From NCBI RefSeq assembly GCF_003966695.1, contig NZ_AP018828.1, forward strand, positions 464,001 through 528,000: 64,000 bases of DNA, read 5' to 3'. Position 1 is the first letter of the stretch; each line of letters opens with the position of its first letter. The notes under the pieces are model-generated. The model was not told the origin of the DNA. It ran no database searches and saw only the letters and a program-made list of their open reading frames with translations. Below, piece by piece: positions 1 to 64,000 of the stretch. Both the position numbers and the translations under genes were made by a program. This stretch comes from Asticcacaulis excentricus (GTDB lineage: Bacteria; Pseudomonadota; Alphaproteobacteria; Caulobacterales; Caulobacteraceae).

Positions 1-1
1 T

Positions 2-634
2 TATGGCATGATCATGTTCATCGCCTCGGAAGTGATGTTCTTCGTGGCGTGGTTCTGGGTCTTCTTCGAAATGGCCCTGTTCCACGAACACCGCGCGGGT
101 GTGGCCTCGGCCATCGAAGAGGTCCGCACGGCGTGGGCCTCGACGGGCAGCACCGATCCGAATGGCTGGATGCCGGCGGGCGTTGAGGCTGTTTCGGCCT
201 GGCAATTGCCGCTGCTCAACACGCTTCTCCTGCTGCTGTCGGGCACGACCGTAACCTGGGCGCACCACGCGCTTCAGGAGGGCGATCGCAATGGTGCCAA
301 GTGGGGCCTGTTCCTGACTGTGGTGCTGGGGGCTATCTTCACCAGCGTACAGGCCTTTGAATATTATCACATTCTCCACCATCACCTGTTCTTCAACGAA
401 GAAGCCGCCAATGCCGGTCTTTACGGCTCGGCCTTCTTCATGGCCACGGGTTTCCATGGCTTCCACGTCCTGATCGGCACCATCTTCCTGCTGATCTGTC
501 TGATCCGCCTGATGCGCGGTGGCTTCACGCCGCAAAAGCACTTCGGTTTCGAAGCGGCGGCCTGGTACTGGCACTTCGTTGACGTGGTGTGGCTGTTCCT
601 GTTCGCCTTCATCTACGTCATCTTCGGAGCCTAA
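2..634 (+). CDS. ctaE: cytochrome c oxidase subunit III, 5' end outside the window
   Basis: Membrane subunit III of the aa3-type haem-copper oxidase, which sits beside the catalytic subunit I in the inner membrane. The frame is already open at base 2 and gives 210 residues. The family is normally about 270-290 residues, so the N-terminal part lies before the window. Several hydrophobic helices are visible, with family-typical segments such as [13 protein letters not shown] near the start, the [11 protein letters not shown] segment and the C-terminal [14 protein letters not shown]. The DUF983 gene begins 2 bases after the stop and SURF1 follows, which is the usual tail of an alphaproteobacterial cta operon. 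Identification is firm; only the start is missing. Confidence 0.95.
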
Positions 635-636
635 GC

Positions 637-1008
637 ATGGCCGGTCCCGATAGCCGCGAGGTCAATTTCCTCGCGGCGGCGCGGGGCCGCTGCCCCGTCT
701 GCGGTCAGGGTAAGCTCTTTAAGGGCTTCCTCAAGGTCGCGCCGGAATGCAGCCAATGTCACACAGATTTTCAGGCGGCGGATACCGGAGACGGTCCCGT
801 CGTCTTTGTCATTCTGATCGTCGGCTTTATCGTCTGTTTCGGCTTCATGATCACGGCCCTGAGCCATGACTGGCCCCTGTGGCTGCATATGATCATCTGG
901 CTGCCTATGGCGCTTTTCCTCAGTCTGGGGCTGATGCCGCCGCTCAAGGGGCTGATGGTGGCGTCGCAGCTCAAAAACCGCGTCAGTGACAAGGACCGCT
1001 TTAAATGA
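637..1008 (+). CDS. DUF983 family small membrane protein of the cta operon
   Basis: A 123-residue protein with two paired cysteines near the N-terminus (Cys19/Cys22 and Cys38/Cys41, a zinc-ribbon-like arrangement) followed by two hydrophobic helices at about 54-74 and 82-102. This matches the DUF983 family, commonly found between ctaE and SURF1 in alphaproteobacteria. The family's exact role is not established; the neighbourhood suggests oxidase assembly. An in-frame upstream ATG at 589 lies inside ctaE. The ATG at 637, two bases after the ctaE stop, gives the expected family N-terminus and was chosen. The stop overlaps the SURF1 start (ATGA), so translation is probably coupled. Confidence 0.85.
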   Translation: MAGPDSREVNFLAAARGRCPVCGQGKLFKGFLKVAPECSQCHTDFQAADTGDGPVVFVILIVGFIVCFGFMITALSHDWPLWLHMIIWLPMALFLSLGLMPPLKGLMVASQLKNRVSDKDRFK

Positions 1009-1697
1009 AGCGATTGCCTGTCGGTTTGACCCTCGCCGTCGGCGTGGCCCTGCTGATCCTGCTGGGGCTCGGCACCTGGCAGATGCAGCGCCTGCACTGG
1101 AAAGAGCAGTTGCTGGCCGATCTGGCGCGGACGCGGGCCATAGCCCCAGTGGCGCTGGACAGCCTTCTATCTCAGCCCGGCGATCACGTCTGGCGGCAGG
1201 TGACGCTCGATTGCCGCAGTGATCCGCGCGATTTTGTCTATATGCACGGCGTGTCGGACGGCGTGGCCGGGTTCCACGTCCTGACTGTGTGCGCAACGGG
1301 GCAGGAGGGGGGGCAGGGGGTGATCCTTGCCGATTTGGGCTTTACGGCGCAACAGCCGCTGACCGGTGCGGTCGCTCTCACCGCCCTGACCGGGCGGCTA
1401 CGGCGCTTTGAAACGCCCAACGCTTTCGTGCCGCCGAACGATCCTAAGGCCGACGACTGGTACACGCGCTCGGTGCCCGACCTCTCGAAGCGCTGGAACG
1501 TTACATTACGATCGGACTATTTTGTAGCCGCGACCCAGCCCGTGGCACCCGGCCTGACGCCGGTCGATGCGGCGGCCAACCTGTCCAATCGCCATCTGGA
1601 ATACGCCCTCACCTGGTATGGGCTGGCGGCGGCGCTGATCGGTGTCTATATAGCGCTCCTGTATTCGCGCCCAAGAGCTATTTCCCAAAGGAAATAG
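1005..1697 (+). CDS. SURF1 family cytochrome oxidase assembly protein
   Basis: A 230-residue protein with the SURF1 layout: one transmembrane helix at about 5-22, a large periplasmic domain, and a second helix near 205-223. SURF1 proteins (Shy1 in yeast) assist haem a insertion into subunit I of cytochrome c oxidase. The N-terminal LGTWQMQRLHWKE resembles the family's conserved GxWQxxRxxWK segment. It overlaps the DUF983 stop by four bases. Its last codons and stop fall inside a strong terminator hairpin, so this is the last gene of the operon. Confidence 0.92.
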   Translation: MKRLPVGLTLAVGVALLILLGLGTWQMQRLHWKEQLLADLARTRAIAPVALDSLLSQPGDHVWRQVTLDCRSDPRDFVYMHGVSDGVAGFHVLTVCATGQEGGQGVILADLGFTAQQPLTGAVALTALTGRLRRFETPNAFVPPNDPKADDWYTRSVPDLSKRWNVTLRSDYFVAATQPVAPGLTPVDAAANLSNRHLEYALTWYGLAAALIGVYIALLYSRPRAISQRK

Positions 1698-1709
1698 CTC
1701 TTGGGTTTT
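1670..1709 (+). terminator. intrinsic terminator overlapping the SURF1 stop codon
   Basis: Perfect 16-base arms at 1670-1685 and 1690-1705 with loop CAAA, followed by TTTT. The SURF1 stop TAG at 1695-1697 lies inside the right arm, so the hairpin also encodes the protein's last residues. Confidence 0.85.
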
Positions 1710-1783
1710 ATCTGGTCGCGCATTGGATTCCAAAAACCGCAGGGCACTTTTTGGAATGCGCTTGCGCCGAACAAAGGCATAGC

Positions 1784-3064
1784 ATGAGTTTCACCCCTCT
1801 TGGCGTGGGTAACGCCTCAGTCGCCACCCTGAGCAACGGCCTGCGGGTGGTTCACGACCCCATCCCCGGCCTGCACACCTTCGCCCTGACGGCCATCATC
1901 CACGGCGGGGCGCGCTACGAAGCGCCGCATCAATCGGGCTGGGCCCACCTCAGCGAGCATATGGTGTTCAAGGGGGCAGGCGGGCGCAGCGCGCGCGAAC
2001 TGGCCGAGGTGATCGAACATCGCGGGGGCACCATCAACGCCTCCACAGGCTACGAGCACACCCGTTTTGAGGTGCGCGGCATGGCCGAACTGCTGCCGCT
2101 GGCGGTCGAGGTGGTCGGCGACCTGATGTTTCGCCCGGCGCTGGAGGCTGAGGAGCTGGAGCGCGAAAAGAAGGTCATCGAGCAGGAGATTTCCGAAGCG
2201 TTTGACACGCCCGACGACCACGTCTTCGACCTGCTGCAAGAGGCCTGCTTCGGCGACCACAGTCTGGCGCGCCCTATTTTGGGGACACCGCAAAGTTTGG
2301 CTCCGGCGCGGCCGGAGACGCTGCGTGCCTATATCGAAGGCCTGTATAATCCGGCAGATATCGTGCTGTGCGTATCCGGCGGCGTCGAAGCGGCGGGCGT
2401 ACTGACCGCGGTCGAGGCCCATATGAATGTGCCGGCGCGGCCGGCGCGCGAGGCCGACGGGGCGGCGCGCTTTATGCCGCGCCACATCCGCCACGTGCGC
2501 AAGGTCGAACAGACGCACCTGACGCTCGCCTTTGAGGGCGTCAACCGCTTTGACGACGACCTGTTTGCGCTCAAGCTGTTCGGCGAGATTCTGGGCGGTG
2601 GCATGGCGTCTCGCCTGTTTCAGGAGGCGCGCGAAGACCGTGGTTTGGCCTATTCCATCGACGCCTGGACGACGCAGTTCCGCGATACGGGGATGCTGGG
2701 CATCTATGCCGGCTGCGCGCCCAAGGATGCGGCGGACCTCAGCGAACTGATCGTCAGCGTCATGCGCGGCCTGATCGACAAACCGCTGGAGTCCGAGCTG
2801 GAGCGTGCCAAAGCGCAATACACCACCTCGCTCTATCTGAACGACGAGAACGCGGCGCAGCGCGCCAATACGCTGGGCGGGCAGGTCCTGACCTATGACC
2901 GCGCCTTTACGCTCAAGGAGCAGGTGGCGCGGCTGGAGGCGGTGACGCTCAACGACCTGCGCCGCGTGGGTGAACGCACGCTGCAAGCCGGTGTGGCGAC
3001 CGCTATTCTGGGGCCCACGCTGAAAAGTGATCCGCAGAAGCGTCTCGAAGCGGTTTTGGCTTAA
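1784..3064 (+). CDS. M16 family zinc peptidase (processing-peptidase-like)
   Basis: A 426-residue protein of the M16 family (pitrilysin/mitochondrial processing peptidase-like). The inverted zinc motif HLSEH is at residues 55-59, and the downstream zinc glutamate lies in the EREKKVIEQE segment near residues 126-136. The second half is the typical inactive-like M16 C domain (GGGMASRLFQEAREDRGLAY). The frame is open from 1751, but the ATG at 1784 has an AAAGG eight bases upstream and starts at the family's usual position. There is no signal peptide, so it is probably cytoplasmic. It follows the SURF1 terminator and is therefore likely its own transcript. Confidence 0.92.
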   Translation: MSFTPLGVGNASVATLSNGLRVVHDPIPGLHTFALTAIIHGGARYEAPHQSGWAHLSEHMVFKGAGGRSARELAEVIEHRGGTINASTGYEHTRFEVRGMAELLPLAVEVVGDLMFRPALEAEELEREKKVIEQEISEAFDTPDDHVFDLLQEACFGDHSLARPILGTPQSLAPARPETLRAYIEGLYNPADIVLCVSGGVEAAGVLTAVEAHMNVPARPAREADGAARFMPRHIRHVRKVEQTHLTLAFEGVNRFDDDLFALKLFGEILGGGMASRLFQEAREDRGLAYSIDAWTTQFRDTGMLGIYAGCAPKDAADLSELIVSVMRGLIDKPLESELERAKAQYTTSLYLNDENAAQRANTLGGQVLTYDRAFTLKEQVARLEAVTLNDLRRVGERTLQAGVATAILGPTLKSDPQKRLEAVLA

Positions 3065-3069
3065 CCTAA

Positions 3070-3188
3070 CGGAATGATTTCTAATCATTCCGCTCATGCC
3101 GCCATTGAGGCGGCGGCCAAGGTGGCGGAGCCCGTACCCGGCGAGGGGCTAAGCAAAAAAATCTGGATCATTATGATTAATGATCCAG
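3070..3188. repeat. two-hairpin dispersed repeat, copy 1
   Basis: A hairpin at 3070-3092 (CGGAATGATT / AATCATTCCG, loop TCT) is followed by about 60 bases of GC-rich sequence and a second perfect hairpin at 3163-3188 (CTGGATCATTA / TAATGATCCAG, loop TGAT). The same arrangement, with closely similar middle sequence, occurs at 35615-35752. The second hairpin overlaps the last codons (LDH, stop) of the glycerophosphodiesterase gene. It lies in a convergent gap and could also act as a terminator. Confidence 0.8.
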
Positions 3189-4334
3189 AAACACCTTGCG
3201 GGCGGCAACGCCCGTATCGGCGAAGTCGGTAAACAGGCCGTCTATGCCGAGGGCGAACAGTTGCTTGAACTCGGCCTGCGCATCGCCCTTATAGGCAGCG
3301 GGCAGGCGGTCATTGCGCAGGGTCCAGGTGTGGACCTTCAGCCCCGCCTTGTGCGCGGCGTCGATCAGGGCGCGATTTTCGACGATGCGGCAGTCGGCCT
3401 CGCTGGTCTTTTCTGTCACCGGCCCGTTGGCCACGGCCTTGAGCAGGTAACGCTTCCACGGCGCAATAACATCGGCATAGGTACGCACCTCGGCCAGACC
3501 TTCGGGCGTCAGCATGTCGGCATAGACGCCCTTGCGTCCGGCGGCGGCCCAGTCGAAGGGCACCGACGGCCCAACGTCACCCGTGGCGAAATTGACGTCC
3601 CCACCATCGACCAGTTGCACGCGCGGCAGAGGCGACAGGGCCTTCAGGCGCTTCAGACTGTCGGCTTCGAAGGATTGTAGGAAGACGGCCGAGTCGGCCT
3701 TGTTCATATCGCCCTTGCTCAGGGCCTCGATCAGGCGTTCTTCCAGCGGCAGACCGGCGGCGCGGTGCAGGGTCGGATGCTTGGTTTCGATATACAAACC
3801 CACGCTCTTGCCCGTCGTCTTGAAGTGATTCCGCACCAGACCGATCACCTCTTCCAGCGTCGGCACCTCGAAGCGGCCGTTATAGCTCTGGTCCCGATCG
3901 GCAAAGGCCTGTCGCGCGCGCAGGGTCTTGATTTCGGCCAGAGTAAAGTCGCTGGCGAAGAAGTCGGTGATGCTCACCCCGTCCACGGTAAGGGTCCGCT
4001 TGCGGGCCGCAAATTCCGGGCGTTGCGCCACGTCCGTCGTGCCGGACAGCATGGGCTCATGACGGCAGATCAGCACGCCGTCTTTGGTCGCCACCACGTC
4101 GGGTTCGATATAGTCGGCGCCCATATGGATGGCGAGATTATAGGCTTCGAGTGTGTGTTCGGGGCGGTAGCCGCTGGCGCCGCGGTGGGCTATGATCAGG
4201 GGCATCTTGTGCTCCGTCGGCTTGGTGGCGGCCAGAGACGGCCTGAGCCCGATGGCACCGCCCAGAACGGCCCCGGTGCCGGCGATGGCTCCGAAGGTGA
4301 AACGGCGGCGGGCGGTATCGACGGTAAGGGGCAT
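3177..4334 (-). CDS. glpQ: glycerophosphodiester phosphodiesterase, Tat-exported (GlpQ type)
   Basis: Hydrolyses glycerophosphodiesters to glycerol 3-phosphate and an alcohol, in the periplasm. The 385-residue protein begins with a twin-arginine signal (ARRRFTFG at residues 8-15, then a hydrophobic stretch ending ALAAT-like near 37). It carries the GDPD signature: HRGASG with His50, the metal pair Glu77/Asp79 in YIEPDVV, and His92 in RHEP. Size fits the periplasmic GlpQ class rather than the short cytoplasmic UgpQ class. Its last three codons fall inside the dispersed repeat hairpin. It is convergent with the M16 gene and appears monocistronic. Confidence 0.92.
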   Translation of the reverse strand: MPLTVDTARRRFTFGAIAGTGAVLGGAIGLRPSLAATKPTEHKMPLIIAHRGASGYRPEHTLEAYNLAIHMGADYIEPDVVATKDGVLICRHEPMLSGTTDVAQRPEFAARKRTLTVDGVSITDFFASDFTLAEIKTLRARQAFADRDQSYNGRFEVPTLEEVIGLVRNHFKTTGKSVGLYIETKHPTLHRAAGLPLEERLIEALSKGDMNKADSAVFLQSFEADSLKRLKALSPLPRVQLVDGGDVNFATGDVGPSVPFDWAAAGRKGVYADMLTPEGLAEVRTYADVIAPWKRYLLKAVANGPVTEKTSEADCRIVENRALIDAAHKAGLKVHTWTLRNDRLPAAYKGDAQAEFKQLFALGIDGLFTDFADTGVAARKVFLDH

Positions 4335-4424
4335 GGTACACTCATCCGGAAGGGGTGAGGATGTCCATAGAGTGCGTCGATGACAGGGCTGTGAAAGTCT
4401 GGCCTCTGAAAGCGTTGAGCCGCG

Positions 4425-5060
4425 TCAGGCCCGCCCGGCATTGAGGCTGAGGTGCTCCGGTAAAATTCCGAGACTTTTGAGTGCCCTGTTCCATAAACCT
4501 GCGGCATCGTGTGAAAACAGAATATCTGCGCTGGAGGGCGCGATCAGCCACGCATTGTCGCGAATCTCGGCTTCTAACTGGCCCGGACCCCACCCGGCAT
4601 AGCCCAGCGCAATCAGCGCCCGCGACGGACCCGCTCCGCGCGCCAGATCGACCAAAATATCGCGCGACACGGTCAAACCGATGCCGTCGCGCAGTTCCAG
4701 CGCCTCCGGGTCGATATCGAGCGGCAGGGTCACCTCATCAATAAAGTAGTCGAGGCTGTGCAGCACAAAGCCGCGCTCGTTCTGCACCGGGCCCCCATTA
4801 TAGATGGGAGTAGCGACGTGGCGGTTGTCGGTGATGTCGATGCCCAGTTCCTCCATCATGCGTGGGAAGGTCAGGCCGCCTATGGGCTGCGTCAGCACAA
4901 TCCCCATCGCCGATTCCGCGTCGTGCTGACACATATAGATGACGCTGTGGTCGAAATTGGGATCGTCCAGGCTCGGCATAGCCACCAGCAATCGCCCTTG
5001 GAGGGAGGTGGTCTCAACGGAAGCTGTTGGGTCTGAGGAGGCAATGCCTGTTTTGCGCAT
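4425..5060 (-). CDS. YqgE/AlgH family protein (UPF0301)
   Basis: A 211-residue protein with YqgE/AlgH family features: GRLLVAMPSLDDPNFDHSVI near the N-terminus, MGIVLTQPI, a YNGGPVQ motif and the C-terminal GYAGWGPGQLEAEI segment. The molecular function is not settled; it has been annotated as a putative transcriptional regulator. The frame is open to 5186, but that would overlap the divergent peroxiredoxin start. The ATG at 5060 gives the usual family length and a 124-base divergent intergenic region. No clear Shine-Dalgarno is visible there, so the exact start is uncertain. Confidence 0.88.
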   Translation of the reverse strand: MRKTGIASSDPTASVETTSLQGRLLVAMPSLDDPNFDHSVIYMCQHDAESAMGIVLTQPIGGLTFPRMMEELGIDITDNRHVATPIYNGGPVQNERGFVLHSLDYFIDEVTLPLDIDPEALELRDGIGLTVSRDILVDLARGAGPSRALIALGYAGWGPGQLEAEIRDNAWLIAPSSADILFSHDAAGLWNRALKSLGILPEHLSLNAGRA

Positions 5061-5184
5061 GGCGCAAAGATGGGCATGGAAGCCGTCTCTGGCAAGAAAA
5101 AAGCGTATAAAGACGGTGCGTGCGCTCTGGTCTGTAGGCTGACACAGGCCTATAAGCAGCGGGCCATTCAACGGAGATTTACCC

Positions 5185-5667
5185 ATGACGATTCAACCCG
5201 GTGACAAGCTGCCCGAAGTGAAATTCTCTTCCCCGGCCGAAGACGGCCTGAAGCCGCTGACCACTTCCGAAGTGTTTGCCGGTAAACGCGCCGTGCTGTT
5301 TGCTGTGCCGGGCGCCTTCACCCCGACCTGCTCGGCGCGTCACCTGCCGGGCTTCCGCGATCAGGCGAAAGCCTTCAAATTCAAGACTATCGACGTGGTG
5401 GCTTGCACCAGCGTCAATGATGGATTCGTTATGAAGGCCTGGGCCAAGGATCAGGGCATTGCCGACGAAGTGCTGATGCTGGGCGACGGCAATGGCGAAT
5501 TTGCCGAAAAGGTTGGTCTGGTCCTCGACGCCGAAGGTTTCGGCATGGGCAAGCGCTCGCAACGCTACGCCATGATCGTCAATGATGGCGTCGTCGAAAA
5601 GCTGTTCGTCGAAGCGCCGGGCGAGTTCAAGGTCTCGTCTGCGGACTATGTGCTGGAACAGCTGTAA
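5185..5667 (+). CDS. peroxiredoxin, Prx5-like
   Basis: A thiol peroxidase that reduces hydrogen and organic peroxides. The 160-residue protein has the Prx5 motif PGAFTPTCS with peroxidatic Cys49; a second cysteine, Cys74 (VVACTSVND), sits in the usual Prx5 position. Length and the C-terminal APGEFKVSSADYVLEQL also match the family. A GGAG lies about eight bases before the ATG. It is divergent from yqgE and ends before a strong terminator framed by long inverted repeats. Reductant (glutaredoxin or thioredoxin) cannot be told from the sequence. Confidence 0.93.
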   Translation: MTIQPGDKLPEVKFSSPAEDGLKPLTTSEVFAGKRAVLFAVPGAFTPTCSARHLPGFRDQAKAFKFKTIDVVACTSVNDGFVMKAWAKDQGIADEVLMLGDGNGEFAEKVGLVLDAEGFGMGKRSQRYAMIVNDGVVEKLFVEAPGEFKVSSADYVLEQL

Positions 5668-5680
5668 ACATCAGAGAAAG

Positions 5681-5799
5681 AGACGCGGGGTCGCAGACCC
5701 CGCACCCCTTAACCGGGAACAAGCGGAAAGGCCGGAGCGTAAACTCCGGCCTTCTTTTTGCTCTAAGTGATGGGGTGCGGGGTCTGCGACCCCGCGTCT
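5681..5799. repeat. 28-base perfect inverted repeat made of paired GGGGTC hairpins
   Basis: Arms 5681-5708 and 5772-5799 are exact reverse complements. Each arm is itself a hairpin (GCGGGGTC-NNN-GACCCCGC). The arms bracket the peroxiredoxin terminator in a convergent gap, and the right arm ends at the acyl-CoA dehydrogenase stop codon. Related pairs occur at 9953-10069 and 20257-20359. Confidence 0.85.
5728..5759 (+). terminator. intrinsic terminator after the peroxiredoxin gene
   Basis: Arms AAGGCCGGAG (5728-5737) and CTCCGGCCTT (5744-5753) with loop CGTAAA, followed by CTTTTT. Confidence 0.85.
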
Positions 5800-7583
5800 T
5801 AAAAACGATCATCTTCCAATGCGAACAGGGCCTCCGATCCGGCCTTCATCTTTTGCAGATGCGCCTCGGCTTCGGGCAGAATGCGTTCCAGGAAAACGCG
5901 ACCGACCTTGAGCTTGTCGGCATAGAAGGGATCGGTCGAGCCCGCGTCGATGGCGGCTTGCGCGGCGGCCGCCTGTTGCGCCCAGCTATAGGCCAACGCG
6001 GTCAGACCAAACAGGCACAGATAGTCGAGCGAACCCGCGGCGGCGGCGTCCGGATTGCCCATGCCGTTTTGCATCAGCCACAGGGTGCCGTCCATCAGAC
6101 GCGCCTTGGTGTCCTTCAGGCCCTTGACGAAGGTCGCGGCGCTGCCCGCTTCGTGGTCGGCGACATAGGCGTCGATTTCGGCGAAATAGGCCATCACGGC
6201 GCGCCCGCCCTTGGACGGCAGTTTGCGTCCGACGAGGTCGAGCGCCTGCACGCCGTTGGTACCTTCGTAGATGAGCGTAATGCGGATATCGCGCATATAT
6301 TGCGAGGCCGGGAAGTGTTCGGTGAAGCCCGAACCGCCGTGCACCTGCATCGAGTCCTGCGTGACCTTTAGGCCCTTTTCGGTGAGAAAGGCCTTCACAA
6401 CCGGTGTCAGCAGGCTGAGGAAATCATTGGCCTTTTCCCGCGTCGCCTCGTCTTCGGCATGTTTGGCCAGATCGGCCTGAAGCGCGACCCAGGTGAGGAA
6501 ACCGCGGCCGCCTTCGAGCAGGGCGCGGCTTTCGAGCAGCATACGGCGCACATCGGGGTGGACGAGGATAGAGTCGGCGGGCTTGTCCGGCGATTTGGGG
6601 CCGGTGAGGGCGCGCCCTTGCAGGCGGTCCTTGGCGAATTCGACGGCGGCGACGTGGCTGGCGTGACCGATGGCGAGGCCCTGAAGGCCGACGCCGAGGC
6701 GGGCATTGTTCATCATGTAGAACATGATTTTCAGCCCTTCGTGGACATTGCCGAGCAGCCAGCCCCTGGCGTCTTCATAGATCATGACGCAGGTGGAATT
6801 GCCGTGAATGCCCATCTTGTGCTCAAGACCGGCGCAATGAAGGCTGTTGCGCTCGCCCGGATTGCCGTTCGCATCCGGGATAAATTTGGGCACGAGGAAC
6901 AGCGATATGCCCTTCACGCCCGCCGGTGCGCCTTCGATGCGTGCCAGAACGAGGTGGCAGATATTGCCCGTAAAGTCGTGCTCACCCGCCGAAATCCAGA
7001 TCTTCTGACCCGAAATCTTATAGGTGCCGTCGCTGTCCGGCACCGCCTTGGTGCGCAGTAGGCCAAGGTCCGTGCCGCAATGTGGCTCGGTCAGGTTCAT
7101 CGTCCCCGACCATTCGCCGGCAATCAGCTTGGGAAGATACAGCGCCTTCAACTCGTCTGTGCCGCCGACGCTCAGCGCGGCCACCGCGCCATCGGTTAGG
7201 CCGGGATACATGGCAAAGGCCGAAGACGCGCCGGTGAGCATTTCCGAATAGGCCGTGGCCACGACGTGTGGCAGGCCCTGACCGCCGTATTCGGGATCTC
7301 CGCCCAGAGCGGGCCACCCGGCCTCAACCATCTGGAGATAGGCTTCCTTATAGCCCTTCGGCGCGGTGACGCTGTGGTCGGGGTGCAGGACACAGCCCTC
7401 CTTGTCGCCCGGCGCGTTCAGCGGCGCGACCACCTCTTCGGTGAACTTCGCGCCTTCTTCCAGAATGGCCTGAACGACATCGGGTGAAGCGTCCTGAAAC
7501 CCTTTCAGGTTCGAATACTGGGCGATGTTCAGCACGTCGTTGAGCAGGAACTGATAGTCGCGCACGGGGGCCTTATACGGCAT
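5799..7583 (-). CDS. acyl-CoA dehydrogenase, long form with extended C-terminus (DmdC-like)
   Basis: An FAD-dependent acyl-CoA dehydrogenase of 594 residues. This is longer than the about 380 of short-chain enzymes and matches the subfamily that includes 3-methylmercaptopropionyl-CoA dehydrogenase. Visible signatures are TEPHCGTDLG (about residue 165), KIWISAGEHD, and the catalytic-glutamate region TLIYEGTNGVQALDL around residue 437. Substrate cannot be assigned; fatty acyl or branched-chain CoA esters are plausible. A MerR-type regulator gene lies 70 bases upstream on the same strand with a palindrome before it, so the two are probably co-transcribed and regulated together. Confidence 0.92.
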   Translation of the reverse strand: MPYKAPVRDYQFLLNDVLNIAQYSNLKGFQDASPDVVQAILEEGAKFTEEVVAPLNAPGDKEGCVLHPDHSVTAPKGYKEAYLQMVEAGWPALGGDPEYGGQGLPHVVATAYSEMLTGASSAFAMYPGLTDGAVAALSVGGTDELKALYLPKLIAGEWSGTMNLTEPHCGTDLGLLRTKAVPDSDGTYKISGQKIWISAGEHDFTGNICHLVLARIEGAPAGVKGISLFLVPKFIPDANGNPGERNSLHCAGLEHKMGIHGNSTCVMIYEDARGWLLGNVHEGLKIMFYMMNNARLGVGLQGLAIGHASHVAAVEFAKDRLQGRALTGPKSPDKPADSILVHPDVRRMLLESRALLEGGRGFLTWVALQADLAKHAEDEATREKANDFLSLLTPVVKAFLTEKGLKVTQDSMQVHGGSGFTEHFPASQYMRDIRITLIYEGTNGVQALDLVGRKLPSKGGRAVMAYFAEIDAYVADHEAGSAATFVKGLKDTKARLMDGTLWLMQNGMGNPDAAAAGSLDYLCLFGLTALAYSWAQQAAAAQAAIDAGSTDPFYADKLKVGRVFLERILPEAEAHLQKMKAGSEALFALEDDRF

Positions 7584-7653
7584 GGAGGTGCTCCTTGGCG
7601 TTATGGTGAGCTTTATTTCGGTGTCTTAAATATCGGCGTGAGCGCGTTGATTA

Positions 7654-8076
7654 TCAGGCGCTTTTGCGGTCGTCTTCAGCGTGGGCGGCCTGCGCCGCTT
7701 CGTGCTTGGCGATCTCGCCTTCCATCCACGCGCAGCCTTCGACCATGTCCTTGATCGCCTGATCAATGTCTTCGCGCTGGCGCTTCAGGTTCTCAATCTG
7801 GTCGTGATACTTGGCCACGGTGGCGCGCATCTGCTTCACGCCACGGTCTTCGCGGTTATACAGATCGAGCACCTCGTGAATTTCGATCAGCGAAAAGCCC
7901 ATGCGCTTGCCGCGTAGGATGATCTTCAGACGCGCCCGGTCGCGCGCCGAATAGATGCGCGTCTGACCCTTGCGTTCCGGGCTGATGAGGCCCTTGTCCT
8001 CATAAAAGCGCAAGGCGCGGGCGGTGACGCCGAACTCCTTGGAAAGCTGGCGAATAGTGTAGGTACGCATGTCCAT
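7654..8076 (-). CDS. MerR family transcriptional regulator
   Basis: A 140-residue regulator. The MerR winged helix is at residues 4-72 (TIRQLSKEFGV, ALRFYEDKGLI, RIYSARDRARLKII), followed by a long coiled coil (about 85-120). The effector part lacks the paired cysteines of metal-sensing MerR proteins. The ATG at 8076 was chosen because AGGGGG lies five bases upstream; the frame is open to 8127 but has no such site. It precedes the acyl-CoA dehydrogenase on the same strand. Regulators of this kind next to acyl-CoA dehydrogenases include LiuR-type repressors of branched-chain and fatty acid catabolism; that specific assignment is inference. Confidence 0.88.
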   Translation of the reverse strand: MDMRTYTIRQLSKEFGVTARALRFYEDKGLISPERKGQTRIYSARDRARLKIILRGKRMGFSLIEIHEVLDLYNREDRGVKQMRATVAKYHDQIENLKRQREDIDQAIKDMVEGCAWMEGEIAKHEAAQAAHAEDDRKSA

Positions 8077-8107
8077 GGTGACCCCCTGTATAAGGTCGTT
8101 ATAATTG

Positions 8108-8123
8108 ACGTTTACGTAAACGT
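8108..8123. promoter_or_regulatory. 16-base perfect palindrome upstream of the merR gene
   Basis: ACGTTTACGTAAACGT is a perfect palindrome centred about 40 bases before the merR start. Position and symmetry fit an autoregulatory MerR operator, and the sequence resembles LiuR-type sites as I recall them. It lies in the gap shared with divergent lysK. Confidence 0.6.
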
Positions 8124-8266
8124 ACATCTAACTTGCCCCAAACGTCAAGAGGCGGCTTTTCACATCTTCGTGCCATTGGGCCAGTCAGCGGTTTCATTTG
8201 ACGCCCGCCGTCGCGCGCTTTAAAGCCACAGCTCTGTTTTGTTTGCCCCGAAAGGTGTTTTCCCAC

Positions 8267-9937
8267 GTGTCTTCCGAACTGACCCTCCTCGCGCAACAGG
8301 GCCGTGCCTGGCCCTTCGAGCAAGCCCGCGCCCTGATTGCGCGCGTGCTGAAAGTGCGTCTGAAGGATCAGGCGGAGCAAAAACAGGCGCAGGAACTGAT
8401 CACGGCGGGCAAGGCCGATGAGGCGCTGAAGACCTTTGAGGCGTTGAACCGTCCGGTGATCTTTGAAACCGGCTACGGGCCGTCGGGCCTGCCGCATATC
8501 GGCACCTTCGGCGAAGTGGCGCGCACCACCATGGTGCGTCAGGCCTTTACGGCCCTGACCGGCGGTTATTGGGCATCGCGTCTGATCTCGTTTTCGGACG
8601 ACATGGACGGTCTGCGCAAGGTGCCCGAAGGCATTCCCAATCCGGATATCCTGCGCGAAGACCTGTATAAGCCGCTGACCGTGGTGCGCGACCCGTTCGG
8701 GACGCACGACTCGTTCGGCGCGCACAATAATGCGCGTCTGCGGGCCTTTCTCGACTCCTTCGGCTTCGATTATGAGTTCAAGTCGGCCACGGATGCCTAT
8801 AAGTCGGGTGAGTTCGACGCCACGCTTCTGAGGGCTCTGGAACGCTTCGACGAGATTCAGAAGATCATGCTGCCGACCCTGGGGCCGGATCGGCGCGCCA
8901 CCTATTCGCCGTTCCTGCCGATTTCTCCGGTCACCGGCCACGTGCTTCAGGTGCCGACGCTGGAGCGCAACGTGTCAAAGGGCACGATCGTCTTTGAGGA
9001 AAACGGCGAAAAGTTCGAGGTGCCGGTCACCGGCGGCCACGTCAAGATGCAGTGGAAGCCCGACTGGGCCATGCGCTGGGCGGCTTTGGGCGTTGATTAC
9101 GAAATGGCCGGCAAGGACCTGATCGACTCGGTCAAGGTGTCGTCGCAGGTGTGCAAGGTGCTGGGCGGTACGCCGCCGGAAGGCTTCAACTACGAACTCT
9201 TCCTCGATGAGCAGGGCCAGAAGATATCGAAGTCGAAGGGCAACGGCCTGACCATGGAAGACTGGCTGCGCTATGGCGCGCCAGAATCGCTGGCCTATTA
9301 CATGTTCCAGTCGCCGAAATCGGCCAAGAAGCTCTATTTCGACGTCATTCCGCGCGCCACGGACGAATTCTTCCAGCAGCTCGACGCCTTCCCGAAGCAG
9401 GAAGAGGCCAAGCAGATCGAAAATCCGGTCTGGTTCGTCTTGCGTGGGGAAACGGGCACGAAGTCGCCGCCGGTGACCTTTGGCCTGATGCTCAACCTCG
9501 TTTCGGCGGCCAATGCCTCGGACAAGGAGACGCTGTGGGGCTTCCTGCGCGCCTATATTCCGGGGGCGACGCCCGAAACAGAGCCGGTGCTCGACCGTCT
9601 GGCGGGCTACGCGCTCAACTATTTCGAGGATTTCGTCAAACCGTCCAAGACCTTCCGTCTGCCCGACGCCAAGGAAAAGGCGGCGCTGATCGACCTGCGT
9701 GATCGTCTGGCGGCGCTTGATCCCGAAACGCGCGATGCTGAGGCCATCCAGAACATCGTCTTCGAAGTCGGAAAGGCTCATGAATTCGAGCCTTTACGCG
9801 CATGGTTTCAGGCACTGTATGAGGTGCTATTGGGGCAATCCCAGGGGCCGCGCTTCGGTTCTTTCGTAGCCATTTTCGGCATCGAACGGACGCTGGACCT
9901 GCTCGATCAGGGTATTAAGGGCGAGCTGGCGGTGTGA
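8267..9937 (+). CDS. lysK: lysyl-tRNA synthetase, class I
   Basis: Charges tRNA-Lys with lysine. This is the class I Rossmann-fold enzyme, typical of archaea, spirochaetes and alphaproteobacteria, not the class II LysS of most bacteria. The 556-residue protein has the HIGH-type motif in [11 protein letters not shown] (His at about 77) and the KMSKS-type motif KISKSKGNG at about 319. The frame is open from 8198. The GTG at 8267 gives the usual N-terminus ([20 protein letters not shown]), with GAAAGG upstream, but a GTG at 8255 is also possible. It ends before a cluster of hairpins and is convergent with the S24 repressor gene. Confidence 0.93.
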
Positions 9938-9952
9938 TGGGTATGTTCCGGG

Positions 9953-10069
9953 GTGTGGGGTCCGTGACCCCACAAACCTTTATACCCAAAGACAAGGCCT
10001 ATCGATTGACCGATAGGCCTTGTCTCTGGGCGCAGAAGACTTGGGGCCGCAGGCCCCAAACCCCATAAC
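9953..10069. repeat. paired GC hairpins flanking a 15-bp hairpin in a convergent gap
   Basis: Left hairpin TGGGGTC-CGT-GACCCCA near 9957-9973. Centre: perfect 15-base arms 9990-10004 and 10011-10025. Right hairpin TTGGGGCC-GCA-GGCCCCAA near 10043-10062. No T-run follows the centre, but the hairpin is strong and probably terminates lysK. Same architecture as 5681-5799 and 20257-20359. Confidence 0.75.
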
Positions 10070-10077
10070 GCTCACCG

Positions 10078-10707
10078 TCACTGACTGGCCCACACAATCC
10101 GCGCCATCCACGTCACCTGCGATCGCTCCAGCACCCGATTGGAAAAATCCGGATTGAGTGAACGCAACTCAACCTGCTTCTCGGTCAGTCGCACCAGTTC
10201 CTTGGCCATGACTTCACCCTCCGCCGTCTTCACCACCACCCGGTCGCCCCGGCGCAGGTTCTGACGCAGCGGATCGACGATGATACGGTCACCGTCGCGG
10301 TAGAGCGGCAGCATGGAATCGCCTGAAATTTCAAGTGCATAGAGCCCTTCGCCCGCCGGCAGGCCGATCTCGTCCCAGCCCTGTCCGGCCGGAAACCCCG
10401 CATCGTCAAACAGGCCGTCATTGCCCGCCTGCGCAAACCCGATCAAAGGCACACCCTTCGGGACCGGGCGCGGTTCGGTCAAGGCGGCAAAATCGGAAAA
10501 GCTCTGGCCCGTCGCATCCAGCAGCTTGGCCAGACTCTCGGTCGAAGGCCAGCGCGGCCGCGGCGGGTCTTCGGTCGATTGCCGCTTCGACTTGTTGAAC
10601 GCCGTGGGATCGAGACCCGCCAGTCGCGCCAGTCCCGACGGCGACGTGCCGAGGTTCAGCGCCAGACGGTCTATGGCGTTCCAGATTTGCGCGTGCGACA
10701 GAGACAT
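10078..10707 (-). CDS. LexA-like S24 family transcriptional repressor (phage-repressor type)
   Basis: A 209-residue protein with an N-terminal helix-turn-helix region (about 1-70; SGLARLAGLDPTAFNKSKR) and a C-terminal S24 self-cleaving domain. Visible are the probable cleavage pair in FAQAGN (Ala94-Gly95), the catalytic serine Ser131 in SGDSMLPLYRDGD and the catalytic lysine Lys169 in VMAKEL. No phage genes surround it, so it is probably a host stress regulator rather than a prophage repressor. A short inverted repeat 16-40 bases upstream of the start may be its own operator. Whether RecA triggers cleavage cannot be told from the sequence. Confidence 0.88.
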   Translation of the reverse strand: MSLSHAQIWNAIDRLALNLGTSPSGLARLAGLDPTAFNKSKRQSTEDPPRPRWPSTESLAKLLDATGQSFSDFAALTEPRPVPKGVPLIGFAQAGNDGLFDDAGFPAGQGWDEIGLPAGEGLYALEISGDSMLPLYRDGDRIIVDPLRQNLRRGDRVVVKTAEGEVMAKELVRLTEKQVELRSLNPDFSNRVLERSQVTWMARIVWASQ

Positions 10708-10722
10708 ACCGGTTTTTCCGTG

Positions 10723-10747
10723 AGGTGGAAGGAAAATAAATCCACCT
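10723..10747. promoter_or_regulatory. possible operator of the S24 repressor gene
   Basis: Inverted repeat AGGTGGA (10723-10729) and TCCACCT (10741-10747) with an 11-base spacer, just upstream of the repressor start. Symmetry and location suggest autoregulation; no binding evidence. Confidence 0.35.
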
Positions 10748-10780
10748 ACAGGAAAATCAACTTATTTTATGAATATAGTC

Positions 10781-11230
10781 CTATTTCCTGCGCCATGTGG
10801 CCAGCGCGCCCCACAGTATCACCCCCAGCACGCCCACAGTAGACACCGTCAGCGCCATTACCAGGGTCATCGGCCTGATCCGTCCGTCACTCAGGGTCAG
10901 GACGGGCAGCATCACCGAAAGCCATTGGCAGCCCCCTGCGATCACTGGCCACGGATGTGGGGATTTCCAGCTCAGGGTAATCAGCACACCCAGAAAAAAG
11001 CCGTTCGCTATCAAAGCGCTGATGACATAGCCATAGGCACTGCCCCACAGCGCCAGCAGCGGCAGACAGCTCAGGAGCCCGGCGATCCACACACGCTGAC
11101 GCCCGTCATCGCTGAAAACGCCGTCGATTCGCTGACGGATTGCGCGCCGTAGCCCCTGTGGGCGTCTTGTTTCCACCGGCAACGGGCTCCCCCCCGAAAC
11201 ACCAGAACAGGTCGGGAAGAGTAGAAACAT
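10781..11230 (-). CDS. hypothetical membrane protein
   Basis: 149 residues with about four hydrophobic helices between residues 47 and 145 (for example VWIAGLLSCLPLLALWGSAY and LVMALTVSTVGVLGVILWGA) and a short basic C-terminus (WRRK). I do not recognise a family. The ATG at 11230 has no clear ribosome site. A GTG at 11179, preceded by GGGGGGAG about ten bases upstream, is a good alternative and would start the protein at the basic stretch ETRRPQGLRRAIRQR. Its start lies 24 bases below the end of the thioesterase genes on the same strand. Confidence 0.6.
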   Translation of the reverse strand: MFLLFPTCSGVSGGSPLPVETRRPQGLRRAIRQRIDGVFSDDGRQRVWIAGLLSCLPLLALWGSAYGYVISALIANGFFLGVLITLSWKSPHPWPVIAGGCQWLSVMLPVLTLSDGRIRPMTLVMALTVSTVGVLGVILWGALATWRRK

Positions 11231-11253
11231 CTATAGATTGTGGCAAGCCCGAT

Positions 11254-11667
11254 TTAGCAAATCAAGAAGTGTGCCTGAAGCGTGGCGATGGGCTGTTCGC
11301 GCAGTTCCTGCCACGCCCAGGCCTCGACATTGGCGATGGTGCGGCCGACGCGGTTGATGCGCGCACGGGCATAGGTGTCGATGGGCTTGCCGGAGCGCAG
11401 ATACTGCACGCTGACATTGACCGGTTTGGGGATCTGATCGAACGTTTCAAACACCGACAACTGCGCCGTGGCGGTCAGTTCCAGAAACGCCCCGATCGTG
11501 CCGCCATGCAGGGCCGGCAGCAGCGGATTGCCGATCAGGTGCGGCGCGAACGGCAGGATGGTCGTCAGTTCATTGCCCGCCATTTCCATGCGCAGGTTGA
11601 GAAACTGCGCGAAAGGGATGCGGCTGAACAACTCTTCCGGGCCGCTGATCATCAGGTCGGCAATCAT
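11254..11667 (-). CDS. PaaI family thioesterase (hotdog fold), second of a tandem pair
   Basis: A 137-residue hotdog-fold protein. The PaaI-type segment LPALHGGTIGAFLELTATAQL (about residues 50-70) contains the HGG motif that positions the acyl-CoA thioester. It is probably a cytoplasmic acyl-CoA thioesterase of unknown substrate. It starts inside the last four bases of the preceding PaaI-like gene, so both are translated together and may form a heteromer. Confidence 0.82.
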   Translation of the reverse strand: MIADLMISGPEELFSRIPFAQFLNLRMEMAGNELTTILPFAPHLIGNPLLPALHGGTIGAFLELTATAQLSVFETFDQIPKPVNVSVQYLRSGKPIDTYARARINRVGRTIANVEAWAWQELREQPIATLQAHFLIC

Positions 11668-12116
11668 GCGTGGGCCTCGCGGTTTTTGAGGCAGGGATGC
11701 GAGATGATGAAGGCGGCTTGCGCCGCGGCGACCGGGTCGCTTAGGGTGTCGTCATAGGCGAAGCCGCGCACGAAGCCGACGCTGCGGGTCAGCTTGTAGC
11801 ATTTGGCGAGGATAAACAGATCGCGGTTGGGCTGGGCTGGGCGCATATAGTCGATGCGCAAATCCATGGTGGCTATGGGTTTGTATTCATTCAGTTCATC
11901 CCAAACCGCCATACCGCAGGCGTGGTCAAGCAGCGCCGTTACGGCACCGCCCGCGATGACCCCCGTCTCCGGATCGCCAATCAGGGGCTGAGCGTAGGGC
12001 AGGCGCAGTCGGATGCCGTCTTCGCTGCGTCCAGCATAGCGGGCGCCCAGCGCCTTCATATAGGGGATATTGTCCACCAGAAGGTCGAAACCTTCACGAA
12101 AAGGCGCAATTGGCAT
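11664..12116 (-). CDS. PaaI family thioesterase (hotdog fold), first of a tandem pair
   Basis: A 150-residue hotdog-fold protein. The motif region is PETGVIAGGAVTALLDHACG (about 70-89), where IAGG replaces the more usual HGG and Asp86 may be the catalytic acid. It overlaps the next thioesterase gene by four bases. The two proteins differ in sequence, so this is an old duplication or a two-subunit enzyme rather than a recent copy. Substrate unknown. Confidence 0.82.
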   Translation of the reverse strand: MPIAPFREGFDLLVDNIPYMKALGARYAGRSEDGIRLRLPYAQPLIGDPETGVIAGGAVTALLDHACGMAVWDELNEYKPIATMDLRIDYMRPAQPNRDLFILAKCYKLTRSVGFVRGFAYDDTLSDPVAAAQAAFIISHPCLKNREAHA

Positions 12117-12314
12117 TGCTTCGCCTCTCTATGTTTTATTATTCAATGGGTTGTTGGAAAGTTCTGATGCGACTTGCCACCTATAAATACGCCACAAAAT
12201 AGTCTTATTGTCTGAGGCACAGGCCTTTTTGGTTACATTGTGACGCATTTTGACCTTCGCGTCAAAACTATTGCGCGCCTCACAGGCGATAGTTTGCACT
12301 TGCAAATTCGCTGA

Positions 12315-12341
12315 AACGGTTTCTTTACAGGAGAAACCGTT
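12315..12341 (+). promoter_or_regulatory. hairpin in the queC leader
   Basis: Perfect 10-base arms AACGGTTTCT (12315-12324) and AGAAACCGTT (12332-12341), ending 24 bases before the queC ATG. An attenuator or translation control element is possible. No preQ1 riboswitch consensus was recognised in 12117-12365. Confidence 0.45.
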
Positions 12342-12365
12342 GTTTCCGTTACCCAGAGAGTACCC

Positions 12366-13091
12366 ATGACCCCGTCCGATCTTGAAACCGTGCCCGCCGA
12401 CCGTTCGGCTCTGGTGCTGTTTTCCGGCGGGCAGGATTCGACCGCCTGCCTCGCCTGGGCCCTGACCCATTTCGAGCGCGTGGAAACCATCGGCTTCGAC
12501 TATGGCCAGCGCCACGCCATTGAAATGACGACGCGCGCCCGCGTGCTGCAACGCTTTCCCGAGGTGTTTGAACCGGCGCGCACGCGACTGGGTGACGATC
12601 ATGTCGTTGATCTCAAGGGCTTCGGGCGCGTGGCGGAATCGTCGCTGACGCGCGAACAGGAAATCCGCATGGGCGAACGCGGCCTGCCCAACTCCTTTGT
12701 GCCGGGGCGCAATCTGGTCTTTTTCGTCTATGCGGCCGCCGTGGCGGACCGTCGCGGCATCGACCATCTGGTCGGGGGCATGTGCGAAACCGACTTCTCC
12801 GGCTATCCCGACTGCCGCAAGGATACGCTGGAAGCGATGCAAACCGTGCTCAATCTTGGCATCGAGCGGCCCTATATTATCGACACGCCGCTGATGTTCC
12901 TGACCAAGGCCGAAACCTGGGCGCTGACGCACCAACTGGGTGGAGAGGCGTTGGTCGATCTGGTGCTCGAAGACACCCACACCTGCTATATGGGCGAGCG
13001 CGGTGAGCGCCACGAATGGGGCTATGGCTGCGGCACCTGCCCGGCGTGCGACCTGCGCGCACGCGGTTTCGAGCAGTGGTGTAACGGCTGA
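12366..13091 (+). CDS. queC: 7-cyano-7-deazaguanine synthase
   Basis: Converts 7-carboxy-7-deazaguanine to preQ0 with ATP and ammonia in the queuosine pathway. The 241-residue protein has the PP-loop ATP motif SGGQDS at residues 20-25 and the C-terminal zinc cysteines in HTCYMGERGE and YGCGTCPAC. The ATG follows AGAGAG by seven bases. It overlaps queE by one base (TGATG), so the two consecutive pathway enzymes are coupled. tgt and queA lie 3.7 and 7.3 kb downstream on the other strand. Confidence 0.95.
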   Translation: MTPSDLETVPADRSALVLFSGGQDSTACLAWALTHFERVETIGFDYGQRHAIEMTTRARVLQRFPEVFEPARTRLGDDHVVDLKGFGRVAESSLTREQEIRMGERGLPNSFVPGRNLVFFVYAAAVADRRGIDHLVGGMCETDFSGYPDCRKDTLEAMQTVLNLGIERPYIIDTPLMFLTKAETWALTHQLGGEALVDLVLEDTHTCYMGERGERHEWGYGCGTCPACDLRARGFEQWCNG

Positions 13092-13741
13092 TGGTGTATA
13101 GTTTCAAAGAGATATTCCTGACTCTTCAGGGAGAAGGCGGGCAGGCGGGCCGTGTGGCGGTGTTTGCGCGCTTTGCCGGCTGCAACCTGTGGAGCGGGCG
13201 CGAACAGGACCGCGCGACGGCGGCCTGCACCTTCTGCGACACCGATTTTGTCGGCACGGACGGCGAGGGTGGTGGCAAGTTCGACACCCCCGAAGCCGTG
13301 GCGGCAGCGCTGGATGCCCATTGGGGTCAGATTGACCCGGCGCACAAATCGGTGGTCTTCACCGGCGGCGAACCGCTGCTGCAACTGGATGCGCCTCTGA
13401 TCGCAGCGGTCAAGGCCGCCGGCTATTTTATCGCTGTGGAATCGAACGGCACGCTGCGCGCCCCCGAAGGGATCGACTGGCTGTGCATCTCGCCCAAGGG
13501 CGAAAACCGCCTGCATCAGACGTCGGGGCAGGAGTTGAAACTGGTCTGGCCGCAGGAGCGCGTCGATCCGGCGGAATTTGCCGCTATGGACTTTGAGCGC
13601 TTCTATTTGCAACCGAAAGACCCGCTGGATCAGAACCTGCTGACGCGCGCTGCCCATACCCAGGCCGTGATCGACTATTGCCTGGCGCACCCGCAATGGC
13701 GCATGAGTGTGCAGACGCACAAGGTCGTGGGGATCAGGTAG
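13091..13741 (+). CDS. queE: 7-carboxy-7-deazaguanine synthase (radical SAM)
   Basis: Radical SAM enzyme that contracts 6-carboxytetrahydropterin to 7-carboxy-7-deazaguanine. The 216-residue protein carries its iron-sulfur cysteines at Cys31, Cys46 and Cys49, that is a C-x14-C-x2-C spacing instead of the standard CxxxCxxC; an expanded spacing is known in part of the QueE family. The N-terminal IFLTLQGEG and the TGGEP motif also fit. It starts at the queC stop and its last eight bases overlap the end of the convergent ppx gene. Confidence 0.94.
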   Translation: MVYSFKEIFLTLQGEGGQAGRVAVFARFAGCNLWSGREQDRATAACTFCDTDFVGTDGEGGGKFDTPEAVAAALDAHWGQIDPAHKSVVFTGGEPLLQLDAPLIAAVKAAGYFIAVESNGTLRAPEGIDWLCISPKGENRLHQTSGQELKLVWPQERVDPAEFAAMDFERFYLQPKDPLDQNLLTRAAHTQAVIDYCLAHPQWRMSVQTHKVVGIR

Positions 13742-14948
13742 ATTTACCCCGGCGCGCCCGGCGGCGACGCGGCCGCTTTTTGACCATCGACAGCAGCAGG
13801 CCTTCGCGCAGGCCGCGATCAGCGACGCGCAGACGGTCACACGGCCACAGGCTTTGCACCGCCTCCAGAATGGCGGCCCCGGCCAGCACCAGATCGGCGC
13901 GATCCTTGCCGATACACGGTTCCTGCTCACGCCCCCTTTGCCCCAGCCCCAAAAGGCGGTCGATAACCGCGCGGCACTGATCATGTGTCATCCACAGGCC
14001 ATCGACCTTGGAGCGGTCATAACGCTCAAGCTTCAGGTGCATCCCAGCCAGAGAGGTAATGGCCCCGGACGTGCCGACAATATAGGCCTGCTGCGCGTCG
14101 AAATGGGGGCGCAGGGGCTCCGGGGCCCTGAAGTCGATCAGGGATTGACGCACGTCCTCGACCATCTGCGCGAACCACGCCTGCTTGTCGCCGTCGGGCG
14201 GCTCCGGGAAGCGTTCGGCCAGATTGACCACGCCTTTGGGAATGGAAATCCAGTATTGCGGTCGCGGCGGCTTGCCCCGCGCGGTCAGGCCCCGCGCGGC
14301 CGAGGAGTCACTCGATTCCGTTTCTTCGCCCAGCGGCAGCCATGAAATCTCGGTCGAACCACCGCCGACATCCATCACAATGGCGGCCCTGGCGTCGCCT
14401 TCCAGCAAGGAGGCGCAGCCGACCACCGACAGGCGTGCTTCTTCTTCCGGCGTGATAATGGTCAGTTTGAGACCGGTTTCCTTTTCAACGCGGCGGATGA
14501 AGTCGGGACCGTTTTGCGCGATGCGGCAGGCCTGCGTGGCGACGGCGCGCGTGCGTACCACCGGCCGCCGCCCGATCTTTTCGGCGCACAGCTTAAGCGC
14601 CGCCAATGCACGCTCCATGGCGCGATCCGACAGGTTTCCGGTCTGGCTGAGGCCTTCGCCCAGCCGCACTATGCGCGAAAAAGCCTCAACGATGCGGAAC
14701 TGACCATTGTGCCAGGCGGCGATCATCAGGCGGCAATTATTGGTGCCGAGATCAAGCGCGGCATAGAGCGGCGATGCGTCCGTCGTCACCGGACGCGGGG
14801 GCGGCCTGTCTTTTTGCGGCTGGGCTTGCGCGGGCGAAGCGGCGGGCACCGACGTAACGGTCTGGGCCGCGCGGTGGCCGCTGCCTTTGCGGGCGCGGCG
14901 CGGTCCGCGCCTGCGGTTCGGACCGCTTTTTGAGGGAGCCTCACTCAT
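13734..14948 (-). CDS. Ppx/GppA family phosphatase (exopolyphosphatase or pppGpp phosphohydrolase)
   Basis: A 404-residue member of the sugar kinase/actin-like superfamily. Signatures are ALDLGTNNCRLMIA (about residue 66, phosphate-binding loop), IVMDVGGGSTEISW (second phosphate loop) and YIVGTSGAITSLAG. The family degrades polyphosphate or converts pppGpp to ppGpp; the two activities cannot be told apart here. It lacks the extra C-terminal HD-like domain of long E. coli Ppx. N- and C-termini are rich in Arg and Lys (residues 11-25 and 389-403), which is unusual and may bind polyanions. The stop overlaps queE by eight bases. Confidence 0.9.
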   Translation of the reverse strand: MSEAPSKSGPNRRRGPRRARKGSGHRAAQTVTSVPAASPAQAQPQKDRPPPRPVTTDASPLYAALDLGTNNCRLMIAAWHNGQFRIVEAFSRIVRLGEGLSQTGNLSDRAMERALAALKLCAEKIGRRPVVRTRAVATQACRIAQNGPDFIRRVEKETGLKLTIITPEEEARLSVVGCASLLEGDARAAIVMDVGGGSTEISWLPLGEETESSDSSAARGLTARGKPPRPQYWISIPKGVVNLAERFPEPPDGDKQAWFAQMVEDVRQSLIDFRAPEPLRPHFDAQQAYIVGTSGAITSLAGMHLKLERYDRSKVDGLWMTHDQCRAVIDRLLGLGQRGREQEPCIGKDRADLVLAGAAILEAVQSLWPCDRLRVADRGLREGLLLSMVKKRPRRRRARRGKST

Positions 14949-15214
14949 GGTGGCTCATACCCCGCTTTATCAGTATGTGGGACGCAGGGGCCTTTGGCCG
15001 CGTCAAGTTACCCTCAACCTAGAACGCATTTTCCTCCGTGCAAAGCGCTTTTGTGTTAATTTCGTCACGGCGCGGACGGGTAATTCTGCAACGACCCACG
15101 CGCCGCATGAATTGACGGCGTTTCCGACAACCAAAGGGGGAAGGGGGAAGGCGCAGGTGCCGAGTCGCGCTACACCAGACGGGTGGACAATACCGCAACC
15201 GAGGGGAGGCGCTG

Positions 15215-15595
15215 ATGATGACCGATTCTGTCTCTGGTTCCGTTACCGGTGCCTATACCGCCGGTCAGGGGGATCGTGCGGCGCGTTTCGGCATCGGTGA
15301 GCTGGTCCGTCATGTCCTGTTCGACTTTCGCGGCGTGGTCTTCGATATTGATCCACAGTTTTCCGATACCGAGGAATGGTTGCTGGCCATCCCCGAAGCG
15401 GTGCGCCCGGAAAAGGATCAGCCCTTTTATCATCTGCTCGCTGAAAATGGCGACATCTGCTACGTCGCCTATGCGTCCGAGGGCAATCTCTGCCCGGACG
15501 ACACGGGTATGCCGTTGCGCCACCCGCAGGCCGAACTGATCTTCGAGCGTTTCGAAAATGGCCGCTATCTGCTGAAATCGCGTCTGGCCAATTAA
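15215..15595 (+). CDS. hspQ: HspQ / hemimethylated-DNA-binding family protein
   Basis: 126 residues matching the HspQ (YccV) family: GELVRHVLFDFRGVVFDIDP, then QPFYHLLAEN and YVAYASEGNLCPDDTG. In enterobacteria HspQ is a small heat-shock protein linked to DnaA stability and Lon; the role here is inferred. There are two adjacent ATGs (15215, 15218) after GGGGAGGCGC. The 266 bases upstream (14949-15214) hold no gene that I can support. Confidence 0.88.
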   Translation: MMTDSVSGSVTGAYTAGQGDRAARFGIGELVRHVLFDFRGVVFDIDPQFSDTEEWLLAIPEAVRPEKDQPFYHLLAENGDICYVAYASEGNLCPDDTGMPLRHPQAELIFERFENGRYLLKSRLAN

Positions 15596-15771
15596 GCGGC
15601 TCTGGTCAGCGGGGCGTCATCCCCAATCCTGTAAGGGACTGCCGTAATTTTGCCGTGCTGCAATCGTTTCGTCGCGCATAAGGCGGCAGGGTCCGCACGC
15701 GGCTGAAATCGCGTTCAGCCCGCATTCATGATGGTTTCTTTATGATGGCGAATGAAACTGACATAAAAAAA

Positions 15772-15800
15772 GCTCACCAATTCTGGAAGAATTGGTGAGC
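15772..15800 (-). terminator. tRNA-Lys terminator using the tRNA 3' end as its first arm
   Basis: Arms at 15788-15800 and 15772-15784 (13 bases, three-base loop) followed on the minus strand by a run of T. The first arm starts inside the acceptor stem and includes the encoded CCA. Confidence 0.85.
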
Positions 15801-15869
15801 CCGCTGGGACTCGAACCCAGGACCCTCTGATTAAAAGTCAGATGCTCTAGCCGGCTGAGCTACGGGCTC
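15793..15869 (-). tRNA. tRNA-Lys (anticodon TTT)
   Basis: On the minus strand the sequence folds as a standard cloverleaf: 7-bp acceptor GAGCCCG/CGGGCTC, anticodon stem TCTGA/TCAGA with loop CTTTTAA (anticodon TTT), T arm GGTTCGAGTCC, discriminator A and an encoded CCA at 15793-15795. 77 bases including CCA. Confidence 0.97.
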
Positions 15870-15911
15870 ATCAAGACGAACCTTACGACCGAAGTCGTTT
15901 CGGGTGCGGCC

Positions 15912-15940
15912 TTCATAGTGGGGAGTTTTTGTTTGCGCAA
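15912..15940 (-). promoter_or_regulatory. probable housekeeping promoter of tRNA-Lys
   Basis: On the minus strand, -35 TTGCGC (15935-15940) and -10 TATGAA (15912-15917) are separated by 17 bases and lie about 43 bases before the mature tRNA 5' end. Confidence 0.5.
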
Positions 15941-16014
15941 GCGCAAGGTTCAAGTTTTATGTGTTGTGTTGTAGATAAATGGCGTACAGCAGGGTGCGCG
16001 GAGGGACTTTCAGA

Positions 16015-16728
16015 ATGAAGATGTGGCGTATCGCTTCGGCTATTGGCGGAATCGCGTGCCTCTTCGGCCCCCTCAGTGCCTGCGCCAGCAAGCCTGACAA
16101 GGTGCAGATCGTCGAATCCCACCCCGTAGAGGCCGCCGACCCCAAGACGAAAAATGATCCGACCTTCACTCAGACCATGCGCAAGAGCGCTTCGGATGTG
16201 GGGGACGGCTTCGGGGATGCCATTACCGCGCCGCTGGTCGATCTCAACCTGAAACGCAAGGAAATCCCGCCGGTTCTGATGCGGGCGTCGAAAAACACCT
16301 ACGATCTGGCCAATCTGGAGAATTGCGAATCCATCGCGGGCGAGGTGGCCCTGCTGGACCAGGCGCTGGGGCCGGATTTTGATGAACCGCCGCCCCCGGA
16401 AGGCACCATGACCTCACGCGGCGGCAAGATGGCCTCGGACGCCACCCTGACGGCGGTGCGTTCAGCGGCCACCGATGTCCTGCCCATGCGCGGCCTGATC
16501 CGCAAGGTGACGGGGGCCGAAAAGCATCAGAAGGCCATGGACCGCGCCATTGCTGCCGGAAATGTACGCCGGGCCTATCTGAAAGGCATCGGCATGAACA
16601 AGAACTGCGCCCCACCGGCGGCGCCGTCGTGGTTCGTCCCCAAACAGGCCCGTGTGACGGTGGAAGAAGTGGTCGAGCCGACACCGGCTGCGGCACCGAC
16701 ACCGCGAAAAATCAACAAACGCAAATAA
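16015..16728 (+). CDS. hypothetical lipoprotein
   Basis: 237 residues with a lipoprotein signal: basic MKMWR, a hydrophobic stretch, then lipobox LSAC with the cysteine near residue 23. The rest is helical and polar and ends in a Pro/Ala-rich, basic tail (EPTPAAAPTPRKINKRK). I do not recognise a family. The ATG at 16015 has GGAGGG about ten bases upstream; the in-frame ATG at 15979 has none. It is divergent from tRNA-Lys and convergent with tgt. Confidence 0.75.
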   Translation: MKMWRIASAIGGIACLFGPLSACASKPDKVQIVESHPVEAADPKTKNDPTFTQTMRKSASDVGDGFGDAITAPLVDLNLKRKEIPPVLMRASKNTYDLANLENCESIAGEVALLDQALGPDFDEPPPPEGTMTSRGGKMASDATLTAVRSAATDVLPMRGLIRKVTGAEKHQKAMDRAIAAGNVRRAYLKGIGMNKNCAPPAAPSWFVPKQARVTVEEVVEPTPAAAPTPRKINKRK

Positions 16729-16744
16729 TTACACCGTTGGTATT

Positions 16745-16775
16745 AAAGCGCCCGTCAGTTTTGGGTGGGCGCTTT
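16745..16775. terminator. bidirectional hairpin between the lipoprotein gene and tgt
   Basis: Arms AAAGCGCCC (16745-16753) and GGGCGCTTT (16767-16775). The tgt stop at 16755-16757 lies in the loop. U-tracts are short, so strength is uncertain. Confidence 0.5.
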
Positions 16776-17894
16776 CAGATGCGTTTCGTGGAACCCTTTG
16801 CGGAAGGCCTGAAACTCACCGGCTGCGATGGCTGAGCGCATGCGGATCATCAGGGCCTGAAAGAAGGCGATGTTGTGCCAGCTCAGCAGCACCTGCCCCA
16901 GGATTTCCTCGGCCTTGAACAGGTGGTGCAGATAGGCCTTGGAATAGTCGCGGCTGGCCGGGCAGTCGCTGGTGGCATCCAGCGGCGTGTCGTCTTCGGC
17001 AAAGCGGGCGTTCTTGATGTTGATGGGGCCTTCCCACGTCCACACCTGACCATGGCGGCCAGAGCGGGTCGGCAATACGCAGTCGAACATATCGACGCCG
17101 CGCGCCACGCCTTCGACCAGGTCAATCGGCTTACCCACCCCCATCAGGTAGCGCGGACGATCCCACGGCAGGAGCGGCGCGCAGTATTCGAGCGTGTCGC
17201 ACATGGCCTCATGGCCTTCTCCGACGGCCAGACCGCCGATGGCGTAGCCGTCAAAGCCGATCTCCAGCAGGCGGTCGGTCGATTCCCGGCGTAGGCTCTC
17301 AAAGGTCGAGCCCTGCTGAATGCCGAACAGGGCCTGCGTGTCGCGCTGCCCGAAGGCCTGTTTCGACCGCAGCCCCCAGCGCGCCGACAGTTGCAGCGCC
17401 TTTTGCGCGCGCGCTTCGTCGGCGGGCCATGAGACGCACTCATCGAGTTGCATCACGATGTCGGAACCCAGCAGGTCAGCCTGAATCTCCATCGAACGTT
17501 CCGGCGACAGGACGTGCTTTGAGCCGTCGATATGGCTCTGAAAGGTCACGGCCTCTTCAGTGACTTTGGAAATCTGCGACAGGCTCATCACCTGAAAGCC
17601 GCCGGAATCGGTGAGGATGGGACCGTCCCAGCCCATAAATGTGTGTAGGCCACCCAGTCGCTTCACACGTTCGGCTGAAGGACGCAGCATCAGATGATAG
17701 GTGTTGCCGAGTATGATTTTGGCATGGCTTTGCCGCACCATATCGAGCGTCAGGGCCTTGACGGTGGCGGCGGTGCCCACTGGCATGAAGATGGGGGTCG
17801 GGATGTCGCCGCGCGGCGTTTTCAGCACGCCCGTGCGGGCCTGACCATCGGAAGCGGAGATTTCAAAAGGGAATGCGGACATGGGCGGGGTCAT
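16755..17894 (-). CDS. tgt: queuine tRNA-guanine transglycosylase
   Basis: Exchanges guanine 34 of GUN anticodons for preQ1 (379 residues). Active-site regions are clear: [13 protein letters not shown] with the general acid Asp and [12 protein letters not shown] with the nucleophile Asp. The zinc site is odd: the family's CxCxxC before YLHHL is here SDCPAS, keeping only the middle cysteine, while the fourth ligand His is kept in SWHNIAFF. I checked this on the DNA, and there is no frameshift nearby. The protein may hold zinc weakly or not at all. It is on the opposite strand from queC/queE, with queA further along. Confidence 0.94.
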
Positions 17895-17928
17895 ACAGAA
17901 GGCCGCTCACCGAGTAAACCCGTGGCAC

Positions 17929-18519
17929 CTATCCGTTGCGCCATTTGGTGTAGGCATCTCTGCACAGATCAGACGCGCGTCTGTAAACAGCCTCTTCCTC
18001 GGAAAGGCGCTGATGAGCGCGTTCCCAACGCAAAAACGGCGTCAGTTCGCGGTGCACGGAGACGACCGTGGTGCCCCATGACGGGCCGCCTGATTGTGTG
18101 CGAATTTCGCATCCAATACCCGGTTCCAAAATTTCAGTGTGCTTATTACCCTCATCCAAACCGAACGATATGAATAGGAGCAAAGGAAAGCCAAACGTGG
18201 CCATAAAATACCCGAATACAATCGGCAGGGCGGTCACGAATTTGAGGATCATACGTAACCCGATGCGCCTGTCCCGTATGCCCCAGCCTTCCCACGCCAG
18301 AAAGGCATAGGCCGTGTAAGCCAGAGCTAAGGCCATCAGATTGGCGAGTGGAGAGGTGAAACGCAAACCCACGGCCCAAGCTAAGGCGACCACGAACAGA
18401 ACAGCGAAGGAGAGGGGCAGGAGTTTGTGCCGTTTATGCCGCCAGAAGCGATGGATCAGATAAGCGAGCAGAGGCGCACCAAACAACCCGCCCCACAATA
18501 TCCCCATGCCAATCGTCAT
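17929..18519 (-). CDS. hypothetical membrane protein
   Basis: 196 residues with about five hydrophobic segments in the first 125 residues, then a soluble tail (ELTPFLRWERAHQRLSEEEA). No family recognised. The longer open frame (to 18882) runs over the acetyltransferase gene and is rejected. The ATG at 18519 is preceded by GAGGGAGGG and begins MTIGMGILWGG. The start lies 25 bases below the end of the acetyltransferase gene, so the two may be co-transcribed. Confidence 0.72.
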   Translation of the reverse strand: MTIGMGILWGGLFGAPLLAYLIHRFWRHKRHKLLPLSFAVLFVVALAWAVGLRFTSPLANLMALALAYTAYAFLAWEGWGIRDRRIGLRMILKFVTALPIVFGYFMATFGFPLLLFISFGLDEGNKHTEILEPGIGCEIRTQSGGPSWGTTVVSVHRELTPFLRWERAHQRLSEEEAVYRRASDLCRDAYTKWRNG

Positions 18520-18544
18520 GGCATACCCTCCCTCGTTTCGGGGT

Positions 18545-19051
18545 TCAGAGATACCGCTCGAATTGGGTGACTTTGTGACCCTTGTAGGTTGCGTCGGCGA
18601 AGGCTGTGTACCCCAGTGCAGCCGCCACCTTTTGCGACGGTGTATTGGACGGGTCGATAATGCACACGGTGCGTTGCGGGTGGGTGGCGTCAAACCAGTC
18701 GTGTGCGGCGCGCACAGCCTCCAGCGCGTAGCCTCGGCCCTGACAGGCGGGCGTGATGGCCCAGGCCGCTTCCGGCGACAGGTCGAAGTCAGGCCCCAGA
18801 CCGCGGTGGAAGTCGGCCAGGCCCGTATCGCCGACAAACCGTCCCGTGTCCTTTTCAATGGCCGCGAACAGACCCCAGCCAAAGGCCGTCCAGTGCCCCA
18901 TATAGCGCAGAAGGCGGTGCCACACCTCTTCCGGCGACTGCGGGGTCAGACCCGACAGTCGGTAAAAGTCCGGGTCGCCGAACATGGCACACAGGCCGTT
19001 ATAGTCGTCAAGGACGTGCGGACGCAGGATCAGGCGAGGCGTTTCGATCAT
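18545..19051 (-). CDS. GNAT family N-acetyltransferase (RimJ/RimL-like)
   Basis: A 168-residue GNAT enzyme of the RimJ-like type that begins with IETPRLILRPH. The acetyl-CoA binding region is ITPACQGRGYALEAV (about residues 95-110), followed by NTPSQKVAAALGY. Substrate unknown. The frame is open to 19099; the ATG at 19051 gives the family's usual N-terminus. It is divergent from the aminotransferase gene with a 71-base gap. Confidence 0.88.
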   Translation of the reverse strand: MIETPRLILRPHVLDDYNGLCAMFGDPDFYRLSGLTPQSPEEVWHRLLRYMGHWTAFGWGLFAAIEKDTGRFVGDTGLADFHRGLGPDFDLSPEAAWAITPACQGRGYALEAVRAAHDWFDATHPQRTVCIIDPSNTPSQKVAAALGYTAFADATYKGHKVTQFERYL

Positions 19052-19122
19052 GACCCAAGGCGTACCGTGCTTTTCTTCGTCGGGCAATCTGGCGCACACC
19101 GCATCCTGCGCTATAAGCGGGT

Positions 19123-20256
19123 ATGACCGCAGATATTGCCCCCTTTTACGCCATCGAGATCAGTCGGCTGGCTCACGCCCTTAAGGATCAGGGACGCTCC
19201 ATCATCCATATGGAGTTCGGACAACCTTCCACCGGCGCGCCGAAAGCCGCCATTGAGGCCGCGCATCGCATTCTCGACAGCGACGGTATGGGCTATTGGG
19301 AAAGCACGTCGCTTAAGGCGCGGCTGGCGAAGCATTATCTCGACAGCTACGGCGTCAGCGTCGATCCGGAGCGCTTTATTCTCACCTGTGGGGCGTCGCC
19401 CGCTCTGGTGCTGGCGCTCAGTGCGGGCTTTAGGCCGGGGGCGCGTATCGCGCTGGCACGGCCCGGCTATGTCGCCTACCGCAATGTGCTGAAGGCGCTG
19501 AACATGGTGCCCGTCGAAATCCCCTGTGGGCCGGAGGTGCGCTTTCAACTGACCGCCGAGGCTTTGAGCACGCTCGATCCGGCCCCGGACGGGGTGATTA
19601 TCGCCAGCCCGGCCAACCCGACCGGCACGGTGATCGGGCCGGACGAACTCAAGGCCATTGCCAAGGCGTGCCGAGCGCGCGGTATCCGCATCCTGTCGGA
19701 CGAAATCTATCATGGCCTGACCTATGAGGCCCCGGCGCGGTCGTTGCTCGAATACGCGCCGGACGCCTGGGTGGTCAGCAGCTTCTCCAAATACTTCAGC
19801 ATGGTCGGCTGGCGGCTGGGCTGGTGTCTGGCGCCCGAAAGCCATGTGGCCATCGCACGCGCCTATGTCGGTAACCTGTTCCTGACCGCGCCGTCGCTCA
19901 GCCAGCACGCGGGATTGATCGCGCTCGATAGCCGCTCTGAGCTGGACGGGCACGTTGAAACCTATCGCCGCAACCGTCGTCTGTTGCTCGACGCCCCGCC
20001 GCAACTGGGGCTGAGCCGCATCGCACCGCCCGACGGGGCCTTCTACATCTATGCCGATATCGGGCACCTGACCGACGACAGCCTGTCCTTCTGCAAGGAA
20101 CTGCTCAACGATACCGGCGTCTGCACAGCCCCCGGCATCGACTTCGATCCGGTCGCAGGGCACCGCTTTATCCGCTTCAGCTTTGCCGTTTCAACAGCCG
20201 AGGTCGAAGAGGCGGTGAAGCGTATGGTGCCGTGGTTTAAAGCGAAAAGTCTTTAA
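19123..20256 (+). CDS. PLP-dependent aminotransferase, class I/II
   Basis: 377 residues of the fold-type I aminotransferase family. Visible are the substrate/PLP motif ASPANPTGT, the PLP-binding Asp in ILSDEIYHGL, and the Schiff-base lysine in SSFSKYFSMVGWRLGW. It resembles aspartate/aromatic class aminotransferases; substrate not assignable. It ends before a paired-hairpin repeat in the convergent gap with queA. Confidence 0.92.
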   Translation: MTADIAPFYAIEISRLAHALKDQGRSIIHMEFGQPSTGAPKAAIEAAHRILDSDGMGYWESTSLKARLAKHYLDSYGVSVDPERFILTCGASPALVLALSAGFRPGARIALARPGYVAYRNVLKALNMVPVEIPCGPEVRFQLTAEALSTLDPAPDGVIIASPANPTGTVIGPDELKAIAKACRARGIRILSDEIYHGLTYEAPARSLLEYAPDAWVVSSFSKYFSMVGWRLGWCLAPESHVAIARAYVGNLFLTAPSLSQHAGLIALDSRSELDGHVETYRRNRRLLLDAPPQLGLSRIAPPDGAFYIYADIGHLTDDSLSFCKELLNDTGVCTAPGIDFDPVAGHRFIRFSFAVSTAEVEEAVKRMVPWFKAKSL

Positions 20257-20359
20257 AGACGCAGGGGTCGCAGACCCCTGCACCCCATTACATTTCGCGC
20301 TCTATCGTCGGTGTTGCGCTCCAAGTTTCGGGGTGCAGGGGCCTGTGGCCCCTGCATCT
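20257..20359. repeat. paired GC hairpins in the aminotransferase-queA gap
   Basis: Left arm 20257-20286 contains GCAGGGGTC-GCA-GACCCCTGC; right arm 20330-20359 contains GCAGGGGCC-TGT-GGCCCCTGC. The arms are near-complementary. The differences between them come in pairs that keep each local hairpin closed. Same architecture as 5681-5799. Confidence 0.8.
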
Positions 20360-21405
20360 TACTTCGATCTGTTCATCAACAAGCTCGCATCGCCGTACGA
20401 AAAGAAGCGATACCCGCTGTCGATCGCGTGTGCATAGGCCGCCTTCATGGCCTCGGTGCCGGCGAAGGCGCAGACCAGCATGAACAGGGTCGATTTCGGT
20501 AGGTGGAAATTGGTCCACAGCATATCAGCCGAACGCACCGGCACGCCCGGCGTGATGAAGATGTCGGTGTCGCCGCTGAACGGATGGATGTGGCCCTTGG
20601 TATCGCAGGCGCTTTCGATCAGGCGCAGAGCGGTGGTGCCGATGGCGATGATGCGGCCTCCGGCGGCGCGGGCGGCATTGATGCGCGCGGCGGAGTCAGC
20701 CGAGACGACGCCGAATTCGGCGTGCATCCTGTGGTCTTTGGTGTCTTCGACCTTGACCGGCAGGAAGGTGCCGGCCCCGACGTGCAGGGTGACTTCTTCG
20801 AACAGTACCCCCTTGTCTCGCAGGGCTTGCAGCAGTTCCGGCGTGAAATGCAGCCCGGCGGTGGGGGCGGCAACGGAGCCTTCGTCACGGGCAAAGACGG
20901 TCTGATAGTCCCTTTTGTCCTGCTCATCTTCCGGGCGTTTGGAGCGGATATAGGGCGGCAGCGGCATCCCGCCCAGCCGGTGCAGCCCGTTCAGCACCTC
21001 AGACGCCGCCTGATCGAAGCGCAAGACATAGACGCCGTCTTCGTCTTTTGACAGGACGCGGGCACTCAGGTCGTCAAAGCGCAGGGTGTCGCCTTCGCGG
21101 ATACGGCGGCCGGGCTTGAGAAAGGCCTGCCAGCTCTGGCCATCCAGCGACTTGATCAGGGTGGCTTCGAATGTCACGCTCTGACCGTCGCGCTCACGGG
21201 TGCCCTTGAGCTGGGTCGGCAGGACGCGCGTATTGTTGATGACCAGCAGGTCGCCGGCCTTCAGCAGCGACGGCAGGTCGCCGACGCGCCAGTCTTCGCG
21301 CACCTCGCCATCGACACGCAGCAGCCGCGCGGCCTCACGTGGGGTAACAGGCCGCAGCGCAATGCGATCCTCAGGCAGGTCAAAATCGAAATCGGAAACC
21401 TTCAT
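20359..21405 (-). CDS. queA: SAM:tRNA ribosyltransferase-isomerase
   Basis: Transfers and isomerises the ribosyl part of SAM onto preQ1-tRNA to give epoxyqueuosine. The 348-residue protein opens with the family's DFDFDLPEDRIALRP and carries DLLVINNTRVLPTQLKG, APTAGLHFTPELL and the C-terminal NFHLPKSTLFMLV. Together with tgt it completes the tRNA-level steps, leaving queG/queH outside the window. Convergent with the aminotransferase gene. Confidence 0.95.
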   Translation of the reverse strand: MKVSDFDFDLPEDRIALRPVTPREAARLLRVDGEVREDWRVGDLPSLLKAGDLLVINNTRVLPTQLKGTRERDGQSVTFEATLIKSLDGQSWQAFLKPGRRIREGDTLRFDDLSARVLSKDEDGVYVLRFDQAASEVLNGLHRLGGMPLPPYIRSKRPEDEQDKRDYQTVFARDEGSVAAPTAGLHFTPELLQALRDKGVLFEEVTLHVGAGTFLPVKVEDTKDHRMHAEFGVVSADSAARINAARAAGGRIIAIGTTALRLIESACDTKGHIHPFSGDTDIFITPGVPVRSADMLWTNFHLPKSTLFMLVCAFAGTEAMKAAYAHAIDSGYRFFSYGDASLLMNRSK

Positions 21406-21436
21406 GCCCGCTTAAAAGGCGATTGCGAGCCGAAAA

Positions 21437-21862
21437 TCAAGAGGCGCGCGGCGTGTCCGCACTGGCCTCAGACGCGGTTTCATTGCCTTCGATCCAGTTT
21501 TCGCCGTCGATCATTTCGGCAAAGATGCGGATGACGCGGGTGGGGAAGGTGACCGGATAGGCCTTGGCGCGCGCCAGGACCAGTGGGTCCTGACTGATGA
21601 TGGCCACCTTGCGCCCCATGTCGCGGCCCTGAGCGATAGTGGCCCACTGACGCGCCAGACGCCCCAGTTCCTCAAAGGGCACAAAGCCCTCAAAGCGGCG
21701 CATATCGATGATGATGTCGTAGAGCCAGACCTCGCCCACGCTTTCGAGATAGCGCGCGATGCCGTTGACGATCTCCTGACCGTCCACATCACCGATGTAG
21801 CGGATAGTGATACGCTTCTGTTCGTCGTTCTGCGAAAAGTTCAGACGGGAGCGCGGGGTCAT
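21437..21862 (-). CDS. STAS-like (SpoIIAA-type) hypothetical protein
   Basis: 141 residues, no membrane segments. The alternating beta-alpha pattern (RITIRYIGDVDGQEIVN..., YDIIIDMRRFEGFVPFEEL, KVAIISQDPLVLARAKAY) resembles SpoIIAA/STAS-like small domains common in alphaproteobacteria. Role unknown. ATG 21862 (MTPRSRLNFS) is preferred over 21889, which would add nine residues without a clear ribosome site. Confidence 0.65.
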   Translation of the reverse strand: MTPRSRLNFSQNDEQKRITIRYIGDVDGQEIVNGIARYLESVGEVWLYDIIIDMRRFEGFVPFEELGRLARQWATIAQGRDMGRKVAIISQDPLVLARAKAYPVTFPTRVIRIFAEMIDGENWIEGNETASEASADTPRAS

Positions 21863-21925
21863 AGGGCAGGCTCCGAATGTTGGCGACACCGTTGTCTTAA
21901 CCTAACACACGTCTGTCCACAAACA

Positions 21926-21958
21926 AAAAACCGGCCGGACAGGTGTCCGACCGGCGGG
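21926..21958 (-). terminator. intrinsic terminator after the cyclophilin gene
   Basis: On the minus strand, CCGGTCGGAC-ACCT-GTCCGGCCGG is followed by TTTTTTG. It lies just downstream of the peptidylprolyl isomerase stop. Confidence 0.8.
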
Positions 21959-21983
21959 TTCTGTCAAAGCGGGCTTACACGCC

Positions 21984-22451
21984 TCAGGCGGCGTCAGCGG
22001 CGACCTTGAAACTGACGATCTTGCCCGGCGCGCGCGGCGGCTCGCCCTTGGGCAGGGCATCGACGTGTTCCATGCCTTCGGTCACTTCGCCCCAGACGGT
22101 GTACTGGCCATCGAGGAAGCGGGCGTCGGCAAAGCAGATGAAAAACTGGCTGTCGGCCGAGTCGGGGTTTTGCGAACGCGCCATCGAGCAAACGCCGCGC
22201 ACGTGCGGCTCGCGCGAAAATTCGGCCTTCAGCTTCTTGCCCGAGCCGCCATAGCCCTGACCTTCCGGATCGCCGCCCTGAGCCATGAAGCCCGGAATGA
22301 CGCGGTGGAAGACGATACCGTCATAGAAGCCCTGACGGCACAGTTCCTTGATGCGGGCGACGTGGTTGGGGGCGAGGTCGGGGCGCAGCTTGATACGCAC
22401 ATCACCGCTTTCCAGCGTCAGAATGAGGGTGTTTTCCAGATCTTCGGACAT
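21984..22451 (-). CDS. cyclophilin-type peptidylprolyl isomerase
   Basis: A 155-residue single-domain cyclophilin without signal peptide, so cytoplasmic (PpiB-like). Conserved catalytic and binding segments are FHRVIPGFMAQGGD, the SMARSQNPDSADSQFFICF segment and the tryptophan region YTVWGEVTEGM. The start is followed upstream by a RIME-like repeat. It ends in a clear terminator. Confidence 0.93.
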   Translation of the reverse strand: MSEDLENTLILTLESGDVRIKLRPDLAPNHVARIKELCRQGFYDGIVFHRVIPGFMAQGGDPEGQGYGGSGKKLKAEFSREPHVRGVCSMARSQNPDSADSQFFICFADARFLDGQYTVWGEVTEGMEHVDALPKGEPPRAPGKIVSFKVAADAA

Positions 22452-22469
22452 GGGGGCTCCTGTTTAGAG

Positions 22470-22569
22470 CCTCATGCCGAAAAGTGGGCACCACTTTTCG
22501 GAAAAACATGAGGCGTTGTAAAAAAAATTGAGCGATACGGCGGCTCAACTGAGCCGGCGGATGCTCCAA
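22470..22569. repeat. RIME-like palindromic repeat, copy A
   Basis: Outer arms CCTCATG and CATGAGG enclose a perfect hairpin CCGAAAAGTGG-GCA-CCACTTTTCGG. This is followed by an A-rich stretch and a second hairpin CGGCTCA-AC-TGAGCCG. Copy B at 58114-58213 has the same order. Lies in the 258-base gap between the cyclophilin gene and rlmE. Confidence 0.85.
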
Positions 22570-22709
22570 GTTTGCGGCTGAAATAGGCTATTCGTCGGGC
22601 TTTGACAAATCCTATCCGGTGCATTCATCAGGCTTTTTCGCTTTGAGACGCACCCGTCATGGCGGCAAAATGATTTTCCGTGTGAGGCAAAACCCGTTAT
22701 AGACGCCGC

Positions 22710-23426
22710 ATGAGTAACGATACCCCCGAAGAACCACGCCGCCGCATGGTCAAGCCGCCCGCAGGCGGCAACCTGTCCGGTCGCGCCAAGGGCCACACGG
22801 CGGTCAAGACCGCCAAGCAGCGCACGCAGTCGTCTGCCAAATGGCTGGAACGGCAACTGAACGACCCCTTTGTGCAGAAGGCCAAGGCTGAGGGCTGGCG
22901 CTCGCGCGCGGCCTTCAAGCTACAGGAAATCGACGACCGCTTTCATATCCTCAAACGCGGCGCGCGCGTGGTCGATCTGGGCTGCGCGCCGGGGGGCTGG
23001 GTACAGATGGCGCAGTCGCGGGGTGCGGCGCACGTGGTGGGGGTGGACCTGCTGCCCGTCGATCCCATTCCCGGTGCCGACATGATCGAAGCCGACTTCA
23101 CCGATCCGGCCATTCCGGGGCGGCTTATGGAGATGATGGGCGATAAGCCGGACGTGGTGCTGTCCGATCTGGCGCACAATACGGTCGGTCACCGCCAAAC
23201 CGACCACCTCAAGATCATGGGGCTTCTGGAACTGGCGTCGGATTTCGCGCTGGATAATCTCAAGCCCGGCGGCGCGTTCGTCGCCAAGGCCTTTCAGGGC
23301 GGTGAGACGGAGCATCTGCTGCTCAAGTTGAAACTCGCCTTCCGCGATGTAAAGCACTTCAAGCCGAAATCGAGCCGGGCGGATTCGTCGGAAATCTACA
23401 TCGTGGCCCAAGGGTTCAAGGGGTAG
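22710..23426 (+). CDS. rlmE: 23S rRNA 2'-O-methyltransferase (FtsJ/RrmJ)
   Basis: Methylates U2552 of 23S rRNA using SAM. 238 residues: a basic N-terminal extension of about 40 residues, then SRAAFKLQEID (catalytic Lys), VVDLGCAPGGW (SAM loop), DVVLSDLAHNTVGH (catalytic Asp) and KPGGAFVAKAFQGGE (catalytic Lys). All residues of the K-D-K-E tetrad appear present. No obvious partner genes. Confidence 0.94.
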   Translation: MSNDTPEEPRRRMVKPPAGGNLSGRAKGHTAVKTAKQRTQSSAKWLERQLNDPFVQKAKAEGWRSRAAFKLQEIDDRFHILKRGARVVDLGCAPGGWVQMAQSRGAAHVVGVDLLPVDPIPGADMIEADFTDPAIPGRLMEMMGDKPDVVLSDLAHNTVGHRQTDHLKIMGLLELASDFALDNLKPGGAFVAKAFQGGETEHLLLKLKLAFRDVKHFKPKSSRADSSEIYIVAQGFKG

Positions 23427-23442
23427 GCTTTACGGGGACGAT

Positions 23443-23871
23443 TCAGGGGGCAGGTATGGCCTTGCGGCGTCCCGTGCGCGCCCAGACGGCATAGGTCGTG
23501 AAGGCGCTTAATGTGCCAATCGCTGTGGTGAGTTTAACGACTTTATCTCCCTCATTAGCCATCTGCCCCCCAACCATCCAGACGCCGATAGCGGCGCCAA
23601 GGGCAGCCCCGCAGGCTGAGGCCGTGAGCCCGTTCAGAAGTCGCAGCCGTTTAAGCCCCCACCCCAGGGGGAAGCCCACAATAAGGGTCAGCAGGGTGCA
23701 GCCCATGCCAATAACAGGCACCATAAAAGGTAAAACTAGCAGGCCGGGTGCATCCTCAGGGCTGCGGGACAGGGACTGGATAGTCATGATCCCCGCCAGC
23801 AGGGTGCCCCCAAATCCCGTGACGGTCGCTGTGCACAACAGACTAACAAACGCCCGGTCCCGATTGTTCAT
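23443..23871 (-). CDS. hypothetical membrane protein
   Basis: 142 residues with four hydrophobic helices (about 12-30, 42-66, 76-98, 112-128). Gly- and Ala-rich, with a basic C-terminal tail (ARTGRRKAIPAP). No family recognised. It is convergent with rlmE and divergent from the DUF1523-like gene. Confidence 0.65.
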   Translation of the reverse strand: MNNRDRAFVSLLCTATVTGFGGTLLAGIMTIQSLSRSPEDAPGLLVLPFMVPVIGMGCTLLTLIVGFPLGWGLKRLRLLNGLTASACGAALGAAIGVWMVGGQMANEGDKVVKLTTAIGTLSAFTTYAVWARTGRRKAIPAP

Positions 23872-23946
23872 GCCTGATCCTCCATCCCGTCGTGCGATAT
23901 AAGAACCGTATTGCCGCTTTAGCTGGGTCTATTGAAATATAATGGC

Positions 23947-24282
23947 ATGAAGAAGACCTTACGCATCGCAGGCATCGCGCTCACCGTTATCGGTCTTATG
24001 TTCGTGGGCTGGGTGACCACCCCCTACTGGAGCCACGGTGAGGCGGTGGTCGAGGTGACGGGGACAACCACCAAGCGTGAAGGCGGCAGAGACGTCTATC
24101 TGGTCTTCACCACGTCGGGAACCTTCCGCAATACCGACAGCCTGCACTATCTGAAGTTCGATTCTTCCGATCTTCAGGGCCAGCTCAACCGGCCCGGCCG
24201 CTACCGCATAAACTATTATGGTTTTCGTGTTCCTGTGTTATCTCTGTACCGGAATATAACCAGAGCCGAACCGGCTCCATAA
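23947..24282 (+). CDS. DUF1523-like membrane-anchored protein
   Basis: 111 residues: one N-terminal helix (about 6-25) and a short periplasmic domain with NTDSLHYLKFDSSDLQGQL and YYGFRVPVLSLYRNI, which matches the DUF1523 family as I recall it (TDS...KF.SSD...YG.R.P..S.Y.NI). Function unknown. ATG 23947 (MKKTLRIAG) gives a normal signal/anchor start; 23932 would add five residues. Confidence 0.72.
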   Translation: MKKTLRIAGIALTVIGLMFVGWVTTPYWSHGEAVVEVTGTTTKREGGRDVYLVFTTSGTFRNTDSLHYLKFDSSDLQGQLNRPGRYRINYYGFRVPVLSLYRNITRAEPAP

Positions 24283-24308
24283 ACAGTATGCGTACCCCAA
24301 GGAAACGA

Positions 24309-24788
24309 ATGACCAAATTACCGCTTAATCCGTTCTTTGCCTGGACGTCTCTGGCGCTCAAAAGTTCGGAAATGCTGATGGCTTCGGCGGAGGTCATCAC
24401 CCACCGCGTCAACCGCATGGCCAATGCCGACGCCATCCCCAGTGCGGAGGATCAGCGCGAATTCACCCTGATGGGGCAGGAAAAGCTCGAAGCCGGGACC
24501 GAATCGCTGATGGCGATGAGCCAGTACTGGATGAACCTCAACCAAGAGGTCAGCACGCAGGCCTTTCACAACATGATGGATATGGGCTACAGCCTGACGG
24601 CGCTGGCCACCAGCCGTTCGGCGGCCGAGGCCCTGACGCATCAGGCGCGTCTGGCCGACAGCGTGATGCGCGGGGTCAATGACGCCGCTGACCTGTCGGG
24701 TAAGGCGGCGGCCCTGACCGAGCACGGCCTGAAACCGGTGCATAGCCGTGCCGTCGCCAATGCCAAGCGTCTGAAAAAGCGCAAATAA
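24309..24788 (+). CDS. phasin-like hypothetical protein
   Basis: 159 residues, almost wholly helical, with Met/Ala-rich amphipathic stretches (WTSLALKSSEMLMASAEVI, TLMGQEKLEAGTESLMAMS) and a basic tail ending LKKRK. This composition resembles phasin-type granule proteins, but no diagnostic motif is visible. AAGGAAACGA precedes the ATG. It is convergent with the metallophosphoesterase gene, only one base apart. Confidence 0.6.
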   Translation: MTKLPLNPFFAWTSLALKSSEMLMASAEVITHRVNRMANADAIPSAEDQREFTLMGQEKLEAGTESLMAMSQYWMNLNQEVSTQAFHNMMDMGYSLTALATSRSAAEALTHQARLADSVMRGVNDAADLSGKAAALTEHGLKPVHSRAVANAKRLKKRK

Positions 24789-24789
24789 C

Positions 24790-25854
24790 TCAATCAGTGT
24801 CCGGTCCCGGCGTCTCACGACCGGGCACTTCACCGGTCAGCAGGCCGCGCGCCGAGATAGGCTGCGCCTTGGACAGGTCGACGCTGACCGTGGTCACATC
24901 GCGCACGCCCCAGCTTTTGTCCTTGTCCGCTCCGGCGTCGCCTGCCGCGTTCAGCCGCCACAGATTGCCGGCTTTGTCCGTCAGGCTGTTGCCGGGCAGG
25001 TCGCCCTGAGTCAGGGTAAAGGGCGAGGTATCGCCGTGGATCAGGAAGACCGGCCTGCCGAAGGCGCGGCTCTCATGAATCAGGGCCGCGCGCACCGGCA
25101 AAAAGCCATCGCACAGGCGATTGTCGTCGGCGGCCACATCGTGACAGGGGACAAAGCGCGCCTCCGCCTTTTCATTGAACATATCGGCCTGAGTGGCGAC
25201 GATGACCGCTGCGGCACCGCGTTTGCGCGCATGGGCAAAGGCGGCTTTCAGCCACGCCACATTGTGGGCGTCGCGCGCATCGGCGGCGCGGGTGGCCACG
25301 CGCAGATCGTCGCCCATGACCAGATCACGGCCATTATTGGTGCCGACCACATTCATCGTGACCACAACGAAACGCCCGTAATCGAAGCGGGCATTTTCCG
25401 GCATGTCCGGTTGCTGCGCATAGTGCCACTTGGTGTCTCTGACCGGTGGCGTCGCAAAGACGCGCTGACGCAGGCCCTCAAGCCTGTGCAATTCGGAGAA
25501 TCTGCGCCCCGTCGCCGGATCATCCTTGCGGTCGCAATCGGTCCATTCATTGTCGCCGGGCGTGTAAAAGACCGGAATGGGCTTGAGATCAGCTAGCATT
25601 TTGGCGAAGGCCGCATCCGGCGGGCCGCAGACTTCGCCGCCCGACTGCGTATCACCGACGTGCAGGATAAAGGGAGGCGTTTGCGCTTTGACCGCCGGTA
25701 TGGCTTTGGCCAGCATGGCGCGGTCGGTATCGTCGTAAGGGGTGTCGTTGATGACGACAAAATCGATCCGCGCGGGCTCAGCGATGGGAAGCAGCGCGCA
25801 GCCGCTCAAACTGGCGGACAGGGCAAGGGTCGCAACAATCAACAGACGCTTCAT
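24790..25854 (-). CDS. metallophosphoesterase-like lipoprotein
   Basis: 354 residues with lipoprotein signal (lipobox LSGC near residue 18). The calcineurin-like core is recognisable: DFVVINDTPY at the place of the DxH motif (the His is replaced), LHVGDTQSG and TPGDNEWTDC (the GDNE motif). The segment FLIHGDTSPF supplies a late His. It probably cleaves phosphate esters in the envelope; substrate unknown. ATG 25854 starts the signal sequence and is preferred over 25905. Confidence 0.82.
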   Translation of the reverse strand: MKRLLIVATLALSASLSGCALLPIAEPARIDFVVINDTPYDDTDRAMLAKAIPAVKAQTPPFILHVGDTQSGGEVCGPPDAAFAKMLADLKPIPVFYTPGDNEWTDCDRKDDPATGRRFSELHRLEGLRQRVFATPPVRDTKWHYAQQPDMPENARFDYGRFVVVTMNVVGTNNGRDLVMGDDLRVATRAADARDAHNVAWLKAAFAHARKRGAAAVIVATQADMFNEKAEARFVPCHDVAADDNRLCDGFLPVRAALIHESRAFGRPVFLIHGDTSPFTLTQGDLPGNSLTDKAGNLWRLNAAGDAGADKDKSWGVRDVTTVSVDLSKAQPISARGLLTGEVPGRETPGPDTD

Positions 25855-25915
25855 CAGTACTTCCGGAACTCTCCGCAGGCTAATCCGCCTCTGTGACAGG
25901 CGCAAGAATGGGGAA

Positions 25916-26059
25916 TTAAACCGCCAGCTTCAGCTTCAGGCGGTGCGCGCGCATCATCGTCTTAAATCGCGCCTGACGGAAGAAGGCCGTCAGCCCATAG
26001 GACATTTCCACCAGCCAGCAGGCGATGCAGTACTCGGTGCGGATTTTCAACTGGCTCAT
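25916..26059 (-). CDS. small hypothetical protein, 47 residues
   Basis: An open frame running from ATG 26059 to TAA 25916. It begins MSQLKIRTEYCIACWLVEMS, continues with a hydrophobic/basic stretch and ends HRLKLKLAV. It is positively charged with two close cysteines (CIAC). It sits alone between the metallophosphoesterase and guaB genes. A GAAAG lies upstream. Coding is likely but unproven; no family recognised. Confidence 0.5.
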   Translation of the reverse strand: MSQLKIRTEYCIACWLVEMSYGLTAFFRQARFKTMMRAHRLKLKLAV

Positions 26060-26097
26060 GGGCGCGACTTTCAGTCAGGGCAGGCAAGGGGGACGCT

Positions 26098-26148
26098 GTG
26101 AACAGTTTAGCCGCAAAGGCTGAACAGGCCGCCAACAAACACGGTTAA
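26098..26148 (+). CDS. possible 16-residue leader peptide upstream of guaB
   Basis: GTG at 26098 follows AAGGGGGA with good spacing and reads MNSLAAKAEQAANKHG to TAA. It lies 120 bases before guaB. It may be a leader peptide or chance; only the ribosome site and position support it. Confidence 0.25.
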   Translation: MNSLAAKAEQAANKHG

Positions 26149-26181
26149 GCAAAGGTTTGCCGCCCTGATCCGCGCGTCTGA

Positions 26182-27726
<1,545 letters not shown>

Positions 27727-27738
27727 GGGAGAGCGGGC

Positions 27739-28128
27739 ATGACGGTGGAATTACAGGTTCTGGTCTTTGCCGCCCTGTGGGGCGTGGCTCAGATCCTTAT
27801 CGCTGCTGTCGCGCCCGCCTTCAAACCGGGCTATTTTCAGTGGAACGCCAGCCCCCGCGACGAAGACTTTGACGTTGGCCCCGCCGCCGGGCGGATGCGT
27901 CGCGCCTATCAGAACTATCTGGAGACCTTCCCGTTTTTCGCCGTGATCGTCATTGCCCTGGCCTTTGCGGGCAAGTCGAATGACGTGTCGCGTCTGGGGG
28001 CCCATATCTACCTGCTGGCGCGTGTCGCCTATTTCCCGGCCTATGCCCTGGGCACCAAACTGCGCAGTGCCTTCTACGGCCTCTCGCTGGTCGGTATCGG
28101 CATGTGCGTCTGGACCTGTTTTGCGTAA
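27739..28128 (+). CDS. MAPEG family membrane protein
   Basis: 129 residues with four hydrophobic helices and the MAPEG signature: an Asn/Arg-rich segment (GRMRRAYQNYLETFPFFAVI) then LARVAYFPAYALG. The family includes membrane glutathione transferases and related proteins; bacterial members are mostly uncharacterised. It starts 12 bases after guaB with GGGAGAG upstream and ends 9 bases before the rsmB-type gene, so co-transcription is likely. Confidence 0.85.
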   Translation: MTVELQVLVFAALWGVAQILIAAVAPAFKPGYFQWNASPRDEDFDVGPAAGRMRRAYQNYLETFPFFAVIVIALAFAGKSNDVSRLGAHIYLLARVAYFPAYALGTKLRSAFYGLSLVGIGMCVWTCFA

Positions 28129-28137
28129 GGATAAAGA

Positions 28138-29442
28138 GTGACCCCCGCCGCCCGTCTGCAAGCCGCTTCCGATATTCTCGACCTTCTGGGCAAGACGCGC
28201 CGTCCGGCCGAAGAGGTGCTGAAGGACTGGGGCCGCAACAACCGCTACGCCGGGTCAAAGGACCGCCGCGCCATCGCCGATAAGGTCTATCAGTGCCTGC
28301 GCGCGCGCGAACGCTTGTCTTTTGCAATGGACTCGTCGGCGGGCCGCGCGCTGGTATTGGGGGCGCTGCATTTCCTTGACGGCGTAAGCCTTTCCGAGAT
28401 CGACGACCTCTATACCGGCGAAGGCTATGCGCCGCAAAAACTATCAGTTGCGGAACGCAAGCGACTTGAGGCCGGGGATGGCGAAGCGCCGCAATGGCTG
28501 GAATCCGGCCTGCCGGCCTTTGTCGTGGAACGCCTCAAAAACGTCTATGGCGATGACTGGCTGAAAGAGGCCGAGGCCCTGATGCTACCGCGCGCCCCTA
28601 TCGACCTGCGGGTCAATGGGGATCGTGCACCGCTGATCGCCGGGCTGGAAATGTTGGGCTACAGACCCGAACCGACGCCGTTTTCGGCTTTTGGCGTGCG
28701 CCTGCCCGCCGATCCACCGCCCAATGTGCGCGCGCTGCCCGCCTTCCGGCAGGGCACGATCGAGATCCAGGACGAGGGCTCGCAACTGGCGGGCTTCCTC
28801 GCCGGCGCCCGGCCCGGCATGACGGTGGTCGATTATTGCGCCGGAGGCGGCGGCAAGACTCTGGCCCTGCTGCAAGCCATGCAAGGGCCAAATGGCGAAA
28901 CATCCGGTCGTCTGATCGCCTCCGACGTCGAAAAGACGCGCCTCAACAATATCAAACCCCGCCTGACCCGCGCTGGTCTGGAGGCGGAGTTGCGCCAGCT
29001 TGGCCCGGACGGCGAGGGGATGGAAGACCTCGAAGCCCAGGCCGATCTGGTGCTGGTCGATGCGCCGTGCTCTGGCTCAGGCGTCTGGCGTCGCCGGCCC
29101 GAAACCGCGCACAAGCTGGAAGAAAAAGAGGTGGCGCGCCTGCATGACTTGCAAAGCGCCATCCTGCACCGTGCCTCGCGTCTTGTGAAGCCGGGCGGGC
29201 TTTTGGCCTATGCCACCTGCTCGATCCTGCCGGACGAGAATGAATTGACCGCCGACCGCTTCGAAGCCGACCACCCTCACTTCACACCGCGCCCGGTCGC
29301 CGAAGCGCTGGATGGCGCCGCGGTGACCCCGGAAGGGGCGGAGACTTTGAAAAAGATTGCGCAGGGCCATCGCCTGCGCCTCAGCCCCGGAACCAGCCAC
29401 ACCGACGGGTTCTTCGTTTCGCTATACCGGCGCAAGCCGTAA
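28138..29442 (+). CDS. RsmB/NOP family RNA cytosine methyltransferase
   Basis: 434 residues with GTG start after AAGGATAAAG. An N-terminal NusB-like region (1-140) is followed by the Rossmann methyltransferase domain: QDEGSQLAGFLAG, VVDYCAGGGGKTLAL (SAM loop), VDAPCSGSGVWRR with the PC cysteine, and YATCSILPDENE with the second, catalytic TC cysteine. This fits 16S rRNA m5C methyltransferases of the RsmB class, though the exact target base is not assigned. A long inverted repeat follows before guaA. Confidence 0.92.
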   Translation: MTPAARLQAASDILDLLGKTRRPAEEVLKDWGRNNRYAGSKDRRAIADKVYQCLRARERLSFAMDSSAGRALVLGALHFLDGVSLSEIDDLYTGEGYAPQKLSVAERKRLEAGDGEAPQWLESGLPAFVVERLKNVYGDDWLKEAEALMLPRAPIDLRVNGDRAPLIAGLEMLGYRPEPTPFSAFGVRLPADPPPNVRALPAFRQGTIEIQDEGSQLAGFLAGARPGMTVVDYCAGGGGKTLALLQAMQGPNGETSGRLIASDVEKTRLNNIKPRLTRAGLEAELRQLGPDGEGMEDLEAQADLVLVDAPCSGSGVWRRRPETAHKLEEKEVARLHDLQSAILHRASRLVKPGGLLAYATCSILPDENELTADRFEADHPHFTPRPVAEALDGAAVTPEGAETLKKIAQGHRLRLSPGTSHTDGFFVSLYRRKP

Positions 29443-29453
29443 GAAAGGTCGTT

Positions 29454-29556
29454 AACCACAGATTACACAGATCACACAGATTGGGCGCTTCGCGCCAAGG
29501 AGGCGGATAAGCCCCGCCCGACCCTTAATTTGTGTAATCTGTGTAATCTGTGGTTC
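29454..29556. repeat. ACAGATTACACAGAT-type inverted repeat, copy 1
   Basis: Left arm AACCACAGATTACACAGAT... (29454-29482) and right arm ...ATCTGTGTAATCTGTGGTT (29528-29556) are near-complementary. Between them is a small hairpin GGCGC-TTC-GCGCC. A second copy with the same inner hairpin occurs at 59732-59843. Lies between the methyltransferase gene and guaA. Confidence 0.85.
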
Positions 29557-29580
29557 CAAAACCCATAGAAAGACAGGCGT

Positions 29581-31131
29581 ATGTCGCATCACGAAAAAGT
29601 CCTGATTATTGATTTCGGATCGCAAGTGACTCAGCTCATCGCGCGTCGCGTACGCGAATGCGGCGTCTATTGCGAAATCCATCCTTTCACCAAGGCGGCC
29701 GAGGCGATCAAAAGCGTCGCCCCCAATGCGGTCATCCTGTCCGGGTCGCCGCACAGCGTCGTCGAAGCCGGTCCGACCCTCGACAAGGCCCTGTTCGATA
29801 TGGGCCTGCCGGTGTTCGGCATCTGCTATGGCGAGCAACTGATGTGCGACCTTTTGGGCGGTAAAGTTGAAAGCGGCCATGACCGCGAATTTGGCCGCGC
29901 CGAAATCGAAATCGCCGCCGATACGCCGCTGTTCCGCGGTCTGGGTAAGCCGGGTGACAAGGAAATCGTGTGGATGAGCCACGGCGATCGCGTCACCGCC
30001 ATCCCCGACGGCTTCAAGGTTATCGCTGTCTCCGAAGGCGCGCCGTTTGCCGCCATCGCCGATGAGGCTCGCCGCTTCTACGCCGTGCAGTTCCACCCCG
30101 AAGTGGTCCATACGGTGCGCGGCACCCAGATGATCCGTAACTTCCTGTTCGAGATCGCGGGGCTTAAGGGCGACTGGACCATGGCCGCCTTCCGTCAGGA
30201 AATGATCGAAAAGATCCGTGCGCAGGTCGGATCGGGGCGCGTTATCTGCGGCCTGTCGGGCGGGGTGGACTCGTCGGTCGCCGCCGTGCTGATCCACGAA
30301 GCCATCGGCGAGCAACTGACCTGCGTGTTTGTCGATACGGGCCTGTTGCGCAAGAACGAAGGCGAGCAGGTGGTGTCGCTGTTCCGCGATCACTACAACA
30401 TCCCGCTGATCCATGTGCAGGCACAGGACAAGTTTCTGGGCGCGCTCAAGGGGCTGTCCGACCCGGAACAGAAGCGTAAGACCATTGGCCGCCTGTTTAT
30501 CGAGGTCTTCGACGAAGAGGCTGCCAAAATCGACGGTGCGGAATTCCTCGCTCAGGGCACGCTTTATCCCGACGTGGTCGAAAGCGTATCGCCGCACGGC
30601 GGGCCATCAACCGTCATCAAGAGCCACCACAATGTCGGGGGTCTGCCCGACTATATGAAGCTGAAACTGGTCGAGCCGCTACGCGAACTGTTCAAGGATG
30701 AGGTGCGCGCTCTGGGCCGGGAACTGGGCCTCAGCGAAGCCTTTGTCGGTCGGCACCCCTTCCCCGGACCGGGCCTAGCCATCCGCATCCCCGGCGAAGT
30801 GACCCCGGAAAAGGTGAAGACGCTTCAGGACGCCGACGCCATCTACCTCGATGAAATCCGCAAGGCGGGTCTGTACGACGATATCTGGCAGGCCTTTGCC
30901 GTGCTGCTGCCGGTGAAAACCGTGGGTGTCATGGGCGATGCGCGCACCTATGAGGATGTGCTGGCGCTGCGCGCCGTGACCTCTTCGGACGGGATGACGG
31001 CGGACTTCTATGAGTTCCCGTGGCCGGTACTGGGCCGCTGCGCCACGCGCATCGTCAACGAGGTGAGGGGGGTCAACCGCGTCGTTTACGACGTGACCTC
31101 CAAGCCTCCCGGCACGATCGAGTGGGAATAA
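29581..31131 (+). CDS. guaA: GMP synthase (glutamine-hydrolysing)
   Basis: Aminates XMP to GMP. 516 residues: the N-terminal class I glutamine amidotransferase with the nucleophile in FGICYGEQ (Cys82) and HPEV; the ATP pyrophosphatase loop GLSGGVDSS (about 224-232); and the C-terminal dimerisation part ending KPPGTIEWE. An integrase gene begins about 315 bases downstream in the same direction, and the guaA 3' end is a well-known integration site for P4-type islands. Confidence 0.97.
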
Positions 31132-31446
31132 AAACGAGCCCGTTTTTGCACCCTCTTATACCCTCAAATACGCTATAATCTCTTGTATTTAAATAACAAA
31201 TTTTCGAGTTCTGTCGGCAGCCTTTGATGTGCGCTCGAATAGTGTGACGGCGTAGACGAGGGTATGCCGTCAGCTTGATACCGCCGAGAAATAAATATAC
31301 CGTCAGGGTGCTAAGGGCTCTGACGGTATTTTTTTTGCCCTAACTCACTGTAAAAACGAGAGAAAACAACTTCCGAAAGTGCGATTTCGGGGTGACGGTA
31401 TTTTTTGTCTCGTTTCTTAACATATTACCGCTTTGGAGGCGAGGTC
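31132..31446 (+). promoter_or_regulatory. integrase leader with TGACGG repeats and a terminator-like hairpin
   Basis: No gene. The motif TGACGG(C/TA) occurs three times direct (31245, 31321, 31393) and twice inverted (31266-31272, 31299-31305). One pair forms a hairpin (31298-31306 with 31320-31328) followed by eight T's; the last copy is also followed by six T's. AT-richer than the flanks. It probably holds the attachment site, integrase arm sites and/or a terminator guarding int. Confidence 0.55.
31298..31336 (+). terminator. intrinsic terminator in the integrase leader
   Basis: Arms TACCGTCAG and CTGACGGTA, 13-base loop, then eight T's (31329-31336), 110 bases before the integrase start. 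Confidence 0.75.
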
Positions 31447-32703
31447 ATGCTGACAGACGCTGCGCTTAAGAGTCTGAAACCAAGGGATAAAATCTATAAG
31501 GTTGCCGACCGTGACGGTATGTACGTTATCGTCCAGCCGACGGGGTCGATCACGTTCCGGCTGGACTACTGTTTGAATGGGCGAAGAGAGACCCTGACGC
31601 TGGGGCGTTACGGTGGCGCAGGACTTTCCCTGGCACGGGCTCGTGAGAAGCTGATAGACGCTAAGCGGGCCATCGCAGAGGGGCTATCGCCAGCGCTCGA
31701 AAAGCAACGGGAGAAACAGCGCGGCAAGGCTGCGAAGAGTTTTTCCGAGTGGGCCGAAAAATGGTTCTTGGAACATCGGATGGCCGATAGCACCAGGGCC
31801 ATGCGTCGCTCCGTGTATGAGCGCGACATCCTCCCGGTTTTTGATCGGCGCCTGATGTCCGAAATACGTCCCCCCGACCTGCGCGTGATGCTGGAAAAGG
31901 TCAAGGCGCGGGGCGCCCCGGCAACCGCCATCCACGCGCGCGAGATCGTTCGGCTGATCTACATGTTTGCAATTGCCCGGGGCGAAAAAGTCGCTAACCC
32001 CGCCGATGAAGTCAGCGCATCCACCATCGCAACCTTCGTTCCCAGAGACCGGGCGTTATCGCCTCGGGAGATACGCGTTCTGTTCGGCCAGCATGAGCAT
32101 ATCGCGACCCTGCCGACGATCCGTCTTGGGATGAAGTTTCTACTGCTTACAATGGTGCGCAAGAGCGAGTTACGTTTTGCGACCTGGGATGAGGTCGATT
32201 TCGAGAACGCGGTATGGAGCATCCCCAAGGAGCGAATGAAGAAGAACCGCGACCACAATGTATATCTGTCGCAACAGTCGCTGGACATATTGGTCGCTCT
32301 GAAAACCTGTGCCGGCAATTCGCCCTACCTGCTTCCGTCTCACTACGAGGCTGATCAACCGATGTCGAATGCCACCTTCAACCGAATAACTGCCGCCGTC
32401 GTAGAGCGGGCAAAAAGGGAGGGCCTGCCACTGGAGCCTTTCACCGTTCACGACCTGAGACGCACAGGTTCCACCCTCCTGAATGAACTGGGCTTCAATA
32501 AGGATTGGATTGAAAAGGCCCTGGCGCATGAGGACAACCGCACGTCGCGCGGCACCTATAACAAAGCTGAGTATGAACGGCAGCGTCGCCATATGCTTCA
32601 GGAATGGGCGAACACGATCGATGCTTGGATCGAGGGGCTCAAATACATGCCTGTCCTCGTGCCACCCGCGGTGGACTGGGAGATCCCTGACCCCAGCCTG
32701 TAG
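31447..32703 (+). CDS. P4-type tyrosine recombinase (integrase) with DUF4102 arm-binding domain
   Basis: 418-residue site-specific recombinase. The N-terminal arm-binding domain (MLTDAALKSLKPRDKIYKV...) covers about 1-90. The core-binding helices follow. The catalytic domain shows the Arg in MVRKSELRFATWDEV, HDLRRTGSTLL (HxxR) and the tyrosine-bearing tail GTYNKAEYERQRR. ATG 31447 follows GGAGGCGAGG; the frame is open from 31405. It sits directly downstream of guaA, followed by an alpA-like remnant, which is the usual order at the entry end of a genomic island. It appears intact. Confidence 0.93.
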   Translation: MLTDAALKSLKPRDKIYKVADRDGMYVIVQPTGSITFRLDYCLNGRRETLTLGRYGGAGLSLARAREKLIDAKRAIAEGLSPALEKQREKQRGKAAKSFSEWAEKWFLEHRMADSTRAMRRSVYERDILPVFDRRLMSEIRPPDLRVMLEKVKARGAPATAIHAREIVRLIYMFAIARGEKVANPADEVSASTIATFVPRDRALSPREIRVLFGQHEHIATLPTIRLGMKFLLLTMVRKSELRFATWDEVDFENAVWSIPKERMKKNRDHNVYLSQQSLDILVALKTCAGNSPYLLPSHYEADQPMSNATFNRITAAVVERAKREGLPLEPFTVHDLRRTGSTLLNELGFNKDWIEKALAHEDNRTSRGTYNKAEYERQRRHMLQEWANTIDAWIEGLKYMPVLVPPAVDWEIPDPSL

Positions 32704-32806
32704 TCCTCAACCACGTTTTCTTACCCCTGGGCACCCGCGGCTTCCCCGAGGGGTTGCGTAAAGGTACCCCAGCCATAAAAATGCTTCAAGACGAAAGGGA
32801 TTGGCA

Positions 32807-32965
32807 GTGGCTTCCTCAGAACAACGACCTATCCGAAGGGACGAGTTGAAAGAGATCGTGCCGCTTAGTGACAGCACGATTTATGAAATGGAGCGCAAGG
32901 GTATAAGCGCCGGTGCAAAAACCTACCACGGAAGCGGCGGAATCGTTTCGCTGCGGGTGGTGTAA
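32807..32965 (+). pseudogene. alpA-like regulator truncated by the IS21 element
   Basis: GTG at 32807 after GAAAGG begins an AlpA-type small winged-helix regulator (RRDELKEIVPLSDSTIYEME, then RKG). Homology stops at about 32901, exactly where the IS left end begins. The frame then runs through IS sequence to TAA at 32963-32965, giving 52 residues instead of about 65-75. AlpA regulators normally follow P4-type integrases and control excision. On the far side of the IS the reading cgt-aag-cgg...ccc-tga (35412-35441) could be its old C-terminus, but that is speculative. Confidence 0.7.
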
Positions 32966-33021
32966 AAGTCGTCCACCTATCGCCCTTCAGCGAGTCGCAT
33001 GGAGGGCCGGGGATTTTCACC

Positions 33022-34515
33022 GTGGATTTGTATTTGAAGGTTCGGCTTGCCTGTTCGCAGGGCATGAGCCAGCGTGAAGCGGCGAAGCATTTCAACCTGT
33101 CGCGCGACACCGTACGCAAGATGCTGTCGTTTTCAGTTCCGCCGGGGTACCGGCGCCAGGCCGAGATCAAGCGCCCGAAGCTGGACGGGTTCACAGGCAT
33201 CATCGACAGCATCAAGGAAGCGGACAGGTCGATGCCGCTGAAGCAGAGGCATACGGCCAAGCGGATATTCGATCGTTTACGAACCGAGTTCGGCTTCACG
33301 GGCGGCTACACGATCGTCAAGGAATACGTCCGCGACCATGAGCGCCGACATAGGGAGATGTTCGTACCGTTGGCGCACCCGCCTAGCCATGCGCAGGCGG
33401 ACTTCGGCGAAGCCTTGGTGATCATTGGTGGCGTCGAACAGAAGGCGTATTTCTTCGCCTTCGACCTGCCGCACAGCGACGCCCCCTATGTGCGGGCCTA
33501 TCCGGCGGCCACCGCCGAGGCGTGGGTCGACGGCCACGTCCATGCCTTTGCCTTCTTCGGCCTGAAGCCCCTGTCTATCCTCTACGACAACGACCGCTGC
33601 CTGGTGGCGAAGATACTGCCCGATGGGACGCGCAAACGGGCGACCTTGTTCAGTGCCTTCCTGTCGCACTATGTTATTGAGGACCGTTATGGCCGTCCCG
33701 GCAAGGGCAATGACAAGGGCGCCGTCGAAGGCCTGGTGGGCTACAGCCGTCGCAACTTCATGGTGCCCATACCGCGGTTCGCGACGTGGGAAGCCTTCAA
33801 TGCGTGGCTGGAAGCGCAGTGCCGGCTGCGCCAGAACGACACCCTGCGCGGTGAGAGCGAGACGATTGGTGAGCGGCTGAAGCGTGACCTTGCGGCTATG
33901 CATCCCCTACCGGCCCCCGCCTTCGAGGCCTGTGACCAGACCAGTGGGCAAGTCTCGTCACAGGCTCTGGTGCGCTATAAGACCAATGACTACTCCGTCC
34001 CGGTAAGCTTCGGCCATCAGGAGGTGTGGATCCGGGGTTATGTCGGCGAGGTGGTCATCGGCTGCCGCGGCGAGATCATCGCCCGTCATCCCCGTAGCTA
34101 TGATCGGGAAGACGTCAGTTTTGATCCCTTGCATTACCTGCCTTTGATCGAACGCAAGATCAACGCCCTTGATCAGGCGGCCCCTTTACAGGGTTGGGAT
34201 CTGCCCGATGTGTTCGCCACCCTGCGCCGGCTGATGGAAGCGCGCATGGGCAAGCATGGCAAGCGCGAGTATGTGCAGGTGCTGCGCCTCCTGGAGACCT
34301 TCGAGCTGGCCGAGGTGACCGCCGCGGTGAAGCAGGCCCTTTCTCTTAGCGCGGTCAGCTTCGACGCCGTCAAGCATCTGGTTCTGTGCCGTATCGAACA
34401 GCGCCCGCCACGGCTGGACCTCGATGTCTATCCCTATCTCCCGCGGGCAACCGTCGAGACGACGCGCGTGTCGGCCTATATGGGCCTGCTGGGGTGTGCG
34501 GAGGCGGCGGCATGA
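33022..34515 (+). CDS. istA: IS21 family transposase IstA
   Basis: 497 residues with a GTG start. The N-terminal helix-turn-helix (SQREAAKHFNLSRDTVRKML, about 12-31) is followed by the DDE integrase core: Asp in HAQADFGEALVI, Asp in SILYDNDRC, and Glu in GAVEGLVGYSR. The C-terminal Mu-type beta barrel is indicated by ALVRYKTNDYSVP. Full length for the family, no frameshift, so the element may be active. istB starts inside its last codon (ATGA). Confidence 0.95.
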   Translation: MDLYLKVRLACSQGMSQREAAKHFNLSRDTVRKMLSFSVPPGYRRQAEIKRPKLDGFTGIIDSIKEADRSMPLKQRHTAKRIFDRLRTEFGFTGGYTIVKEYVRDHERRHREMFVPLAHPPSHAQADFGEALVIIGGVEQKAYFFAFDLPHSDAPYVRAYPAATAEAWVDGHVHAFAFFGLKPLSILYDNDRCLVAKILPDGTRKRATLFSAFLSHYVIEDRYGRPGKGNDKGAVEGLVGYSRRNFMVPIPRFATWEAFNAWLEAQCRLRQNDTLRGESETIGERLKRDLAAMHPLPAPAFEACDQTSGQVSSQALVRYKTNDYSVPVSFGHQEVWIRGYVGEVVIGCRGEIIARHPRSYDREDVSFDPLHYLPLIERKINALDQAAPLQGWDLPDVFATLRRLMEARMGKHGKREYVQVLRLLETFELAEVTAAVKQALSLSAVSFDAVKHLVLCRIEQRPPRLDLDVYPYLPRATVETTRVSAYMGLLGCAEAAA

Positions 34516-35279
34516 GCACGGACGTCCCCGAAATCCTGCTGGGCGCTCAGCTCAAGATGCTGAAGCTGCCCACCGTTCTGCGCGAACATCAGAAACTGGC
34601 CCGGCTTTGCGCCCTCGAAGGCGTAGACCATGTCCGCTACCTCTCCCGCCTTATTGAGATGGAGCTGATCGATCGGGAACGGCGCATAGTCGAGCGGCGG
34701 ATCAAGGCCGCCCGGTTCCCCGCGAAGAAGACCCTCGACAGCTTCGACTTCGCCGCCATCCCAAGACTCAACAAGATGCTGGTTCTGGAACTGGCGCGTT
34801 GCGAGTGGATAGAGCGAAGGGAGAACGTCATCGCCCTTGGGCCCAGCGGTACGGGCAAGACCCATGTCGCCATAGGGCTTGGCATGGCCGCCTGCCAGAA
34901 GGGCCTGTCCGTCGGCTTCACAACGGCGGCGGCCCTGGTCAGCGAGATGATTGAAGCGCGCGATGAGCGCCGGCTTCTGCGCTTCCAGAAGCAGATGGCG
35001 GCTTACAAGCTCCTGATCATCGACGAACTGGGCTTCGTGCCTCTGTCGAAAACCGGGGCGGAGTTACTGTTCGAACTGATCTCACAGCGCTACGAGCGCG
35101 GCTCGACCCTCATCACCAGCAATCTGCCCTTCGATGAATGGACCGAAACCTTCGGATCCGAGCGGCTCACCGGTGCCTTGCTGGACCGCATGACCCACCA
35201 CGTCAGCATCCTTGAGATGAATGGCGACAGCTATCGTCTGGCTCATAGCCGCGCCCGCAAGGCCAGACCCACTCCCTAA
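34512..35279 (+). CDS. istB: IS21 family helper ATPase IstB
   Basis: 255-residue AAA+ ATPase that selects the target and stimulates IstA. Walker A GPSGTGKTH (about 109-117), Walker B LLIIDELGFVP, and the sensor region STLITSNLPFDEW. ATG 34512 overlaps the istA stop; the open frame before it is out of context. Full length and apparently intact. Confidence 0.95.
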   Translation: MSTDVPEILLGAQLKMLKLPTVLREHQKLARLCALEGVDHVRYLSRLIEMELIDRERRIVERRIKAARFPAKKTLDSFDFAAIPRLNKMLVLELARCEWIERRENVIALGPSGTGKTHVAIGLGMAACQKGLSVGFTTAAALVSEMIEARDERRLLRFQKQMAAYKLLIIDELGFVPLSKTGAELLFELISQRYERGSTLITSNLPFDEWTETFGSERLTGALLDRMTHHVSILEMNGDSYRLAHSRARKARPTP

Positions 35280-35411
35280 TCCCCCGGAAAAACGAGCCGC
35301 CCGCGTATGGGAGCCCCTTACGGGCTACGCCCTCCAGGCCCTCCCATACGCGCGACTCAACTGGCCTGATTTTGCGCCGCCCCGTGGCCGAATTTTGCGC
35401 CGCCCTTGACA

Positions 35412-35814
35412 CGTAAGCGGGAAGCCCGTTCTCAACCCTGAACTATGCGCACCAGACCTTCCCCTGCACGCATCCCTTTAGGACCGGTGGTATAGCTTTC
35501 CGCTAACCCATTTCCAACGCGGGCGAGCATGGCATCCCAGGTGCAAGACTGTCGTGAATTGCCTGTTGATCGCAATGTGTTGCGTTTCGTCGCTGCAGGC
35601 GTCTCGGTTTTCAGAGAGGAGTGATTTCTAATGGAATCATTCCTCTCAAGCCGCCATTGACGCCGCGGCCAAGGTGGCGCAAGCCACCGCCCGGCGAGGG
35701 GTAAAACAAAAGCTGGATCATTATGTTTCTACCAGAAATCATAATGATCCAGACCGGTCATTTGAGTCGCCTGCCCCGGAAATCTGCCCCTTTAACGGTT
35801 GGAGCGACTGCACT
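35412..35814. other. non-coding gap right of the IS21 element
   Basis: No gene found. 35412-35614 shows no feature I can name. A copy of the guaA 3' end that would mark a right attachment site was searched for by eye and not found. 35615-35752 is the second copy of the two-hairpin repeat, next to the end of the M14-like gene. Confidence 0.6.
35615..35752. repeat. two-hairpin dispersed repeat, copy 2
   Basis: First hairpin AGAGGAGTGATT / AATCATTCCTCT (35615-35646). Middle block closely matches copy 1 (GCCGCCATTGA.G, CGGCCAAGGTGGCG, CCGGCGAGGGG). Second hairpin CTGGATCATTATG...CATAATGATCCAG (35713-35752). The second hairpin is longer than in copy 1 but keeps the same outer arms. Confidence 0.8.
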
Positions 35815-36942
35815 TCATTCTGCGGGAGAGGAGCCGGGAGGACAGCCATCAGCTTTGCAGGGCAGCGTGTCGTCCCACCAGATGAGCCGCACCACCCAAT
35901 CGCCGGGTTCAATGCGAGGATCGGTCGCCAGGGAAAGAACCTGTCCCGCACGGGGGGCATTGATCGTCGCCACTGTGTCGCCGAAGGGGTTGTGCACGGT
36001 GAACAGAGGCTGTCCGGCCGTGACCGTATCACCCAGCTTCACCCTAAGGCGGGCCCAGCCGCCTTTCGGCGATTTGACATTGCCAATTGCGTTGCCGACA
36101 AACGGCTTGCCCGGTCCTTCGGCCTTACCCGCCAGCATGCCACGCGTGATCATCAGATTGCGCAGGCCCGACAGGGTGCGTGCGATCATCGGCTCGTCAA
36201 AGGTTTCGGGCGCGCCCAGTTCGTAGGTTACGGCCGGTACGCCAATGGCGTTCAGCATGTTCTCAACAGCGCCATCGACGCCGGGGTCCATATTGATGAC
36301 ATCAGGTTTCAGAGCGTCGGCGATTTTGCGCGCCTCGCCCGTCTGGGCAAAGATATAGGCCGGATAGGTGGTCCCCCGCGACTGGGTATGGAGGTCAACG
36401 GCGAAGTCGGCATTCCCGACAAACAATTGGGTCCAGATGCGATGATCGTAACGCGTGGCCGGGTTGCCTGTCGCTTCATCGGGATGGGGTACGCTGGGCA
36501 TCAGGCGGTTAAGATTGTCTCCGCCGGTGCCGATCACGTCAGAGGTAAAGCCGCGTGTAGAATGCAGGAGGCCTGGCGTATTCAACCCCGGAATGGCCAC
36601 GATGGTGCCGCTGAGGCTGTCCGGGCTGAGGGTTTCCGCCAGCGTATGGATCACCGCAATGCCATTCAGCTCATCGCCATGGATGCCGGCGGTGAGCAGC
36701 AGTTTCGGCCCCGGTTTCGCGCCCTTGATCACCACGACCGGAATATACCAGCCCTGACCGATAGAGGTGTCGAGTACGCGGAACCACAATCGGGTTTTGC
36801 CAGCGGGCAGGTCCGCGACCTCCAGTCTGTCAACGACCTTCACGCCGTCGATGCGGTCGCCGGTATAGGTCGTAGCGGCGGAAAGCGGCGTGGCCAGCGT
36901 AAGCAGGACGAAGGCAGCGAGGCTAAAAAGACGTGAGCGCAT
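35815..36942 (-). CDS. exported M14-family hydrolase, succinylglutamate desuccinylase/aspartoacylase type
   Basis: 375 residues with an N-terminal signal peptide (MRSRLFSLAAFVLLTLATPLSA). The zinc site starts with GIHGDELNGI (HxxE type, His/Glu near 88-91), followed by IPGLNTPGLL, the Asn/Arg segment DNLNRLMP, and the third zinc histidine in VDLHTQSRG. A biotinyl-like C-terminal beta domain (LGDTVTAGQPLFTVHNPFG) is typical of this subfamily. Relatives remove N-acyl groups or C-terminal residues from acidic amino acids. Export to the periplasm and its place beside the cyanophycinase-type fusion suggest work on aspartyl peptides; that is inference. ATG 36942 was chosen for the signal peptide. 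Confidence 0.85.
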   Translation of the reverse strand: MRSRLFSLAAFVLLTLATPLSAATTYTGDRIDGVKVVDRLEVADLPAGKTRLWFRVLDTSIGQGWYIPVVVIKGAKPGPKLLLTAGIHGDELNGIAVIHTLAETLSPDSLSGTIVAIPGLNTPGLLHSTRGFTSDVIGTGGDNLNRLMPSVPHPDEATGNPATRYDHRIWTQLFVGNADFAVDLHTQSRGTTYPAYIFAQTGEARKIADALKPDVINMDPGVDGAVENMLNAIGVPAVTYELGAPETFDEPMIARTLSGLRNLMITRGMLAGKAEGPGKPFVGNAIGNVKSPKGGWARLRVKLGDTVTAGQPLFTVHNPFGDTVATINAPRAGQVLSLATDPRIEPGDWVVRLIWWDDTLPCKADGCPPGSSPAE

Positions 36943-37084
36943 ACGGGCAATCCAGACTAATCCGACGCTTACCTTAGCCCTGCACCGCTGCGGTGTCCAT
37001 TGGCCGCATATGACGTCAAGGCACCTTAACGCCAACGCTAAATTCGCTTAGACATATATGTATGGCTGGTCAGGAGATACCCTC

Positions 37085-38866
37085 ATGAAAACGCTTTACG
37101 CCGTTGTGGTCGTGTTGGTCTGTTGTGCCTCAGCCGCGTTGGCCAAGCCCAGACCGGCGGATATGGCCTTTGTGAACGGGCGCATCCATACGGTCGATGC
37201 CTCCGACACGGTTGTGCAGGCCGTCGCCTTGCGTGATGGGCGGATCGTCTATGTCGGCGATGATGGGGGGGCTAAGGCTCTGATCGGACGCAAGACGCGC
37301 ACTTTTGATCTCAAAGGTCGCATGGTCCTGCCCGGCCTGATCGATGGTCATATGCACCCGCAATCGGGAGGCTTGCGCGAACTGAGTTGCAATCTGCGTT
37401 ATGAGCCGCTGACGGTTCCCCAGTTTCAGGCAAAGATTCAGGACTGTCTCGACGCCGAGCCGGGGGCTGGCCCTGAGGACTGGCTGACGGTCATCAACTG
37501 GTACGAACAGGCCATGCAGCCCGAAGGCACGGTCTTAAGCCACACCGATCTTGACGGGCTTAAGACCACGCGACCGATCATGGTCCGCTCGTCGTTCGGT
37601 CACTCCAACCTGACCAACCGGCGTGGCCTTGACATCGCGGGCATCACCCGCGACACGCCTGACCCCAAGGATGGCCTTATCCGGCGGGATGCGAATGGCG
37701 CGCCCACCGGTCGCTTCGAAGACGCGGCGCAGGCCCTGATCAGCCAGCACGTCCCGCCGCCGGACGCGGCGACCCATCTCAAGGCGACCCGGATCGCTCT
37801 CAAAATGATGCGTGCGCAGGGGATTACGAGCTTCCTTGACGCCTACACCGATATTGAGACCCTCACGGCCTATGGCGAGGTGATGCGCGCGGGTGAACTC
37901 ACGGCGCGCGGGCATTTCGGGGTGCTGATCGATTCGGGCACGGATTACGACGCCGGTAAGGCCGTGGCGGAGGTGGTTCGCCAGAAGCAGACCTATGAGC
38001 GGGTTGCCAAAGGCACCGAGCCGGGCTTGCGCCTTCATACCGCCAAGCTGTTTCTGGATGGGGTGGTGGCCGCGCCGTCACTGACCGGGGTTATGCTGGC
38101 GCCTTATTTTGAGAATGCCGGTACGGCAGCCGTCCCACACTGGCGGCCAGGCAAAAGCCGGGGCCCTCAGCCCTATTTCAGCGACGCCCAGTTGCAGGAT
38201 ACCCTGATCCGCCTCGCGGATGCCGGACTTGATGCGCATATGCACGCCGACGGTGACGGCGCGGTGCGTCAGGCGCTGGATGCCGTGGCCGCCTTGCGCG
38301 CGGCGCGTCCGCAAAGCCCTGTCCGCCCGGCGATTGCCCACGCTGAACTGGTCGATCCGGCTGACTACAGCCGTTTTGGTGAACTGAATGCCTTGCCGGT
38401 GCTGTCGTTTCAGTGGGGCAAGCCGGGACCGGATACGGTGGACAGCGTCCGCGACTATCTGGGACCTGCGCGCCACGCGCTCTTTGAACCTTCGGGGTTG
38501 CTGGAGATTTACGGGGCGCGCCTCGTGTTCGGCAGCGACTGGCCGGTGGATACGCTCAACGAATGGCTCGCGCTGCAAATTGCGGTGACGCGGCGCGCCG
38601 TTGGGGCGGAGGCGCAAAAATATCCTGGACGTCTGGGCGTTGACCCCGGCCTGTCATTGACACAGGCCATACGCGCCATGACCATCAATGCCGCCTATAG
38701 TCTGCATCAGGAGCGCGAAGTGGGCTCAATCGAAGTCGGCAAGATGGCCGACCTGATCGTTATTGACCGTGATCTGTTCGCCATTCCCCCCGAAGAGATC
38801 AGCGGCACAAAGGTCCTGCTGACCCTCGTCGGTGGTCAGGTGGTTTATCAGGCAGGAGATTTGTAA
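37085..38866 (+). CDS. exported amidohydrolase (YtcJ-like, amidohydrolase 3 family)
   Basis: 593 residues with signal peptide (MKTLYAVVVVLVCCASAALA). Metal-dependent amidohydrolase barrel: VLPGLIDGHMHPQSGG gives the HxH metal pair, followed by later histidines in LDAHMHADGDG and IAHAEL and the Asp in VFGSDWPVD. It ends with the beta-sandwich return GKMADLIVIDRDLF. YtcJ-like enzymes hydrolyse N-acyl or amide bonds; substrate unknown. AGGAG precedes the ATG. Divergent from the M14-like gene with a 142-base gap, and followed by a bidirectional terminator shared with the TonB receptor gene. Confidence 0.9.
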   Translation: MKTLYAVVVVLVCCASAALAKPRPADMAFVNGRIHTVDASDTVVQAVALRDGRIVYVGDDGGAKALIGRKTRTFDLKGRMVLPGLIDGHMHPQSGGLRELSCNLRYEPLTVPQFQAKIQDCLDAEPGAGPEDWLTVINWYEQAMQPEGTVLSHTDLDGLKTTRPIMVRSSFGHSNLTNRRGLDIAGITRDTPDPKDGLIRRDANGAPTGRFEDAAQALISQHVPPPDAATHLKATRIALKMMRAQGITSFLDAYTDIETLTAYGEVMRAGELTARGHFGVLIDSGTDYDAGKAVAEVVRQKQTYERVAKGTEPGLRLHTAKLFLDGVVAAPSLTGVMLAPYFENAGTAAVPHWRPGKSRGPQPYFSDAQLQDTLIRLADAGLDAHMHADGDGAVRQALDAVAALRAARPQSPVRPAIAHAELVDPADYSRFGELNALPVLSFQWGKPGPDTVDSVRDYLGPARHALFEPSGLLEIYGARLVFGSDWPVDTLNEWLALQIAVTRRAVGAEAQKYPGRLGVDPGLSLTQAIRAMTINAAYSLHQEREVGSIEVGKMADLIVIDRDLFAIPPEEISGTKVLLTLVGGQVVYQAGDL

Positions 38867-38870
38867 AACA

Positions 38871-38902
38871 GAAAGGCCGGGATCGCTCCCGGCCTTTCGT
38901 TT
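38871..38902. terminator. bidirectional terminator between amidohydrolase and TonB receptor genes
   Basis: GAAAGGCCGGGA-TCGC-TCCCGGCCTTTC followed by GTTTTTT on the plus strand. Confidence 0.85.
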
Positions 38903-38903
38903 T

Positions 38904-41672
38904 TTAATCCAGCTTATAGGTCACCTGCAGGAAGCCCGATCGGCCGATCCCATCGTACCAGCTTGTGTTGTAGTAGGGGTAGCTGACCCACGTCGTGTCA
39001 GAGGGCGGCTTTTTGTCGAACAGGTTGGTGATAGCCAGAGAGACGCGCACCTTGTCATTGACCTTGTACTGCGCCGAGCCGTTATAGGTGGTGTAGGAGC
39101 CGACCCAGGCGTTTTCATCGTAGTTTGGCAGACGGCTCAGATGGTTGCCGGAGAGATTGAAGCTCCACGCGCCCTTCTCCAGATTGGCGGTGATCGAGGC
39201 CTTGTCGCGCGGAATATAGTAGCTGGAATCGTTGGCCAGCTTGTTGATTGCCGGGTCGCCCACATAGCGCGTATAGTCGTGGTCGATGGTGTGCGTATAG
39301 TTGCCGGTCAGGCTTAGCTTGCCGATGGGGGTTTGCAGGCGGGCATGGGCCGACAGGTCCACACCGGATGTGCTTTCCACCGACACGTTGATCGGGCTGA
39401 CGAAGACCTGCGTGATATCGCCGTCGCTATCGCGCGTAACGCGGGCAATCGCGTCCTGACAGGTCGGGGTATTAATGTTTTGCAGGCCGGCGCGGCATTC
39501 GCCTTCGGTCCGCGTCAGATTGTTGACCAGCAGATCCTCAACCTGACCCTTCATGTCGATCTTGAAGTAATCCACGCTGATGTCAAAAGCGCGGCTTGGG
39601 GCCCAGACGAAACCGGTGTTGAACGATTCCGAGGTTTCCGGCTCAAGCTTGAGATTGCCGCCGGTACGGACGCGAATACGCGGCCCGCGACCGCAGTCCG
39701 ACGGGTAGTCTCCATCCTGAATACACTGATAGTAGTCGGTGGCGCGCCCTTCTTCAAAGCCGGTGCCGCGATAGACGTAGTTGAGGTCAGGGGCGCGGAA
39801 GCCCGTACCCCAGGCGGCCCGGAACAGCAGGGTGTCCAATGGGCGGTATTCCAGGCCAATATTATAGGTCGTCTCGGCCACACTATTGCCGGCATAGTCG
39901 AACGTGTCGTAACGCGCCGCCAGACTGGATTGCAAGGTGGAGAGCAGGGGCACGGAGAATTCAACGGCCGCGGCTGCGTGCGTGCGATGCCCTTTGGAAG
40001 TAAAGTCCACCCAGCTGAAATAGTAGGGCTGCGTCGCCTTCGGGTCGGTGCCCTGATTGAAGTTCTGACGGCCCGTTTCGATAATGGCACTGAAACCGAC
40101 CGGGCCCGCCGGCATCTGGAACAGCTCCTGCGTGCCCAGTTGCAGCGAGGCCTGAACAACCGATGAGCGCGGCTTATAGACGCTTTCTTCACGGATCGAC
40201 TCGAACTCCGCCGGGGTCAGGGGCGTGTAGAAGCGTGTCGGGTTGGCGTTGAACACCGGCAGGCCGTAGCCGTCATCTTCGCCCAGATAGGCGTCATCCG
40301 TATCCATGCCCAGTTGCGGCCCAAGGAACAGCGCATTGGCCTTGGCCACATTGATCATGGGGAAGGTCACCTTGGCGTTATAGGCGCTGGCGCTGATGGC
40401 CGCCTCATACGTCCATTTTTCAGCAAAGGTGCCCCGGATGCCCGGCGTGAGGGTGATCGTTTTCGAGTCCACCGTGCGCATGGCGCGGTCCAGCCCGCCC
40501 ATCTCTTCCGGCGTGAAGATACGGTACCAGTTATCGGTGTCTTCGCGAGAAGCGTGGGCATTGTAGAAGTCGCCCACATCATTGCCGTCGGCGTCCTGAT
40601 ACCCCCACGACAACGGACGCTTGAGCAGCTTCAGCTTGCTGAATCCCACCTGCGCGTCAAGGAAGAGGTGCGTGTTGTCGTTCAGGTCGTAGGTGAAGGA
40701 CCCGACAAAGTTGGCGCTTTTGCGGTCTGAGACGACGGTGCGATAGCCCTGAGCCGTCTGCGAACCGCAATAGGTGCCGTCATAATAGGGGTCGCTCTGC
40801 ACCGTTGTGGTGCCGCCATTGGTGGACGCCGTGCGCGCGCAATCGGCAGCCGACGGGTTGATGGCATAGACATCGTAATCCACGCGCAGCCAGTTGGTCA
40901 CCCCCATCTGATAGGCGGGGTCGGGGGCGTCGGCGGTCGAGTCCTGACGCTTGCGCTGATAGCCATAGACCGGGTCCTGGATCATCACTTCGCCGCCGAA
41001 GACTCCGTGGAACTTGCCGAAGTCAAAGCCGGATGACGCATTGAAGCGGTGTGAGGCACCGCCGCCCTGTTCGGTCCAGCCGTAGCGGTAGTCGAAGGTC
41101 GTGCCGTCGGCGTGCTGCTTGAGCTTGAAGTTGACGACACCGGCAAGGGCGTCCGAACCGTAGATGGCCGAGGCCGATCCGCTCAGCACTTCGATGGCAT
41201 CGACCATGCCCAGCGGGATGTTCGAAATATCGGTGAAGTTTGAATCGCCGTTATAGGGCATCGGATAGTCGGCGACGCGGCGGCCATTGACCATGACCAG
41301 AGTATGGTTCGGGCCAAGGCCGCGCAGGTTCACCTGCTGGGCCCCCGGCGAATAGTCGGCCGCGTTGCCCGATTGCATGCTCTGTGTTTCACCGCTGTTC
41401 TGGGTGAGGGTCTTCAGCACATCCGGCACATTAGCGAAGCCGCCGGCACGGATCTGGTCAGAGGTGATGACGGTCACGGGAGCCGGGCCTTCCTTGCGCA
41501 CCCGTGGGATGCGTGAGCCCACAACCGTCACCACCTGCGGTTCTTCGGCCGAGACCGGTTCACTGGTGGCGGGGGTCGTTTGCGCCAGCGCTGCCGTGGC
41601 CGCAAGTCCATACAGGCTGCACCCCATCATCAGGCTCAACTTGCAATAGGTGGTGAGGCGGTTCTGCGGCAT
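38904..41672 (-). CDS. TonB-dependent outer membrane receptor
   Basis: 922 residues. Signal peptide to about residue 30, a TonB-box-like VVTVVGSRIPR near 47-57, the plug domain (about 60-185: NVPDVLKTLTQ, VNLRGLGPNHTLVMVNGRR, IEVLSGSASAIYGSDALAG) and a long beta-barrel ending FLQVTYKLD with aromatic/hydrophobic terminal strand. This is the large receptor type used by Caulobacterales for sugars, peptides and other polymers, not a siderophore-specific signature. It is divergent from the cyanophycinase-type fusion (204-base shared gap), so coordinated control is likely. GGAG lies before the ATG. Confidence 0.94.
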   Translation of the reverse strand: MPQNRLTTYCKLSLMMGCSLYGLAATAALAQTTPATSEPVSAEEPQVVTVVGSRIPRVRKEGPAPVTVITSDQIRAGGFANVPDVLKTLTQNSGETQSMQSGNAADYSPGAQQVNLRGLGPNHTLVMVNGRRVADYPMPYNGDSNFTDISNIPLGMVDAIEVLSGSASAIYGSDALAGVVNFKLKQHADGTTFDYRYGWTEQGGGASHRFNASSGFDFGKFHGVFGGEVMIQDPVYGYQRKRQDSTADAPDPAYQMGVTNWLRVDYDVYAINPSAADCARTASTNGGTTTVQSDPYYDGTYCGSQTAQGYRTVVSDRKSANFVGSFTYDLNDNTHLFLDAQVGFSKLKLLKRPLSWGYQDADGNDVGDFYNAHASREDTDNWYRIFTPEEMGGLDRAMRTVDSKTITLTPGIRGTFAEKWTYEAAISASAYNAKVTFPMINVAKANALFLGPQLGMDTDDAYLGEDDGYGLPVFNANPTRFYTPLTPAEFESIREESVYKPRSSVVQASLQLGTQELFQMPAGPVGFSAIIETGRQNFNQGTDPKATQPYYFSWVDFTSKGHRTHAAAAVEFSVPLLSTLQSSLAARYDTFDYAGNSVAETTYNIGLEYRPLDTLLFRAAWGTGFRAPDLNYVYRGTGFEEGRATDYYQCIQDGDYPSDCGRGPRIRVRTGGNLKLEPETSESFNTGFVWAPSRAFDISVDYFKIDMKGQVEDLLVNNLTRTEGECRAGLQNINTPTCQDAIARVTRDSDGDITQVFVSPINVSVESTSGVDLSAHARLQTPIGKLSLTGNYTHTIDHDYTRYVGDPAINKLANDSSYYIPRDKASITANLEKGAWSFNLSGNHLSRLPNYDENAWVGSYTTYNGSAQYKVNDKVRVSLAITNLFDKKPPSDTTWVSYPYYNTSWYDGIGRSGFLQVTYKLD

Positions 41673-41876
41673 CAGGCAATCTCCAGTCCATTGGTGCGAC
41701 GGTGACATCTCCGGCCGTCCGGCAGATTTTATTGCAAACCGGACATTTCGCGGAGATTTCGTGTCTTAAGCGGGCCGTATTTTACTTTTTCACGCAATCA
41801 TTTTGTTGTCGCGTCATAAATTCTCCGTCAAGGTGACGTAAATTTGTTGCACTCACATACCGCACAGGAGACTGAA
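41673..41876. promoter_or_regulatory. divergent promoter region between the TonB receptor and the fusion hydrolase
   Basis: 204 bases, AT-richer than the genes. It must hold both promoters. No strong palindrome was found; TTGTTG...CATAAATT near 41801-41822 is a weak candidate for the rightward promoter. Confidence 0.4.
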
Positions 41877-43820
41877 ATGCGCCGTCTGATCGTGAGCCTC
41901 GCCCTGTGTGTTCTGGCTATGGCCCTGCCCGCGCAGGCGAAACCCAAAAGCTGGACAGGTGGGCCGGGCTACAAGACCTTTGTTATTGGGGATGAAAGCC
42001 GCCCGACCCCCGGTGAGGTGAAGGGCGGGCTTTTGATGTCCGGCGGCGGGGACTGGGCCTATGAGGCGTTTCGCTGGTTCGTCAATCGCGCCGGCAACGG
42101 CCATATCGTGGTGCTGCGCGCCTCAGGGACGACGGAATCGCAGGACGAATTCTATAACGGCGTTAAGGGTGTCACGAGCGTTCGCACCTTTTTGTTCACC
42201 GATCGGAAGGCGGCCTCTGACCCGAAACTTCTGGCGGCGGTTCGCAAGGCCGATGGCATCTTTCTGGCCGGTGGGGATCAGGCGCGCTACGTGCGTTACT
42301 GGAAAGGGACGCCGCTGAATCAACTGATCGATGCCCATGTCGCAGCCGGAAAGCCTTTGGGCGGCACCAGTGCGGGGCTGGCGGTGCAGGGGAGCTGGGC
42401 CTACGGGGCTATGGATGGCGGCAGCGTCACCTCGCCGGAGGCGCTGAAAGACCCGCTGGGGCCAGCGGTCACCATGGTCGGTGATTTCCTGCATTTCGAG
42501 CTTTTGACCCGGATTGTCACCGACAGCCACTTTGCCGAACGTGACCGTCTGGGCCGTCTGTTTGCCTTTGTGGTCAAGGCTAATCAACTCAGGGCCTCGC
42601 CCACCGTGCGCTATGCCCAGCCGCTGGTGGGGCTTGGCATAGACGAAGAAGCCGCGCTGACTGTTGAAGCCGACGGCACGGCGCGTGTCCACACCGACAA
42701 GGATGGCAAGGCGTGGCTGGTTGCGGGCGGTGAGGTGACAGACCTCGAACCTGGCAAGCCGCTGAACCTGCAAGGGGTTTCTGTTATAGGTATCGGCAAA
42801 TCCTCAACCTTTAACATCCGGACGCTGGCGGTCGGTAACCCGGCCTTCACCCGCACCTATGACGTCAAAGACGGTGTGGTGACACAGCGCTTGCACTGGT
42901 CGCTGGCCCTCCACGGCGGGGCAGGGGTCATTGAGCGCGCCAACATGCCGCCGGAGAAGGAGGCGCGCTATCGGGCCTCTCTGACGCAGGCGCTTGAGGT
43001 GGGGCAGAAGGTGCTGGCGGGCGGCGGAAGCGCGCTTGAGGCCGTCGAAGCCACGGCGCGCGTGCTGGAAGACGATCCCTTGTTCAACGCCGGCCGGGGC
43101 GCGGTCATTGCCGCCGATGGTAAGGCCTATCTCGATGCCGCCATCATGGACGGCGGCACGATGAAGGCGGGGGCGGTTGCGGGTGTCACGCGCACAAAAA
43201 ACCCTATCCGTCTGGCGCGCCGGGTGATGGATAAGACGCGCCATGTGTTTCTCGCTGGGGAAGGCGCGGACGCCTTCTCGGTGGCGCAGGGGCTTGAGCA
43301 GGTCGATCCGTCCTATTTCCTGACACCTGAGCGCCAGAAGGCGTTTGAGGCCTGGAAGGCGAAGAATCTGGCGGGCATCGACCGGTCGCACCTCTATGGC
43401 ACCATCGGCGTCGTCGCGCTTGACTCTGACGGCCATCTGGCGGCCGCCACCTCGACGGGCGGGCTGATGGGGAAACAGTGGGGCCGCATCGGTGATGCCC
43501 CGGTCATCGGGGCGGGCACCTATGCCCGCGACGGGGACTGCGCCGTTTCGGCGACGGGAACCGGTGAGTATTTCATTCGTGACAGCGCCGCGCGGCAGGT
43601 CTGTGACCGCGTGCGCTGGAATAAGGAAACGATTGATCAGGCCGCCTATAACACAATTATGTCGGTGGGGGCTCTGGGCGGCGATGGCGGTCTGATTGCC
43701 ATGGATAAGGATGGCAGGGCGGTGTTTGCGATCAATGATCTCGGCATGTACCGCGGGGCCGTGTCTTCGGACGCACCGACGCCACTCACCGGCATCTTTG
43801 CGGGTGAAGCGTTGAAGTAG
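41877..43820 (+). CDS. exported cyanophycinase-isoaspartyl peptidase fusion
   Basis: 647 residues in one frame. Signal peptide ends near AQA (residues 19-21). Residues about 30-320 are an S51 cyanophycinase: FLAGGDQARYVRYWKGTPL (129-147), nucleophile Ser165 in GGTSAGLAVQG, DSHFAERDRLGRLFAFV (216-232) and GIDEEAAL. Residues about 342-645 are a type 2 asparaginase/isoaspartyl peptidase: ALHGGAGVI, DDPLFNAGRGAV, the autocleavage and nucleophile site YGTIGVVALD with Thr509, ATSTGGLMGKQWGRIGD and ATGTGEYFIRD. Cyanophycinase releases beta-Asp-Arg dipeptides, which isoaspartyl peptidase splits, so the two halves are consecutive steps. CAGGAG precedes ATG 41877. Both active sites look complete. Real substrate is inferred. 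Confidence 0.9.
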   Translation: MRRLIVSLALCVLAMALPAQAKPKSWTGGPGYKTFVIGDESRPTPGEVKGGLLMSGGGDWAYEAFRWFVNRAGNGHIVVLRASGTTESQDEFYNGVKGVTSVRTFLFTDRKAASDPKLLAAVRKADGIFLAGGDQARYVRYWKGTPLNQLIDAHVAAGKPLGGTSAGLAVQGSWAYGAMDGGSVTSPEALKDPLGPAVTMVGDFLHFELLTRIVTDSHFAERDRLGRLFAFVVKANQLRASPTVRYAQPLVGLGIDEEAALTVEADGTARVHTDKDGKAWLVAGGEVTDLEPGKPLNLQGVSVIGIGKSSTFNIRTLAVGNPAFTRTYDVKDGVVTQRLHWSLALHGGAGVIERANMPPEKEARYRASLTQALEVGQKVLAGGGSALEAVEATARVLEDDPLFNAGRGAVIAADGKAYLDAAIMDGGTMKAGAVAGVTRTKNPIRLARRVMDKTRHVFLAGEGADAFSVAQGLEQVDPSYFLTPERQKAFEAWKAKNLAGIDRSHLYGTIGVVALDSDGHLAAATSTGGLMGKQWGRIGDAPVIGAGTYARDGDCAVSATGTGEYFIRDSAARQVCDRVRWNKETIDQAAYNTIMSVGALGGDGGLIAMDKDGRAVFAINDLGMYRGAVSSDAPTPLTGIFAGEALK

Positions 43821-43897
43821 GCCGTCCGCACCTCACCACCCTGAGATTGCGCAAACGGTTACGTGACTAAGCTGACGGCCAAAATTGCTCGTGACGG

Positions 43898-44419
43898 ATG
43901 CCCTCCACCATGGCCTTTCATCCCAAGTCCAGTCTCGCTCATCTCCTGCAGGCTCCGGTGCGCCCCGGCACGGTGCAGTGGATAGGTCTGCGACCGGAAC
44001 GGCGTGGTGACATGATCGTGGCGGACGAGGCCCATCTGTCACCTGAGGTTGGCTTAATCGGTGACCATTATCAGGGACGAAGTGGCAACCGGCACCTGAC
44101 GCTTATCGGCCAGGAGGACATACATGCGATCGCAAGCTTCCTCGGCGTGTCCGTGCAGGCGCACGCGCTTCGGCGCAACGTCGTCACCTCAGGGATCAAC
44201 CTGCTGGCGCTGAAGGATAAGCGCTTCCAGTTGGGTGTAGCGGTGCTGGAATACACCGGCGAATGCCATCCCTGCTCGCGCATGGAAGAGATATTTGGGG
44301 TCGGTGGTTATAACGCCGTGCGTGGACGTGGCGGGATCACCGCACGGGTCATTACGGGTGGCCGTTTTCGTGTTGGGGATCTTATGGTGCCAGAAGGTCA
44401 CGAGACATTGGGTACCTGA
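43898..44419 (+). CDS. MOSC domain protein
   Basis: 173 residues matching a stand-alone MOSC domain, the sulfur-carrier domain of molybdenum cofactor sulfurases and YiiM/YuaD-like proteins. Signatures are GLIGDHYQGRSGNRHLTLI, RRNVVTSGINL and the conserved cysteine segment GECHPCSRMEE. Function of such short forms is detoxification of N-hydroxylated compounds or unknown. ATG 43898 or 43910 are both possible. Same strand as the fusion hydrolase, 77 bases downstream, but probably unrelated. Confidence 0.85.
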   Translation: MPSTMAFHPKSSLAHLLQAPVRPGTVQWIGLRPERRGDMIVADEAHLSPEVGLIGDHYQGRSGNRHLTLIGQEDIHAIASFLGVSVQAHALRRNVVTSGINLLALKDKRFQLGVAVLEYTGECHPCSRMEEIFGVGGYNAVRGRGGITARVITGGRFRVGDLMVPEGHETLGT

Positions 44420-44439
44420 ATAAGGACTAAATGGGGATG

Positions 44440-44650
44440 CGCTTTATTCAGCATGGCTGCCATCGGTATTGGCAAAAAGGCGAGCCAGGAGGCTGGCGTG
44501 TCCAGACGAAGAGCCTGGACGTAGATTGCTGTTAGAGGCCCCAACACCAAAATGACCCGGCCACCATCATCGCGGCCATGCCCAGTTTGCGGTGCAGGTC
44601 GGTCCGTCCACGCCGGACAAATGCGACCTGAGCGGTAAGCACGAAGAGTT
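44440..44650 (-). pseudogene. remnant of a multi-helix membrane protein gene
   Basis: Read on the minus strand, one frame gives [20 protein letters not shown] then KLGMAAMMVAG before a stop. The next frame continues with VILVLGPLTAIYVQALRL and LAFLPIPMAAML. This matches the pattern of small DUF2306-like membrane proteins (RTDLHRxLG, later LAFLxIP). A frameshift near 44550 and missing ends show it is decayed. It abuts the arsH remnant at about 44640-44650. Confidence 0.4.
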
Positions 44651-45124
44651 ATCCTCCAACGCCTTGGAGCGGAGACGCGGACTTTCAACCCGTCAGGTCT
44701 GCCGCTGCCCGATGACGCCGAAACCAGCCACCCCAAGGTCCAGGAACTGCGGGATCTGGTGCAGTGGGCCGAAGGCATGGTGTGGTGTTCGCCCGAACGG
44801 CATGGTGCCATGACCGGCGTCATGAAATCCCAGATCGACTGGATACCCCTGGCTCTGGGATCGATCCGACCGACACAAGGTAAAACCCTCGCCGTGATGC
44901 AGGTCAGCGGCGGCTCCCAGTCCTTCAATACAGTCAACCAGCTGCGCGTGCTTGGGCGCTGGATGCGCTGTATTACCATCCCAAACCAGTCGTCCGTGCC
45001 TAAGGCCTTCGCCGAGTTCTACGAAAACGACCGGATGAAGCCCTCTGCGTATTACGACCGCATCGTTGATGTGATGGAGGAACTGGTGAAGTTCACGCTC
45101 CTGACGCGTGAGCGGGCTGACTAA
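44639..45124 (+). pseudogene. arsH-like NADPH-dependent FMN reductase, 5'-truncated
   Basis: The open frame gives the ArsH sequence from [19 protein letters not shown] through [51 protein letters not shown] and the C-terminus. About the first 50-60 residues, including the FMN phosphate loop (GSLRxxSxSR), are missing, and upstream is the remnant of a different gene. An ATG at 44759 could still make 121 residues but without the flavin site. ArsH family members are NADPH-FMN oxidoreductases linked to organoarsenical resistance. Called non-functional with good confidence. Confidence 0.8.
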
Positions 45125-45181
45125 ACGGGTTTCCGGCTTACCGATAGCGGGCTTTGCGGCCTCAGTATCAAAGGTAAGTCG

Positions 45182-45574
45182 ATGGTCTTCTTTTTCGAAG
45201 ATAGTCAGGGCGCGCGTCCGCTCGTGCGCGCCTCCCGCGCCGACCGCTACGGTGTGTCCTTCGCCGATCTCGCCGCCTTCCTGCTGCTGCCCGTCGGTCA
45301 GGCCTTTGTTGAGGCCGATGTCGATGGGCGCAAGCACCTGTTCCGGCAACAGCTTCTGACCCATGTGCCGCTGGCGACCCATATCCGCCACGCGCTGGAA
45401 ACCGGCGGTGAAGCCGGGCTGAGTGCGCGGCGCGTGCGCGATCAGTTGCAGACCCACATGTCTGATACCTTTGCGCAGCAGACCCTGCGTTCAGTGGTTC
45501 AGTGGGGGCGTTATGCCGAGGCCTTCGACTATGATGAAAAGGCCGATCGTTTCAGCCTTGAGGACGGGGTGTAA
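45182..45574 (+). pseudogene. C-terminal AAA-associated domain of a nitrate/sulfonate-type ABC ATPase (remnant)
   Basis: 130 residues. The part GQAFVEADVDGRKHLFRQQL followed by LLTHVPLATHIRHALE and SVVQWGRYAEAFDYDEKADR matches the C-terminal AAA-associated domain found after some nitrate/sulfonate/taurine ABC transporter ATPases. No Walker motifs precede it, and the domain's first half seems internally deleted (LLLPV joined to GQAF). Either a remnant or a free-standing domain. With the two decayed genes upstream, remnant is more likely. Confidence 0.55.
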
Positions 45575-45617
45575 GCCGTTTAGGGAGGGGGCTCAGTTTA
45601 CAGACAGGAGTCCCCTC

Positions 45618-45965
45618 ATGGCCTTAACCCTCTACGGCATCAAAAACTGCGATACGATGAAGAAGGCGCGGGTGTGGCTGGACGGGCAGGGGCTGGCCTA
45701 TGCCTTTCACGACTATAAGGTCGCAGCTATTGATGAGGCGCATCTGAAGGATTGGGTCAAGGCGGTGGGCTGGACCGTCCTGCTCAACAAGGCGGGCACG
45801 ACCTTCAAGGCTCTGCCCGACGCCGATAAGGCCGACATTGACGAGGCCAAGGCCATCCGCCTGATGCTGTCCAATCCGTCGATGATCAAGCGTCCGGTGC
45901 TGGATAAGGACGGTACGATCACCGTCGGCTTCAAGCCGGAGGTCTATGCGGCGCTGTTTGCCTGA
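45618..45965 (+). CDS. ArsC/Spx family protein (YffB-like)
   Basis: 115 residues of the ArsC-like thioredoxin fold: LYGIKNCDTMKKARVWLDG with one active-site cysteine, HDYKVAAIDEAHLKDWV, and SMIKRPVLDKDG. It matches the YffB/Spx-like branch rather than true arsenate reductases, which have a different cysteine/arginine context. CAGGAG precedes the ATG by seven bases. The frame upstream from 45423 is an overlap with the preceding remnant. Neighbouring arsH debris makes an arsenic link tempting but unproven. Confidence 0.88.
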   Translation: MALTLYGIKNCDTMKKARVWLDGQGLAYAFHDYKVAAIDEAHLKDWVKAVGWTVLLNKAGTTFKALPDADKADIDEAKAIRLMLSNPSMIKRPVLDKDGTITVGFKPEVYAALFA

Positions 45966-46099
45966 TCTCAGAAGAGGGAGCGCCCTCTGCGGGATGAATT
46001 TTATTTAATACTTATCTGTGCATCCAAATGGCCCTGTCCGCGCCTCTTATCCTACAGAGGCGGATTTTCGCCTGACACTTTCTCAAGGGAGATCGTAAC

Positions 46100-46495
46100 A
46101 TGCACGGTTTCGAAGCGGCACTTCTCATCCCCATCATCTCTATCCTGATGCCTATTTTTATCGTGGGCATCGTCATGTACTTCCGCGCCAAGGACCGGGC
46201 GGAAGTGCAGAAGACCATCCGAATGGCCATCGAAAAGGGACAGCCCCTGCCGCCGGAGTATCTTGACAGCCTGCAAAAGTCCGGTGCAACGATCGGCAAG
46301 ATGAAAACGCCGGTCAATGATATCCGCTCCGGTCTGATCCTGATGGCTGTGGCTCTGGGGCTGGTGGTGATGGACTATGTCGGCAATGACTACACGTTTG
46401 AGACCCTGTCCGGTATTGCGGCCATTCCCGGCTTTATCGGGGTTGCCCTGCTGATCATGGGCATTGTCGGCCTGAACAATCAAAAGAAGTCCTGA
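46100..46495 (+). CDS. DUF6249-like small membrane protein of a sigma-factor operon
   Basis: 131 residues: an N-terminal helix (about 5-28), a charged helix (RAKDRAEVQKTIRMAIEKGQPLPPEYLD), then two helices near 82-98 and 108-125. The IEKGQPLPPE segment resembles DUF6249 proteins that accompany ECF sigma factors. AAGGGAGA precedes the ATG. 28 bases before the sigma gene; probably the first gene of a three-gene operon. Confidence 0.75.
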   Translation: MHGFEAALLIPIISILMPIFIVGIVMYFRAKDRAEVQKTIRMAIEKGQPLPPEYLDSLQKSGATIGKMKTPVNDIRSGLILMAVALGLVVMDYVGNDYTFETLSGIAAIPGFIGVALLIMGIVGLNNQKKS

Positions 46496-46523
46496 ACCGT
46501 AACGCTTTCAGGATCGACCCGCC

Positions 46524-47111
46524 ATGTCCGCCCCTTCCAGCGCTGCCGGTTACCGACATCTGAGCGATCATGACCTGATCGCTCAGGCGGTGCTGGGCGC
46601 GTCCGATGCCTTCGGTGAACTGGTGCGGCGGCACTCGGCGGCCCTGCGCACGCACCTGCGGCGCATGGGGGCGCAGGGGGCCGATGCGGACGATATGGCG
46701 CAGGAGGCCTTTATCACGGCCTATGAGCGCCTGACCGAGTACCGGGCCGATGGTCCGTTTCTCAACTGGCTCAAGATGATCGCCGCCCGCCGCTATCTGC
46801 GAAAGGTCAAGACCACGCAGAAATATCTGCTGGTCGAGGATGTTACCCCCTATGAGACCGCGCCGGACTTGCATCAGGCCGGTCAGAACGAGGGGGCGGC
46901 GCGTGATCTGGACGGGGCCCTGTCGCGGCTGAAACCGGCGGAGCGCCTGTGCGTCACGCTGAACATTTCCGGCGGGCTCAGCCATCAGGACGTGTCGAAT
47001 GAGACGGGCCTGCCGCTGGGGACGGTCAAGAGCCATATCAAACGCGGATTGACGCAATTGAGGGCCATGCTGGACATGGCCGAAGCCGTGCCCGCGGTTA
47101 TCGAAAGGTGA
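46524..47111 (+). CDS. ECF-type RNA polymerase sigma factor
   Basis: 195 residues. Region 2 (AFGELVRRHSAALRTHLRRM, DADDMAQEAFITAYERL) and region 4 (LKPAERLCVTLNISGGLSHQ, ETGLPLGTVKSHIKRGLTQL) are clear, with no region 3, as in ECF sigma factors. The flanking small membrane proteins are likely to sense or hold it. Target promoters unknown. Confidence 0.9.
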   Translation: MSAPSSAAGYRHLSDHDLIAQAVLGASDAFGELVRRHSAALRTHLRRMGAQGADADDMAQEAFITAYERLTEYRADGPFLNWLKMIAARRYLRKVKTTQKYLLVEDVTPYETAPDLHQAGQNEGAARDLDGALSRLKPAERLCVTLNISGGLSHQDVSNETGLPLGTVKSHIKRGLTQLRAMLDMAEAVPAVIER

Positions 47112-47115
47112 TGTC

Positions 47116-47541
47116 ATGAAGGATGAAGACCTCTACCATCTGTTCCAGACGCCCATGCGTTTCGATGACGAACCGGCGTTTCAGGATCGGGTGATGCGCC
47201 GCCTGGGCGCCAAAAACTGGCTGCGTCAGGGCCTGATCGCTCTGGCGGGTCTGCTGGGCGGGCTTTACGCCCTGACCCAGCTTGTGCGTCTGCCCGGCCT
47301 GTCGTCCACAGCGCAGGCCGCGACGCGCCCGGCGGCGGCCCCGGACGCCACCTTCGAGGCCAGCCTCGGCTTTGGGCGCGAACTGGTGGAAAACGTCGCC
47401 AACTGGCTGGCGCTCGCCTTAAGCAAGTCCACGGATTATTTGGCCTTCGCCCAGTCGCCCCTCTTTTTTTGGATCAGCTTTTCGCTATGTATGAGCATCG
47501 TCGGCCTGTACCTCGTCAACATGCGTGAAGAGGGGATATAG
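47116..47541 (+). CDS. membrane protein, possible anti-sigma partner
   Basis: 141 residues. A cytoplasmic N-terminus of about 35 residues (DEDLYHLFQTPMRFDDEPAF) is followed by a helix (about 38-56), a periplasmic stretch and a C-terminal helix (about 114-133). It starts four bases after the sigma gene. There is no zinc anti-sigma HxxxCxxC motif. The anti-sigma role is inferred only from order and topology. Confidence 0.7.
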   Translation: MKDEDLYHLFQTPMRFDDEPAFQDRVMRRLGAKNWLRQGLIALAGLLGGLYALTQLVRLPGLSSTAQAATRPAAAPDATFEASLGFGRELVENVANWLALALSKSTDYLAFAQSPLFFWISFSLCMSIVGLYLVNMREEGI

Positions 47542-47588
47542 GCCCATTTCCTGCCGGTCCTCCCGGCTGAGCGAAAGGTGCCCTTAAG

Positions 47589-48410
47589 GTGAGCAGCCAT
47601 ACCCCATCCCCCGTCAAGCGTCTGACCGCGCCGGAAATCTATGCGCGCAAGGGCGGTACGCCTCTGGTCAGCCTGACCGCCTATGACGCGCCGATGGCCG
47701 AAATTCTCGATAATCACTGCGATATCCTGCTGGTCGGCGACAGCGTCGGTATGGTGGTGCACGGTCTGCCCAACACGCTGGGCGTGACGATGGAGATGAT
47801 GATCCTGCATGGTCAGGCGGTGATGCGCGGGGCTAAACGCGCCTTCGTTGTCGTCGATATGCCATTCGGCTCTTATGAAGGCGATCCGGAAGTGGCCTTT
47901 GACAATGCCGCCCGCCTGCTGAAAGAAACCGGGGCGCAGGCGGTCAAGGTCGAAAGCGGCCCGACGGTCGCCCGCACCATCGCCTATCTGACGCAGCGCG
48001 GTATCCCGGTCATGGGGCACATTGGTCTGCGTCCGCAGGCGGTCAATGTCGATGGCGGTTTCCGTGCCAAGGGTCGCACCCCCGAAGAACGCGAAAAAGT
48101 CCTTCAGGAAGCCCGCGATACCGACGCCGCTGGAGCCTTTGCCATCGTGATCGAGGGCGTGGCAGCCGATCTGGCCGGAGAAATCACCGCGGCGGTCAAG
48201 GCCCCCACCATCGGTATCGGCGCCTCGGCAGCCTGTGACGGGCAGATACTGGTCGTCGATGACATGTTGGGGCAGTTCGACTGGTCCCCCAAATTCGTGC
48301 GCCGCTACGCCGCCTTGCGCGAAACCATCAGTGAGGCCGCCGCCGCCTACGCCAAAGATGTCAAAAGCCGCGACTTTCCGGCCCCACAAGAGACATATTT
48401 TGCGAAGTAG
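47589..48410 (+). CDS. panB: 3-methyl-2-oxobutanoate hydroxymethyltransferase
   Basis: Makes ketopantoate from ketoisovalerate and methylene-tetrahydrofolate for pantothenate and CoA. 273 residues with GTG start. Conserved DSVGMVVHG (metal Asp), [24 protein letters not shown] and the [18 protein letters not shown] segment. No panC adjacent in this window. It follows the sigma operon by 47 bases but has its own upstream AAAGGTG site. Confidence 0.95.
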
Positions 48411-48446
48411 AATGACAGCTCTGATGGGGCGTCATCTTTTGGGGTC

Positions 48447-48491
48447 GCATGCCCTGTTGGAAAAACCGGTTTCCACTTTTTCGGGGCATGC
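48447..48491. repeat. RIME-like palindromic repeat, divergent copy C
   Basis: Outer arms GCATGCCC and GGGGCATGC; inside, CCGGTTTCCACTTTTTCGG resembles the CCACTTTTCGG arms of copies A and B and the abundant alphaproteobacterial element with CCGGTTNCCACTTTTCGG. Confidence 0.7.
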
Positions 48492-48598
48492 TTTAATCAT
48501 CATTGCGCATCCGGCCTGTTGCGGCTAGGTTCGCGCCAGATTTACCGGTGACCGCCGCGCTGCGGTCCCGTCAGTGTGTTCTGAGACAAGGAATAAAC

Positions 48599-49330
48599 GT
48601 GAGCGATATTTTCGAGGAAGCCGAAGAAGGTCTGCGTCAGGACCGTTGGGCCGCCATCGCTAAAAAGAGCGCCCCTTTCGTAGGCGGTGCACTGGCTGTG
48701 GCGCTGATCGGGGCTCTGGGCTTCTGGGGCTATACGTCGTGGGACGCTTCACGCGTGAGCAAGGCGTCTGAGGCCTATGTGGCCGCTCAGGAAGCCCTGA
48801 CCAAGAACGATAAGGCGGCGGCGAAGGCCGATTTCCAGAAGGTCGTGGACGCGGGCGCACCGGGCTACAAGGCGCTGGCCCTATCGCAACTGGCCGGGCT
48901 GGCCGTTGAGGACAACAAGACCGACGAAGCTGTTAAGCTGCTGGAAGAGGCGTCGAAGGTCTCTTCGGACCCCTTGATTGCCGATCTGGCGACGCTGAAA
49001 GCCACCTTCCTGATCATGGACAAGGCGTCTTTTGAGGACGTCGAGAAGCGCCTGACGCCGCTGACCAAGGAAGGCCGTCCCTACGCGCCTCTGGCCAAGG
49101 AAGCGCTGGCCATGGCCAAGATCCAGAAGGGCGACCTTCAGGGCGCGCGCGGCGACCTTCAGGCGCTGGCCTTCTCGCTCGACGCCTCTGATCCGCTCAA
49201 GCAACGCGCCCAGATGGCGGTGGCCCTGATCGATTCCGGCGGAGCCGAAGTGGCGCGTCAGGCGATCAAGCTGCCGGAAGTGAAGGCGCAGCCGCAGATG
49301 GCCGCCCCGCTCAGCCTGCCGCAACAGTAA
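48599..49330 (+). CDS. TPR-like inner-membrane protein (YfgM-type)
   Basis: 243 residues with a cytoplasmic N-terminus (SDIFEEAEEGLRQDRWAAI), one helix at about 23-42 and a periplasmic TPR-like helical domain. In enterobacteria the comparable YfgM precedes bamB and works with SecYEG/PpiD chaperones. Here it also precedes bamB and der, giving the conserved order. GTG 48599 follows AAGGAATAAAC; the longer frame from 48503 crosses repeat sequence and is rejected. Confidence 0.85.
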   Translation: MSDIFEEAEEGLRQDRWAAIAKKSAPFVGGALAVALIGALGFWGYTSWDASRVSKASEAYVAAQEALTKNDKAAAKADFQKVVDAGAPGYKALALSQLAGLAVEDNKTDEAVKLLEEASKVSSDPLIADLATLKATFLIMDKASFEDVEKRLTPLTKEGRPYAPLAKEALAMAKIQKGDLQGARGDLQALAFSLDASDPLKQRAQMAVALIDSGGAEVARQAIKLPEVKAQPQMAAPLSLPQQ

Positions 49331-49371
49331 ACGACACACCCGACTAACTTCGCCTTGATGAGAAAGCCCTG

Positions 49372-50787
49372 ATGACGGCAAAGACTTCCCACCATAATGG
49401 CCACCAAACCGGTCGTATCCTGACCGCCACGGCTATGGCGCTGGTGCTGGGCGCGGGGCTTTCGGGCTGCTCGACCATCCAAAACCTCAATCCGCTCAAA
49501 AAAGAAGAGCCGAAAGAGGTCGCCACGCAGGGCGAGCGCATGTCCATCGTCGCCTTCGAGCAAAAGGTGCAGCCGTCCGAACGTCTGGCGGGCAAGGACT
49601 TCTACCTGCCGTCGCCGCAACCGGTCGCTGACTGGCCTTTTGCCAGCGGCCCGACCACGACGGTCGAGCACGCCGCCGCAGCCGAGCAGTTCAAGATCGC
49701 CTGGTCGAAGTCGGTGGGGGCGGGATCGTCACGCACCACTCAGGTCGTCGCCTCGCCGGTATCGGATGGCAAGCTGATCTACGCCATGGACGGCGAAGCG
49801 CGTATTCGCGCCTTCGACGTCAATTCGGGCAACGAAGTGTGGACGCGGAACCTCAATCCGGACATCCGCCGCGACAAGGACGCCTTTGGCGGTGGTCTGG
49901 CCGTTTCAGGGGGTAAGCTCTACGTCACTTCCGGCTTCCGTCTGGCCGCCGCGCTTGATGCTGCGTCGGGCGAGGTGCTGTGGACCAAGACGTTCGACAG
50001 CCCGCTGCGCGCCGCGCCGGCCGTTAATGGTAATGTGGTGGTCTTCAGCGACGTCGATAACCAGATGATTGCGCTGAACAAGGAAACGGGTGAACCCGCC
50101 TGGACCTATCAGGCGCTGGTCGAACCGGCGCGCATCCTGCGCACCACCGCTCCGGCCATCTATGAGAACCTGTTTATCGCGCCGTTTTCTTCGGGTGAAC
50201 TGGTCGGTATCGACGCCAATAGCGGTCAGCAGGTGTGGAACCAGACCCTGGCGCAATCGACGCGCACCAACGCCCTGTCGGAAATCCGCGACATTTCCGG
50301 TCGCCCGCTGGTCGCCAATAACCTCGTCTATGCGGCCAGCCATTCGGGCGTCTTCTCGGCGCTGGATGCCAAGTCGGGTCAGCGTCGCTGGTCGGTCAGC
50401 GCCGATTCGACCAATGCCCCGTGGGTGGCGGGCGATGCTGTCTATCTCTCGACCTTGCAAAGCGAGCTGATGGCGGCCAATGCCGCGTCGGGTCAGGTCT
50501 ATTGGCTGGTCGATCTCAATCAGGGCCGCGCCAAGACCAAGAAAAGCTTCTTTGGTATGGGCGGCGAAAAGAAGGTCAAGAATCTGCCGGTGTGGACCGG
50601 CCCGATTCTGGCCTCCAACCGCTTGATCATGGTCAATTCCGAAGGCGAAATGGTGGCTTTCGACCCCAAGACCGGGGCGCGCAAAGAGACGCTGAAACTG
50701 GGTGATGCGGCCTATCTGGCCCCCATCGTGGTGGGAGACAAGCTGTTCGTCCTGACCGACAAGGCGAAGCTGATCGCCGTTCAGTAA
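49372..50787 (+). CDS. bamB: outer membrane assembly lipoprotein BamB (beta-propeller)
   Basis: 471 residues, larger than the about 390 of E. coli BamB. Lipoprotein signal with lipobox LSGC (near residue 29). PQQ-like propeller repeats are visible as recurring AxDxxSGxxxW units (AFDVNSGNEVWTR, ALDAASGEVLWTK, ALNKETGEPAWTY, GIDANSGQQVWN, ALDAKSGQRRWS). BamB is part of the BAM complex that inserts outer membrane beta-barrels. It is 41 bases after the TPR gene and ends before a terminator. Confidence 0.92.
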   Translation: MTAKTSHHNGHQTGRILTATAMALVLGAGLSGCSTIQNLNPLKKEEPKEVATQGERMSIVAFEQKVQPSERLAGKDFYLPSPQPVADWPFASGPTTTVEHAAAAEQFKIAWSKSVGAGSSRTTQVVASPVSDGKLIYAMDGEARIRAFDVNSGNEVWTRNLNPDIRRDKDAFGGGLAVSGGKLYVTSGFRLAAALDAASGEVLWTKTFDSPLRAAPAVNGNVVVFSDVDNQMIALNKETGEPAWTYQALVEPARILRTTAPAIYENLFIAPFSSGELVGIDANSGQQVWNQTLAQSTRTNALSEIRDISGRPLVANNLVYAASHSGVFSALDAKSGQRRWSVSADSTNAPWVAGDAVYLSTLQSELMAANAASGQVYWLVDLNQGRAKTKKSFFGMGGEKKVKNLPVWTGPILASNRLIMVNSEGEMVAFDPKTGARKETLKLGDAAYLAPIVVGDKLFVLTDKAKLIAVQ

Positions 50788-50812
50788 GCCAACCGAAAGC
50801 GATGACCATTCG

Positions 50813-50850
50813 GATGCAGGAGGCTCCCCTCCTGCATCTTTTCTTTTTTT
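50813..50850 (+). terminator. intrinsic terminator between bamB and der
   Basis: Arms GATGCAGGAG (50813-50822) and CTCCTGCATC (50829-50838), then TTTTCTTTTTTTT. It may only attenuate, since der follows 30 bases later. Confidence 0.85.
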
Positions 50851-50879
50851 TACACAGTATCTCCTGTAATAACCCCCTC

Positions 50880-52466
50880 ATGACCTTAAAAATAGCCATT
50901 GTCGGCCGTCCGAACGTCGGCAAATCCACCCTGTTCAACCGCCTTGCGGGCAAGAAACTGGCCATTGTCGATGACCAGCCCGGCGTGACGCGCGACCGCC
51001 GCTACGCTTCGGGCCATATCGGCGACATCGATCTCGACCTCATCGACACTGCCGGTTTCGAGGACGTGGCCGATACCTCGCTGGAAGCGCGGATGCGCCA
51101 GCAGACCGAAAAGGCCATCGAGGAATGCGACGTTGCCCTGTTCGTCATGGACGCCCGCGAAGGCGTGGTGCCGCTCGATCGCATCTTTGCCGACATCCTG
51201 CGCTTCAAGGACAAGCCGGTCATCCTGATCGCCAATAAGGCCGAGGGCCACGCCGGCTTTGCCGGGGCCGAAGAGGCGCACGTTCTGGGCTTCGGCGCGC
51301 CGCTGCACCTGTCGGCCGAGCACGGGGAGGGGATTTCCGAGCTTTATGAGGCGCTGGAAAAGTACCGCCAACTGATCGAAGGCGACTTCATTGCCGATGA
51401 GGACGAAGACGAGGATGAGGACACCAAGCCCGTCCGCATCGCCATTATCGGGCGTCCCAATGCCGGCAAATCGACCCTGATCAACCGCCTGCTGGGCGAA
51501 GACCGCCTGCTGACCGGGCCGGAGGCGGGGATTACCCGCGATTCGATCTCGGTCGATTGGGAATATGAAGGGCGCAAGATTCGCCTCGTCGATACGGCGG
51601 GTCTGCGGCGCAAGGCGCGCGTGCAGGAAAAGCTGGAAAAGCTTTCGACCGCCGACACCATCCGCGCCATCACCTTTGCCGAGGTGGTGATACTGGTCAT
51701 GGATCAGGAAAACGCCTTTGAAACGCAGGACCTTCAGATCGCCGATCTGGTCGAACGCGAAGGCCGCGCCCTGATCTATGTCATCTCCAAATGGGATACG
51801 GTCGAAGAACCGCAGGCGCGTTTGCACGAACTCAGCGAAATCGCCGAGCGCATGTTGCCGCAACTGCGCGGGGCTCCGTTCGTAGCCCTGTCGGCGCTGA
51901 ACGGGCGCGGGCTCGATCGCCTGATGCCTGCGGTGCTCAAGGCCTATCGCAACTGGTCGGCCAAGGTGAAGACGCGCGACCTCAATGACTGGCTGAAACT
52001 GGCCATTCAGCGTCACCCGCCCCCCGCCGTAGATGGCAAGCGCATCAAGCCGAAATATATGGCGCAGACCAAGGGGCGTCCGCCCACCTTTGTGCTGTTC
52101 GCCAGCCGCGCCTATGCCATGCCGGCCCACTATCAACGCTATCTTATCAATAGCTTGCGCGAATCTTTTGATATGCCGGGCGTGCCTATTCGCCTGAGCG
52201 TCAAGGCCAATGCCGGGGTCAATCCCTTCGATGAAGGCGGCAGCAAGGATACCAGCGGCCCACCGCGCGTGCGCGCCAAGCCGAAGGTCAAGCCGGGCGA
52301 AAAGCCGGCTCACCCCAACCGTGTCAAGCAGAAGCCCAAGGGTATGCCCTCAACACCTAAGGTGGTGGTCAAATCACGCACCTCGCGCAGCCTTGGGCCT
52401 TCGACCAAGCCCGGTGCCGCCGCTCCCGGCGGCCGCAGCAAACCCGCGGGCAAGGGGAAGCGGTAA
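50880..52466 (+). CDS. der: ribosome assembly GTPase Der (EngA)
   Basis: 528 residues with two tandem GTPase domains: first P-loop GRPNVGKSTLF near residue 9 and second GRPNAGKSTLI near 188, joined by an acidic linker (DEDEDEDEDTK). The KH-like domain follows. The C-terminal 65 residues or so are low-complexity and basic (KPKVKPGEK, KQKPKGMPST, ending PAGKGKR), longer than in E. coli Der. ATG 50880 is the family start; the frame upstream crosses the terminator. Needed for 50S subunit maturation. Confidence 0.95.
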   Translation: MTLKIAIVGRPNVGKSTLFNRLAGKKLAIVDDQPGVTRDRRYASGHIGDIDLDLIDTAGFEDVADTSLEARMRQQTEKAIEECDVALFVMDAREGVVPLDRIFADILRFKDKPVILIANKAEGHAGFAGAEEAHVLGFGAPLHLSAEHGEGISELYEALEKYRQLIEGDFIADEDEDEDEDTKPVRIAIIGRPNAGKSTLINRLLGEDRLLTGPEAGITRDSISVDWEYEGRKIRLVDTAGLRRKARVQEKLEKLSTADTIRAITFAEVVILVMDQENAFETQDLQIADLVEREGRALIYVISKWDTVEEPQARLHELSEIAERMLPQLRGAPFVALSALNGRGLDRLMPAVLKAYRNWSAKVKTRDLNDWLKLAIQRHPPPAVDGKRIKPKYMAQTKGRPPTFVLFASRAYAMPAHYQRYLINSLRESFDMPGVPIRLSVKANAGVNPFDEGGSKDTSGPPRVRAKPKVKPGEKPAHPNRVKQKPKGMPSTPKVVVKSRTSRSLGPSTKPGAAAPGGRSKPAGKGKR

Positions 52467-52469
52467 GCC

Positions 52470-52871
52470 ATGCGTCGCCTTGATTGGGAAGTCTTTCAGG
52501 GGCGGCGTATTCAGGCCATTTATGGGTACTTTGATGATCAATCCGTGCCTGATGCTCGACCTGATCGCATAGTCTTCGCCTGTGACGGTATGGGCTTATC
52601 CCTAAGCGTTGACCCAGATACGGATCAATTGATCCTCCAAACGACCGCACTTGAGTCGCCATCTCAATGCCACCCTGTGCCCGCTCTGGACTTCTGCATA
52701 GGGCAGGAATTTGGCTGGGCGTGGTTTGCAGAAAACTATCTGGGATATAACGACCTGTTCCTGATTGGTTTTTCCAAATCAGGTCAGGCGGCAGAAGCTC
52801 TGACGCCGGCGGTAGGCTTCATCGGAGAAGGCTCGGTGATAGGCATTTTGCGGCTGTCAGCCTTACTTTGA
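52470..52871 (+). CDS. small hypothetical protein (DUF6334-like)
   Basis: 133 residues, soluble, no signal. A beta-rich pattern (IQAIYGYFDDQSVPDARPDR) and WAWFAENYLGYNDLFLIGF resemble DUF6334-type proteins, but this is recollection and not certain. It starts three bases after der and is convergent with phzF. Codon use looks less GC-biased than in der, so recent acquisition is possible. Confidence 0.65.
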   Translation: MRRLDWEVFQGRRIQAIYGYFDDQSVPDARPDRIVFACDGMGLSLSVDPDTDQLILQTTALESPSQCHPVPALDFCIGQEFGWAWFAENYLGYNDLFLIGFSKSGQAAEALTPAVGFIGEGSVIGILRLSALL

Positions 52872-52883
52872 AGGCTGTGGTCC

Positions 52884-53720
52884 TCAAAAACTCCCGGTGC
52901 CGCTAAACAGGGTGCGCGTCTCGCCGCCGATCCAGATATCGCCGTCGGCTTCTGACACATGGATGCGCCCGGCGCGGCCCAGCTTCGTCCCCTGAGCCGC
53001 GACATAGGGCGCGGTGGCGCGACCATCGGCCAGCAGGCACTGGGCGACCGAGGCATTGAGCGAGCCCGTCACCGGGTCTTCGATAATGCCGCCCGTGGCG
53101 TCGCTGAACAGGGCGCGGATTTCAAACGCCGCCTCGTGCCCCGCCGGATGCGCGCCGACCAGACCGATTTCAACGCGGCGATCCAGATAACGCAGCGGAT
53201 CGACGGCCAGTACGGCTTCGGCGGAGGCCAGTTGCACCAGCACCCAGCCGGGCCCGTTATCGGCCCATTCGGCGCTGAGGATGTCGTCCGGCTCAATACG
53301 CAGCACCTCGACAATTTCGGACCGTTTGGCCGCATCAAGCGGGCCCTTGCGCACCAGCGGCGGCGCGGCAAAGGCTGGACGGTCGCCATCAAAGCGCACG
53401 CGGACCAGACCGATTGCGCATTGCTGCACCACCTCTGTCTTGTCCGAACCGACTGCCAGACGCCACGCATGGGCCGAGCCCAGAGTCGGATGACCGGCGA
53501 AGGGCAATTCACGATCGAGCGTAAAGATACGCACGCGGTAATCGGCTCCGGGCGTCTCCGGCGGCAGCAGGAAGGTCGTTTCCGACAGGTTGAACCAGCG
53601 CGTGATGCGCTGCATGTCTTCGGTCGTCAGGCCCCCGGCGTCGAGCACCACGGCCACCGGATTGCCGCTGAACGGCCCGGAATGGAAGACATCGACTAAC
53701 TGAAAACGGCGCTCGCTCAT
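52884..53720 (-). CDS. PhzF family isomerase
   Basis: 278 residues with the diaminopimelate-epimerase-like double fold. Signatures are FHSGPFSGNPVAVVLD (about 11-26), TFLLPPETPGADYRVRIFT, ELPFAGHPTLGSAHA and the C-terminal GSLNASVAQCL. PhzF-like proteins isomerise or epimerise varied substrates, and most are uncharacterised. It starts within the last codon of the lysine aminotransferase gene (ATGA), so it may act on a product of lysine catabolism; inference. Confidence 0.9.
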   Translation of the reverse strand: MSERRFQLVDVFHSGPFSGNPVAVVLDAGGLTTEDMQRITRWFNLSETTFLLPPETPGADYRVRIFTLDRELPFAGHPTLGSAHAWRLAVGSDKTEVVQQCAIGLVRVRFDGDRPAFAAPPLVRKGPLDAAKRSEIVEVLRIEPDDILSAEWADNGPGWVLVQLASAEAVLAVDPLRYLDRRVEIGLVGAHPAGHEAAFEIRALFSDATGGIIEDPVTGSLNASVAQCLLADGRATAPYVAAQGTKLGRAGRIHVSEADGDIWIGGETRTLFSGTGSF

Positions 53721-55060
53721 AATTGCCCCAGCAGTCTGCCCAGTTTGCGGATCAGCTCGTCGATCTCGGCCTCCGTCACGTCCAGAGGCGGGCGGAAGCG
53801 GATCGAGTCGGTGCCTGCCCCCAGCAGCAACAGCTTCTCCTGCTCCAGCGCCATGTCGATCAGCCGCCCCTTGTTCGGCGCGTAGAGCAGGCTGAAGCCT
53901 TGATAGAGGCCCAGTCCGCGTACATTGCCGAGGGTGTCGGGGTATTTTTCAACGAGGCTGTTCAGCCCGCCAAACAGGCGCGCGCCCTTGCTTTCGACGT
54001 TTTGCAGCAGGCCTTCGTCCTCGACGATCCGCCATTCCTCGCAAAAGCGCACCATGTCGGACAAGGTGCCGCCCCAGGTCGAATCGAGGACGCCGATATC
54101 GTCCATCGAATTGAGCATATAGACGACGCCATTGCCGAACTTCTTGGCCGTGGCGACGGCCTGCGGCGGGTGGGGGACGTCAAACAGGTCGATGGAGAAG
54201 ACCTCACCCGTCTGTCCACCGGAGGTCTGCACCTCATCCAGCCCCCAGGCGATGCCGTGGTGGTGGCACAGGCGCGACAACTCCTGATAGAAGCGCGGCA
54301 GGGCCAGACGATGGCCACCGGCCCCTTGAAGCGGTTCAAGAATAACCCCGGCGATTTCATCGCGATAGGTGGACATCAGATAGTCGAGTGTCGCCAGACA
54401 CTTATCGACTTCACGCTGATTGTCCGCTTCGCGGCGGCGGCTGTCATACTCAGGGAAGGGCACCTGAAGATTGCCCTGAATCAGGCCCTGATAGTCGCGG
54501 GTGGCGATGGGGTCGTTCGACAGCTTGGTGATATTGAGCGCATAGACGGTGCGCCCGTGGAAGGCCTGCTCAAAATAGATGAAACGGTGATTGAGGACCG
54601 TCTTGCCCTGCGCCTGCATCTTCTTGTGGTGGAGATTGATGAGGTATTTCATCATGTTCTCAACCGCTTCGGCGCCGGAATTCACCGCATAGACCTCGAC
54701 GCGCTCACCGCGCATACATTTGGGGCGCAGGGCGTGCAGCAGGCGGTAATAGTCGAGACATTCGCGCGTCAGGAAGTCCGGATTGGCCATCTTGGTATTG
54801 GCCGCGACCACCAGCCGGCGCATATAGTCGGGCTCATACAGGCGCGGGTGGTTGTAGCCGATCAGGCGCGACCCATAGAGGCCGCACCAGTCGGTGATGC
54901 GGTCGCCATCGACGGTCGCCAGCTCCAGACCGCGCGACGCTTCCAGATCGACGACGAACGGATAGGGCTCGGCGATGACGTACTGCGACAGTTCGTCCAG
55001 AAGCGCGGCGCTGTCGGGTTTGGGGAAGGTGAGGTTGGTCGTGAGCATGGCCTGGGTCAT
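53717..55060 (-). CDS. lat: L-lysine 6-transaminase
   Basis: Transfers the epsilon-amino group of lysine to 2-oxoglutarate, giving aminoadipate semialdehyde/piperideine-6-carboxylate. 447 residues, class III aminotransferase. PLP-related segments are NSGAEAVENMMKY, FEQAFHGRTVYALN, ILEPLQGAGGHRLALPRFY, LDEVQTSGGQTG and the lysine-bearing TAKKFGNG. Overall length and the DWCGLYGSRLIGYNHPRLY start match the Lat family (beta-lactam clusters and Caulobacterales). ATG 55060 is chosen over 55156, which overlaps the SDR gene. Translationally coupled to phzF. Confidence 0.92.
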   Translation of the reverse strand: MTQAMLTTNLTFPKPDSAALLDELSQYVIAEPYPFVVDLEASRGLELATVDGDRITDWCGLYGSRLIGYNHPRLYEPDYMRRLVVAANTKMANPDFLTRECLDYYRLLHALRPKCMRGERVEVYAVNSGAEAVENMMKYLINLHHKKMQAQGKTVLNHRFIYFEQAFHGRTVYALNITKLSNDPIATRDYQGLIQGNLQVPFPEYDSRRREADNQREVDKCLATLDYLMSTYRDEIAGVILEPLQGAGGHRLALPRFYQELSRLCHHHGIAWGLDEVQTSGGQTGEVFSIDLFDVPHPPQAVATAKKFGNGVVYMLNSMDDIGVLDSTWGGTLSDMVRFCEEWRIVEDEGLLQNVESKGARLFGGLNSLVEKYPDTLGNVRGLGLYQGFSLLYAPNKGRLIDMALEQEKLLLLGAGTDSIRFRPPLDVTEAEIDELIRKLGRLLGQL

Positions 55061-55131
55061 GCGTTTATTTGACCCGAATCCCACAAAAAGTGAACCGGAA
55101 ACCTTTGTTTTTCTGGAAAAAACTTGACCGG

Positions 55132-55884
55132 TTATGCGTGGCCGGAATGAGCCCATTCCCGGAACGCGATCGTCTCCAGCGGCGGGACGCGGTCGGCGCG
55201 CGCCAGCTCGACCATCAGCGGGATGATCTCTTCGGGCAAGGGCAGGGTTTCGGGGTCTTCGCCCGGAAACGCCTCGGCGCGCATTCGGGTGCGCATGGCC
55301 CCCGGATTGACAAGGGCGCAGCGGATGGAGGTGACTTCCATCTCATCGGCCCAGGTGCGTACCAGCGCCTCCATCCCGGCCTTTGAGGCGGCATAGGCCC
55401 CCCAGAAGGCGCGCGGGTTTGAGGCCGCACCTGACGACACAAAAATGGCGCGTGCGGCATCCGACAGCTTCATCACCGGCTCAAGCTGACGGATCAGACG
55501 GTAGGTGGCGTTGAGGTTCAGCGTGATGACGCGGTTAAAATCCTTGGGCTCATAGTGCGAAACGGGGGTCAGCGACCCCAGAGTGGCCGCCGCATGGACA
55601 AAGATGTCGAGTTTCTTGAAGCGTTCATAGATCGCCCCGCCGATACGCTCCAGCGCGGCCCCGTCGGCGAGGTCAAACGGGATCAGGGTGGCGTGACGAC
55701 CGGTTTCGGCAAATATCTGATCATCCAGCTCTTCGAGCGCGCCGGTCGTGCGGGCACAGGCGATCACATGCGCCCCGGCGCGCGCCAGACCCAGCGCCGT
55801 CGCCCGGCCAATGCCGCGCGACGCGCCGGTGATCAGGGCGATACGCCCCTGCAAAAGGGTATCGGTCATCGCCCCCGTCTTCAT
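55132..55884 (-). CDS. short-chain dehydrogenase/reductase
   Basis: 250 residues with the SDR Rossmann motif ITGASRGIGRAT (about 19-30), the AxxG region VHAAATLGSLT, and the YAASKAGMEAL motif with catalytic Tyr and Lys; Ser in FVSSGAAS. NAD(P)-dependent oxidoreductase of unknown substrate. It lies between purF and the lysine aminotransferase gene on the same strand. An inner ATG (55869) is an alternative start. Confidence 0.92.
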   Translation of the reverse strand: MKTGAMTDTLLQGRIALITGASRGIGRATALGLARAGAHVIACARTTGALEELDDQIFAETGRHATLIPFDLADGAALERIGGAIYERFKKLDIFVHAAATLGSLTPVSHYEPKDFNRVITLNLNATYRLIRQLEPVMKLSDAARAIFVSSGAASNPRAFWGAYAASKAGMEALVRTWADEMEVTSIRCALVNPGAMRTRMRAEAFPGEDPETLPLPEEIIPLMVELARADRVPPLETIAFREWAHSGHA

Positions 55885-55904
55885 CGCCCTGTCCTTCTTA
55901 TTTT

Positions 55905-57401
55905 TTAGTGGGTATTGGCCAGAAGCGACAATTGCTGACCGCTGGCTTCGGCCTCGGCGGCGATTTCCTTGTCCGTCAGACGGGTCGGATAGTCGCCGGT
56001 AAAATAGTGGTCGGTATATTGCGGCTGATCGTTGTTGCGGCCGTCATGGCCCATCGCCTTATACAGACCATCGACCGAGAGGAAGCCCAGGCTATCGCAT
56101 TCCAGCATCTGGCGCATTTCCTCGATGGAATGTTGCGCCGCCAGCAGTTTGGCGCGGTCGGGCATGTCGATGCCGTAATAGTCGGGCCACAGGATGGGGG
56201 GCGAGGCCGAGCGCAGGTGGACCTCCTTGGCCCCGGCGGCGCGCACCATGCGCACAATCTTCACTGAGGTGGTGCCGCGCACGATGGAATCGTCGATCAG
56301 GATGACCTTCTTGCCTTCCAGTACGACGCGGTTGGGCGAATGCTTCTTTCGCACCCCCAGATCGCGGATATTCTGGGTGGGTTGAATGAAGGTGCGGCCG
56401 ACATAGTGGTTGCGGATGATGCCCAGTTCGAACGGCAGACCCGATTCTTCGGAGAAGCCCAGTGACGCCGGGACGCCCGAATCCGGCACTGGCACGACGA
56501 TATCGGCATCGGCAGGGTGCTCGATGGCCAGTTGACGGCCCATCGCCTTACGCACTTCGTAGATTGACTTGCCATTCACAACCGAATCCGGTCGCGCGAA
56601 ATAGACATATTCAAACAGGCAGGGGCGGGCGGCTTTGCGCTCAAACGGCTTGAACGATTTGAGACCCTCCTCGTCGATCTGTACCACTTCGCCGTGCTCG
56701 ACATCGCGCACGAAAACCGCGCCGATCATGTCCAGCGCGCAGGTTTCCGAAGCCAGCACATAGGCGTGGCCCAGCTTGCCGATTACCAGCGGGCGGATAC
56801 CCAGCGGGTCGCGCGCCCCGATCATGCCCTTGCGCGTAATGGCGACCAGCGCATAGCCGCCTTCGATATCGCGCAGGGTGTCGATGAAGCGGTCGATGAT
56901 CTTGAGGCTGCGCGAGCGCGCGATCAGGTGCAGGATGACTTCGGAGTCCGAGGTGGACTGGAAGATCGCGCCTTCGGCCACCAGCTTGGTGCGCAGAAAC
57001 ATGAAGTTGGTCAGGTTACCATTGTGCGCGATGGCGATGCCGCCCGAATCGAGATCGGCGAACATAGGCTGCACATTGCGCAGGTGCGATCCGCCGGCGG
57101 TGGAATAGCGCGTATGACCGATGGAGGCGTGACCTTGCAGGCGCTTGATCAGGTCGGCATCGGTGAAGACGTCGCTGACCAGACCGTGCGAGCGTTCGGT
57201 GTAGAAGCGGCGGCCGTCGCACGAGGCGATACCGCAGGCTTCCTGTCCGCGGTGTTGCAGGGCGTGCAGCCCCAGCGCGGTGACTGCCGAGGCGTCCTCC
57301 ATGCCGTAGATGCCGAACACGCCGCATTCAAGGCGCAGGCTGTCGTCGTCGGGATCGCGTGAAACGAAGCTATCCGACAGTTCCGAGGGCGAGGTCAGCA
57401 T
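55905..57401 (-). CDS. purF: amidophosphoribosyltransferase
   Basis: First committed step of purine synthesis: PRPP plus glutamine to phosphoribosylamine. 498 residues. The nucleophile is Cys27 in LRLECGVFGI, so about 26 residues form a propeptide as in the B. subtilis-type enzyme. The glutaminase part has GHTRYSTAG and HNGNLTN; the PRTase loop is VILIDDSIVRGTTS. Cysteines that could bind an iron-sulfur cluster are present late in the sequence, but this is not decided. cvpA lies just upstream, the classic order. Confidence 0.96.
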   Translation of the reverse strand: MLTSPSELSDSFVSRDPDDDSLRLECGVFGIYGMEDASAVTALGLHALQHRGQEACGIASCDGRRFYTERSHGLVSDVFTDADLIKRLQGHASIGHTRYSTAGGSHLRNVQPMFADLDSGGIAIAHNGNLTNFMFLRTKLVAEGAIFQSTSDSEVILHLIARSRSLKIIDRFIDTLRDIEGGYALVAITRKGMIGARDPLGIRPLVIGKLGHAYVLASETCALDMIGAVFVRDVEHGEVVQIDEEGLKSFKPFERKAARPCLFEYVYFARPDSVVNGKSIYEVRKAMGRQLAIEHPADADIVVPVPDSGVPASLGFSEESGLPFELGIIRNHYVGRTFIQPTQNIRDLGVRKKHSPNRVVLEGKKVILIDDSIVRGTTSVKIVRMVRAAGAKEVHLRSASPPILWPDYYGIDMPDRAKLLAAQHSIEEMRQMLECDSLGFLSVDGLYKAMGHDGRNNDQPQYTDHYFTGDYPTRLTDKEIAAEAEASGQQLSLLANTH

Positions 57402-57516
57402 GGCGATACCTTTGTGGCCGGTGAAGGCCTGACGCGAGACAGGGGAGGGGCTGCCTCCATATAGTCGGTATAAGGAGAAATGGAAGCCCCGGTTACGCCC
57501 AGCAGTCCCATATCAC

Positions 57517-58014
57517 CTATTGGTTGGGCGACGCCACGCTGTCGGCATATTTCGCCCAGGAAGGCGCTACCGACACGATGGCCTTGGCGCACTGAACGCT
57601 CAAAGGATAGACCTTGGCTTCGGTGAACCAGTCGGGCTTTCCTTTAGGCAGTACGACCGAAAAAAGCAAATGGATAAAGCCCAGAATGGCCAGGGCGCGC
57701 AATACGCCAAACGCCACCCCAAGGGTGCGGTCGGCATAGCCCATCATCTGCTGCTTGTTGACCTTTTCCGACAGTGAGTTGCCCAACGCGCGGATGCCAA
57801 AATAGGTAGAGATGAATACCACGATGATCACCACCAGCGCGAACATTTCACCCAGATTAAAGGTCTTTTGCAGCCACGGTGCCAGCCAGATGGCAATCAG
57901 GATAGCCAGAATAAAGGAGGCCGTACCGACGATTTCGCGCGTCGCGCCGCGCGTAAAGCCCGACAGGCAGGAAAACAGCAATATGCCCAGAAAGATCAGA
58001 TCGTAGCCTTGCAT
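57517..58014 (-). CDS. cvpA: CvpA family membrane protein
   Basis: 165 residues with four hydrophobic helices (about 5-20, 28-48, 58-80, 98-120) and the family segments GFTRGATREIVG and YADRTLGVAFGVLRAL. CvpA is needed for colicin V production in E. coli and usually precedes purF, as here (115-base gap). Function remains unclear. Confidence 0.9.
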   Translation of the reverse strand: MQGYDLIFLGILLFSCLSGFTRGATREIVGTASFILAILIAIWLAPWLQKTFNLGEMFALVVIIVVFISTYFGIRALGNSLSEKVNKQQMMGYADRTLGVAFGVLRALAILGFIHLLFSVVLPKGKPDWFTEAKVYPLSVQCAKAIVSVAPSWAKYADSVASPNQ

Positions 58015-58113
58015 GTGCGTCCCCTCACAATGGCTTTAAACCCGTACCGGCGTTACCGGCGCCTATTAACCATTCTGGCCTTTTTTATAAAAAAGCGATA
58101 GCCCTGATTTAAA

Positions 58114-58213
58114 CCTCATGCCTAAAAGTGGACACCACTTTTCGGAAATACATGAGGTGTTACAAAAAATTAGAGCCATGCGGCGGCTCAACTGAGCCGA
58201 CTAAGGCTCTAAT
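58114..58213. repeat. RIME-like palindromic repeat, copy B
   Basis: Outer arms CCTCATG/CATGAGG around a CCTAAAAGTGG-ACA-CCACTTTTCGG hairpin, then ATTAGAGCC (58169-58177) paired with GGCTCTAAT (58205-58213) enclosing CGGCTCA-AC-TGAGCCG. The radA stop (58209-58211) lies in its last arm. Compare 22470-22569. Confidence 0.85.
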
Positions 58214-59582
58214 TTTGGAGGTCAAAGGCGCTCATGGCATTGACCAGATGCGAGTAGGTTTTGACCTCGAACGGTGCATTGTCCTGAGCGGCGACGGGGG
58301 CGATGGCGTTGGAAAAGCCCAGTTTCAGCGCCTCTTTCATGCGCGCTTCCATGCGCGACACGCCGCGCACCTCGCCCGACAGACTGATTTCCCCGAAGAT
58401 AACCGACGCCTTCGGCAAGGGTTGATCGAGCAGGGCAGAGACCAGCGCCATGGCGGCGGCCAAGTCAGCGGCGGGTTCGTTGATCTTTAGCCCGCCCGCG
58501 ACGTTGAGATAGACGTCCTTACCGCCGAAGCCCAAGCCGCAGCGCGATTCCAGCACGGCCAGAATCATGGCCAGCCGCCCGGAATCCCACCCCACCACGG
58601 CGCGCCGCGGCGTGCCCAGGGCCGAGGGGGCCACCAGCGCCTGAATTTCGACCAGTACCGGACGCGAACCTTCGATACCCGCGAACACCGCCGAACCCGA
58701 TGAGCGCTCATCATTGTCACCGAGGAAGAGGGCGGAGGGGTTGGGCACTTCGCGCAAACCGCCGTCGCCCATTTCAAACACGCCGATCTCATCAGTGGCT
58801 CCAAAACGGTTTTTGGACCCGCGTAAGATTCTGAACGGATAGCCGCGCTCGCCCTCAAACGACAGCACGGCATCGACCATGTGTTCGACGACGCGCGGTC
58901 CGGCGATCTGGCCTTCCTTGGTGACATGGCCGACCAGGATCATGGCGATACGGTTCTTCTTGGCCAGCCGCACCAGTTCCCCGGCGCAGGCCCGCACCTG
59001 GGACACTGAGCCCTGCGCCGCGTCGATGGCGTCCGACCACAGGGTCTGAATGGAATCGATGATAACGAGGTCGTAGGTATCGCGTTTCAGCGCATCGAGA
59101 ATGGTGCGCAGCGAGGTTTCAGCGGCCAGATCGACCGGGGCCTTGCTGACCCCCATGCGTGAGGCCCGCCCGCGCACCTGCTCAACGGCCTCTTCGCCCG
59201 AAATATAGGCAACCTTCAGGCCGCGCAGCGCCGCGTGGGCGGTGACCTGCAACAACAGGGTCGATTTGCCAACGCCGGGATCACCGGCCAGCAGGATGGC
59301 CGAACCCGGCACAATGCCGCCACCGCACACCCGGTCGAACTCCTCTATGCCCGTCACCATGCGCTGAGGCGCCTCGTCCGGCGCATCAAGAGTTTCAAAG
59401 TTGAGCTTTGAAAGCCTTGAGATTTTCGAAGGTGAGGTTTCGGGTTTCAGACTGCCCGGCGGGGCGGAAAAACTCTCCTGCACCAGAGTATTCCAACTCA
59501 GGCACCCCGAACACTGACCTGCCCATTTGGTGTGGGTCATCCCGCAGGACTGACAGACAAAGACGGCCTGAGCCTTGGACAT
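58209..59582 (-). CDS. radA: DNA repair protein RadA
   Basis: Helicase-like RecA paralogue that extends recombination intermediates. 457 residues: N-terminal C4 zinc finger (CQSCGMTHTKWAGQCSGC, about 9-26), Walker A GDPGVGKSTLL (about 95-105), RadA-specific KNRFGATDE, and a Lon-like C-terminal domain (GGLKINEPAADLA). ATG 59582 gives the family's MSKAQAVFVCQSC start. The gene ends within the RIME-like repeat. Confidence 0.96.
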   Translation of the reverse strand: MSKAQAVFVCQSCGMTHTKWAGQCSGCLSWNTLVQESFSAPPGSLKPETSPSKISRLSKLNFETLDAPDEAPQRMVTGIEEFDRVCGGGIVPGSAILLAGDPGVGKSTLLLQVTAHAALRGLKVAYISGEEAVEQVRGRASRMGVSKAPVDLAAETSLRTILDALKRDTYDLVIIDSIQTLWSDAIDAAQGSVSQVRACAGELVRLAKKNRIAMILVGHVTKEGQIAGPRVVEHMVDAVLSFEGERGYPFRILRGSKNRFGATDEIGVFEMGDGGLREVPNPSALFLGDNDERSSGSAVFAGIEGSRPVLVEIQALVAPSALGTPRRAVVGWDSGRLAMILAVLESRCGLGFGGKDVYLNVAGGLKINEPAADLAAAMALVSALLDQPLPKASVIFGEISLSGEVRGVSRMEARMKEALKLGFSNAIAPVAAQDNAPFEVKTYSHLVNAMSAFDLQN

Positions 59583-59676
59583 GATTCGCTCGCGCAACGG
59601 GGTTTATGCTGCGCAACCGATAGCCTGAGTGGTTGCAAAAATCCAGAACAAACTGCGAACTTTTGTGTCGGGACGG

Positions 59677-59874
59677 TTCTCCACAGATGCACACAGATGG
59701 TCTCAGCGCGGGGCGGGCAAAGTGAAGTTCAAACCACAGATTACACAGATTTCACGGATTGGCGCTTCGCGCCTTTCAGCCTTCACCGCTCTGGGTTCCC
59801 GCTTGAAACACAACCATCTGTGAAATCTGTGAAATCTGTGGTTCCTAAATACCTTTGTGGCTATCTGTGGAGAA
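59677..59874. repeat. ACAGATTACACAGAT-type inverted repeat, copy 2, nested
   Basis: Inner inverted repeat 59732-59843: AACCACAGATTACACAGAT... paired with ...GAAATCTGTGGTT, with the same GGCGC-TTC-GCGCC inner hairpin as at 29454-29556. Outer perfect 12-base arms TTCTCCACAGAT (59677-59688) and ATCTGTGGAGAA (59863-59874). Occupies most of the 412-base radA-dnaB gap; no gene there. Confidence 0.8.
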
Positions 59875-59887
59875 TATCACCACTCTT

Positions 59888-59929
59888 CTATTCGTAGCTG
59901 CTGTACCGGTCCTGACGCGCCAGATTGCC
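59888..59929 (-). repeat. displaced duplicate of the dnaB 3' end
   Basis: 42 bases identical to 59995-60036, which encode the last 13 codons and stop of dnaB (NLARQDRYSSYE region). The copies are direct repeats 107 bases apart, and 65 bases of unrelated sequence lie between them. Confidence 0.9.
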
Positions 59930-59994
59930 GCCCGCTCTCAGGCAGCGAAGCGATAGAGCAAAGTAAGGCGGTTTGGCCGGTAAGATACGCCACT

Positions 59995-61470
<1,476 letters not shown>

Positions 61471-61575
61471 TGCGGTGTTTAAGCAGGTCAGGGACGGGCT
61501 GTCGCTGCCCCTATGCGGCGCAAAGGCGACTGTCCACTTAACTCCGATTCACAGCCTGTGAATAATGGGGATAAG

Positions 61576-61941
61576 CTATTCCGGCACCGGGCGGCAGGTG
61601 ACGCCCTTCAACTCGGTTTCGACCCCTGTATCGTGCCGCACGGCCAGACACTTGCCGTCTTTAAGCACCACATCGAAGACCGTCGGCACGGCAGTGGAAT
61701 GGGTTTCCAGCGGCCCAAGAGGCGGTGGCAGGACTCCGAGCATGGTCGTTTGACTGGCGGCCGAAGGACCAAACTCGATATTAGCCCGACCGATCACCGG
61801 GGCCAGAGCGGCCTTGAGACGGCTGACGGTTTGCGGATCGCTCAGATCGACGCTGGCGGGGACGGCCTTTCCGGCCGCCATCGTCTGACAGCCCACCAGC
61901 CCCAGCGCACACAACAGACCGGCAGGGAGGAGCCCGCGCAT
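61576..61941 (-). CDS. hypothetical lipoprotein
   Basis: 121 residues with lipobox LVGC near residue 18 (MRGLLPAGLLCALGLVGC). The remainder is short, with DLSDPQTVSRLKAALAPVIG and two late cysteines (GKCLAV, GVTCRPVPE). No family recognised. Its ATG overlaps the S41 peptidase stop by one base (TGATG), so it is translationally coupled to that lipoprotein peptidase and may act with it. Confidence 0.75.
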   Translation of the reverse strand: MRGLLPAGLLCALGLVGCQTMAAGKAVPASVDLSDPQTVSRLKAALAPVIGRANIEFGPSAASQTTMLGVLPPPLGPLETHSTAVPTVFDVVLKDGKCLAVRHDTGVETELKGVTCRPVPE

Positions 61942-63587
61942 CAGCGACCTCCCGGCAGGGTCATGTCGCGGTTGACGTCCATGATCCATTTGGGCGGGAC
62001 TATGGCCGGGCCTGAGCCGCCGCTGACCGGGCCCGCCGACTGGACCGCCGAACTGGCGGCCGCGAAGGCGGTGGCCGAGGCCGGGCACGAACGGGTGCGG
62101 CGATAACTGAGCGCCGTGCTGACCAGCCCCTCGGTCGCCAGACCCAGCTCCTTGCTCAGGTCATCGCTGGCGACGCAGCCGGGCAGTTTGACGCCCGTGG
62201 CCGAGGTGGTGTTGTTCGGCACGAAGCCGTCGGCATAGTCACCAAAACCGAGATCGTTCACGCCCTGAAACTGAATGGTGTAGTAGGTCTCACCGCAATT
62301 GTCCTGCGGGTAGAAGCCATAGGGTTTGCCGCAGGTCTTGCCGCCGATCAGGATGACTTCGACACCGACACCGCGCAGACCGTTAATCACCGCTTCCGAG
62401 GCGCTGCACGTGTCTTCGGTGGCCAGCACATAGACGCGCGACAGATTCAGGGTCGGCAGCGACGTTCCCGCCGTTACGGTGAAGCCCAACCCCTGATTGT
62501 AGAAGGGCACGGGGTTGTTGGCCTGACCTGTCACGGGATTGGTGTTACCGGCGGCCGCGTTGAATTTCAGCGTTTCAAAGGTGCGGTTGGCGGTGCGCGT
62601 ATTGCCGGCGATCATGTAGCTGAGCTGTGATGCCACCGCCAGCAGACCGCCGCCATTATAGCGCAGATCGAGGATCAGGTCGCTGACCCCGGCAGTCTGC
62701 ATGTCGCGCATGGCCGAAACGATTTCGGTTTCGCTGGAATAGGGGCTGAAGGTGTTGAACAGAATATAGCCGATTTTCGAGGAACCATCCGTCAGGACGC
62801 TCGTCTTGTTGACCGGCTTGGGGCTGACATTGGCCGAGGTGAGGGTGACGGTCTTTGTTGACCCATCGACCAGACGCAGCCCAAAGGTCGTGGAGGTGCC
62901 GGTCGCCGTCGGGAAAAGCCCGGCATTCAGTGCATTAACACCCGCCTGCGTATTGTCATTGACAAGGTCGATGCCGTTGACCGTCAGGATGCGCGCGCCG
63001 CGCGGCACTACACCGGCGGCGGGCGAGCCCGGCTCGGTATAGACAACGCGGAAATCGCGCGGCGTCGTGGTCGAATAGGCCGTCAGTTCCATGCCGTAGC
63101 TGGCGGTGGCCGCCGCATTGCGCCGCGCCAGATACTCCGTTGTCGGCTCGCTGAAATGGAAGTTGTCCTTGTCCTTGCCAGACGCTGTCTTGGCCGTGGT
63201 CTTCAGCGTAGCGAAATAGGCCGTCCGCGTGCCGCCGCTGGCCGGATCGGTGTCGGTGACCTCCGTGTTCCACAGGTAGGTTTCGCGCGTCCAGGAGCGC
63301 AGCCAGTTCTTTTCGTCGAGCGCCGTGCCGGCCTTGTCCGGGAAGCGGTTGCCCTCGATATCGACGCCGGTGCGCACGGTTTCGCACTTGTCCTTGAAGG
63401 TGCTGGCGGCCTGAAACACGCCGCTGACCCAGCCTGCGACGCCGCCGCCGCCGCTTCCGCCACCGCTCGATCCCGTTGCGGTCGAACCGCCGCCACCTCC
63501 GCCGCCTCCGCCGCCACAGGCGGTCAGGGCCGCCGCGGCGGCTGTCAGAACGAACATGCGGGCGAAGGTCATCAGGCGCTTTGTCAT
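61941..63587 (-). CDS. S41 family peptidase, lipoprotein with poly-glycine linker
   Basis: 548 residues. Lipobox LTAC with Cys24, then ten glycines in a row (25-34) and a Gly/Ser-rich linker to about 49. A PDZ-like domain follows (GMELTAYSTTTPRDFRVVYT, then PRGARILTVNGIDL), then the S41 tail-protease core: ILDLRYNGGG, the nucleophile region ATEDTCSASEAVINGL and IGGKTCGKPYGF. Probably a surface or periplasmic C-terminal-processing-like protease. The frame upstream of 63587 crosses a terminator and belongs to no gene. Confidence 0.88.
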   Translation of the reverse strand: MTKRLMTFARMFVLTAAAAALTACGGGGGGGGGGSTATGSSGGGSGGGGVAGWVSGVFQAASTFKDKCETVRTGVDIEGNRFPDKAGTALDEKNWLRSWTRETYLWNTEVTDTDPASGGTRTAYFATLKTTAKTASGKDKDNFHFSEPTTEYLARRNAAATASYGMELTAYSTTTPRDFRVVYTEPGSPAAGVVPRGARILTVNGIDLVNDNTQAGVNALNAGLFPTATGTSTTFGLRLVDGSTKTVTLTSANVSPKPVNKTSVLTDGSSKIGYILFNTFSPYSSETEIVSAMRDMQTAGVSDLILDLRYNGGGLLAVASQLSYMIAGNTRTANRTFETLKFNAAAGNTNPVTGQANNPVPFYNQGLGFTVTAGTSLPTLNLSRVYVLATEDTCSASEAVINGLRGVGVEVILIGGKTCGKPYGFYPQDNCGETYYTIQFQGVNDLGFGDYADGFVPNNTTSATGVKLPGCVASDDLSKELGLATEGLVSTALSYRRTRSCPASATAFAAASSAVQSAGPVSGGSGPAIVPPKWIMDVNRDMTLPGGR

Positions 63588-63652
63588 GGCGCGATGATGC
63601 CACGAAGTTGGCAGACCGCAAGTCCCTCTTTCGCGGGAGGAAAAGACAAAAA

Positions 63653-63680
63653 AGCCCCCGCAGAGAGGTCTGCGGGGGCT
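63653..63680 (-). terminator. intrinsic terminator after the TonB receptor
   Basis: Arms AGCCCCCGCAGA (63653-63664) and TCTGCGGGGGCT (63669-63680), followed on the minus strand by TTTTTTG. Confidence 0.88.
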
Positions 63681-63700
63681 GGGGCCGGAGCGGTTTTCGC

Positions 63701-64000
63701 TTACCAGTTGTGCGTTACGCGCGCATACAGATAGCGGCCATTGAAGCCGAAGGGCGAGAAGCGCGAGAAGGCCAGCGCGCCCTGTGACCCTTGCAGCGAA
63801 GCGATCGTCTTGTCCGGATAGACGTCGAAGACATTGTCCGCGCCGAAGGTGACCGAGGTCTTGTCCGTCAGCTTGTAGCTGGCCGACAGGTCGAGCAGGG
63901 TCTTTTCGCCGGTGTGGATATCGCTGGGGAAGTTCGCCGCCGCGTCGATCACGTCGCCATAATACGTGGCGCGACCGTTGACGCTCCACTTGCCGCCCTT
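63701..64000 (-). CDS. TonB-dependent receptor, C-terminal end only
   Basis: The last 99 residues of a receptor whose start lies beyond the window. The frame is open at the edge (KGGKWSVNGRATYYGDVIDA) and continues with barrel strands KTLLDLSASYKLTDKTSVTF and NVFDVYPDK, ending RYLYARVTHNW with a terminal aromatic, as outer membrane barrels do. Different from the receptor at 38904-41672. Followed by a strong terminator, then the S41 gene. Confidence 0.88.
   Translation of the reverse strand, partial: KGGKWSVNGRATYYGDVIDAAANFPSDIHTGEKTLLDLSASYKLTDKTSVTFGADNVFDVYPDKTIASLQGSQGALAFSRFSPFGFNGRYLYARVTHNW

Follow-up and report, generated by a model that had tools for sequence, protein, structure and literature searches.

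An exported fusion of a cyanophycinase-like S51 peptidase with an isoaspartyl peptidase, recurrent in several bacterial lineages and mostly encoded beside a TonB-dependent receptor

Gene organization and domain architecture

The window described here, the whole stretch of DNA that was analysed, comprises 64,000 nucleotides from Asticcacaulis excentricus (RefSeq assembly GCF_003966695.1, contig NZ_AP018828.1, positions 464,001 to 528,000 of the forward strand). It carries a gene for an exported two-domain hydrolase, divergent from a TonB-dependent receptor gene and accompanied by two other hydrolase genes (positions are those of the window):

41877..43820, + strand: fusion gene, exported S51 (cyanophycinase-like) plus IaaA-type isoaspartyl peptidase, 647 residues
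41866..41870, + strand: ribosome-binding site AGGAG, 6 bases 5' of ATG 41877, read from the sequence
41877..41939, + strand: signal peptide, residues 1–21, cleavage after AQA, assigned by eye
41940..42890, + strand: S51 half, residues 22–338; key residues Ser165 (42369–42371), Gln135, Asp216, His218, Arg222/224/227, Asp256 and Glu257
42891..43817, + strand: IaaA half, residues 339–647; nucleophile Thr509 (43401–43403)
38904..41708, − strand: TonB-dependent receptor, conserved partner of the fusion
37085..38866, + strand: exported hydrolase of the Amidohydro_3 type (PF07969), oriented towards the receptor gene; its longest open reading frame starts at 37058
35815..36942, − strand: exported AstE/AspA-type (PF24827) hydrolase, 375 residues

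The sequence-only reading of this locus had described one uninterrupted frame with a signal peptide, and this was borne out: a single open frame runs from the ATG at 41877 to the stop codon at 43818–43820 and begins with the predicted signal peptide MRRLIVSLALCVLAMALPAQA, in which no lipobox was seen by eye. The S51 signatures (GGDQ at residues 132–135, Ser165 in GTSAG and DSHFAERDRLGR at 216–227) and Thr509 in YGTIG, with a predicted self-cleavage point at Gly508–Thr509, all lie where they were first claimed to be. A search with hmmscan against Pfam returned PF03575 (Peptidase_S51; E = 9.5e-9, 35.7 bits, cut-off 23.9) and PF01112 (Asparaginase_2; E = 5.5e-98, 328.3 bits, cut-off 27). The dN/dS ratios (Nei–Gojobori, custom script) against two close relatives are 0.078 and 0.050 for the fusion gene and 0.03–0.10 for the separate halves. 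A frame artefact or annotation join is ruled out by the single frame, the many genomes that carry the fusion and the low dN/dS. An AlphaFold2 model calculated from an alignment of 49 sequences has a mean pLDDT of 87.9 and a pTM of 0.77.

The join between the halves is short, with no insert in 32 of the 34 aligned fusions and a longer linker in the other two (L069 and L073). A signal peptide was recognized by eye in 18 of the 20 fusions whose N termini were read, a set drawn from outside the fusions of loci L110–L128 (family f47, see below). The exceptions are the two copies in genome G133 (L058, 9834–11615, − strand; L059, 8827–10629, − strand), neither of which has a clean signal peptide; L058, the second copy, starts near query residue 60 and has no adjoining receptor.

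Genomic context

Receptors belonging to one linkage cluster occur in 35 of 43 loci, namely in 35 of the 38 that bear an S51 domain and in none of the five with IaaA only; the eight loci that lack one are these five, the second G133 copy, L097 (which begins at the contig start) and the S51-only locus L106. In family f47, which probably belongs to the Gammaproteobacteria, all 21 loci, of which 20 are fusions, have a labelled receptor, and 16 have labelled FecI- or FecR-like genes. The receptor also adjoins both fusions found in Novosphingobium. An Lrp/AsnC regulator is present in 16 of the 43 loci, directly 3' of the fusion in eight and after a pair of separate genes in four, so that eight fusion loci of Asticcacaulis read receptor, fusion, Lrp/AsnC, the same arrangement being seen in Novosphingobium; no such regulator follows the fusion of the window itself. 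In genus g22 (L091–L094) the order is receptor, S51, IaaA, Lrp/AsnC regulator. Of the 43 loci, 17 have an exported Amidohydro_3 gene next to the receptor. In three loci the fusion is accompanied by a carrier of the SDF type, GltP/DctA-like but scoring below both cut-offs, and a gene identified from its sequence as EF-Tu adjoins four of the fusions and four of the pairs in f47. In L106 (7261–9845, − strand) an S51-only gene overlaps a gene of the Amidohydro_3 cluster by a few bases, with no receptor.

The block from 35817 to 43845 (AstE/AspA-type hydrolase, Amidohydro_3 protein, receptor and fusion, about 8 kb) is kept at 92.5% in one close relative (L033), and the part from 37046 to 43845 is kept at 96.4% in another (L032), where the contig starts at that point; both relatives lose similarity 25 bases past the fusion stop codon. 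The AstE/AspA-type gene had no tblastn match in 20 other loci (L054–L073). This neighbour was considered as a CphZ dipeptide hydrolase, an assignment that is unsupported, its best PDB matches being of the DoeB type; its match to PDB entry 8ein, which we guess to be a CphZ, covers a short stretch (E = 6.6e-6). In the window genes that were scanned, no inner-membrane carrier turned up, and none of the 15 window proteins searched against Pfam is the product of an obvious arginine gene. A promoter and terminator scan found 0 and 1, respectively, against 0.5 and 2.1 in shuffled sequences.

Between 31405 and 35279 lie a phage-type integrase gene, which closely follows a GMP synthase gene, and an IS21-type pair directly upstream of the hydrolase–receptor–fusion block. 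The block may therefore be mobile or have moved recently; no direct repeat flanking it stood out. Elsewhere in the window (59887–60036) a 43-base sequence occurs twice without change, the copies 107 bases apart.

Relationship of the S51 half to cyanophycinases

In the predicted model, the S51 half is structurally similar to CphB (PDB code 3en0; Z = 27.5 over 248 residues, r.m.s.d. 2.4) and to 7uqw (Z = 27.4), an entry whose title names Ser132 and describes a bound cyanophycin dimer; the corresponding Z for dipeptidase E is 17.8. A profile of 19 S51 domains of the family matched 3en0 with an E value of 1.5e-23, against 8e-5 for the acI-B1 peptidase 6nqc and 3e-4 for PepE types. The nearest relative is therefore not dipeptidase E or some other S51 subgroup, CphB matching far better.

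The NCBIfam equivalog model TIGR02069, with a cut-off of 126.6 bits, scores the window protein at 89 bits, three relatives at 92.8, 105.5 and 100.7 and seven further relatives at 84.6–102.5. A survey of 150 genomes of the order gave 28 matches to this model at E ≤ 0.001, 20 of them above the cut-off; among the matches listed, the window protein and five other fusions all fall below it. In an unrooted tree without an outgroup, 23 fusion-type S51 sequences and 11 canonical cyanophycinases (from nine loci and two PDB entries, one with pseudo-CphB in its title) lie on opposite sides of one branch with support of 100/100; L135 was omitted because no frame passed the motif filter.

All 23 clade members retain the residues that correspond to Gln101, Ser132, Asp172, His174, Arg178, Arg180, Arg183, Asp200 and Glu201 of CphB, and the same set, Asp200 included, is identical in the 11 canonical sequences; the CphB-type catalytic and arginine-motif residues are likewise kept in 34 of 34 aligned fusions. 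The choice of these residues and the roles that we take them to have are in part our own assumption. His174 and Arg178 of CphB are described as substrate-binding (PMC12661447). Four sites invariant in CphB types are replaced in every clade member (Gln173 by Ser/Thr, Ala135 by Leu, Gly146 by Met/Leu and Ala187 by Phe), while Arg103 is retained in eight of the 23, an Arg being present in 22 of the 34 fusions. Since the catalytic residues are kept and their CphB-invariant neighbours are replaced, the chemistry of this half looks conserved, judging from the alignment, with the surroundings of the site changed.

The sequence-only reading had identified this half as a cyanophycinase. Fold and catalytic residues speak for that identity, but the protein misses the TIGR02069 cut-off (89 versus 126.6 bits) and lies outside the canonical clade. 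The HMM comparison that had been proposed as a check has the same mixed result: the nearest subgroup is cyanophycinase and the catalytic residues are kept, yet the sequences form a distinct clade below the cut-off. Given the missed cut-off, the separate clade and the changed residues, we use `cyanophycinase' as a lead to the substrate and not as settled membership.

The IaaA half

The claim of a complete Thr-nucleophile isoaspartyl peptidase held up, by the PF01112 match, by fold and by residues. The predicted model of this half superposes on Escherichia coli IaaA (PDB code 2zak) with Z = 47.3 and an r.m.s.d. of 1.6 over 297 residues, and the sequence is 46% identical to that enzyme over the domain. 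Asn404, Thr509, Thr527, Arg537, Asp540, Thr560, Gly561 and Gly563 are retained in all 34 aligned fusions, position 562 being variable; the roles that we assign to them (Thr nucleophile, substrate-binding Arg and Asp, TGxG) are presumed. A degenerate half kept as a scaffold is ruled out on sequence, both residue sets being intact in 34 of 34 fusions. The NCBIfam equivalog NF007589 (cut-off 567 bits) gives 278 bits for the window protein, and since the separate IaaA of L091 (300.7) and the fusion of L103 (310.2) also miss the cut-off, it is evidently a strict model that leaves out the wider IaaA group.

Distribution and evolutionary history

Tabulated across genomes, the two-domain architecture recurs well beyond one genome. 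Among 149 sampled family members, 14 genomes carry full-length, one-frame fusions, every one of them from Asticcacaulis and one (G133) with two copies. The corresponding counts are seven of 299 genomes for the order (five from other families), three of 398 for the phylum and 32 of 149 for f47, which belongs to another class; a class-wide sample gave one in 289, the source genome itself. These samples overlap, and the E-value-ranked matches extend far below the full-length fusions. Two Novosphingobium plasmids carry the fusion (92% of the query covered, 59% identity), as do two Asticcacaulis metagenome-assembled genomes, with proteins 98 and 96% identical to that of the window. Matches to the IaaA half only came from one Chitinophagales locus (genome contigs selected by pattern, three loci in all) and from three phage records. 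The distribution is thus patchy yet not rare, and the fusion is known from three lineages: the order of the window, Novosphingobium and f47. The sequence-only reading was aware of no described fusion of this kind, and no published description of an S51–IaaA fusion was found among open-licence PubMed Central papers.

Where the two enzymes are separate, S51 directly precedes IaaA on the same strand in all 10 pairs inspected, and each partner bears its own signal peptide, as judged by eye. The S51 and IaaA phylogenies conflict. Almost every fusion belongs to a single group in the S51 tree, inside which three S51-only genes (L066, L067 and L106) are nested, and the G256 fusion is placed elsewhere; in the IaaA tree, fusions sort according to class, and in f47 they are interspersed with the pairs. 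One full-length match in f47 (L123, genome G855) was left out of these trees and of the 34-fusion alignment by the motif and frame filter. A single origin of the fusion was considered and rejected, the AU test refusing one fusion clade for S51 (p = 9e-74) and for IaaA (p = 4e-8); with the G256 fusion removed, the values are 1e-5 and 6e-48. The S51 rejection without G256 is partly due to the nested S51-only genes, and because of them gene fission is also likely to have occurred. G124 and G080 have a lone S51 gene inside the fused group, and G080 has a separate IaaA gene with a signal peptide elsewhere in its genome. From the disagreement of the half-trees, the AU test and these lone S51 genes, it follows on phylogenetic grounds that fusion, fission or partner exchange has happened more than once. 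The IaaA-only gene of L108 shows no signal peptide by eye.

Canonical cyanophycinase loci of the order

For comparison, we analysed the surroundings of canonical cyanophycinase genes in 14 stretches from the same order. Four of them (L183, L187, L188 and L189) contain a row of receptor, DcuC-type carrier, exported cyanophycinase and IaaA, the IaaA having no signal peptide in four of four by eye and the receptor being only 24–27% identical to that of the fusions; the other ten stretches showed none of this kind. Each of these four could be a complete cyanophycin uptake locus. In L184, L185 and L186 an exported cyanophycinase has no labelled receptor or IaaA adjoining, L195 and L196 have IaaA near the canonical cyanophycinase, and the gene order in L193 is cyanophycin synthetase, IaaA, cyanophycinase. 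Another family of this order, f5, encodes 735-residue proteins with two S51-like halves (L191, 6269–9061 and 9076–11283, + strand; L192, 7758–9965, − strand), one half over the cyanophycinase cut-off and the other weak; that of L191 adjoins a cyanophycin-synthetase-like gene.

With the carrier present and IaaA without a signal peptide, some canonical scavengers of the order seem to import the dipeptide, the presumed cargo of the carrier, and to split it inside the cell; in the fusion the dipeptidase is exported, and this last step appears to be moved to the periplasm. Cyanophycin synthetase (TIGR02068, cphA1) exceeded its cut-off in none of 25 Asticcacaulis genomes, the source genome included; the control gave one of 14 over the cut-off, and the matches below it in all 25 are of the kind given by Mur ligases and ATP-grasp enzymes. 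This result for cphA1 fits a scavenger. The window itself presents a fused S51–IaaA pair with a TonB-dependent receptor as the transporter beside it, and in Citromicrobium a receptor near a cyanophycinase gene is interpreted as serving cyanophycin uptake (PMC3400609).

Proposed function

These observations lead us to propose, with somewhat more confidence than doubt, that the fusion is an exported two-step hydrolase within a TonB-dependent scavenging locus for a β-aspartyl polymer or oligomers. The receptor would admit the polymer or oligomers (cyanophycin or a close relative) to the periplasm, where, rather than in the medium, the S51 half would cut α peptide bonds next to β-substituted aspartates, releasing β-aspartyl dipeptides. 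The IaaA half would self-cleave before Thr509 and, once processed, might hydrolyse these dipeptides to free aspartate and its partner amino acid, both of which could then enter the cell through ordinary amino-acid carriers. Of the periplasmic two-step enzyme taking cyanophycin or a related polymer to free amino acids, as first suggested from the sequence, the export signal and the two complete active sites stand and the cphA1 result fits, while cyanophycin as substrate is a lead; a hand-over of substrate between the halves, also suggested there, is conceivable. The TIGR02069 result, the separate S51 clade, the weak similarity of the canonical receptor, its lack in ten of the 14 canonical stretches, the neighbours of D-amino-acid type in g22 and the want of an obvious arginine gene among the 15 window proteins all count against this proposal.

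A stricter form of this proposal, in which the fusion is specific for cyanophycin and yields free Asp and Arg (or Lys), draws on the fold and catalytic residues, on the parallel with four of the 14 canonical loci of the order and on the failure of any cphA1 match in the genus to exceed its cut-off; against the missed TIGR02069 cut-off and the separate clade we regard it as conceivable but doubtful. The main rival reading, rather unlikely in our judgement, is that the S51 half acts instead on protein- or cell-wall-derived peptides of the D-aspartyl, N-acyl or aged isoaspartyl kind, making the enzyme a general scavenger of odd aspartyl bonds and not of a poly-aspartate. The separate clade with its altered CphB-invariant residues would suit such a role, as would the gene neighbourhoods: in g22, DgcN/DgcA-like genes follow the pair in L090–L093 (475 against 480 and 391.4 against 400 bits in L091, just below the cut-offs) and an exported Amidohydro_3 gene, presumably of the N-acyl-D-amino-acid-deacylase type, follows it in L090–L094; these neighbours, the former related to D-glutamate catabolism, point to D-amino acids. 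The Amidohydro_3 overlap in L106 and the exported Amidohydro_3 proteins of 17 of the 43 loci tend the same way. However, every CphB catalytic and arginine-motif residue is retained, the DgcN/DgcA-like genes were not found adjoining the fusions themselves, and both sequence and fold place the IaaA half with the ordinary IaaA enzymes.

More speculatively still, the S51 clade could represent a new activity on a β-linked aspartyl polymer other than cyanophycin, with the fusion a repeatedly evolved periplasmic two-step machine and the receptor its uptake gate. A role in detoxification is highly improbable. MccG, an S51 peptidase, acts on isoaspartyl nucleotides, and an enzyme of its type might cut those of microcin C-like antibiotics while the fused IaaA does related work; but the same source assigns MccG to S51 clade V and cyanophycinase to clade IV (PMC9239234). 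The S51 half of the window is closest to cyanophycinase, and export and a receptor partner suit nutrition and not cytoplasmic immunity.

The recurrence of the fusion in three lineages, with active sites intact in 34 of 34 and mostly beside a receptor, suggests that selection couples both steps outside the cytoplasm. The proposed scavenging hydrolase is a compact candidate enzyme in which one-step conversion of cyanophycin to free amino acids can be tested, its locus offers a testable receptor–substrate pair, and the gene may mark bacteria that feed on the nitrogen stores of other cells. Should the substrate not be cyanophycin, it would be a class of polymer or peptide not yet linked to these enzymes.

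Comparison with known systems

With CphB and CphE (MEROPS S51; PDB codes 3en0 and 7uqw) the fusion shares the fold with its C-terminal extension and the catalytic residues, and with CphE also an export signal; it differs in lying outside the canonical clade and below the TIGR02069 cut-off, in being fused to a second enzyme and, relative to CphB, in the clade substitutions Q173S/T, A135L, G146M/L and A187F. With IaaA and the plant-type isoaspartyl peptidases (PF01112; PDB codes 2zak and 8dqm) it shares the fold, the Thr nucleophile and the neighbouring residues, but it is exported and has a 338-residue N-terminal extension (signal peptide and S51 half), because of which the N terminus of its α-chain is not free.

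According to the available text of Sharon and Schmeing (2023; PMC10206079), cyanophycin breakdown takes two separate enzymes, general isoaspartyl dipeptidases usually being credited with the last step, and in 94% of 32 CphA-less genomes with cyanophycinase and IaaA the genes are clustered. Those scavenging clusters resemble the present locus in a cyanophycinase-type S51 gene adjoining IaaA, no cphA1 and a transporter nearby, but consist of neighbouring genes where here there is one polypeptide, a fusion that this text does not mention. The four canonical loci of the order (L183 and L187–L189) show the same logic of a receptor plus two enzymes; there a carrier lies between and IaaA is unexported, whereas in the fusion both enzymes are exported as one chain.
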